Shown: positions 1-39,755 of the stretch, one piece after another
Layout of the letters: each line of letters starts with the position of its first letter
How positions within the stretch are numbered: the first letter of the stretch is position 1
Source: Parvularculaceae bacterium
GTDB lineage: Bacteria > Pseudomonadota > Alphaproteobacteria > Caulobacterales > Parvularculaceae
Assembly (NCBI GenBank): GCA_013215175.1
Contig: JABSRH010000004.1
Coordinates: 1-39,755 of the forward strand
Length of the DNA stretch: 39,755 nt
Reading direction: 5' to 3'
Program-made: the position numbers and the translations under genes
The notes under the pieces: generated by a model
The model's input: the letters and a program-made list of their open reading frames with translations, nothing else
The model's database searches: none
What the model was told of the DNA's origin: nothing

Positions 1-7
1 TCAATAG

Positions 8-2206
8 CTAGACGCGTTCGACGAATACCGCTCTGATGGGATCGAGCAGAAGGTCATTTTTAATCAGTCCACCTATGCCAACGAGCGCTTCGGCACCCTG
101 CTGCAGAACCTGGCCCTTGGCGTTACGCTTGTGGTCGTCATCCTGTTCTTCACGTTAGGCCCACGAGCCGCCTTGCTGGTGACCCTCGCCATTCCGCTGA
201 CGACGTTTTTGAGCCTTGCGCTGATGAATGGTTTCGGCGTGCCGATCCACCAGATGTCCATCACAGGTCTCATCGTGGCGCTTGGCCTCTTGGTGGACGC
301 CGCGATCGTGACGGTCGATGCGACAGGTCGGGCCTTGCGCCGCGGAATGTCACCGCGAGACGCTGTGAGCGAGAGCGTAAGCCGCCTTTGGCTGCCGCTG
401 CTCAGCTCGACAGTGACCACGGTCTTGGCGTTCATGCCTATCACGTTGCTGCAAGGCGGGGCCGGTGAGTTCGTTGGCCCCATTGCCGACAGTGTGATCA
501 TTGCACTGATCGCGTCGCTCATCATTGCCCTGACGATCATTGCGGCGCTTGCGGGCCGTTTCCTCAAGCCGGCCATCAACGATGCGAAGACCTCGTCGGG
601 CGGCATTGAGGTGCCTGGCGTGGGCCCAGCGTTTAAGGCGTTGCTCGATCTCAGTTTGGCAGCGCCACGGCTGTCGATCGCAGCAGCCCTGGTGTTGCCA
701 GTGCTCGGATTCATCGGTGTGGGCACGTTGCCGACGCAGTTTTTTCCCGCAGCAGATCGCGACCAGTTCTATCTTGAGCTTGAATTGCCGCCGCAGGCCA
801 GCATTGCAGAGACTCAACTGGCTGCAGAGCGAGCCGATGAATATCTCGAGAGCCATCCCGATATTGAGTATGCGGATTGGTTCATCGGCAATTCAGCGCC
901 CGCGTTCTACTACAATTTGGTGGGTGGTCGCGACGGTTCGTCCAACTATGCCGGTGCCATGGTCAAGACCAAGACGTTTGAAGGGATCTCAGCGCTACTG
1001 AATGAGATCCAAGACGAGCTTTCCGTGGCCTTACCCAATGTCTACGTGAACGTGAAAGAGCTCGTTCAAGGACCACCAACGCCAGCGCCGTTCGAACTGC
1101 GCATTCAAGGCAGAGACATTCAAACGCTCCGTACGCTGGGTGAGCAGGCGCGGTTGATCCTATCCACCATCCCAGAAGTCACGGTGTCGACGGCGAGCCT
1201 AGCTGGTGGAGAGCCAAAGCTCTGGTTCGATGCCGACGAAGAGGCGGCGCGTTCAGCGGGTCTCAGCCTGCGGGACGTGGCCAATGGCTTGGCGGCGAAG
1301 TATCAAGGCGCACCTGCTGGCTCGGTTCTCGAAGGCGAGAACGACCTACCGGTTGTGGTAAGGTTGGACGACGCTGCTAGGGGATCGGTGGAGGCGTTAG
1401 CTTCGTCCGTGATCAGTGTTCGCGGTACGGATGGTATCGGCGCACCCTTGCTAAGCCTCGGTGAAGTCGCGCTCGAACCGAGCGCTGCGAAGATCACGCG
1501 CTATCAAGGGCAACGTGTCAACACCGTGCTCGCCTTCATCCGATCGGGCGCACTTCCGTCAACGGTGGTGGCGCAGTTCGAAGAGGCCGTGGCCAATGGT
1601 GAGTTTGAGATGCCCCCTGGTTACAGCTTCGCCTTGGGCGGTGATGCTGAGGCTCGCTCCGATGCCGTAGGCGGATTGTTGGCGTCGGTTGGCCTGATCG
1701 TCACGGCCATCATTGCCGTCGTGGTTCTCACTTTCGGCAGTTTCCGGCTCGGTGCGGTTGTTCTCGCTGTTGCGCTGCTCTCGATCGGTCTTGGCATGCT
1801 GAGCCTCGTGATCAGCGGCTACCCTTTTGGCTTCCAGCCGATCATTGCATTGATGGGACTGATGGGCGTGGCAATCAACGCCGCTATCATCATTCTCTCG
1901 ACGCTGAAGAACATACCCGAAGCGGTGGCGGGTGATCGGCATGCTGTGCGGGATGGGGTCTTAGAGACATCGCGGCACATCACCTCGACAACAATCACGA
2001 CCTTTGCTGGTTTCTTGCCGCTTATCCTGGCATCGGGTGCCTTCTGGCCACCATTTGCCACGGCGATTGCTGGCGGTGTGGTTCTATCCACGGTGGTCTC
2101 TTTCTTCTTTGTACCACAACTGTTCTTACTGCTGACGAGACGCAGACCGGTGAATGTCTTCGAGGCTGCTGAAACGCCTCAAGGAGGTGACTATGCGCTT
2201 GCGTAA
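8..2206 (+). CDS. RND efflux transporter permease subunit (AcrB/HAE1-like), C-terminal part; N-terminus not in window
   Basis: Frame 2 is open from position 8 (LDAFDEYRSDGIEQKVIFNQSTYANERFGTLLQNLALGVTLVVVILFF) to the stop at 2206. RND-type TM blocks and periplasmic porter domain are present. The ORF track starts at an internal Met (131). An in-frame TAG lies at 5-7, at the window edge. Confidence 0.93.
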   Translation, partial: LDAFDEYRSDGIEQKVIFNQSTYANERFGTLLQNLALGVTLVVVILFFTLGPRAALLVTLAIPLTTFLSLALMNGFGVPIHQMSITGLIVALGLLVDAAIVTVDATGRALRRGMSPRDAVSESVSRLWLPLLSSTVTTVLAFMPITLLQGGAGEFVGPIADSVIIALIASLIIALTIIAALAGRFLKPAINDAKTSSGGIEVPGVGPAFKALLDLSLAAPRLSIAAALVLPVLGFIGVGTLPTQFFPAADRDQFYLELELPPQASIAETQLAAERADEYLESHPDIEYADWFIGNSAPAFYYNLVGGRDGSSNYAGAMVKTKTFEGISALLNEIQDELSVALPNVYVNVKELVQGPPTPAPFELRIQGRDIQTLRTLGEQARLILSTIPEVTVSTASLAGGEPKLWFDADEEAARSAGLSLRDVANGLAAKYQGAPAGSVLEGENDLPVVVRLDDAARGSVEALASSVISVRGTDGIGAPLLSLGEVALEPSAAKITRYQGQRVNTVLAFIRSGALPSTVVAQFEEAVANGEFEMPPGYSFALGGDAEARSDAVGGLLASVGLIVTAIIAVVVLTFGSFRLGAVVLAVALLSIGLGMLSLVISGYPFGFQPIIALMGLMGVAINAAIIILSTLKNIPEAVAGDRHAVRDGVLETSRHITSTTITTFAGFLPLILASGAFWPPFATAIAGGVVLSTVVSFFFVPQLFLLLTRRRPVNVFEAAETPQGGDYALA

Positions 2207-3464
2207 CTTCACCGCGATTGTAGCGCTGCTTGGTACTCTCGGCACGGCTCACGCCACGGATACCAGCACGTTGCTTCGTGAATTGGTTCAGGAAAACCCG
2301 GCTCTTGCCGCCTCGAACCGCGAAGCCGAAGCGGCTCAGGCCGATCTTTGGGCGGCTCGCGGCAGCAGGTTGCCCCAGCTACGGATCGAAGGGTCAGCAA
2401 GCACGCTTGAGGAGACACTTCGCGTGAACGGGGTGCCCGGATCACTAACAGGAACGCGCGAACCGCTCGGCGCGACCGCCGTTGTGGAGCAGGCCCTCTT
2501 CACCTCCGGCCGCATTGGCGGTTCCGTCGGTGTGGCGCGTGCCCAGGCGCGCGGAGCAAAGCTCTCCGTGGATCAGGCGCGGCAAGATCTTCTGGTTCAA
2601 GGTGCAGCGGCCATTGCGGACGTCGTTCGTGACCGATCCGTCCTCGCTGAACGCCGGCGTAACGAAGAAACCGTCGGATCGCGGCTGGCCGAGAGCGTGG
2701 CACGACGTAAGGCGGGTCTTGCCACGAACACCGATGTTCAGCAGTCGGAGGCACGCTTAGCCCAAGCCGAGGCGGAGCGGATTGCTGCCCAAGGCGCGCT
2801 CTTGCGATCTGAGGCAGCCTTTCTACGTCTCTTTGATAAGAGGCCAACGGATGACCTGCTGCTGCCTACCAGCCCCGCCGCCATGCCAGACAACCTCCAG
2901 GTTGCCCTCGATCAGGCTCTGGCCAATAACCCTGACCTCGGGGTTAGTGAACAACAAGCCGAGGCAGCGCGGCAGGGCGTTAAGCAGGCACGCGGTGCCT
3001 ACCTGCCGCAAGTTAGCCTGAATGCTTCCGCCGGGTATATCGACAACGAACGCTTCGGTATCGATCTTGGTCAAGCTGAGCAATATACGCTCAGTGTACA
3101 AGGCAGCTGGGCTCTGTTTGATGGTGGCTCGTCCTTCGCCCGCACCCGAGCGGCAAAGCGGCGTCGCGATGCTGCGACCTCAGGGCTTGAGCAAGCCCGA
3201 CGGCTGGTTCGTGAGCAGACCATCGGTGCTTGGACCAACATGCTCGCTTCACGCTCCGCCGTACGAGCACGCGAAGCACAGGCTGTAGCCGCCGCAAGCG
3301 CTGCTGAGGGCGTCTCAGCTGAGTTCCGCTCCGGTCGCCGCACACGTTTGGATGTTCTTGATGCGGATCGAGAGAGGACGAATGCCGATGTCGCTCTGAT
3401 CGCTGCACGCCGGGACCTTGCGGTCGCTGAGTACAGCCTGCTGCGTGCTATGGGTCAGCTCTAG
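2193..3464 (+). CDS. TolC family outer-membrane efflux protein
   Basis: Start MRLRNFTAIVALLGTLGTAHA (signal peptide) after a strong SD (aaggaggtga, 2181-2190). It overlaps the RND stop. TolC-like helical repeats follow. The ORF-track start at 2154 is probably too early. Confidence 0.92.
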   Translation: MRLRNFTAIVALLGTLGTAHATDTSTLLRELVQENPALAASNREAEAAQADLWAARGSRLPQLRIEGSASTLEETLRVNGVPGSLTGTREPLGATAVVEQALFTSGRIGGSVGVARAQARGAKLSVDQARQDLLVQGAAAIADVVRDRSVLAERRRNEETVGSRLAESVARRKAGLATNTDVQQSEARLAQAEAERIAAQGALLRSEAAFLRLFDKRPTDDLLLPTSPAAMPDNLQVALDQALANNPDLGVSEQQAEAARQGVKQARGAYLPQVSLNASAGYIDNERFGIDLGQAEQYTLSVQGSWALFDGGSSFARTRAAKRRRDAATSGLEQARRLVREQTIGAWTNMLASRSAVRAREAQAVAAASAAEGVSAEFRSGRRTRLDVLDADRERTNADVALIAARRDLAVAEYSLLRAMGQL

Positions 3465-3487
3465 CCGCAACAGGCTGCGCCGGGTTG

Positions 3488-3513
3488 GAGTTAGCGTGCT
3501 TGCGCGCTAACTC
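3488..3513. terminator. Stem-loop (GAGTTAGCGTGC/GCGCGCTAACTC), terminator-like but without a T-tract
   Basis: 9-bp perfect arms, extending to about 12 bp with one wobble, in the intergenic gap between the TolC gene and the reductase gene. Confidence 0.45.
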
Positions 3514-3541
3514 AACGTGTGAGTGATCAGGAACCGCGCCC

Positions 3542-5158
3542 ATGGAATCCCTTGCCTTTGATCTGCGCCAAATGCCGCGCATTCCCTTGCCCGATGAACA
3601 TGTGGAGATGATCCGCGAGATCGGTGAGACGCGTTGGTACGATGCCGGCGAGATGATCGTCGAACCGAGTGGCGCCATGGACCGCTTCATCCTCTGCGAG
3701 GAGGGCGAGATCGAAGTGGTCGATCTGGTCACTGGCGAGCGTGCCGTTGATTCTACCATCGGGCCCAATCAATATCTCGGCGATATCGGTTTCCTGAACG
3801 GCGGGTCCTGGCATTTGCCGATGCGTACCTTCGTGAAAACCCAGTGTACGGAGGTTCCGCGAGAGGCCATGCTCGACCTCATGTCGCGCGTGCCCGAAAT
3901 GAGCGATATCATTGTCTCCGTTTTTGCAGCGCGGCGCCGACGGACCTTTGAGGATCAAGTGAGCGCCGTCACGATTGTCGGGGCTGAGAGGGATCCGACA
4001 CTAGGCTCAGTAGCGAGCTTTGCCTCGCGGAATAAGATCCCGGTGCGTCGTTTTGATGTGGGCAGCGAGGATGCCGACCGAGTCCTGGAGCGAGCTGGTG
4101 TGCCGCTCAACCAGCCTTCGGTCATCTTCGGCCGTGATACGGTGATCAAGAACCCGTGTCCTCGTGGGCTTGCCCGCTTAGTCGGGCTCGACATGCCGCT
4201 AAGCAATGAGGGCGTGTTCGATCTTGTCATCATCGGTGCTGGGCCTGCAGGTATAGCCGCGGCGGTTTATGCGGGTGCGGAAGGCCTCAAGGCACTCGTC
4301 ATAGAGGACTCCGTTATCGGCGGCCAGGCAGGAAGCTCTAGCCGTATCGAGAATTATATGGGCTTCCCTACTGGGATCTCCGGTGCAGACCTCTGTTTCC
4401 GAGGAGAGATCCAGGCCATGCGCCTTGGCACACGCTTCGTGATGCCTCGCCGCGCGGTCGGCATCAAGAAAGCCGACGGAACATTCTTCATTGAGCTGAA
4501 CGACGGCGAATGTGTGAAGTCAAAGTCGGTGCTCATTGCAACAGGCGTTCAATACCGTCGCCTACCGATGGATCGCTTGGAAGAATTCGAAGGGCAGGGG
4601 GTGTTCTACGCCGCCACCGATCTTGAAGCCCGCCACTGTGCTAACTCCGAAGCGGTGGTGATCGGGGGGGGGAATTCGGCTGGCCAGGCCGCCATGTATC
4701 TAAGCCGTACCGCAAAGCACGTTCATGTGCTCGTGCGCGGCAAGGAATTGGCACAATCCATGTCGTCGTATCTGTCCAACAGGTTGGAAAGCGATCCCAA
4801 GATCACCGTTCATTTCCAGACAGAGTGCCGTGCGCTCGATGGTTGTGACCGCCTACAGAATATCATGATCCGGAATAAAGAGAGTGGTGAGGAACAGCAG
4901 ATTACCACGCCTGCCTTGTTCATCATGGTGGGTGCAGCACCAAAAACCGAATGGATGGGTGATCTCGTGATGCTGGACGAGAAGGGCTTCATCATCACGG
5001 GCAACATGGACCATGACAGCTCCGCCTTCGCCACATCCTGCCCAGGCGTCTATGCCGTCGGCGATGTCCGGTCGGGTTCTGTCAAACGAGTAGCCTCCGG
5101 CGTGGGTGAAGGCTCGGTGGTCATCTCGTCTATCTGGAACCAAGTGAACGCCAGCTAA
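3542..5158 (+). CDS. Cyclic-nucleotide-binding-domain / thioredoxin-reductase-like FAD-NAD(P) oxidoreductase
   Basis: N-terminal cNBD-like fold (YDAGEMIVEPSGAMDRFILCEEGEIEVVDLVTGE...YLGDIGFLNGG), a middle thioredoxin-like segment, then FAD motif VIIGAGPAGIAAAVYA, NAD(P) motif VVIGGGNSAGQAAMYLS, and C-terminal GVYAVGDVR. Confidence 0.9.
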   Translation: MESLAFDLRQMPRIPLPDEHVEMIREIGETRWYDAGEMIVEPSGAMDRFILCEEGEIEVVDLVTGERAVDSTIGPNQYLGDIGFLNGGSWHLPMRTFVKTQCTEVPREAMLDLMSRVPEMSDIIVSVFAARRRRTFEDQVSAVTIVGAERDPTLGSVASFASRNKIPVRRFDVGSEDADRVLERAGVPLNQPSVIFGRDTVIKNPCPRGLARLVGLDMPLSNEGVFDLVIIGAGPAGIAAAVYAGAEGLKALVIEDSVIGGQAGSSSRIENYMGFPTGISGADLCFRGEIQAMRLGTRFVMPRRAVGIKKADGTFFIELNDGECVKSKSVLIATGVQYRRLPMDRLEEFEGQGVFYAATDLEARHCANSEAVVIGGGNSAGQAAMYLSRTAKHVHVLVRGKELAQSMSSYLSNRLESDPKITVHFQTECRALDGCDRLQNIMIRNKESGEEQQITTPALFIMVGAAPKTEWMGDLVMLDEKGFIITGNMDHDSSAFATSCPGVYAVGDVRSGSVKRVASGVGEGSVVISSIWNQVNAS

Positions 5159-5173
5159 CGGCGTGCACTGACC

Positions 5174-6580
5174 TTACCTCGGCGCTAGCCCCAGGGAATC
5201 GGTATCGATCACCGCTGCATTGAACGTGATCTGTGCAGCGGCCAGGCTGTATTCGGCCCTGGCCAGCTTAACCCGTGCGTCGGCGAAGGCCTCTTCGCGA
5301 AGGTTCACCAGGAAGAAGTCCGACGCGCCGCCGCGAAAACGCTGCGCTTCCGCCTGACGCATGGTGTCAGCGAGGGACACTTCTTGCTTCGTAAGGCGCA
5401 AAATGTCCCGGGCCGCCGTCAGGTTGGCAATGATGTCGTTCAGTTGGCGCATGATCTGATCACGGGTCAGACGTTGGCGCTGCCTCAAGGCCGACAGTTC
5501 GGCTTCGGCAGCGCGCACACGACCGCGGGCATCGCGGCGGCCTATCGGTACCGTGAACGTTGCAATAGCCGCCACTTCACCCGGATCACGACTGACACCG
5601 CCAGCACCAATAGCGCCGAAGTCGTTGCTCGCCTCGAGCTTGATGTTGAACTCAGGCTTGAGATCGTTTTCTGCCAAGGCCCGTGTGTTCTTGAGCTTGG
5701 CCTCACTGATCTCGAGCAACCGAACCGCAGGCTGACGATCTAACATCGTTGCTTCGTCGAACTCGGCTGACCCTTGCGGGATGGGTACAGCGCTAGGCAG
5801 ATCATCGCTGGTGGGCGTGATCGTATTACCGCCATCATCACGCAGATAGAGCGCGAGGCTGTTGGCCGCGAGGGCCAGTGCTCGCTCAGCCTGCCGAACA
5901 AATTCGCGGCGGCGCGTCAGGTTCTGAGCGTTCTCCGTCAAGAAGATCTCGGCGCGCGCGCCCGAAGCCACCTCTCGGCGGAGAGCCGAATCTCGATCTT
6001 CGGCGAGGCGTAAAAGATCTCTATACGCCTTAAGCTCACGACCCGCCGCTACCCAGCGCCAATAGGCAACAAGGGCTTTTTGCTGGATGCCCAACCGCGT
6101 CAGGAAGACATTGATTTCGGCCTCCTGGATCGCAAGGTCGGCCTGGCGCACATCGAGGCGGATCTCGTCGATCGATCGGTTCCTCAGGAGAGAAAAGAGA
6201 ACGCCAATTTTCGCTTCGCCCAAACGGTTGGTGAAATTGTAGTCGTCATAAATCGGAAAATCACCGTCAGAGACCCTATAGCCGCCGTAAACCTTTGATC
6301 CCAGCGTACCCAAAGGACGCTCAACCTCTGTGGTCAGAATATCGCCCGAATAGAAACCCGTCAGTCGCGTGTTGGCTTCGGATCGAAACACGGTATCGAA
6401 GGCACCGGAAGCCGACAGTCGCTTAGCGGCAGCAAGGTCTTCACCGGCCAACGCTGCCAGCACATCGGGATAATGACGCTGGGCCGACCGCGCTACTTGT
6501 TCGGGCAAGATGTCAGCCGCTGCTACGTTGAAGGACGCAGCAACGCCAGCTGACAGAAGGAGGAGGGTTCGACGGATCAT
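5174..6580 (-). CDS. TolC family outer-membrane protein
   Basis: Probable start MIRRTLLLLSAGVAASFNVAAADILPEQ at 6580, with an ATGA overlap with the upstream HlyD-type gene. TolC-like coiled-coil sequence. Confidence 0.85.
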   Translation of the reverse strand: MIRRTLLLLSAGVAASFNVAAADILPEQVARSAQRHYPDVLAALAGEDLAAAKRLSASGAFDTVFRSEANTRLTGFYSGDILTTEVERPLGTLGSKVYGGYRVSDGDFPIYDDYNFTNRLGEAKIGVLFSLLRNRSIDEIRLDVRQADLAIQEAEINVFLTRLGIQQKALVAYWRWVAAGRELKAYRDLLRLAEDRDSALRREVASGARAEIFLTENAQNLTRRREFVRQAERALALAANSLALYLRDDGGNTITPTSDDLPSAVPIPQGSAEFDEATMLDRQPAVRLLEISEAKLKNTRALAENDLKPEFNIKLEASNDFGAIGAGGVSRDPGEVAAIATFTVPIGRRDARGRVRAAEAELSALRQRQRLTRDQIMRQLNDIIANLTAARDILRLTKQEVSLADTMRQAEAQRFRGGASDFFLVNLREEAFADARVKLARAEYSLAAAQITFNAAVIDTDSLGLAPR

Positions 6581-7617
6581 TGAGGCTGCGAACTCGCCGT
6601 GGCCGCCACTTCGACAGTGTATTCTGGCGGGAAATTGTTCAGCTGGCGCCACACCTCACGCCAAAGAGGGACGCGATTGAGCAAGACCCATCCGCGTGTC
6701 GTCGCGCCGAAACGGACAAACCGCTCATCAGGCCAAGGATGTTCAGCGTCTGGCGCTTCGGTCACCAGAACGCGAAAACGGCCATCTGGCTGCGCTGTGG
6801 GATCGACGCCAATCACGACGCCTTCGAATGTGCCCACAGCAAGGGAGGGCCATCCTGAGAACTGGACCGCTGGCCAACCTTCAAAGAGAATCCGAACATC
6901 AGCCCCCGGATTAACAAGCGCCACGTCACGCCCATCCACGAAGATCTCCACGGCTCGCTCCGCACCATCGGGTTGGAACGTCGCGATCGCCTGACCAGCG
7001 CTGACGAATGTCGCGGTGTCGCCACCATCAACGCGCAGTATGGCTCCATCACGAGGGGCTCTAATGAGCTGCTGGCTTTGGCGCGATGCTGTCACCGACT
7101 GGCGGGTCAGAGATGCTTCCGCCGACGCCAGGTTGGCGCGCATGTCTTCCACCTTGATGGTAGCCAGCTCGAAATCCCTGCGGGCAGCGAGCCCCTGATT
7201 GAAGAGCTCCTCCGTACGGCGCAGGTCAATCTTTGCAGTCGCCAAAGCCGCAGCTGCCGCATCACGCTGGCGGATAATCTGTTGTTGCTCAGCATCAAGA
7301 CGTTGTAGGAGAAGGGGGTCGTTGTCCGCCAGGCGAAGGATGGGGTCTCCTGCTTTCACGCGAGAGCCGTCTTGCACGTACCAACGGTCAATCCGACCAG
7401 GCACGAGTGCGTTGATGTTCTGCACACGATCATTAGGGTCAAGCGCTGTTACAACACCAGGCCCAGACGTTGTTTGAACCCAGGGCACAAAGAACAAAAA
7501 AGCAGCTACCGCAAAGAACGCGGTGACGAGCATTACCGCAACAACGCGCACCAAGTGCGGCGTCTTGATCGAGTCGAGCGTCGACAGATGGACAATATGC
7601 TGGTCGCGGAAAGGCAT
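6577..7617 (-). CDS. HlyD-family periplasmic adaptor / membrane fusion protein
   Basis: Single N-terminal TM segment, biotinyl-lipoyl-like halves (VPGRIDRWYVQDGSRVKAGDPILRLADNDP; LIRAPRDGAILRVDGGDTATFVSAGQAIATF), coiled-coil hairpin. Confidence 0.9.
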   Translation of the reverse strand: MPFRDQHIVHLSTLDSIKTPHLVRVVAVMLVTAFFAVAAFLFFVPWVQTTSGPGVVTALDPNDRVQNINALVPGRIDRWYVQDGSRVKAGDPILRLADNDPLLLQRLDAEQQQIIRQRDAAAAALATAKIDLRRTEELFNQGLAARRDFELATIKVEDMRANLASAEASLTRQSVTASRQSQQLIRAPRDGAILRVDGGDTATFVSAGQAIATFQPDGAERAVEIFVDGRDVALVNPGADVRILFEGWPAVQFSGWPSLAVGTFEGVVIGVDPTAQPDGRFRVLVTEAPDAEHPWPDERFVRFGATTRGWVLLNRVPLWREVWRQLNNFPPEYTVEVAATASSQPQ

Positions 7618-7618
7618 C

Positions 7619-9370
7619 TTATCCCTCGGTCACAACAGGTTTGAGATGGGCGGCAGGGTCGTAGCGGTTCGCTCGATCCACGATGCTTTTGAACTGATGA
7701 TAGTCGGAGAGCATCTGTTGGTTCTCAGGTTCCAGCCAGAGGTAGCTGCCAAGCTTCATATCATCATTACGACCTGTAAAGACGATAACAGTAGACGGCG
7801 TGCCCCCATCCGTTTTCACCAGATCCAACGCCGCACGAAGCATGTCCGTAGGCAGAGTATCGTAAAGCTGATTCAGCACAAGCACCGAAGGCTGGGACAG
7901 GATGGCCGCTGCCAACTTGAGGCGCATAGCCTCGCCGATCGACAGCGGCCAGCCGGTGGTCGAAAGTGCTGTATCGAGACCATCTTCGAGGTCCTCGACG
8001 ACATCAACCAAACCCAGGGCCCGCAAAATACGAAGCATTTCTGAGCTCGGTGCATCTTTGTTCGCCAAGGTGAGATACTCGCGCATGGTCATCTCAACCA
8101 TGGTGGGACGATCGAGCGAAATCACCTCGCGGCGAAGACTTTGAACATCCTTGGACAGAATATCATCCCCGCCCAGCGTGATCAGGCCGCCTGCTGGTAG
8201 CTCAAAGCGCTTGATGAGGTTGGTAAAGAGACGCTGTGTACCATGGGTCGCGGCTTGCGCCTGAATACGCGAGCCCGAGGGGATCACCAGATCGAGCACA
8301 GCATCGCGACCACGGGCCTTGCCCCGCACGCCTTCAAACGTGAGCGAGGCGTCGGTGAGGCTGGGCTGTTCCACGCCGGATGGTTCTTCAAGGTCCACGG
8401 CTCGGAACATGCTGAGCTCTTCGCACGCCGCACACAGATCATAGAAATAATTGAGGTACGTCCCGAGCTGGCTAACCCCCACAAAGGCGACCGATAGGAC
8501 GAGCTCCGCCGCAACCAATTGGCCGAGGGTCAGCTGTCCCTGAATGACGAGCCAGCCACCGAGACCCAGCAGCGCGGCGCTGGCGGCGGCGTAGAGGACG
8601 AGGAAGCTCAGCGTCTGGCTGAAATGGCGGCGGAAGTGCTTCCGGTGCTCATTGATGTAATCACCAGCCGCTTCGTCCGTACGCTTCAGAGCAAAAGCGA
8701 TGTGAGCATCAGACTTGAAGTAGCCGTTGGACGCACCGAGCCCCTCCAACCAAGCCGCCGCGCGGTGTTTGGACTGGCTAAGGTCCACAGCGCTGCGAAT
8801 GGCGGGTGGGCCCCAGATGAACCAAATGGCACCGAGCAGTGCCATGAGCAGCAAATTGAAGCCCAAGAAATAGGGGTGGTAGAAGCTCGTCAGGATGAAG
8901 CCGACGCCTGCTTGCAAGATGATAGTGAAGCCGCCGACCATCAAAACGGGCGCGGATTTCTGCACCAGCATGATATCGAAGTAGCGATTGAAGAGAGGGC
9001 CGCGGCCGTCATCGACGAAGAAGGGATTCTTCGCATAGAGCGCGCGCAACGCGATCTCCGACGTCATGCGGGCATAGAAGCGGCGTCCAAAGATCTCCAT
9101 CAGGTGGACGCGCAAAGCGTTCATCATACCCGACGCCAGCAACAGCGCGAACAGCGTCAGCGACAACACCACGAGTGGCACCGTCAGGCCGGTATAACCC
9201 ACCGTGTTGATCAACACTTGAACCGCAATCGGCGTCGCCAGCGACATCAAACTGATGCCAATGCCGTAGATCACGGCGAGCCAGAAAAAGTTCCGCTCGT
9301 TCTTGAGGATCGACAGCATCAAGCCGACAATATGCCGTGCAGATACCTTTTGTGCGGGTGAACCGGCCAC
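7619..9370 (-). CDS. ABC exporter-type permease fused to a degenerate nucleotide-binding domain
   Basis: N-terminal six-TM-type exporter domain. The C-terminal domain aligns by eye with an ABC NBD (VLDLVIPSGSRIQAQAATHGTQRLFTNLIKRFELPAGGLITLGGDDILSKDVQSLRREVI ... WPLSIGEAMRLKLAAAIL ... SVLVLNQLYDTLP), but the catalytic motifs are substituted. Confidence 0.88.
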   Translation of the reverse strand: MAGSPAQKVSARHIVGLMLSILKNERNFFWLAVIYGIGISLMSLATPIAVQVLINTVGYTGLTVPLVVLSLTLFALLLASGMMNALRVHLMEIFGRRFYARMTSEIALRALYAKNPFFVDDGRGPLFNRYFDIMLVQKSAPVLMVGGFTIILQAGVGFILTSFYHPYFLGFNLLLMALLGAIWFIWGPPAIRSAVDLSQSKHRAAAWLEGLGASNGYFKSDAHIAFALKRTDEAAGDYINEHRKHFRRHFSQTLSFLVLYAAASAALLGLGGWLVIQGQLTLGQLVAAELVLSVAFVGVSQLGTYLNYFYDLCAACEELSMFRAVDLEEPSGVEQPSLTDASLTFEGVRGKARGRDAVLDLVIPSGSRIQAQAATHGTQRLFTNLIKRFELPAGGLITLGGDDILSKDVQSLRREVISLDRPTMVEMTMREYLTLANKDAPSSEMLRILRALGLVDVVEDLEDGLDTALSTTGWPLSIGEAMRLKLAAAILSQPSVLVLNQLYDTLPTDMLRAALDLVKTDGGTPSTVIVFTGRNDDMKLGSYLWLEPENQQMLSDYHQFKSIVDRANRYDPAAHLKPVVTEG

Positions 9371-9601
9371 CTACGACTCCTTTAGCTAACGCGTGAACTC
9401 TCGCTTCCCGCCGAGACAGCTAGGTGTCGGGAACCCTGATACAATAGCGCCTTCAGCGTCATTTAGGCCTCACCGCAAGCTGCGGCATCCCGACACACGA
9501 TTTCTGAAGAGTTCGATATCTCGTCACAGAAGTATTTGTCCTTTGTTCTTAAAAGGTTTACCACGGGCCCCGGGTATCACTTGTGTGGGAAGATTTGGGC
9601 C

Positions 9602-11248
9602 ATGATAGGTTTTTCCTTTGGGCGCTCGCTTGTGTTGGCGGCTGCAACAATCGCTTTAGCGGCCTGTTCGGGCGGCGGTGGCTCTGGTGGCGGGGGAACG
9701 TTCAACCCACCCACAGGGGGCGGAGGCGGCACGGGCTCGACTGATCCGAACTACACACCAGGGGTTTTCGCAGCGGCGAGCACGTTCAAAGACCGCTGTG
9801 CTGTGCCTCGCACCGGCGTCGACATTGAGGGCAACGCTTTTCCTGACCGTTCAGGCTCCACCGCCTTTGAGAACTTTTGGCTACGTTCGTGGACCGAGGA
9901 GACCTACCTCTGGAACGACGAGGTCACCGATCGCGATCCGCGCGATTTCAATGACCGGATTGAGTACTTCAATCTCCTCCGCACCACCGCCGTGACAGCC
10001 TCGGGCGAGGACAAGGACGACTTCCACTTCTCGCAATCCACCGAAGAGTTTCTCGAGCAACGCAACTCGGCCCCGACGGCAAGCTACGGCGTCAGCTTCG
10101 TCAATTTCTCATCGTCGCCGCCACGCGATTTCCGCGTGCGTTACGCCGACCCCGACACGCCAGCGTCTGAAGTGGTGGTCAGCGGTAAGCCGAACTTCTT
10201 ACGGGGCTCACGGATTATCGAAGTGGACAATGTCGACTTCATCAACGGCAACGACGTCGATGCACTAAACGACGCACTGTTCCCGGCCACCGCCGGCGAG
10301 GTTCACACCTTCCTTATGCGCGATCCAGATGGCGAAGAGCGGTTGGTGACCTTGACCTCGGCCGATCTCAGCCGCGATCCGGTGAACCGTGTGGAAGTGA
10401 TCGACACGCCAACCGGGCCAGTCGGCTATGTGCTCTTCAACACGTTTAGTCCGTTTGCCTCGGAAATTGAGATCATCGAAGCCGTTGAGCAGCTGTCCAA
10501 TGCCAATGTCACGGACCTCGTGCTCGATCTCCGCTACAATGGCGGTGGTTTGCTGGCCGTAGCGTCACAGCTCAGCTACATGATCGCAGGTCCATCCTTC
10601 ACCTCGGGGCGGACGTTTGAACAGCTTCGCTTCAACGCCGATGCGGGGAACTTCAACCCGGTGACCGGCGAGCGGAACGATCCTATCCCGTTCTACAACA
10701 CGGCGCTTGGCTTCACCGCCACGAGCGGCGTGGCTCTGCCGACGCTTCCTGATGTGCAGCGGGTGTTTATTCTGTCAACGGAAGGAACCTGCTCGGCGAG
10801 TGAAGCCGTCATCAACGGCCTACGCGGCGTTGATTTCGAGGTTATCCTGATCGGCGACACCACGTGCGGCAAACCGTTTGGCTTCTATCCGCAGGACAAT
10901 TGCGGCATCACTTACTACACGATCCAATTTCAGGGCACGAACGACAAGGGCTTCGGTGACTATGCCGATGGCTTCGTTCCGCTCGATTCCAACTTCGAAT
11001 TTGGCGTGAAGCTGCCAGGCTGTCAGGTCGAAGATGATTTCGACAACGAACTGGGTGACCCTGCCGAGGCCTTGCTGTCCACCGCACTGACCTACCGGGC
11101 CACCGGCGCGTGTCCCGTGCCGTTCCAGAGCGTGGCCACAACCACCACGCAAGTCTCCAAACGGGTTGAGGACGAAAGTCTAGCGCTGCGACTTCCGGCG
11201 GATATCGCTGGCACCAACCGCGATATGCGGCTACCCAACGACCAATGA
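9602..11248 (+). CDS. S41-family (C-terminal processing protease-like) peptidase lipoprotein
   Basis: Lipoprotein signal LVLAAATIALAACSGGGG, Gly-rich linker, PDZ-like region, and S41-like core (VTDLVLDLRYNGGGLL; FILSTEGTCSASEAVINGLRG). Start ATG at 9602. Confidence 0.87.
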   Translation: MIGFSFGRSLVLAAATIALAACSGGGGSGGGGTFNPPTGGGGGTGSTDPNYTPGVFAAASTFKDRCAVPRTGVDIEGNAFPDRSGSTAFENFWLRSWTEETYLWNDEVTDRDPRDFNDRIEYFNLLRTTAVTASGEDKDDFHFSQSTEEFLEQRNSAPTASYGVSFVNFSSSPPRDFRVRYADPDTPASEVVVSGKPNFLRGSRIIEVDNVDFINGNDVDALNDALFPATAGEVHTFLMRDPDGEERLVTLTSADLSRDPVNRVEVIDTPTGPVGYVLFNTFSPFASEIEIIEAVEQLSNANVTDLVLDLRYNGGGLLAVASQLSYMIAGPSFTSGRTFEQLRFNADAGNFNPVTGERNDPIPFYNTALGFTATSGVALPTLPDVQRVFILSTEGTCSASEAVINGLRGVDFEVILIGDTTCGKPFGFYPQDNCGITYYTIQFQGTNDKGFGDYADGFVPLDSNFEFGVKLPGCQVEDDFDNELGDPAEALLSTALTYRATGACPVPFQSVATTTTQVSKRVEDESLALRLPADIAGTNRDMRLPNDQ

Positions 11249-11631
11249 TGCTTCGATCCACTCTCATGCTGGCCGCCATCGTCGTGGCCAGCTGTGCCGC
11301 GCCAAGGCCTGAAGGCCCACCGCGCCCACGTCCCGCCCTCTTAACCGACGGCGACTTGGCCGCCGTGCGCGCGGCCATCCGTGAGGTCGAAGGCAATCCA
11401 GTGGAATTCGGCCGGCCCGACGGTACCGATGCGCCGTTCCTCGTTCTGCTGCCAGCACCCGCTGGCCCGAAAGAGGGCCGAAACCTCGGCACACCGACGG
11501 TCTACGATATCGTGATTGGTCCTGATGGATGCTACCTCGACCGGCGTAGTGACGACGTGACGATCGACCTGAAGGCTGTTCGCTGCCAACCCTTCGGTGA
11601 CGATGAGCCACCCCGCGGTGGCCGACGCTAA
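11245..11631 (+). CDS. Small putative lipoprotein of unknown function
   Basis: MMLRSTLMLAAIVVASCAAPRPEGPPRPRP gives a lipobox-type signal. The start overlaps the stop of the S41 gene (translational coupling). Confidence 0.7.
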   Translation: MMLRSTLMLAAIVVASCAAPRPEGPPRPRPALLTDGDLAAVRAAIREVEGNPVEFGRPDGTDAPFLVLLPAPAGPKEGRNLGTPTVYDIVIGPDGCYLDRRSDDVTIDLKAVRCQPFGDDEPPRGGRR

Positions 11632-11635
11632 CGCG

Positions 11636-12613
11636 TCAGGCTGAGCAACTCGCGCCGCCCAAAACGCAAAAGCGCGAGCAGTGAGGATGGTTCAGCACCA
11701 CGGCCTTCGAAGCTTCTTCCAACGTTTCGCCAAGGTCGAATTCTTCATCATAGGGAAGCAACGTACACGCCGCAACGCGAGGCGTGGCTTCACCCTTGCG
11801 CTTAATCACCATACGGCTGCTCGAGCACATCACCGATTGTTTCGTCAGGTTGAGGATGTTCCAACAATTCTCGCTGATTTCCGGTGTATCCAGGCTAGCG
11901 TCCATCTCCGGGAAGAGCACCAGATGCTCAGGATTGTCGACGTCTAGCTCGAGCTGAAGGTCCGCCAGCAAAGCTGTGTAGCCCGCTTTGGCGTCGTCCA
12001 TGCTCTCATCCGCCAACTGACGGCCTGCAATGGCCACCTGCGCACCTTGGTCGCGGAGCCAGCGGATGCCATCGAGCGCCTTGTCCCACGTATCGTCGCC
12101 CCGCTCCGCCTCGTGGTGGGCTTGGGTATAGTGATCGAGGCTGACGCGCATGGTCAGCTTGTCTCGGTACTGCGCAATGAGCAGTGCGAGCTCGCCATCA
12201 AAGCGGCGCATGGGGCGCATGGCGTTGGTCAGCACCAGCACCTCGAACCCACGCTCCAGGCAGGCTCGCAGGATGGGCAACATGTCTCGGTTCATGAAAG
12301 GCTCGCCGCCGGTGAAAGCGATCACCTTTGTGGGCAAGCGGTCGCGCTCGATCTCATCGAGATACGCCACCACCTCCGCCGTCGTGATGTAGACCAGGGC
12401 GTCGTTGGTGGGCGAGCTTTCGATATAGCAGTTCGCGCAAGCCAAATTGCAAAGCGTGCCGGTGTTGAACCAAAGCGTATCAAGCCCCGCCAACGGCACA
12501 AACGCACGCCGGTCGCCATCGCGGGTGAGGCGCGGATCAGCAAACTTATCGGTGGCCAAGGCCTCACCGGTTCGGCGGAAAGGGGACTGGGCGGCATCCA
12601 TGATTTGAACCAT
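11636..12613 (-). CDS. Radical SAM protein with Cys-rich C-terminus, adjacent to an arsenic methylation/arsenosugar-type cluster
   Basis: CxxxCxxC motif in LWFNTGTLCNLACANCYIESSP, FTGGEPFMNRD, and a C-terminal cysteine region VMCSSSRMV...VAACTLLPYDEEF...HPHCSRFCVLGGASCSA. Confidence 0.88.
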   Translation of the reverse strand: MVQIMDAAQSPFRRTGEALATDKFADPRLTRDGDRRAFVPLAGLDTLWFNTGTLCNLACANCYIESSPTNDALVYITTAEVVAYLDEIERDRLPTKVIAFTGGEPFMNRDMLPILRACLERGFEVLVLTNAMRPMRRFDGELALLIAQYRDKLTMRVSLDHYTQAHHEAERGDDTWDKALDGIRWLRDQGAQVAIAGRQLADESMDDAKAGYTALLADLQLELDVDNPEHLVLFPEMDASLDTPEISENCWNILNLTKQSVMCSSSRMVIKRKGEATPRVAACTLLPYDEEFDLGETLEEASKAVVLNHPHCSRFCVLGGASCSA

Positions 12614-12763
12614 ATCAGCCCTTTCGCGAGCGGCTCTGGGAAAGTTTCACTGCGCGTAACTTTGACGTGAGGCCAACGAACCTGTCAAAGGAAGAGACAA
12701 CACCTGGTCGATTTTTCGCGGCCGCATCCATCGCCACCTGGGTTGGCGGCATAGAGGGCATCC

Positions 12764-13807
12764 ATGAATCTCGAAAATTCTCAGCGCTATTACGGTCAGG
12801 TCCTGCAAGGCTCCACCGACCTCAAGACGGACGCTTGTTGTACGGCGGAGGCACCACCGCCGCATATCCGCCAGGCCCTCGCCAACGTCCACGATGAAGT
12901 GACGAGCCGCTATTACGGTTGCGGCCTCGTGGCGCCTGAGGCGTTGCAAGGTCTCTCGATCCTCGATCTCGGGTCGGGTAGCGGCCAGGACGCCTATGTC
13001 TTGGCACAGCTTGTGGGGCCCAAAGGCCGCGTCGTCGGGGTGGACGCTACGCCGGAACAGCTAGCCGTCGCGAATGCGCACAAAGATTGGCATGCTGAGC
13101 GCTTCGGCTATGCCAACGTGGAGTTCCTTGAAGGCGATATCGAAAAGCTAGACGAACTCGATCTTGAGCCCGGCAGCTTCGATGTGATCGTCTCAAACTG
13201 CGTCATCAACCTTGTCGCCGATAAAGCAGCTGTCTTCCGCCAAGCCCACCGCCTATTACGCGCTGGCGGGGAGATGTATTTCTCCGACGTGTACGCCGAT
13301 CGCCGCATCCCGCAGGCGCTGCAAGAAGATCCCGTGCTGCACGGCGAATGCATCTCGGGCGCACTCTATTGGGGCGATTTCGATCGCCTCGCTAAGGAAT
13401 GCGGCTTCACTGATCCGCGTCTGGTCCATGATCGCCCACTTGAGATCGGCGACCCTCAACAATTAGCGAAAGTGGAAGGCTACAGCTTCACCTCGGCGAC
13501 CTATCGCCTGTTCAAGCTCGAAGGCCTGGAACCTCAGTGTGAGGATTATGGCCAAGCCGTCCGTTATCGCGGCACACTGCCAGGCGAGGCGAATGCGTTC
13601 GCGCTCGACAACCATCATCTGATGGACAAGGGCCGCATGTTCCCAGTTTGTGGCAATACCTACCTGATGCTGAAAGAAACGCGCTTCGCGGAGCATTTCG
13701 ACTTCTTCGGCGACTTCTCCCAGCACTTTGGCATTTTCCCCGGCTGCGGCGTCGTCTCGCCCTATGGTGAAGACGGGACCGAGGCCGCTTCTGGCGCCTG
13801 CTGCTAA
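12764..13807 (+). CDS. arsM: Arsenite methyltransferase (ArsM-like)
   Basis: TDACCTAEAPPPHIRQAL...SRYYGCGLVAPEAL...ILDLGSGSGQDAYVLAQLVG, VSNCVINL, and C-terminal Cys residues (FPGCGVVSPYGED, ACC), all typical of bacterial ArsM. Confidence 0.88.
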   Translation: MNLENSQRYYGQVLQGSTDLKTDACCTAEAPPPHIRQALANVHDEVTSRYYGCGLVAPEALQGLSILDLGSGSGQDAYVLAQLVGPKGRVVGVDATPEQLAVANAHKDWHAERFGYANVEFLEGDIEKLDELDLEPGSFDVIVSNCVINLVADKAAVFRQAHRLLRAGGEMYFSDVYADRRIPQALQEDPVLHGECISGALYWGDFDRLAKECGFTDPRLVHDRPLEIGDPQQLAKVEGYSFTSATYRLFKLEGLEPQCEDYGQAVRYRGTLPGEANAFALDNHHLMDKGRMFPVCGNTYLMLKETRFAEHFDFFGDFSQHFGIFPGCGVVSPYGEDGTEAASGACC

Positions 13808-13809
13808 TC

Positions 13810-14829
13810 ATGGGGCAACGCGTACTGGTCACAGGCGCCGCTGGCCTCCTCGGCGGCGAGCTCTGCGGCCGCCTCGTGGATGCGGGGCATACGGTCTTTG
13901 GGCTGATCAATCGCAATCCTGAGATTCGCCGAAATTCCGGCGAACTGGTGGGTGAGGTGACCTGCCTTGCTGGCGATGTCACCCAGCCAGGCCTGGCGCT
14001 CGATGATGCGCCGGACGTCGACCTCGTGATCCACTGCGCTGCTGTCACCGATTTCACGGCCGAGAACGACCAACACAGAGCCGTTAATGTCGAGGGCACA
14101 CGGAATGTCCTTGCGCTCTGCGAGAGCTTAGGCGCGAAACTGCTCCACATCTCCACCGCCTATGTCTGCGGAGAACGTGGCGGCACCCATCGCGAAGACG
14201 ATCTCGACCTGACGACGCCCTTCACCAACGGCTATGAGTCCACCAAGGCACAAGCTGAAGCGCTCGTGCGCGAGAGCACGGTCGATTGGGCCATCGCTCG
14301 TCCAGCCATCATTCTTGGCGACCACAAAGAAGGCCGCACACGCAGCTTCGATACGATCTACCCGATCTTGAAGGTGTTCGCCGAAGGTTGGGTCAAGGTT
14401 ATGCCTGCCAAACCAGACGCCACCCTGCACCTCGTGCCCATTGACTATGTCTGCGACGGCATCATGCACATTGCCCAGCATTTTGACGACGCTCGGGGCC
14501 GATGCTTCCATCTGTGTGCCGAAGAACCGACACCACTCACCGCGTTTCCCGATACGCTGTCGCGATTCGAGGGCTTGAGCTTTCCCACCTGGGTCGACCC
14601 TGCCGATTTTGATCTAGCGTCCTTGCGCCCGGCTGAGCGGCGGTTTTTCCAACGCGGCGCTGAAGTTTATGCCAGTTATTTCGGACGCGATCTGCGCTTC
14701 GACGATCAGGGCTTTCGCGCTTTTTACGGTTCTGGCTGTCCGCCCACGGATATTGACTGGTGGCAACGCATCGTGAACTATTGCATTGAGGCGGGCTTCA
14801 TCCGCCCACGTGAGAAAAAGAAGGCCTAA
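13810..14829 (+). CDS. Extended SDR / NAD-dependent epimerase-reductase family protein
   Basis: VLVTGAAGLLGGELCGRL Rossmann start and YESTKAQAEALV (YxxxK) catalytic motif. Starts 2 nt after the arsM stop. Confidence 0.85.
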   Translation: MGQRVLVTGAAGLLGGELCGRLVDAGHTVFGLINRNPEIRRNSGELVGEVTCLAGDVTQPGLALDDAPDVDLVIHCAAVTDFTAENDQHRAVNVEGTRNVLALCESLGAKLLHISTAYVCGERGGTHREDDLDLTTPFTNGYESTKAQAEALVRESTVDWAIARPAIILGDHKEGRTRSFDTIYPILKVFAEGWVKVMPAKPDATLHLVPIDYVCDGIMHIAQHFDDARGRCFHLCAEEPTPLTAFPDTLSRFEGLSFPTWVDPADFDLASLRPAERRFFQRGAEVYASYFGRDLRFDDQGFRAFYGSGCPPTDIDWWQRIVNYCIEAGFIRPREKKKA

Positions 14830-14830
14830 C

Positions 14831-15403
14831 ATGCGCGTTGTTGTTCTCGCTCGCTGGCCTGAGCCAGGACGCTGCAAGACCCGGATGATTCCCGCCCTCG
14901 GGCCGGAGGGCGCTGCGGACCTTCACAAACGCCTCGCCGAAATGACCATCGAAACAGTGAAGGCATCCGGCTTAGCACTCGAACTCTGGGGCACCGGCGC
15001 CGATGAGGCAGCGTTTCAAGATTGGTTAGGTCCGGTCACGTTCCGTCAGCAGGCGGAAGGGGATCTCGGCGAGCGACTGCTGGCCGCGTCAGCGCCAGAG
15101 CCCGTCATGTTCTTAGGCACAGACGCGCCCGACCTTTCGCCTGGCCTCTTGCACCAGGCCGCTGATGGGCTGGTCGCCGCGCCCTGCGCCATCGGCCCGG
15201 CAGAGGACGGCGGCTACTGGACCCTCGCCATTGGCAAGCCAGCACCGAGCCTCTTCTCCGACATGCCATGGGGTACAGAGACCGTCTACGAAACCACGCG
15301 CAAACGCATCGACGCTCTCGGTTGGCAACCGGTCATCCTGCCGACCTTATCTGATCTCGATCGTCCAGAAGACCTCGAGCGTTGGCCTGAACTGAAGCCA
15401 TGA
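14831..15403 (+). CDS. Arsenosugar biosynthesis-type glycosyltransferase, TIGR04282-like
   Basis: MRVVVLARWPEPGRCKTRMIPALGPEGAADLHKRL...MFLGTDAPDLSPGLL...GPAEDGGYWTLAIG. The ORF-track start at 14786 overlaps the SDR; ATG 14831 follows its stop. Confidence 0.85.
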   Translation: MRVVVLARWPEPGRCKTRMIPALGPEGAADLHKRLAEMTIETVKASGLALELWGTGADEAAFQDWLGPVTFRQQAEGDLGERLLAASAPEPVMFLGTDAPDLSPGLLHQAADGLVAAPCAIGPAEDGGYWTLAIGKPAPSLFSDMPWGTETVYETTRKRIDALGWQPVILPTLSDLDRPEDLERWPELKP

Positions 15404-16128
15404 GCACACTGACCATTGTCATTCCCGTGCTCAACGAAGCCAGCACGCTGCCGCGCCTTGCGCGCAATTTGGCAAGCCTCGAGCCGCAGCCTAACGAGGT
15501 CATCGTCGTGGATGGCGGCAGCGACGACGATACGGTCAGCCTAGCACAATCGCTAGGCCTCAAGGTCATCGAACAGACCCCTGCAGGACGCGCTCGTCAG
15601 ATCAATCGAGGCGTCGAAGAAGCCGTCAGCAACCTCATCTGTGTGCTGCATGCCGATACATGGCTACCCGACGATGCCGTGAGCGTCATCCAGGCGACCA
15701 TGCTGGACCAAAAGACCGCGCTCGCCGGCTTCACCGCCATCTTAGCCGGCGACAAGACCACCCGTTGGGTCACATCCTTGCATAATTGGGCGAAGACTTG
15801 GTACGCGCCGCTTTTGTTCCGCCCCCATCTCTTTTTCAAGGGCTGCCGATTACTCTTCGGCGACCATGCGATGTTCTTTCGCAAAGAACAGTTTCAAGCC
15901 GTGGGCGGCTGTGATCCCGAGATGATGGTGATGGAAGAAGCTGACCTCTGTGTGAAGATCGTCTCGCAAGGTCGCGTTCGCTTGATCAACAGAATCGTTG
16001 AGACCTCAGACCGCCGTGTGGCGGCCTGGGGTGAACTCAAGGCCAACTGGATCTATCTCCAAGTCGGCATCCGGTGGGGCCTGGGTCTGCGCAAACGTCT
16101 AGGCGATCAGTATCCGGACGTCCGCTAA
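15400..16128 (+). CDS. Arsenosugar biosynthesis-type family 2 glycosyltransferase, TIGR04283-like
   Basis: LTIVIPVLNEASTLPRLARNLASLEPQPNEVIVVDGGSDDDTVSLAQ...ARQINRGVEEA; ATGA overlap with the preceding gene. Confidence 0.87.
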   Translation: MSTLTIVIPVLNEASTLPRLARNLASLEPQPNEVIVVDGGSDDDTVSLAQSLGLKVIEQTPAGRARQINRGVEEAVSNLICVLHADTWLPDDAVSVIQATMLDQKTALAGFTAILAGDKTTRWVTSLHNWAKTWYAPLLFRPHLFFKGCRLLFGDHAMFFRKEQFQAVGGCDPEMMVMEEADLCVKIVSQGRVRLINRIVETSDRRVAAWGELKANWIYLQVGIRWGLGLRKRLGDQYPDVR

Positions 16129-17618
16129 TCAACCTCGGCGACAGCCAGCACAGCCTTCACACATGCCCGCCAACGCTTAAGACGGCGCGCGCGCTCATCG
16201 TCGGCCATCTCGGGTGCGAACGAACGATCCATCGCCAACCCGTCTGAGATCGCCTCCAGCGACGAGAACACGCCAGCTTGCAAGAACGCAAGGTACGCGG
16301 CCCCTAGCGCCGTCGTCTCCAGGACCTGTGGCCGGTTCACGGGCAGGTCGACAATATCTGAAAGTCGCTGCACGAACCAATCATTGGCCACCATGCCGCC
16401 ATCAACACTAAGGCCAGCCACGTCCAAGCCATCGGCTCTCATCGCCGTCAGCAGATCACCCGTCTGATAGACCACACCTTCAAGCGCCGCGCGCGCTAGC
16501 TCATCCGGCCCGGTTGAACGCGTCATGCCGAAGACGGCCGCGCGCGCATCCGCCGACCAGTGTGGCGCGCCCATGCCGGTGAAGGCAGGCACCATCATCA
16601 CATCCGCATCGGCCTGAGCCCGGGCGGCGCGCTCTGCTGTCTCCGCAGCGTTCTTCAAAATCCGAAGCTCATCGCGCAACCACTGCACAGCGGCACCAGC
16701 GATGAAAATTGATCCCTCCACAGCGTAAGTGGGCTTGCCGTTCACACGATAGGCGACTGTTGAAAGCAATCGGTGGTCGGAACGCTTGATCTCATCGCCT
16801 GTGTTGACAAGCACGAAGCAGCCCGTGCCATAGGTCGCCTTTATGTCGCCCGGCTTGAAGCAAGCTTGGCCGACGGTCGCGCCTTGTTGATCACCCACCA
16901 TCGAGAGGACAGGGATCGCATCGCCAACGAACTCAGCCGTACACATCCCAAAGTCAGCAGCCGAATCCAGTACCTCCGGCAACAGGCTACGCGGCACACC
17001 GTACAACGCCAAAAGCTCGTCATCCCAATCCTGCGCAGCCAGATTGAAGAGGCCCGTTCGGCAAGCATTGGTAGCATCCGTGGCATGGCTCACACCGTCC
17101 GTAAGGCGCCAGAGTAAGAAGGTATCGATAGTGCCCGCTGCAAGCTTGCCAGCTTCGGCCAACGGCCGAGCACCGTCCACATTATCGAGAAGCCAAGCCA
17201 GCTTCGAAGCTGAGAAATAGGGATCGATCAAAAGACCCGTCCGCTCACGCACCAGCTCGGCATGACCAGCATCCGTCAGCTCGCGGCAATATTGCGCTGT
17301 CCGGCGATCTTGCCAGACGATGGCGTTATAGAGCGGCTTACCCGTTTCGCGATCCCACAAGACAATCGTCTCACGTTGGTTGGTAATCCCTACACCAATG
17401 ATTTCGTGACCTGCTGCCTTGGCGGCTTGATAGGCCTCGCGGCTCGTGGCCTGCACCGTCTGCCAAATCGCCTCGGGGTCGTGCTCGACGCGGTCTTCGG
17501 CGGGATAGAGCTGGGGAAACTCTTCCTGCGCCACCGCGAGGCTCGTGCCGTCGGCGGTGAAGACAATGGCACGCGATGATGTGGTGCCCTGATCGATGGC
17601 GAGAATGGCTTGAACCAT
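16125..17618 (-). CDS. glpK: Glycerol kinase
   Basis: ILAIDQGTTSSRAIVF, GVGITNQRETIVLWDRETGKPLYNAIVWQDRRT, ATYGTGCFVLVNTGD; full-length FGGY kinase. Confidence 0.95.
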   Translation of the reverse strand: MVQAILAIDQGTTSSRAIVFTADGTSLAVAQEEFPQLYPAEDRVEHDPEAIWQTVQATSREAYQAAKAAGHEIIGVGITNQRETIVLWDRETGKPLYNAIVWQDRRTAQYCRELTDAGHAELVRERTGLLIDPYFSASKLAWLLDNVDGARPLAEAGKLAAGTIDTFLLWRLTDGVSHATDATNACRTGLFNLAAQDWDDELLALYGVPRSLLPEVLDSAADFGMCTAEFVGDAIPVLSMVGDQQGATVGQACFKPGDIKATYGTGCFVLVNTGDEIKRSDHRLLSTVAYRVNGKPTYAVEGSIFIAGAAVQWLRDELRILKNAAETAERAARAQADADVMMVPAFTGMGAPHWSADARAAVFGMTRSTGPDELARAALEGVVYQTGDLLTAMRADGLDVAGLSVDGGMVANDWFVQRLSDIVDLPVNRPQVLETTALGAAYLAFLQAGVFSSLEAISDGLAMDRSFAPEMADDERARRLKRWRACVKAVLAVAEVD

Positions 17619-17698
17619 GGGATCCTCCTAGACTGTGCGGCGGTGACGCTCTTTTTCTATGCCTGCAGGTGTCCCATATTCTGAGCAGGAGGTCACGG

Positions 17699-18142
17699 AT
17701 GATCCGCATTCTTTACGATGGCGAATGCCCCTTTTGTGCAGGCTATGTCCGCTTCAACCGCCTTCGCCAACGGCTTGGTGAGGTCGAGTTGATCGATGCG
17801 CGCGAGGCCACAGAGCTGGTGGAGGCCTATGCTGCCAAGGGCCACGACATCGATGAGAGCTTCATCGTCGACACCGGCGGGACGATCCTAAGCCACGGCG
17901 CCGCGATGGCCTTCATCCACGCGAACCTGTCACCGGGCTGGACGGGACTTCCGTTGTTGGCCAACGAAAAACTTCTGCAAACGGTCTATCCGTCGCTGAG
18001 AGCCATGCGAAACGGTGCGCTCCACCTGCTCGGCGTCTCAAAGATTCGCGCGGCGCGCCAACCATTGGAGGCGAGGGCGGACTTTGAGGAAGAGCCCATA
18101 ACCCCAGTTGAGAAAGGCATGGCTCGGACCGAAACGCCCTAG
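17699..18142 (+). CDS. DCC1-like thiol-disulfide oxidoreductase (DUF393)
   Basis: MIRILYDGECPFCAGYVRFNRLRQRLG; SD (agcaggaggt) upstream of ATG 17699. The ORF-track start at 17576 is too early. Confidence 0.85.
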   Translation: MIRILYDGECPFCAGYVRFNRLRQRLGEVELIDAREATELVEAYAAKGHDIDESFIVDTGGTILSHGAAMAFIHANLSPGWTGLPLLANEKLLQTVYPSLRAMRNGALHLLGVSKIRAARQPLEARADFEEEPITPVEKGMARTETP

Positions 18143-18403
18143 AGCCGCCATAAAGCCGAGGCCTGGCACCCGAGCATAGGCCTCGGTGAACGCCCTTGCT
18201 CCGTCCACCACCTCTCCTGACGGCAGGCGAGCGTGAAACCGCGCCATCAAGACCTCACGATCAATCGGACACGAGATAGGTGCGTCAGGGTCGGCTACAT
18301 TTTCAAACGCCAGCCGGTCACGTCGATCGAGCCTTCGCAACAGCGAAATCTCACGCACGCAGAGCGGACACGAACCATCGAAAAAAATAGTCACTTCGGC
18401 CAT
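18038..18403 (-). CDS. DCC1-like thiol-disulfide oxidoreductase (DUF393)
   Basis: MAEVTIFFDGSCPLCVREISLLRRLDRRDRLAFENVADPD; probable start at 18403. The 3' end overlaps the convergent DUF393 gene. Confidence 0.82.
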   Translation of the reverse strand: MAEVTIFFDGSCPLCVREISLLRRLDRRDRLAFENVADPDAPISCPIDREVLMARFHARLPSGEVVDGARAFTEAYARVPGLGFMAALGRFGPSHAFLNWGYGLFLKVRPRLQWLARRANL

Positions 18404-18550
18404 GCCGCCGATATGGCATCGCCGATCCTTCTGCGCCAGTGGGCAGATGCGCACGATGGCAAAACGCCTTGGCGCATGCGGGTTTCATGGCTTATCAACG
18501 CCCCAGGAAACGGTGCTCAAGCCGTGATTTTTCGATCCAAGGGAGGATCC

Positions 18551-20047
18551 ATGCGCGAAATTTTGCACTTCGTGAATGGCGAACGCGTTGCACTCACCGG
18601 CCAACGTCGGAGCGACATCTTCAACCCCAACACCGGCCAAGTTCAGGCGCAAGCTGCTCTGGGTACAGCGGATGACCTTGGCACCGCGGTTGCGGCGGCG
18701 CGCGCCGCTCAACCCGGTTGGGCCGCAACGAACCCCCAGAAGCGAGCACGGGTCCTATTCAACTTCAAGCAGCTGCTTGAAGACAACATGGACGAGTTGG
18801 CCGAACTCTTATCCTCCGAGCACGGCAAAGTGGTGGCCGATAGTCGTGGCGACGTGCAGCGCGGCCTAGAGGTCATCGAATTCGCTTGCGGCATCCCTCA
18901 TCTTCTCAAGGGCGAGTACACGGAGAATGCAGGCGGCGGCATCGACGTCTATTCCATGCGGCAACCGCTAGGGGTCTGCGCCGGCATCACGCCGTTCAAC
19001 TTCCCCGCCATGATCCCGATGTGGATGTTCGGCGTCGCCATCGCGTGTGGCAACACGTTCATCCTCAAGCCGTCAGAGAAAGATCCATCCGTGCCCGTGA
19101 GGCTCGCTGAGCTCATGATGGAAGCAGGCGCACCGGCAGGCGTTTTGAATGTTGTGCACGGCGATAAGGAGGTCGTTGACGCGATCCTTCACCACCCTGA
19201 CATTTCAGCCGTCAGCTTTGTGGGATCCTCCGACATCGCCCAATATGTCTACGCCACCGGCACCGCCAATGGTAAGCGCGTGCAGGCCATGGGCGGCGCG
19301 AAGAACCACGGCATCATCCTGCCCGACGCCGACATGGAGCAGACCGTCAAAGATATGGTCGGCGCCGCTTACGGCTCCGCCGGCGAGCGGTGCATGGCGC
19401 TGCCCGTGGCTGTTCCTGTTGGGAAGAAGACCGCTGACACCTTCGTGGAGATGATGACGGAGGAAGTAGGTAAACTGAATATTGGTGTGTCAACCGATCC
19501 CGACGCTCACTACGGGCCCGTCGTTTCCGCTGCGCATCGCCAGCGTATTGAGCAGTACATTGCCATGGGCGTGGAAGAGGGCGCCTCGCTTCTCATCGAT
19601 GGCCGAGGCATGACCCTGCAAGGCCACGAAGAGGGCTTCTTCATCGGCCCCTCGCTCTTCGACAATGTGAAGCCGGATATGCAAAGCTATCGCGATGAAA
19701 TCTTCGGCCCTGTTCTTCAGGTGGTCCGGGCCGAGACAGCAGAAGAAGCTATCGCTCTGCCTTCGAACCATCAGTACGGCAATGGTGTGGCGATCTTCAC
19801 CCGTGACGGCAACGCCGCGCGTGAGTTCGCCCGCAACGTCAATGTTGGCATGGTGGGCATCAATGTTCCGATTCCGGTACCCGTCTCTTACCACACCTTT
19901 GGCGGCTGGAAGCGCTCAGCGTTTGGCGACATCAACCAGCATGGCCCCGAGGGCGTTCGCTTCTGGACCAAGGTGAAGACGGTGACGCAACGTTGGCCAT
20001 CAGGCAGCGTCAGTGATCAGAGCTTTATCATTCCGACCATGCAGTAG
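18551..20047 (+). CDS. mmsA: CoA-acylating methylmalonate-semialdehyde dehydrogenase
   Basis: MREILHFVNGERV start; VCAGITPFNFPAMIPMWMFGVAIACGNTFILKPSEKDPS and GSAGERCMALPVAVPVG (catalytic Cys) motifs. Confidence 0.93.
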   Translation: MREILHFVNGERVALTGQRRSDIFNPNTGQVQAQAALGTADDLGTAVAAARAAQPGWAATNPQKRARVLFNFKQLLEDNMDELAELLSSEHGKVVADSRGDVQRGLEVIEFACGIPHLLKGEYTENAGGGIDVYSMRQPLGVCAGITPFNFPAMIPMWMFGVAIACGNTFILKPSEKDPSVPVRLAELMMEAGAPAGVLNVVHGDKEVVDAILHHPDISAVSFVGSSDIAQYVYATGTANGKRVQAMGGAKNHGIILPDADMEQTVKDMVGAAYGSAGERCMALPVAVPVGKKTADTFVEMMTEEVGKLNIGVSTDPDAHYGPVVSAAHRQRIEQYIAMGVEEGASLLIDGRGMTLQGHEEGFFIGPSLFDNVKPDMQSYRDEIFGPVLQVVRAETAEEAIALPSNHQYGNGVAIFTRDGNAAREFARNVNVGMVGINVPIPVPVSYHTFGGWKRSAFGDINQHGPEGVRFWTKVKTVTQRWPSGSVSDQSFIIPTMQ

Positions 20048-20056
20048 GACTGAGCG

Positions 20057-21202
20057 ATGACCGTACTGACTGACGAACAGAACCTCATCATCGAGACCGC
20101 CAAGGGCTACACCGATGACAAACTCCGCCCCAACGCATCGCGCTGGGAGCAAGAAAAGCAAATGTCACGCGAGGTCTTCGAAGAGCTTGGCGAGCTCGGC
20201 TTCGGCGGCATCTACGCTGGAGAAGACGTGGGCGGATCATCGCTGTCGCGCCTCGACGCGGTGCTGATTTTCGAACAGCTGTCCAAGGGTTGCGTGAGCC
20301 ACGCCACGTTCTTGTCGATCCACAACATGGTCACCTGGATGGTGGACACCTTCGCCTCAGATAAATTGCGCCAGGCGTTCGCGCCAAAGATGACGGCTTG
20401 CTCGCTGATCGGCAGCTACTGCCTGACAGAACCGGGGGCGGGATCCGACGCGGCGAGCCTGAAGACCACGGCAAAGCGCGACGGCGACAGCTACGTACTG
20501 AACGGCTCGAAGATTTTCATCTCCGGTGCCGGCTTTTCGGACGTGTACATCGTCATGGCGCGCACCGGCGATGCCGGCCCCAAGGGCGTCAGCTGTTTCC
20601 TGGTAGAAAAAGACGCGCCCGGCCTCAGCTTTGGCAAGAACGAGCACAAGATGGGCTGGAGCGCTCAGCCCACGCGCATGGTGATGTTCGACGATTGCCG
20701 CATCCCAGCCACCCATCGTCTGGGTGAGGAAGGTGAGGGGTTCACCTTCGCCATGAAGGGCCTCGACGGCGGGCGCCTGAACATTGCGGCGGCATCGCTT
20801 GGCGGCGCCAGTGAAGCCTTGGACCGAGCCTTGGACTACGCCCAAGAGCGCACACAATTCGGCACACGGATCGCAGACTTCCAGGCCACACAGTTCAAAC
20901 TCGCCGACATGGCCATCGAGCTCGAAGCCGCAAGACAACTGCTCTACAGCGCAGCGACCAAGCTTGACTCCGCTGATCCGAGCGCATCGTCGGCTTGCGC
21001 CATGGCCAAGCGATTTGTCACCGACACAGGATCAAAGGTGGCAAACGATGCCCTCCAGATCCACGGCGGCTACGGCTATCTCTCCGAGTACGAAGTGGAA
21101 CGAATCGTCCGCGATCTTCGGGTCCATCAAATCCTCGAAGGTACCAACGAGATCATGCGCGTCATCGTCTCGCGCAAGCTGCTGAACGACAACCGGAGGT
21201 AA
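20057..21202 (+). CDS. Acyl-CoA dehydrogenase (likely isobutyryl-CoA dehydrogenase from context)
   Basis: CLTEPGAGSDAASLKT, GSKIFISGAG, QIHGGYGYLSEYEVERIVRDLRVHQILEGTNEIMR; located between mmsA and mmsB. Confidence 0.92.
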   Translation: MTVLTDEQNLIIETAKGYTDDKLRPNASRWEQEKQMSREVFEELGELGFGGIYAGEDVGGSSLSRLDAVLIFEQLSKGCVSHATFLSIHNMVTWMVDTFASDKLRQAFAPKMTACSLIGSYCLTEPGAGSDAASLKTTAKRDGDSYVLNGSKIFISGAGFSDVYIVMARTGDAGPKGVSCFLVEKDAPGLSFGKNEHKMGWSAQPTRMVMFDDCRIPATHRLGEEGEGFTFAMKGLDGGRLNIAAASLGGASEALDRALDYAQERTQFGTRIADFQATQFKLADMAIELEAARQLLYSAATKLDSADPSASSACAMAKRFVTDTGSKVANDALQIHGGYGYLSEYEVERIVRDLRVHQILEGTNEIMRVIVSRKLLNDNRR

Positions 21203-21206
21203 GATC

Positions 21207-22103
21207 ATGGCACAGACTGTTCTCTTCGTAGGCCTCGGCAACATGGGCTCAGGCATGGCCGCCAACCTTTTGAAGGCGGGCTTTCGCGTTTTGGCTTGCG
21301 ACCTTAACCCTGAGGCTGTCGATGCGCTGGTCGAGCAGGGCGCCACCGCCGTTTCCTCCCTCCCAGAGCTCGATGCATCCTCCGTGGACGTGATGATCAC
21401 CATGCTGCCGAAGGGCGAGCACGTGGCCAACGTCTACATGAAAGACTCGCCACAGTCGCTGCCCAAAGGCACGCTGATGATCGATTGCTCCACGATCGAC
21501 GTGGAGACGGCTCGCAACCTAGGCGAGGGCGCCACGGAGCGCGGCTATCCCGCTGTCGATGCGCCGGTGTCAGGCGGCGTTGCAGCAGCTCAAGCTGGTA
21601 CACTGACGTTTATGGTGGGGGGCGAAGCGGAACACTTTGAGCGTGCGAAGCCTGTCCTGCGAGCGATGGGCAAAAACATCTTCCACGCCGGCGGGCACGG
21701 CAACGGTCAAGTCGCAAAGATCGCCAACAACATGCTGCTCGCGATCTCGATGATCGGCACTTGCGAAGCGTTCAACCTGGCCGAAAAACTCGGCCTCGAC
21801 GCCCAAACCTTCTTCGACATTTCGTCCAAAGCATCCGGCCAGTGCTGGTCCATGACCAGCTATTGCCCAGCCCCCGGCCCGGTGGAGACCGCCCCATCGA
21901 ACCGCGACTACGCCCCAGGTTTCGCCGTCCCGATGATGCTCAAAGACCTGGGCCTTGCCGCCGATGCCGCCACAGGCGTTGGCGCCACCATCCCCTTAGG
22001 CGATCACGCCAAAGCCATCTACGAGGCGGCTCTCGCCAACCATCCGGACAAGGATTTTTCAGTGATCCTACCGATGCTCCGCCAAGGTGAGTTGGCGTCT
22101 TAG
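21207..22103 (+). CDS. mmsB: 3-hydroxyisobutyrate dehydrogenase
   Basis: VLFVGLGNMGSGMAANLLKAGFRV, DAPVSGGVAAAQAGTLTFMVGG, GHGNGQVAKIANNMLLAISM. Confidence 0.92.
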   Translation: MAQTVLFVGLGNMGSGMAANLLKAGFRVLACDLNPEAVDALVEQGATAVSSLPELDASSVDVMITMLPKGEHVANVYMKDSPQSLPKGTLMIDCSTIDVETARNLGEGATERGYPAVDAPVSGGVAAAQAGTLTFMVGGEAEHFERAKPVLRAMGKNIFHAGGHGNGQVAKIANNMLLAISMIGTCEAFNLAEKLGLDAQTFFDISSKASGQCWSMTSYCPAPGPVETAPSNRDYAPGFAVPMMLKDLGLAADAATGVGATIPLGDHAKAIYEAALANHPDKDFSVILPMLRQGELAS

Positions 22104-22574
22104 CTACTCACCGCTTAAGGGTGCACCGTTGAAGATGACTTTCCACAACTTCAGGCCACCATCCGCCTGGCGCTGAAAGGTAAGAACGTTCTTCGTCTCA
22201 AAGGGGTAGGCGTTGGGGTCGCCATCGGGCTGAGCGGTCCCAACAACACGGCCCTGCACCACCACAACATCCGTGAACGACGTAAGCTCAACGATCTCGT
22301 GCTTCATGTCGAGCTGCACGCCTTGGCTAGCCTCCGCCAGGTGTTGGCGAATGGCTTCATGCCCTCGCACCTCAACAACATCCGGAGGCAGAATAACAGC
22401 ATCAACCGTATAGTTCTCAAGGTGCTCCTCTGGCGTCAGGGATTGGTTATCCAGATCGGCCAGAATGCGCAGCACTTGTTCCCGGTCGTCTACCAGAGGC
22501 GCCACACTCGTTTGGCACCCGGCGATGGCCATGATTGAAAACAACAGAACGCCAGTAAAACGACGCAACACCAT
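22104..22574 (-). CDS. SnoaL/NTF2-like putative lipoprotein
   Basis: VLRRFTGVLLFSIMAIAGCQ lipobox; NTF2-like pattern (EQVLRILADLDNQSLTPEEHLENYTVDAVILPPD). Confidence 0.65.
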   Translation of the reverse strand: MVLRRFTGVLLFSIMAIAGCQTSVAPLVDDREQVLRILADLDNQSLTPEEHLENYTVDAVILPPDVVEVRGHEAIRQHLAEASQGVQLDMKHEIVELTSFTDVVVVQGRVVGTAQPDGDPNAYPFETKNVLTFQRQADGGLKLWKVIFNGAPLSGE

Positions 22575-22739
22575 AGGCCCACCTCTCACGCAACGCTGAC
22601 CCTTGAGACAATCCAGAAACAGAAAGCCTCAACCGCCTAGCAACCCACCACGAGAAGGTCCGTGGGTCCAGCGTCAGAGCATTGCAACCCGCAGCGCCAG
22701 CTCGCTAGGCTCGCCGTTTAGCAACTCAAGAGCTCACAC

Positions 22740-23447
22740 ATGGGGTTCAATCTTCAGCTCACGGCATTCTCACAGCAACCTGATATCGAGGGGCTGAGAA
22801 ATGCGGGCATCAAGGGACAGTGGCGAGTCTTCGCCGCTCCAGACCAATCGGCTTGGCTGATGGACTTCTCTTACAGCGCCAAGGAGCCTGGGCCCGCCTT
22901 TTGGGACGCCGCCGCCTTCCTGACCGCGGAGAAACTGCCACCGGTCAACGAGCTGCCAGACCTGGACAGGGAAATGAGCGAGCTGCTCGCCGACTTAGCG
23001 TACGGCGCGGCGTTACTGAGCGAAGCTGCGAACGCCCCATGCTTCACGTGCTTGAGCAATGACGAAGCCATGGACGCAGCCGCCATCGCGAACCAGGGCC
23101 AAATCGTCGAAATGGCCGCCATCCACCAACAGAACGAGACCATTGACGAGCGAAAATACCATGACCGGCTCATCGCACACATCTTCGAGAACGGCGAGGC
23201 TAGCCAGGAAGTCCTCACAGACCTCGTCGTGGTGGATGATGGCAAAATAATGTACGTAGACGAACAAGTCATCGAAAATTACCATATCAACGCGCTCAGC
23301 GATCGCATGCTCGAAAAATTCCTCCGCCAACGGATCCCAGCCTTCGAGGACAACTACAAAGACCCCAAAGACTGGAACTGGCCACTCCTAGCCGCTCACC
23401 CCGAGACGCCAAAGCAGGGCTTCTTCGGGCGGTTGTTCGGCCGATGA
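22740..23447 (+). CDS. Hypothetical protein
   Basis: 235-aa ORF of acidic composition with coding-like usage; no family recognised. Confidence 0.6.
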   Translation: MGFNLQLTAFSQQPDIEGLRNAGIKGQWRVFAAPDQSAWLMDFSYSAKEPGPAFWDAAAFLTAEKLPPVNELPDLDREMSELLADLAYGAALLSEAANAPCFTCLSNDEAMDAAAIANQGQIVEMAAIHQQNETIDERKYHDRLIAHIFENGEASQEVLTDLVVVDDGKIMYVDEQVIENYHINALSDRMLEKFLRQRIPAFEDNYKDPKDWNWPLLAAHPETPKQGFFGRLFGR

Positions 23448-23566
23448 CGGAGAAAGTGGTGCGTTAGGCCCTGAGCACCACCGCGCACAAAACTCTCTTC
23501 GCACAATTTGCATTGTCGCAAGGCGCTGCAGTTAGTGGCCTTCAACGCGAACCTGCCTTCACGTTG

Positions 23567-23587
23567 AATTCATGTTTTACATGAATT
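23567..23587. promoter_or_regulatory. Perfect 9-bp inverted repeat AATTCATGT-TTT-ACATGAATT, candidate operator
   Basis: Read directly; lies immediately upstream of the DUF2975/HTH pair in an AT-rich stretch. Confidence 0.6.
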
Positions 23588-23592
23588 TCTAA

Positions 23593-24114
23593 ATGCAGGA
23601 GATGCACTTGTTGAGTCGCGGATACTTGAACTTGACCGTCGTGCTGGCGTTGATCGCAGCCTTGGTCTCCATCGCCTACCTCGGACAGTTGATGATGGTT
23701 CGAGAGCCAGATTCCTGGGCGCGGACCACACCAATCGAGTGGTGGGGCAAAGTTCTCACATCAGCGACGGAGCGAGCATTCTTGGTGCTCTGTTGCGTTA
23801 TGGGACTGTCCGTTTTGTTCTCTGTCCGGAAGGTTGGACTCATGTCAGGTGCCGTAAGCCATCGACTTGGATGGCTAAGCCTTGGGCTGCTCGGGACTGG
23901 TCTTGCCAGGTTGGGAACCTCTCTGTTCTATGCTCCCCTTTATGTAGGCCTGAGTCAGAATGGATTGTTTGGCGGCTGGGAGTGGGTCAGCCTCGTTTTG
24001 CAAAAGTCTCAAGTGTCCTTACTGCCAATCCTCATGGCAGCAGTTATCGCGGTTATGGCACGTGCGCTGAAATTAGCTGATGAAGCGCGGTCTGAGAACG
24101 CCGAGTTCGTCTAG
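23593..24114 (+). CDS. DUF2975-like four-TM membrane protein
   Basis: Four hydrophobic segments; overlaps a YozG-type HTH gene, the usual DUF2975 partner. The exact start codon is uncertain (23593, 23602 or TTG at 23608). Confidence 0.75.
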   Translation: MQEMHLLSRGYLNLTVVLALIAALVSIAYLGQLMMVREPDSWARTTPIEWWGKVLTSATERAFLVLCCVMGLSVLFSVRKVGLMSGAVSHRLGWLSLGLLGTGLARLGTSLFYAPLYVGLSQNGLFGGWEWVSLVLQKSQVSLLPILMAAVIAVMARALKLADEARSENAEFV

Positions 24115-24314
24115 TGACCATCATTGTACGGCTCGACGTCATGCTCGCGCAGCGAAAAATGACGTCAAAGGCCTTAGCTGCGCGGATTGGTATCGCTGAA
24201 CAGAACTTGTCCAATCTCAGACAGGGAAAGGTCAAGGGTGTCCGGTTCTCGACGCTTGACGCCATTTGTGAGGTTCTGGACTGTCACCCCGGCGACATTA
24301 TCGACCGGGAATAA
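24114..24314 (+). CDS. Cro/C1-type (YozG-like) HTH transcriptional regulator
   Basis: MTIIVRLDVMLAQRKMTSKALAARIGIAEQNLSNLRQGKVKGVRFSTLDAICEVLDCHPGDII; GTG start overlapping the upstream TAG. Confidence 0.9.
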   Translation: MTIIVRLDVMLAQRKMTSKALAARIGIAEQNLSNLRQGKVKGVRFSTLDAICEVLDCHPGDIIDRE

Positions 24315-24410
24315 TCTTGATGGCGTCTGCGCTGCTGCAAGAAATCCCTGCCCGACTTGACGGCCCAGCGCTGAGCGCGCTTCATCCCCCTTCACCTAGA
24401 GGCGCAGGTC

Positions 24411-24959
24411 GTGGTCAAGAAAGACAGCAGGAACATCGCAGATACGTTCTTGTCGATCCGTCCGCGGTTGGCCCGCTTCATCACGCGCCTCGCCTTCTCG
24501 AAGGACGAGGTTGAGGACCTATTGCAGGAGACCTTCCTGAACGCCCACAGAGCCAAGGGCGACGAAGATCTCGATCAGCCGACAGCCTATCTTTACCGTG
24601 TGGCGCGCACTGTCTGTTACAAAAGCAACAATCGTCATGTCGATTTCCTCGCTCGGACCATGGAGGATATCGACGTCGACGCGCTTATGACGGATAGGCC
24701 CGGCGGCACAGAAGTCGTGGAAGACCGTGAAATGCTTGGAAAGCTCCTGGCGTTCGCGGCCAAGATGCCAGCGCGACCGAAAGAGGTGTTCATTATGCGG
24801 CACATTGAGGGACTAAGCCACAAGCAGATCGCTGCGCGCCTCGGCCTTTCGCCAAGCACGGTAGAGAAGCATCTGGCGAAGGCGACCCTTTTGTGCAGCC
24901 AAGAACGTCGGCGATTGGAAGCCGATGCCGAACCATTAGAAGAGCGTGCCGAACGATGA
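24411..24959 (+). CDS. ECF RNA polymerase sigma factor, FecI-like
   Basis: Sigma-70 region 2 (DEVEDLLQETFLNAHR) and region 4 (PARPKEVFIMRHIEGLSHKQIAARLGLSPSTVEKHLAKA). Confidence 0.9.
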   Translation: MVKKDSRNIADTFLSIRPRLARFITRLAFSKDEVEDLLQETFLNAHRAKGDEDLDQPTAYLYRVARTVCYKSNNRHVDFLARTMEDIDVDALMTDRPGGTEVVEDREMLGKLLAFAAKMPARPKEVFIMRHIEGLSHKQIAARLGLSPSTVEKHLAKATLLCSQERRRLEADAEPLEERAER

Positions 24960-25963
24960 CCCTCACCCCGTTCACAGGATCCTCGGCGATCGACGAAGAG
25001 GCAGCCCTTTGGGTGGCTCGTGCCGATGGCCGCGCTTTGTCTGCTGACGAGCAGGCAGAGCTCAAGGCCTGGCTAGAGCGCAGCCCCCAGCACCGCGAGC
25101 GCTTTCGTGAGATGGCCGCGCTCCACAAGGGTTTGCGCCAAGACGTCGACAGGAGTACGGCTCCGCAGACACTCTCCGTGTCAGGCGCAACCTGGCTCTT
25201 GGCCAAGCGTCGCCCCGCCGCCGTTTCCGGTTTGGCCGCTACCGTAGCGGCCGTCTTTGCCCTGAGCATCGGGGCACTGAACCCGCTCACCCCTACGGGA
25301 CCTGAGGTTATCCGCACCGCCGTGGGCCAGCAACTTGAGCAACAGCTGGCTGATGGATCAGTCGTAATCGTCAACACCGGCACCGACCTAACGTTCGACC
25401 TTCAAGACGAGGAGCGCTTGGTCACCATGACCGGCGGCGAAGCCTTGTTCGACGTGGCCCACGACCCCTCCCGACCCTTCATCGTCTCGGTGGGCGATCG
25501 CCGCGTGCGCGTCCTGGGCACGACGTTCTCGGTCAGAGCTGACGAGGGCGCCTTCGAGGTACTCGTTGAGGAAGGCTTGGTCCGCGTCGAGGCCGCCAGC
25601 ACGATGGCGGAGGATGTTGCGCCCATACTCCTCTCGCCAAAGCAACGGGTTCGGATCATCGACGAGGACTTGGCCATCGATGCCTTGAATGATGCCGAGC
25701 TGGCGCGTGAGTTGAGTTGGCGCGGCGGTTCTCTGGTCTTCTCGGAGACACCGCTCGAAGAAGTCGTGGCGGAAGTCAGCCGCTATACCGAGCGCCAGAT
25801 CATCATCGCCGACGCCACGCTTCGCGATGTGCCCATCGACGGATACTTCCCGGTGGGTGACGTCGACGCCCTCATCGAGGCCCTGTCGCTCGGCTTCGAC
25901 ATCCAGGCCTCCTCGGCCCCGAACGGCCAGCTCGAGCTGCGTTCAGACGCCAACAGCAACTAG
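24956..25963 (+). CDS. FecR-family anti-sigma / signal transducer
   Basis: MTLTPFTGSSAIDEEAALWVARADGRALSADEQAELKAWLERSPQHRERF, TM segment, DLTFDLQDEERLVTMTGGEALFDVAHDPSRPFIV, C-terminal STN-like region. ATGA overlap with the sigma factor. Confidence 0.92.
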   Translation: MTLTPFTGSSAIDEEAALWVARADGRALSADEQAELKAWLERSPQHRERFREMAALHKGLRQDVDRSTAPQTLSVSGATWLLAKRRPAAVSGLAATVAAVFALSIGALNPLTPTGPEVIRTAVGQQLEQQLADGSVVIVNTGTDLTFDLQDEERLVTMTGGEALFDVAHDPSRPFIVSVGDRRVRVLGTTFSVRADEGAFEVLVEEGLVRVEAASTMAEDVAPILLSPKQRVRIIDEDLAIDALNDAELARELSWRGGSLVFSETPLEEVVAEVSRYTERQIIIADATLRDVPIDGYFPVGDVDALIEALSLGFDIQASSAPNGQLELRSDANSN

Positions 25964-26023
25964 CCTTAATTTTTTTCGAATGCGCGTGGAGGGTTTCCGA
26001 TCCGCCGCGCTTATTAGAGTTGG

Positions 26024-28645
26024 ATGGGCGCGCTGCGTCGCGTATCATCTGGCCGAAAAGAAAAAATTCAAGGTCGGAAACGTTTGTTAGTTTTAGGAGG
26101 GATGGCGGTCGCTGCGACGGCGTTCATCGTACAAGGAGAGACTCGCTTTGATGTCCCTCCGGGTACGCTTTCGGACGCCCTCATCGATCTTTCCCGACAG
26201 GCTGATCTTCGACTTCTGGTCTCGAGTGGACTCGTGCGCGGAGCCAATAGCTCCGGCCTGCAAGGTACCTTTTCGGCTGAAGAGGCGCTGATCGCGCTTT
26301 TGGATGATACCGGCTTGGAAGGTCGGATCACTGAAAGCGGTGTCATCGTCATTACAGAGACGAAAACGGCCGACAGGGAGACGGACGAGATGAACATGAA
26401 GAAAGCAAGCCTTACCGGCGGCGCATCATTGATGGCGCTGCTGATCGGCACCACGGCGACGGCGCAAGATGACAACGGGGACTATGGCGACGAAGACGTC
26501 ATTGTTGTCATCGGTACAGCCGGCGCGGCGGGAACAGATCGCCAAGACGCCAGTTTCGCGGTGACCACCATTCCAACGGACTCAATTGAGCGGTTCCAAC
26601 CCCAGTCCACGGCGGACCTTTTCCGCCAAATTCCAGGTGTTTGGGTCGAGAGCTCTGGTGGTGTAGCCGGTGCGAATATTTTCGTCCGTGGTCTGCCCTC
26701 CGGCGGTGACGCTCCGTTCGTGACGCTGGCGATCAATGGTGGGCCGATTTACGGCGCCTCCACCCTGTCCTTCTTCGAGCAGTCGTCGATCTTCCGTACC
26801 GACTTCACCATTGAGCAGGTGGAAGGTCTTCGCGGTGGTCCAAGCTCCGTCTTCGGCGCGGGTCAGCCCGGCCTGACGGTCAACTTCAACCTCAAAGAAG
26901 GTGGCGACACCACAGAGGGTACGGCCAGGTACACCTACTCCGACTTTGGCGGCCACCGCGTAGACGGTGTTGTCAGTGGTCCGATCACTGACTCTTTGAC
27001 CTACATGGTCGGCGGCTACATCCGCGGCTCCGATGGCCTGCGCGATACCGAGTTCCAGTCCGAAGAAGGCTACCAGATCACTGGCCACCTGGTGAAGGAT
27101 CTGGGGCGGGGTGAGCTGTCTGGCTACATCCGGGCCACCGATGACCACGGCCAATGGGTCCTGCCGCAAGCCCTCAACACCGGCAACGACGCTGGCACCT
27201 TCGCTCAGCTCGGAGACGCCACACGTAGACGGACGATCCAAGTGGGTCCGAATGGCGAAACGCAAGAGTTCGACTTCGCCAACGGTCGGGGCTGGGACGG
27301 CGTGGTCGCCGGCAGCCGCTTCTCTTATGAGCTGACCGACACGTTCACCGTTCGGAACGTGCTCACCTACACGAACGGCGATGCCGACACGTTTGGCTTT
27401 GTCCCATCCGGAGCCGCCATCCCGGTATCGGATCTGTCCGCTCAGATCGGTGGACCCGTGGCCACAGCAGGCGGCGAAGTTCTGGGTGCGGGCGACTTTG
27501 TCCAAACCTATGGGCACTGGGTCGTGCAGAAAGAAATCGATGCGCTCACCAACGATTTCAGCGGCAATCTCTCGCTCGGCGGGCACGACATCACTGTCGG
27601 CGCCTATGTCCAAGACTTCAGCTCTGACGACACATGGTTCCTTGGCAACCCCATCCCCGTCCACAACACCGCCAATGGCGACTTGCTCGACGCAGCGATC
27701 ACGCCAGCCGACATCGCGGCAGCTGGCGGTGATGCTGGCTTCTCGTTTGGCCTAGCTTCTGAAGGCGACGCCCAGAATTTTGCTCTCTATGCAGCCGATT
27801 CCTGGCAAGTCACCGAAGCCCTTCGCATCGACGGCGGTATCCGCCGTGAGTGGTTCGATCTCGACTATGTGCTCGATACCGGCCCTGGCTATGCCGACGG
27901 CACGGTTGACCTCGACACCAGCGTCGATGGCGAAGAATGGGCGTGGACGCTGGCTGGCAACTACACCTTCACACCGGAATGGTCCGCATTCGCACGTTAC
28001 TCGAACGGCTTCCTGTTCCCTCACTTTGATGAGATCCGTGAAGGCGCCTTCAGTGTTGACGACGTCAAACAGATGGAAGGCGGCATCAAATATTCAGGCG
28101 AGTTCCTGAATCTGTACGCCACAGCCTTCTACAACACCAACGATGCGTTCGCGTCGAACGTCGGCTCCACGGTGGCCAACGCAGCGTTCGAAACCGAAGC
28201 TCTCGGTATCGAAATTGACGGTACGGTCAAGCTTGATGCCTTCCAAATGCGCTTCAACGCCACGTTCCAAGATGCCGAGATCACCGCATCAACGACGGCG
28301 TCACAGGTTGGCAATCGCGTTCAACGCCAGCCGGAATCGCAGTTCCGTATCGAGCCTTCTTACACCTTCGGAACTGGCCCAGTGGAAACAATCGTATACG
28401 GTGCAGCGACGTTCGTGGGCGATCGCTTCGGGGACCTCGACAACACAGTCGAACTTGAAGGCTACGAGAAGGTCGACGCTGGCGTGATCTTCCAGCATGA
28501 AAGCGGCGCCTTCGTTCAAGTCTTCGCCGACAACCTCACCGACAGCGACGGCATCACCGAAGGTGATCCTCGCAACCCGGCCGCACCGAACGGCCGTCCG
28601 ATCTTCGGTCGCTCCGTGAACTTCACGGTCGGCGTGAACTTCTAA
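26024..28645 (+). CDS. STN-domain / TonB-dependent outer-membrane receptor with an apparent internal second signal peptide
   Basis: STN-type segment (FDVPPGTLSDALIDLSRQADLRLLVSSGLVRGANSSGLQGTFSAEEALIALLDDTGL), then MNMKKASLTGGASLMALLIGTTATAQ, plug (IPTDSIERFQPQSTADLFRQIPGVWV), and a beta-barrel ending VNFTVGVNF. Confidence 0.9.
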   Translation: MGALRRVSSGRKEKIQGRKRLLVLGGMAVAATAFIVQGETRFDVPPGTLSDALIDLSRQADLRLLVSSGLVRGANSSGLQGTFSAEEALIALLDDTGLEGRITESGVIVITETKTADRETDEMNMKKASLTGGASLMALLIGTTATAQDDNGDYGDEDVIVVIGTAGAAGTDRQDASFAVTTIPTDSIERFQPQSTADLFRQIPGVWVESSGGVAGANIFVRGLPSGGDAPFVTLAINGGPIYGASTLSFFEQSSIFRTDFTIEQVEGLRGGPSSVFGAGQPGLTVNFNLKEGGDTTEGTARYTYSDFGGHRVDGVVSGPITDSLTYMVGGYIRGSDGLRDTEFQSEEGYQITGHLVKDLGRGELSGYIRATDDHGQWVLPQALNTGNDAGTFAQLGDATRRRTIQVGPNGETQEFDFANGRGWDGVVAGSRFSYELTDTFTVRNVLTYTNGDADTFGFVPSGAAIPVSDLSAQIGGPVATAGGEVLGAGDFVQTYGHWVVQKEIDALTNDFSGNLSLGGHDITVGAYVQDFSSDDTWFLGNPIPVHNTANGDLLDAAITPADIAAAGGDAGFSFGLASEGDAQNFALYAADSWQVTEALRIDGGIRREWFDLDYVLDTGPGYADGTVDLDTSVDGEEWAWTLAGNYTFTPEWSAFARYSNGFLFPHFDEIREGAFSVDDVKQMEGGIKYSGEFLNLYATAFYNTNDAFASNVGSTVANAAFETEALGIEIDGTVKLDAFQMRFNATFQDAEITASTTASQVGNRVQRQPESQFRIEPSYTFGTGPVETIVYGAATFVGDRFGDLDNTVELEGYEKVDAGVIFQHESGAFVQVFADNLTDSDGITEGDPRNPAAPNGRPIFGRSVNFTVGVNF

Positions 28646-28650
28646 GAACC

Positions 28651-28679
28651 TGCTGGGGCGGAGACGATCCGCCCCAGCA
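28651..28679 (+). terminator. Rho-independent-like terminator/attenuator: TGCTGGGGCGGA-gacga-TCCGCCCCAGCA followed by ctttct
   Basis: Perfect 12-bp GC-rich stem with a 5-nt loop just after the TonB-receptor stop; only a short pyrimidine tail. Confidence 0.75.
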
Positions 28680-28697
28680 CTTTCTGGTCTGATAGAG

Positions 28698-30326
28698 ATG
28701 GTTGCCATGTATCGTTCGTTGCTCGCTGTACTGATCCTTTGCGCATGTGGATCAGAGGCGCCCCCGCCAACCGCCAGCAGCGACCCCCTGCCACCCTCTC
28801 TCGCCTATCCTGAACTCTTCCATCGCGTGGCCAAGTCCGAACTCTATGAGCCGAAGGACTGGGTGGACATGACGCCCATGCGCCCCGTGGCGCAGATCGA
28901 AGCGGATTACCTCAATCAATCCCCCCTAGCTGAGGACGAGCTTGCCGCCTTCGTAGCCGCCAACTTCACGCCAGCGGAATACGCCGCTCGCGAATTCAGC
29001 CTACCGAACGACCGCACACTTACCGAGCACATAGAGGCGTTGTGGCCCCTACTGACCCGCTCCGCCCAAACCAATCAGAACGCCGGATCGCTGTTACCGC
29101 TACCCAACCCTTATATCGTGCCCGGTGGCCGGTTCCGCGAGGTCTATTACTGGGATACCTACTTCACGATGCTCGGTCTCGGCGAAGAGCACGCCGAGCT
29201 CAAACAAGATATCGTGGACAACTTCGCCACTCTGCTTGAGCGCTATGGGCGCATTCCCAACGGCAACCGCAGCTACTATCTCAGCCGGTCCCAACCACCC
29301 TTCTTCCACCTCATGGTGGGTTTGCTCAACGAAGAGCAGCCCGAACAGGCCTATGCGGACTATTTGGGCAGCCTAATGATCGAGCACGCGTTTTGGACAG
29401 CTGACGCGGCAGACCTCCAGCCAGACAACGCGAAAGGACGCAGCGTGGCGATGCCCGATGGCAGCATCCTACAACGCTATTACGACGACCGTGACGTGCC
29501 GCGCGACGAGAGCTATCGCTACGATGTCGAGACTGCGGAACAATCAAACCGCGATCACGCCGAAGTCTACCGCGACTTGCGCGCTGGCGCGGAAAGCGGA
29601 TGGGACTATTCTTCTCGCTGGTTCGTGGGCGAAGGTGGCCTCGAGACTATTCAGACCACAGCGATGGTGCCTGTGGATTTGAACGCCCTACTCTACGGCC
29701 TCGAACGCGCTATTGCTGCTGGATGCCAGTTCACTGGTGACACAGCGTGTGCGGAACGTTTTACTGGCCTCGCGAGCACTCGAAAAGCGGCCATCAACAC
29801 CTACCTTTGGAACGAGCAGTACTACACGGACTATAGCCTAGGCTCGAACGCACCGATCGATCATCTGACAGCGGCAAGCTTGTACCCTCTCTTCCTTCGA
29901 GCGGCGGAGCCTGAGCGCGCAGCCGCCACCCTAGCGGCGGCCGAGAGCCAATTGTTGGCCCCCGGCGGCATCCTCCCGACCCTCAACCGTTCCGGCGAAC
30001 AGTGGGATGCGCCGAACGGTTGGGCGCCGCACCAGTGGATTGCGACCTCCGCAGCACGAAACTTCAACCAAGACGAGTTCGCCGCCGAGATTGCAACGCG
30101 ATGGGTGCGCACGGTCTCCCGAGGTTTCTGCGAGAGCGGCAAACTCACCGAGAAATACAACGTCATCGAAAACGACGAAGGTGGTGGCGGCGAATATCCG
30201 AACCAAGACGGTTTCGGCTGGACCAACGGCGTGACAGCCCGTTTTATCGCAGAGGATGCCAATCTCACCGTCTACGGCGAAATCGCCCCGGCCAATGATA
30301 GCAACGCCTGCGAACTTCCGGGCTAA
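28698..30326 (+). CDS. GH37 trehalase, lipoprotein
   Basis: Lipobox LAVLILCACGS; GH37-like PGGRFREVYYWDTYFTMLGL and QWDAPNGWAPHQWIA, GGGGEYPNQDGFGWTNGV. Start may be 28698 or 28707. Confidence 0.92.
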   Translation: MVAMYRSLLAVLILCACGSEAPPPTASSDPLPPSLAYPELFHRVAKSELYEPKDWVDMTPMRPVAQIEADYLNQSPLAEDELAAFVAANFTPAEYAAREFSLPNDRTLTEHIEALWPLLTRSAQTNQNAGSLLPLPNPYIVPGGRFREVYYWDTYFTMLGLGEEHAELKQDIVDNFATLLERYGRIPNGNRSYYLSRSQPPFFHLMVGLLNEEQPEQAYADYLGSLMIEHAFWTADAADLQPDNAKGRSVAMPDGSILQRYYDDRDVPRDESYRYDVETAEQSNRDHAEVYRDLRAGAESGWDYSSRWFVGEGGLETIQTTAMVPVDLNALLYGLERAIAAGCQFTGDTACAERFTGLASTRKAAINTYLWNEQYYTDYSLGSNAPIDHLTAASLYPLFLRAAEPERAAATLAAAESQLLAPGGILPTLNRSGEQWDAPNGWAPHQWIATSAARNFNQDEFAAEIATRWVRTVSRGFCESGKLTEKYNVIENDEGGGGEYPNQDGFGWTNGVTARFIAEDANLTVYGEIAPANDSNACELPG

Positions 30327-30349
30327 TCAGCGGGTGTCAGGCCTGATTT

Positions 30350-31570
30350 TTAAACTGCCGTCACACGCACAGGCAGATTCTGCACCGCTCTGACAAGGCC
30401 GCAAGGCCCCCAATCCACTTCGTCGACCAAGAGCTCGGCTGCGCTGTAGCGCCCAAGAAATGCACGCAGCGCCACAACGCCAACGGTCCGGGCCAGCGCT
30501 CGTCCCACACAGGCCCGCGGGCCGTAGCCGAAGGTGGCAAGTACTGGTCCCTTTCGGTCGAGATCAAAGCGGTCAGGCTCTGCAAACGCGAGAGGGTCAC
30601 GGTTCGCCGCGGCATTGAACATCAAAACGTTCGTACCCGCAGGAAAGACGTGGCCATCTACTTCAGTATCTTCCGTCGGCGACCGAAAAAGGCCCAAGAT
30701 GGGCGGCGACAACCGCGCGGTTTCCATCCAGGCGGCATCGGCAAGGTTAGGGTCTTCGCGAAGGCGGTCCCATGCGCCTTCTTCCTGCAGAAGGTGACTG
30801 AACATGTTGGCAAGCATGCCTGCAGAACCATCAATGGCATCAAACGTCATCGAGGCGACAATCTCCGATCCCGTACTGTCTAAGGGTTCACTGCCAGGTG
30901 ACTGCAGTGATTGATCAGCCAGCTGAACGACATTGGTGTCCGTCGCCGCACGCAGGCTAGCAGACTTCTCAGCAATCAAAGCCTCGATGTTGGCTGCGCC
31001 TTCGTCCGCTTGACCCAGCTGTTCATCCGCCGACTGAAACCAAAGTGGTATACGGATAGCATTGGCCCATTTGCCCAAGTCTGCTGCATACTCATCACCT
31101 ACGCCCACCATCTGCGCCCACATGAGAGCCGCGACAGGGACAGCGTAGTCATGAACCAGATCGATGATCGGCTTATCGCCGAGCTGGTTCAATTGCCGAC
31201 CGCAAATCTGCTCAGCCATGTCCTTCAAAACCGCCGGACCCAGACCGCTGGCGATAGCGAGAGCCGCTCGGTGAGCTGTCTTATGTTGGGGTTGATTATG
31301 AAACAGCGGATGGTGAGAGAAGACTCGCGCCAGCGCTCCGTCTGCGGAGGGGCCCGTTGCCCGGTCGTCGTTACTCTGCGCCTGTAGGTTGGGGTGCCGG
31401 GAGAGCTTACTCAGAAGGGCATGCCGCGTGACCACCAAGGCTGGCTCGACCGGGTGGGCGAAGACACCACCGCCATGCTCCGCATGCCAAGCGGCAACGA
31501 GCGAACCCAGGTCGCTCGAAAAGTTCGGCGCTGTGAAGGGACTAAAGGGCAGCAGCTTTGCTGGTTCCAT
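30350..31570 (-). CDS. Cytochrome P450
   Basis: ExxR (ETAR) and heme-Cys motif FGYGPRACVGRALAR. Probable start MEPAKLLPFSPF at 31570; the longer ORF-track start is less likely. Confidence 0.9.
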   Translation of the reverse strand: MEPAKLLPFSPFTAPNFSSDLGSLVAAWHAEHGGGVFAHPVEPALVVTRHALLSKLSRHPNLQAQSNDDRATGPSADGALARVFSHHPLFHNQPQHKTAHRAALAIASGLGPAVLKDMAEQICGRQLNQLGDKPIIDLVHDYAVPVAALMWAQMVGVGDEYAADLGKWANAIRIPLWFQSADEQLGQADEGAANIEALIAEKSASLRAATDTNVVQLADQSLQSPGSEPLDSTGSEIVASMTFDAIDGSAGMLANMFSHLLQEEGAWDRLREDPNLADAAWMETARLSPPILGLFRSPTEDTEVDGHVFPAGTNVLMFNAAANRDPLAFAEPDRFDLDRKGPVLATFGYGPRACVGRALARTVGVVALRAFLGRYSAAELLVDEVDWGPCGLVRAVQNLPVRVTAV

Positions 31571-31742
31571 CCGCAACGTCGTTCTCTCCCACTTTTGTAC
31601 TACAGTTCTTGCCGCAGTTAGATTGGGGAGGCAACCAACCTCAGCATCGACGCCGCCCAACGGGTGACTTCAATCAATGACAGAAGTTATTGTCGCACAA
31701 AATACGCGGAAGTCGCGGCTGGAAATAACGATCGAGGGGAGA

Positions 31743-31818
31743 TGGTGCCCAGGGGCGGAATCGAACCACCGACACGCGGATTTTCAATCCGCTGCTCTAC
31801 CAACTGAGCTACCTGGGC
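31743..31818 (-). tRNA. tRNA-Phe (anticodon GAA), CCA encoded
   Basis: Reverse complement GCCCAGGTAGCTCAGTTGGTAGAGCAGCGGATTGAAAATCCGCGTGTCGGTGGTTCGATTCCGCCCCTGGGCACCA folds as a cloverleaf; anticodon loop TTGAAAA. Confidence 0.97.
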
Positions 31819-31884
31819 CAGAGCGGGGGCCATAGCGTCCTAGATTGGCCCTGTCTACTGGAAATACGCGGTTTGCTTAACGGC

Positions 31885-32823
31885 TCAGGGCGCCGCCAAA
31901 CCCATCGCAAGCTTGATGTTATCGAGGGCTTGGGTCGCGGCGCCTTTGCGTAAGTTGTCGAGCGCCGACGAGAAGGTGAGCACCCTGCCCTGCTTACTCA
32001 ACGCGAAGCCGCCGACCTGACATACATCGCGTCCGGCCACCGCCGAGACCTCCGGCAATGGAGCCGTCACTTCCACCATGGGCGCCCCGGCATAGGTCTC
32101 TTCGAAGAGTTGTTGCACCTCGTCCGCAGTCATGGACTGACTCAACGGCACGGTCATCGTGACGATCAGCCCTCGGAAGAAGCCTGCCACATGAGGAGTG
32201 AACGCTACCGATAGACCAGTGAAGCCTTCTACCTCTGCCTCATGGCCATGGCCGCCAAACTTATAAGGAAGCACGTTGTTTTGCAGGCGCTCGGGGTCAT
32301 TCGTCTGCCCGGGCGTTGTTCCCGCTCCGGAGAATCCTGAAATGCCACTTGCCGCGACCACACCATCGGTCAGATCGCGCAACGGCCAAAGTCCGACATT
32401 CATCGCGGTCGCATAGCAACCAGGATTGGCTATCCAACGCGCCTTCACGATCGCGCCTTGTGCCATATCAAAGGCACCATAGCTCCATCCGTCTTTGTGG
32501 CGATAATCTGCACTAAGATCGATGACTACCGGCGGGGTGGGCAAGACGTTTAGAGCTTGCACAAACGGCTCGGCCGCCCCATTCGGCATGCCAAGCACGA
32601 CCACATCAGCCCTTTTGCTGCTCAGCTCTTCTGGTGAAACCTGATCGGCCACGTAGTCGCCAAAGCGCGTTAGCCCCATCAATCCTGGCAAGGTAGACAG
32701 GCGTCGACCCTCCATGGCGCGACTGCTCGCGAACGCCAGGTCGAAACGCTCGTCTTGATCGAGTTCACTGATCAATTCGCGACCCACATAGCCGCGAGCA
32801 CCAATCAAACCGACCCGGATCAT
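31885..32823 (-). CDS. argC: N-acetyl-gamma-glutamyl-phosphate reductase
   Basis: VGLIGARGYVGRELISELDQ, WIANPGCYATAMNVGL, GHGHEAEVEGF. Confidence 0.93.
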   Translation of the reverse strand: MIRVGLIGARGYVGRELISELDQDERFDLAFASSRAMEGRRLSTLPGLMGLTRFGDYVADQVSPEELSSKRADVVVLGMPNGAAEPFVQALNVLPTPPVVIDLSADYRHKDGWSYGAFDMAQGAIVKARWIANPGCYATAMNVGLWPLRDLTDGVVAASGISGFSGAGTTPGQTNDPERLQNNVLPYKFGGHGHEAEVEGFTGLSVAFTPHVAGFFRGLIVTMTVPLSQSMTADEVQQLFEETYAGAPMVEVTAPLPEVSAVAGRDVCQVGGFALSKQGRVLTFSSALDNLRKGAATQALDNIKLAMGLAAP

Positions 32824-34127
32824 GTTTCACCCACAAAGTCGCCTGGCCTCGTGGCCAGCGTATCGGCCAACGCACCCATTCTCGCCTCGAGCTCGCGGCC
32901 TACCCAGAACACTGTCCACTCACCTCGACGCACACTACCGTCCGCCTGCGCATGATAGAACGCATTGAAAGGATTGGCATGGCGTGAGCGCCAAACAATC
33001 TGGGGTGATGCAGCGATCAGCGAGGTCCAAAGGCTCTTTGCCAACCCCTCGCCGCGAGCTGCACTCAGCACCGCGAACTTATCGAGGACATCGACACCGT
33101 CGAGGTTCGTGACCACAGCACCAGCACGCCGTTTCGCCGACAAAAGACAGTAGCGGGGCGAGAACTCGTCCCAGTACGTTTCTTTGAGGGTTCGCTTGAA
33201 GGCTTCTTCAACAAGCGGCTGGATGTCACGGCGTTCTACACGGACCAATTCTTCGATCAGCTCTCCACGACGGACCAAGGTGCCCGAGCCGGAGTGCGTA
33301 AAGAGCTCCCGAATGAGGCCTGCCGTGTTAGTGATGGAAACGGACGACGAGCTTGGCAAGCCTTCGAGCAGGTCATCGATTTCCTGCAACTTGTGGCGCA
33401 TCCCGCCCTGTAACCACGGCGCATTGTAAAGCTCCTCGCGCTCGATCGCGAGGTTGATGCTACTAATGATCTCGTTTGCGCCATCGAGAATACCGCCCAT
33501 GCCGGTGACAAAGACAATCTTCTGGGGACTGAGCGCCTTTGCCACGGCATTGGCCACATTGTCGGCATTGACGTTCAGCAGTCGGCCGGCGCTGTCGACG
33601 TGGACGCAACTAATAAGCGGCACAACGCCCGCAGTCAGAAGCCCATTCAGGGCCTCCGTATCGATGGCCTTCACATCACCGACCATCCCGTAAGTCGCAG
33701 GTTCGATCGCCTCAACACCGATAACACCCGGGTGCACATGCGCGCTGGCGCCGCCGAACGTCCGCATAGCGAGGGCAAGCTTATTGCCCATCTCACCCGC
33801 AGCCTTCGCCACGAGAGGCATCGCTGCCTCCGGGGTCACGCGCAGGCCATCTCGCCGCTCTTCAGCGAAACCGTGCTGGCTCAGCTCTTCGTTGAGCTGA
33901 GGACCTGCTCCGTACACGACAATAGGCGGCAAACCCAGCGCTTGAAGCAAACTCAGGGCCTCTGCGAGTGGCTCCAAACCGCGATCAACGATCGCGCCGC
34001 CCACTTTCACGACGGCAAAACAGCCGTCCGCCGCGTCGCTGAACCGGCGAAGATAGGCGCGCACCTCGCGGCCCTCTTCAAGCCCCGCGAGCAGCATCAG
34101 CGCCCGCTGCTTAAATCTCTTATCCGG
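32820..34127 (-). CDS. argB: Acetylglutamate kinase fused to a C-terminal GNAT (N-acetylglutamate synthase-type) domain
   Basis: Kinase core (FAVVKVGGAIVD, PIVVYGAGPQLNEEL, VNADNVANAVAKALSPQKIVFVTG) plus an extra ~150-aa GNAT-like domain (FSPRYCLLSAKRRAGAVVTNLDGVDVLDKFAVLSAARGEGLAKSLW). Confidence 0.9.
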   Translation of the reverse strand, partial: PDKRFKQRALMLLAGLEEGREVRAYLRRFSDAADGCFAVVKVGGAIVDRGLEPLAEALSLLQALGLPPIVVYGAGPQLNEELSQHGFAEERRDGLRVTPEAAMPLVAKAAGEMGNKLALAMRTFGGASAHVHPGVIGVEAIEPATYGMVGDVKAIDTEALNGLLTAGVVPLISCVHVDSAGRLLNVNADNVANAVAKALSPQKIVFVTGMGGILDGANEIISSINLAIEREELYNAPWLQGGMRHKLQEIDDLLEGLPSSSSVSITNTAGLIRELFTHSGSGTLVRRGELIEELVRVERRDIQPLVEEAFKRTLKETYWDEFSPRYCLLSAKRRAGAVVTNLDGVDVLDKFAVLSAARGEGLAKSLWTSLIAASPQIVWRSRHANPFNAFYHAQADGSVRRGEWTVFWVGRELEARMGALADTLATRPGDFVGET

Positions 34128-35184
34128 CATAATGTGCCACCACGCGAGCATAATGATCGTACACCGACGTCAATTGTTCGTAGGTGACAAATTCATCAGC
34201 GTTGTGGGCTTGTTGAATGGATCCAGCACCCAGGACCATGGTGGGCAATCCAGCGGCCGCAAACAGCGAAGCTTCCGTCCAAAAATCCACAGGGTCCCCG
34301 ATCGGCAGCCCGATCGTCTCCGCAGCCGCACGCGCCGCCGCCACCGCCGCCGCCGAAGGGCCATCGCGATCCGAGGGGAATGACGGCCCAACGAAACGAG
34401 GCGTCAGGTCGATCTCGGGGGCAAAGACCTGGAGCTGATCAAGGATCTCCTGATGGCTCACGCCAGGCAACGAACGGAAACCAAACAAAAGCTCCGCATG
34501 CGCAGCAACCATGTTGGGTTTCATACCGCCCTCGATACGGCCAAAATTCAGCCGGTTGTCCGGCGCGATCGGCAAATCGAGTGCACTCGCAATAAACCGC
34601 GCCGCTTGGTGGATCGCACTCGGTCGTGTTGCTTCAGATGCGTGAGCGCTCTCACCTTCAAACGTTGTTCGAACAGAACACAGACCACGATGCTGAAGGC
34701 GGACTAACGCATCGGTGGGTTCTGCCACCACGACGAGATCGACATCGTGTTCCTCTTCAACGAATGTCCGTATACAGCGGCTTTGCCCCGCCTCTTCATC
34801 CGTCGACAGAACGAGCCGCATCGGCGCATCGGTTTCCGCCGCAAGCGCCATCAAAATGGCCGCGGCGCCCGATGTGTCACAGGTGCCAAGGCCGATGGCC
34901 CGGTCATCAAGACGCGTTAGCTTGAAAGGGTCATAGGTCCAGCTTGGCGCCGCTGGCACGGTGTCGAGATGAACGTTGAACATCACGCGCGGCGTTCCGC
35001 GCACAGCATCGATAATGATGCAACCGTCACCGAGGTCGCGAACACTGATGTCGAAACCCGGCAGGCTCTTCGTTACGGCGTGGAGAAGTGGCCCTTCCGC
35101 CTCGATCTTGCGCGGCGGGTTACACGTATCAATTTCGATGATCGGCTGAAGATGGTCGAGAATGGCGTTAAGAGGTGCTGTCAT
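34120..35184 (-). CDS. argE: M20-family acetylornithine/acetylcitrulline deacetylase
   Basis: VMFNVHLDTVPAAPSW, GLGTCDTSGAAAILMAL, STDEEAGQSRCIRTF; start MTAPLNAILDHLQP at 35184. Confidence 0.85.
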   Translation of the reverse strand: MTAPLNAILDHLQPIIEIDTCNPPRKIEAEGPLLHAVTKSLPGFDISVRDLGDGCIIIDAVRGTPRVMFNVHLDTVPAAPSWTYDPFKLTRLDDRAIGLGTCDTSGAAAILMALAAETDAPMRLVLSTDEEAGQSRCIRTFVEEEHDVDLVVVAEPTDALVRLQHRGLCSVRTTFEGESAHASEATRPSAIHQAARFIASALDLPIAPDNRLNFGRIEGGMKPNMVAAHAELLFGFRSLPGVSHQEILDQLQVFAPEIDLTPRFVGPSFPSDRDGPSAAAVAAARAAAETIGLPIGDPVDFWTEASLFAAAGLPTMVLGAGSIQQAHNADEFVTYEQLTSVYDHYARVVAHYAG

Positions 35185-36370
35185 CAGAACCTCCCACTTT
35201 GGCGTGGAGCACGGTAGACTGACCGAAGAGTTCGGTGAACCCTTCTGCCTTGGCCCCTGACCAAGCCGCTTTCTGGGCGTAAACGGCACCCTTCCGCTCA
35301 GGGATATTCTTTGTACGGACGGCAACAGCAGCCACCTGGCCAGGCGTTACCAACAGATCCACCTCACCCGTCACACGCACTTGCGACGTCTTCAAGAAGG
35401 CCTCCAAGTCATCGCGCAGGGCGTCTGCCGTCAGGCCATCATAGACAAGATCGCACCAGGCCTCACCAACCCGGCGTCGGAAACCGTTCTGGAGGCGGCT
35501 CGAAACCGCCTCGCACAGCGCCGTGTGCGCCTCTTCCAAGCCAAACAAGCCCGGCGCTTCAAATACGATCCGACCTTTCAGGCCCACAAGCGTGTCACCG
35601 GTGTAGATACTGTACCCAACGCCAAACGCGCCAAGCTGCTCGTTCAGCTCACGCAGCATTTCCGCGCCGGTCATCGCCTGACCGTTCAGTGACACAGGCA
35701 CACCTTGCTCGAAAGTGAGGGTGAACGTCTTTTTCTCGAAGGGAATGTCGGCCGGGTCCCGTGTAAAAACGCGCGCTTCGCTTGAAGGCTCTTCCCAACG
35801 ATCAATCGCCCCACCAGACAGCGTCGCACCCAGAAGGTTCTCGTTCACCGAGAAGAGGCTTGCCCGCTCTGGCACTGAGATGCCGCGCGCGCGCAAAAAC
35901 TCTTCTTCGTACTCGCGCACATTGTCCTTGTCTTGGATGTCGCGGATCGGCGTCAGGATCGGCATATCCGTCCGCGCCCGAATTTCCGTATCAAACCGAA
36001 CCTGGTCGTTGCCCATACCCGTGCAACCATGCCCAATCGTGTCGGCGCCGAGACGCTCAGCCAACGCAACTGAGCGAGCAGCAATAATCGAACGATCAGC
36101 ACAAAGAATGGGATAACGCCCCTGCCGACGAGCACCGCCAGCGAGGAACGGCACCACAATGTCCGACCAAAGCTCATCCGAAGCATCTTCGGTGATGTGG
36201 GCGTCAGCACCAACCTCCACCGCACGAGCGGCAATCTTAGAGGCTGCCTCTGGGTCCGCAGCACCGGAGTGCACGTAAATGGTGGTGACCTTATAGCCTT
36301 CGTCGCGGAGTTTTAGGACGCAATAGGATGTGTCGAGACCACCTGAGAAAGCGAGTACGCAGTGTTTCAT
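35168..36370 (-). CDS. argG: Argininosuccinate synthase
   Basis: VLAFSGGLDTSYCVLKLRDEGYKV (PP-loop), GHGCTGMGNDQVRFD. Confidence 0.95.
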   Translation of the reverse strand: MKHCVLAFSGGLDTSYCVLKLRDEGYKVTTIYVHSGAADPEAASKIAARAVEVGADAHITEDASDELWSDIVVPFLAGGARRQGRYPILCADRSIIAARSVALAERLGADTIGHGCTGMGNDQVRFDTEIRARTDMPILTPIRDIQDKDNVREYEEEFLRARGISVPERASLFSVNENLLGATLSGGAIDRWEEPSSEARVFTRDPADIPFEKKTFTLTFEQGVPVSLNGQAMTGAEMLRELNEQLGAFGVGYSIYTGDTLVGLKGRIVFEAPGLFGLEEAHTALCEAVSSRLQNGFRRRVGEAWCDLVYDGLTADALRDDLEAFLKTSQVRVTGEVDLLVTPGQVAAVAVRTKNIPERKGAVYAQKAAWSGAKAEGFTELFGQSTVLHAKVGGSDDSTS

Positions 36371-37362
36371 GATCCGATCAGTGCACTGAGCACTGCCTTT
36401 TGAACGTGGAGGCGATTTTCGGCCTCCTGAATGATGAGAGATTGTTCGCTGTCTGCCACGGCGTCGGTGACTTTCACGTTACGACGCATGGGCAAGCAAT
36501 GGCTAAAGGTGGCGCTGTTGGTCAGCGCCATTTTTTCTTCATCGACCCTAAATCGTCGGAACTCGTCTGGCGTTAGGCGTTGTTCCATGGGCAAGCCAAT
36601 CTGATCCAGGCGCCCCCAGCTCTTGGCATAGACAGCATCGGCGCCGGAATAGGCCTCTGCGATGTCGTGGGTGACCCGGAGGCCTTGACCTTCAGCCTCG
36701 GCGAACCTGCGGCCTGCTTCCATGAACTTATCGTCGAGAATGTAATCAGATGACGGACAAAGAAGCGTGACGTCCATGCCCATCTTGGTCGCCGCCAAAA
36801 GCGCCGAATTAGCAACAGCTGTGTTCAGTGGCTTGGGGTGGTACGTCCAGGTCAGGCACAGCTTCTTGCCCTCAAGGCTACCGTGGCGCTCTTGCAGCGC
36901 TAGCAGCATGGCAAGCTCCTGACACGGATGGACGATGGTCTCCATGTTGATGACAGGCACGGTGGCATGCTTCACGAAACCATGCAGCATCGCATCTTCA
37001 CGCTCGACGGACCAATCCTGGAACTTGGGAAAGGCGCGGATGGCGATGAGATCCACATAGGTGGAAAGCACCCTCGCTGCCTCGGCGACATGCTCCTCGG
37101 CTTCACCATCCATGATCGCGCCCGGCGTCACCTCAATCGGCCAGGTTCCGGCTGCGTCGAGCACAACACTGGTGCCCCCTAGATCAGCGATACCAATCTG
37201 GAAACTCGTCCGTGTACGAAGTGAGGGATTAAAGAAAAGCAACGCACATCGCTTTCCTCGGAGACGGTCGTTCTGCGGCGCAGCCTTTAGTGCGCGAGCA
37301 TCATCCAAGAGAGCTTGGATTTGCGGCTTCGTCAGATCGTCAGTGCCAAGGAAATGTTGCAC
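36367..37362 (-). CDS. argF': N-acetylornithine carbamoyltransferase (AOTCase-type)
   Basis: FFNPSLRTRTSFQIGIADLGGTSVVLDAAGTWPIEVTPGAIMDGEAEEHVAE, HPCQELAMLLAL, HCLPMRRNVKV. GTG start at 37362 behind SD AAAGGAGG. Confidence 0.88.
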   Translation of the reverse strand: MQHFLGTDDLTKPQIQALLDDARALKAAPQNDRLRGKRCALLFFNPSLRTRTSFQIGIADLGGTSVVLDAAGTWPIEVTPGAIMDGEAEEHVAEAARVLSTYVDLIAIRAFPKFQDWSVEREDAMLHGFVKHATVPVINMETIVHPCQELAMLLALQERHGSLEGKKLCLTWTYHPKPLNTAVANSALLAATKMGMDVTLLCPSSDYILDDKFMEAGRRFAEAEGQGLRVTHDIAEAYSGADAVYAKSWGRLDQIGLPMEQRLTPDEFRRFRVDEEKMALTNSATFSHCLPMRRNVKVTDAVADSEQSLIIQEAENRLHVQKAVLSALIGS

Positions 37363-37366
37363 GAGG

Positions 37367-37384
37367 GGCCTCCTTTGTGAGGCC
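37367..37384 (-). promoter_or_regulatory. Stem-loop GGCCTC-ACAAAG-GAGGCC covering the argF' Shine-Dalgarno
   Basis: 6-bp perfect inverted repeat whose 3' arm contains the GGAGG of the SD. A second 7-bp inverted repeat (GCTGAAA/TTTCAGC) lies at 37407-37438. Confidence 0.45.
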
Positions 37385-37468
37385 GCTCTTGCGCCAAGCG
37401 GGCGGCGCTGAAAACCCCCTTCTCCAAGGTCTTTCAGCCCGTTTGGAACTTTCTTGCGCTGCAGTCGC

Positions 37469-38485
37469 TCAGCGGCCCGTCCAAAACTCTCCCACGGCAG
37501 CAGGAATGGCAGGATCGGGCAGGTCTTCCCGCTCGATCGCCCAATAGACAAAATTATCGGCCAAGGTCTCTTCGGGGTGAATAATGTAACCCGTGTTCGC
37601 ACCAATCAGTCGGCCAAAAGCAGGCACCATCGGCGGCGCCGCAAGACCCTCGGGGTTGTCCGTCAACGCTGTGCAGACGCCATCTTCATAGGTCACCGGC
37701 AAAAGGCCGAAGCCAAAATACTCACCGAGAGACCCTGAGCCATCATAGTCCCTGGTCGCGTAGAGGTAAGGAATGACGCCGTTAGCGACACCGACCTCGA
37801 CCGGCGCGACATGATTGTAGGCCGGCGCATCGGGGTTGCTCAGCCGGATACGGCGCAGCGCCTCCGGTTCTTCGAAATCACAGGGCTCAAACCCGATGAC
37901 ATTATAGTACTCATCGTGAAGATCGGGGTTTGCTCGGGTCATCACATGGTGAAGCTCGTGCAAGAACAACGACTTCAACGACCCGCCCTTCGGCAAATCA
38001 CCGCCAGCAAAAACGATCATATTCGACCGCGTATGCGGCAAGCCGCCCTCGACCAGCGAACCCGTCTTCGTCAGCATCACCGTGGGCGGCAAGTGCTGGT
38101 CAATCAGGTTCACCTTGTCCATCACGGCCAAGATGGCTTCCCGCAGCTCTTCTTTCTCCTGCGCCGTCCAGGGGAGGACGTCGCCAGCGTAAGTCGGCTT
38201 GAGACCATCAAAGGAAGTGACCGAAGCATCCTGCGCGCGGACTGAAATCTCGCGCGCTTGCAGCTCGCGCGTGTACTCGTCCTGCGCAGTCAAAACGTCG
38301 GCGCCCTGAGAGGTGGTTCCGAAGAAAAAGGCGACGCCGTCATCCGTGGTCGCGGCCAAAGCGGCCTCCGGGATCACAGGGCGAGCTTCTTTCTCAACAG
38401 CGGCAGGCTTCTCCGCCGTGTCCTGCGCACAGGCTGCTAGGGCCAATAAACCCAGTGCTGCGCTGATAAATCCCTGATCTCGCAT
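37469..38485 (-). CDS. Putative zinc metallopeptidase-like lipoprotein (HExxH)
   Basis: Lipobox LLALAACAQ and zincin motif FLHELHHVMTRANPDLHDEYYNVIGF. Confidence 0.7.
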   Translation of the reverse strand: MRDQGFISAALGLLALAACAQDTAEKPAAVEKEARPVIPEAALAATTDDGVAFFFGTTSQGADVLTAQDEYTRELQAREISVRAQDASVTSFDGLKPTYAGDVLPWTAQEKEELREAILAVMDKVNLIDQHLPPTVMLTKTGSLVEGGLPHTRSNMIVFAGGDLPKGGSLKSLFLHELHHVMTRANPDLHDEYYNVIGFEPCDFEEPEALRRIRLSNPDAPAYNHVAPVEVGVANGVIPYLYATRDYDGSGSLGEYFGFGLLPVTYEDGVCTALTDNPEGLAAPPMVPAFGRLIGANTGYIIHPEETLADNFVYWAIEREDLPDPAIPAAVGEFWTGR

Positions 38486-38623
38486 TCGATTATCCTCGTT
38501 CCCATGAGGTGTTCAGCCATGGTTTTCGATAAAGAATAGTTATCATCTTAGTTAATGCCGAGAATCAACACCCGTGTGAAAGGAAGGCTAGCCCGCGACT
38601 GCGAAATCGCTAGGAGGGCACTT

Positions 38624-39755
38624 ATGACGAAAGATTCCAAAAACCCTTTATGGGGTGGCCGATTCGCTGGCGGTCCCGCCGAAATGTTCCAGGCCTTCGG
38701 CCACTCCCTCGATGCTGACCTCAAAATGTGGCGCGAGGATGTCCAAGGCTCTCAAGCGCATGCCCGCATGCTGGGAGCGCAAGGAATCATTTCGGAGGCG
38801 GAAGCAGATACGCTGATCAAAGGCCTCGACCAGGTCGCAAGCGAAATTGAAGCTGGTGACTTCGAATGGTCGGAAGCCCTTGAAGATGTGCATATGAACA
38901 TCGAGGCCCGTCTACGAGCGATCGTTGGCGACGTGGCGGGCAAGCTCCACACCGGGCGTTCCCGCAATGACCAGGTCGCCACGGACATGCGCCTTTGGGT
39001 CCGCGCATCTCTCGATCGTTGCGAAGAGGCCGTGCGGGAGTTGCAGCGCGCCTTCCTGCACCAGGCCGACCAAGGTCACGGGGTTTTGATGCCCGGTTTC
39101 ACCCACCTCCAGATCGCGCAGCCGGTCACCTATGCTCACCACTGCTTGGCTTACATCGAGATGCTGGAACGAGACCGGAAACGCCTCGCCGCCGCTCGCC
39201 AGCATCTCAACGAGTCCCCCCTCGGCGCCGCGGCGCTTGGCGGCTCGCCTCACCCCATCGATCGGGAGAGCACCGCCGCAGCCCTCGGCTTCGATCGTCC
39301 CATGGGCAACAGTTTGGACGCAGCGTCTGCTCGCGATTTTTGCCTGGAAGCCGTCAGCGCCGCGACGATCTGCAGTGTCACGCTGTCTCGCTATGCCGAG
39401 GAAGTCGTCACCTTTGCGTCTCCGCCGTTCGGCTATTGGAAACCATCGGAGAGCTTCTCCACAGGCTCATCCATCATGCCGCAAAAGCGCAATCCCGATG
39501 CAGCCGAGCTCATCCGTGCGAAAGTTGGCCGCCTCGCTGGCACCTTCACCGCCCTCACCCTTCAAACCAAGGCTCTGCCCCTCGCCTATGCGAAGGACAT
39601 GCAAGAGACCAAGCCGGTGACAATGGAGGCGCTCGAGACTCTCGAAGCCACGCTAGCGATCTGTGCAGGGATGGTCCGGGAGATGACCTTCAACGCAGAG
39701 CGCATGGCCGAAGACGCTAACCGCGGTTACGCAACAGCAACCGACCTCGCTGACA
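38624..39755 (+). CDS. argH: Argininosuccinate lyase, 3' end truncated by window
   Basis: MTKDSKNPLWGGRFAGGPAEMFQAFGHSLDADLKMW, EDVHMNIEARL, HTGRSRNDQVATDMRLW, SSIMPQKRNPDAAELIRAKVGRLAG. SD taggagg upstream. Absent from the ORF track because there is no stop in the window. Confidence 0.95.
   Translation, partial: MTKDSKNPLWGGRFAGGPAEMFQAFGHSLDADLKMWREDVQGSQAHARMLGAQGIISEAEADTLIKGLDQVASEIEAGDFEWSEALEDVHMNIEARLRAIVGDVAGKLHTGRSRNDQVATDMRLWVRASLDRCEEAVRELQRAFLHQADQGHGVLMPGFTHLQIAQPVTYAHHCLAYIEMLERDRKRLAAARQHLNESPLGAAALGGSPHPIDRESTAAALGFDRPMGNSLDAASARDFCLEAVSAATICSVTLSRYAEEVVTFASPPFGYWKPSESFSTGSSIMPQKRNPDAAELIRAKVGRLAGTFTALTLQTKALPLAYAKDMQETKPVTMEALETLEATLAICAGMVREMTFNAERMAEDANRGYATATDLAD

Follow-up and report, generated by a model that had tools for sequence, protein, structure and literature searches.

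The window, a stretch of 39,755 nucleotides from a Parvularculaceae bacterium (contig JABSRH010000004.1), encodes dABC, an ABC-exporter-like permease from a family which has the fold and the operon of an ABC exporter of the T1SS kind but lacks the ATPase features that define such exporters. Comparison of the family sequences strongly supports that the dABC ATPase has been lost. The reading we favour, tentatively, is that of an ATP-independent, probably ion-gradient-driven tripartite exporter, which would have descended from a T1SS-like ABC system and have its NBD as a structural pseudo-ATPase. The features on which the analysis is based are the following.

5174..6580, minus strand: OEP/TolC-type outer-membrane channel, the third gene of the family loci (PF02321, 87.7 bits)
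6577..7617, minus strand: HlyD-family periplasmic adaptor of 346 aa (PF13437, alignment, AF2 model)
7619..9370, minus strand: dABC, ABC-exporter-like permease of 583 aa (PF00664 and PF00005, AF2/Foldseek, motif alignment)
7835..7903, minus strand: degenerate stretch of Walker B and the D-loop, residues 490-512, ILSQPSVLVLNQLYDTLPTDMLR, from which the ATS triplet of canonical exporters is missing
7919..7981, minus strand: degenerate signature stretch, residues 464-484, GLDTALSTTGWPLSIGEAMRL (motif counts in the family)
8195..8270, minus strand: degenerate Walker A stretch, residues 367-391, SRIQAQAATHGTQRLFTNLIKRFEL (motif counts in the family)
8405..8530, minus strand: TM6 with its extension into the cytoplasm, residues about 281-322, with the family-invariant block GQLVAAE that contains E289

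The frame at 7619-9370 on the minus strand is unbroken over 583 codons, as the earlier note had claimed. It encodes a full TMD at about residues 11-323 and a pseudo-NBD at about 343-554. In the Pfam search dABC scored 39.7 bits against PF00664 and 26.3 bits against PF00005, the latter just over the curated cut-off of 25, and since such weak scores still pass, the relatives are automatically labelled 'ABC transporter ATP-binding protein'. The AlphaFold (AF2) model, made from a 67-row alignment, has a mean pLDDT of 89 with the NBD mostly above 90. Its top PDB match in Foldseek is HlyB (8dck), with a TM-score of 0.83 at 18% identity, TmrAB and TM287/288 are also high among the fold matches, and PCAT1 is matched too. 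dABC has a six-TM domain fused to an NBD fold, with homologous sequence, as in an ABC exporter. From the pLDDT of the model and the match to HlyB, the NBD is predicted to be folded and not collapsed. That its layout is kept while the diagnostic residues are substituted had been claimed from the sequence, and the model, the match to HlyB and the motif alignment agree.

The strings QAATHGTQRLF, ISLDRPTM, LSIGE, VLVLNQLYD and VIVFTGRND, reported earlier as what is left of the motifs, were all found in the translation, and alignment to canonical exporters likewise places a replacement at every ATPase motif. The canonical Walker A G..GK[ST] aligns to THGTQR, the Q of the Q-loop to R, the signature LSGG[QE] to LSIGE, the DE of Walker B to NQ, with a three-residue deletion ahead of the D-loop, and the H of the H-switch to a residue other than His. 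The family set consists of 107 dABC sequences, to which a few genomes contribute twice. The canonical Walker A, GxxGxGK[ST], is kept in 3/107, Walker B D-E in 1/107 and the LSGG[QE] signature in 0/107. At the Walker A position the canonical K has become Q in 86 and the S has become R in 88 of the 107; the Q-loop position is R in 92, the E480 column is conserved in 92, and a GxPL-S-x-x-E pattern is conserved in place of LSGG[QE]. Chance is excluded, since more than 80 orthologues conserve the replaced motifs. Ordinary ATP-driven cycling is not expected of proteins in which the ATPase motifs are replaced throughout the family, and the earlier claim to this effect stands.

The new residues (QR for KS, DR for the Q-loop, and E480) are themselves conserved, which implies that the pocket is under selection. 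It is conceivable, but improbable, that these residues allow the pseudo-NBD to bind a nucleotide, ATP or another, and that binding rather than hydrolysis, or an unusual chemistry of hydrolysis, is what matters. The retention of Walker A in deep members would fit such a role. On the other hand, the glycine-rich loop is lost in the core clade, the replaced residues drift among the subclades, and the NBD is the less conserved of the two domains.

The order in which the motifs were lost can be read from the deep members. Those with a retained Walker A are Riemerella and the loci L137 and L150, and Persicobacter has a near-Walker A (GKN). L150 additionally keeps Walker B D-E, but it is without signature, Q-loop and H-switch. 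No deep member has the signature, and the Q-loop and H-switch, replaced in L150, are changed in the others. With three deep members retaining Walker A, ATP binding without hydrolysis may be the ancestral state. In a tree built on the TMD only, all family members form one clade on a long stem, apart from 21 canonical exporters (support 100/99), and the core clade from Alpha- and Gammaproteobacteria, which is without Walker A, is nested inside the family (support 96/93). The loci L154 and L155 (G1069 and G837) have a more eroded and shortened NBD in frames of 517-520 aa, with no recognisable Walker A, signature or H-switch and with the TM6 block retained. Two deep members have an extra N-terminal region upstream of the TMD, about 145 aa in Persicobacter and about 190 aa in L150, and these regions, read by eye, appear to be C39-like.

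Motif loss alone resembles decay, but a pseudogene or an assembly error is refuted as the explanation of dABC, and we give it next to no weight: the frames are intact in 80 loci and in isolates, and the same substitutions occur across orders. In the 30 closest usable pairs dN/dS ranged from 0.005 to 0.26 in the TMD and from 0.01 to 0.27 in the NBD; it was higher for more distant pairs, as expected from saturated dS. Both domains, the dead NBD included, are under strong purifying selection, and values near 1, which the earlier note had named as the sign of simple pseudogenisation, were not obtained for the NBD in these pairs. A sequencing error, also raised there, is excluded by the substitutions being common to many independent genomes, isolates among them. 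The view that dABC does not look like a decaying pseudogene has thus held.

The distribution of constraint between the domains is inverted. Within the family, TMD identity exceeds NBD identity in 528/528 pairs, whereas among the canonical exporters the NBD is the more identical domain in 210/210 pairs. The canonical set covers several subfamilies and its low TMD identity is partly due to this breadth, but the direction of the difference persists in matched bins of TMD identity. Such an inversion is what would be expected if the engine sits in the TMD.

ABC exporters are dimers with two composite sites, to each of which one half must contribute Walker A/B and the other half the signature. TM287/288, TmrAB, BmrCD, TAP and CFTR share with dABC the ABC-exporter fold with degenerate NBD motifs, but they keep one complete composite site per dimer. 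The degenerate half of a heterodimer keeps either Walker A/B or the signature. dABC has lost both sets, and it could therefore not assemble a composite site even with an active partner. This weighs against the explanation that dABC is a dead half-transporter that pairs with an active ABC half, or one that borrows a soluble NBD encoded elsewhere, which we consider improbable and, if anything, slightly more so than nucleotide binding by the new residues. Pairs of one degenerate and one active half are common among heterodimeric ABC exporters (PMC7756269), and other ABC exporters are present in the genome. No partner half is encoded near dABC, however: a canonical ABC NBD was found within about 6 kb in just 1/80 loci, and the operon is not accompanied by a conserved fourth gene.

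A single base separates the TAA stop of dABC (7621-7619) from the ATG of HlyD, and the stop of HlyD and the start of OEP overlap as ATGA at 6580-6577; both the abutting genes and the overlap had been described before and are read here at these positions. The ATG at 6580 is more likely to be the OEP start than the upstream GTG at 6652. In the AF2 model (pLDDT 81) the HlyD protein has one TM (21-43), a two-helix hairpin (103-181) and a beta domain, in which the alignment shows an invariant motif, FEGWP.xQxSGWPS. The loop at 249-259, which is part of the invariant stretch and is modelled with low confidence, may dock on a partner. The HlyD gene is next to dABC in 80/80 loci and the OEP gene is present in 75/80, the remainder being short contigs or gene-calling overlaps, and the order dABC-HlyD-OEP was seen wherever the contig was long enough. 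Among 321 sampled gammaproteobacterial genomes (the class of G756), 12 contain dABC, and the same 12 contain its HlyD; the two were never seen separately, which makes them an obligate pair.

Adjacent genes for a permease, a HlyD-family adaptor and a TolC-family channel are the arrangement of a T1SS, and HlyB/HlyD/TolC, whose permease is the best fold match, has the same gene order. In contrast to a T1SS, the dABC operon is without functional ATPase motifs and without a conserved RTX or other substrate gene beside it, and its adaptor scores nearer to RND-type (86 bits) than to T1SS-type adaptors (62 bits). Against the T1SS permease/ATPase model TIGR01846, dABC scores 75.7 bits, below the curated cut-off of 725.55.

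All-against-all clustering of the neighbours in the 80 loci gave no fourth gene (substrate, regulator or ATPase) conserved across lineages. The clusters beyond the three core genes are lineage-local, such as an Erythrobacteraceae group in 18 loci and LysR regulators in 13. As no gene for a protein substrate or an accessory protein is conserved with the operon, a small molecule or a lipid-like compound is weakly favoured as the substrate over a dedicated secreted protein. A DabA gene adjoins the dABC operon at L143:1362-3914 and L159:1-3651, with a DabB-like subunit also in L159; these are two of about 100 loci, in unrelated genomes, and the association is possibly due to chance. A link to DabAB, an inorganic-carbon transporter, was rejected; the other large neighbours tested were TonB receptors, an amidase, a molybdenum hydroxylase and a P-type ATPase, all unrelated.

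The window also holds other features of interest. At 131-3464 there is a second export system, in which an RND permease, truncated where the contig starts, precedes a TolC-family channel that scores over the T1SS TolC cut-off, and at 3542-5158 a cyclic-nucleotide-binding domain is fused with a thioredoxin-reductase-like flavoprotein. An arsenosugar-type cluster at 11636-16128 comprises a radical SAM protein, an ArsM-like methyltransferase, an SDR/thioester-reductase-like protein and two glycosyltransferases (TIGR04282 and TIGR04283, both over the curated cut-off). The methylmalonate-semialdehyde dehydrogenase at 18233-20047 has about 110 extra N-terminal residues ahead of the match, which may be a start-codon artefact.

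The family has gained a residue in the membrane domain. E289, with its codon at 8504-8506 on the minus strand, ends a block GQ(L/F)(V/I)A(A/S)E in which the glutamate is present in 107/107 family members, while the 21 canonical exporters have L, A, N, M, V, I, F or T at this position and never E (0/21). In the AF2 model it sits seven residues into the sixth helix (282-323). HMMER aligns it to F331 of mouse P-glycoprotein, which is F335 of the human protein, and human F335 is listed among the drug-pocket contacts in a docking study (PMC7312539). E289 is a conserved, titratable residue that would be embedded in the membrane, and we infer from the alignment that it is buried and oriented toward the translocation path. 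At the base of the clade E289 appears together with the loss of the signature, and the two changes may be linked, as a correlation on one branch. No basic partner for E289 was visible inside the TM helix of HlyD in the HlyD alignment.

LmrA and MsbA from which the NBD has been removed move ethidium on a proton gradient, and LmrA requires for this a glutamate in TM6, E314 (PMC6155054, PMC4979069). In LmrA-MD and MsbA-MD an ABC TMD moves substrate without an ATPase, and in LmrA with a functional TM6 carboxylate (PMC6155054, PMC4979069), but these are laboratory constructs of ATP-driven pumps, whereas dABC would be a natural case with the pseudo-NBD retained. The glutamates of LmrA and dABC are at different heights in TM6; E289 is estimated to lie about 20 residues nearer the periplasmic end, and we rejected it as the equivalent of E314. 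EmrAB-TolC and AcrAB-TolC also combine an ion-gradient-driven permease with an MFP and an OEP. The likeness to dABC is a functional analogy only, as their permeases are MFS or RND proteins and that of dABC is of ABC-exporter descent.

On the reading that we tentatively favour, an old type-I-secretion-like tripartite exporter of dABC, HlyD and OEP lost ATP hydrolysis and stayed a working transport machine. dABC would be a homodimer in which the pseudo-NBDs serve as a scaffold for dimerisation and coupling and not as the engine. The alternating access of the TMD would be powered by a gradient of protons, or of another ion, and E289, turned toward the translocation path, would be the residue that is titrated, as proposed by comparison with NBD-truncated LmrA and MsbA. 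HlyD and OEP would take the substrate through the periplasm to the outside. Instead of carrying protons, E289 could serve to bind a cationic substrate or to stabilise the structure. That natural ABC exporters have in this way switched from ATP to an ion gradient, as secondary-active tripartite pumps with a pseudo-ATPase scaffold and a single TM6 glutamate for coupling, is a real possibility, which we hold a little more guardedly than the general reading of an ATP-independent exporter.

ABC exporter folds can turn into a channel, as in CFTR, or a channel regulator, as in SUR. With the ATPase lost in the family, dABC might likewise be a passive or gated conduit, an envelope scaffold that anchors HlyD-OEP, or a sensor or regulated pore, and would then not transport actively. 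This is the alternative that we take most seriously, although we think it unlikely. The invariant partnership with HlyD-OEP would fit a trans-envelope duct, but a duct open through both membranes is costly, the constraint on the TMD and the new invariant acid exceed the needs of a plain anchor, and no conserved fourth gene is there as a regulated target. Of the three ways out that the earlier note had proposed, another energy source is the best supported, an ATPase borrowed from elsewhere is disfavoured by the loss of both motif sets and the single locus with an NBD nearby, and a scaffold, sensor or channel stands as an alternative to the ion-gradient-driven exporter that we prefer.

The 107 homologues come from Alphaproteobacteria, Gammaproteobacteria and Bacteroidota, two phyla. 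In related genomes an orthologue was found in 8/60, with 57-72% identity, and the remaining matches, at about 20-30%, were ordinary ABC exporters. From the GTDB scan came 80 loci, which belong to Parvularcula, Erythrobacter/Porphyrobacter, Sphingomonas, Novosphingobium, Kordiimonadaceae, Halieaceae and Woeseiaceae. The occurrence is patchy, 3/385 sampled Alphaproteobacteria and 11/399 sampled Pseudomonadota, a count that leaves out L138, a canonical exporter that also passed the threshold. Plasmids of sphingomonads carry dABC too, as do replicons from Bacteroidota (Riemerella, Persicobacter and Aureibacter), always with HlyD alongside and with TolC too wherever this was inspected. Among the syntenic homologues, to which the earlier note had pointed as a place to look for intact Walker A/B motifs, none with an intact ATPase was found, the nearest being L150, but Bacteroidota were sampled only via plasmid records and one may exist there.

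ATP hydrolysis is what defines ABC transporters, and the known degenerate exporters retain at least one working site. A literature search on degenerate or ATPase-dead T1SS permeases returned reviews of heterodimers and the work on LmrA and MsbA, and the dABC family was not described there. The naming of its members as ATP-binding proteins is a systematic misannotation. The residue E289, the obligate adaptor with its invariant GWP loop, and non-pathogenic hosts such as Novosphingobium aromaticivorans DSM 12444, where the operon is SARO_RS19820-19810 (L142), offer handles on the system. The claim that an ABC TMD can be driven by an ion gradient is disputed and has so far rested on truncated LmrA and MsbA, and a widespread family that is under selection without any site would be a natural test of it.
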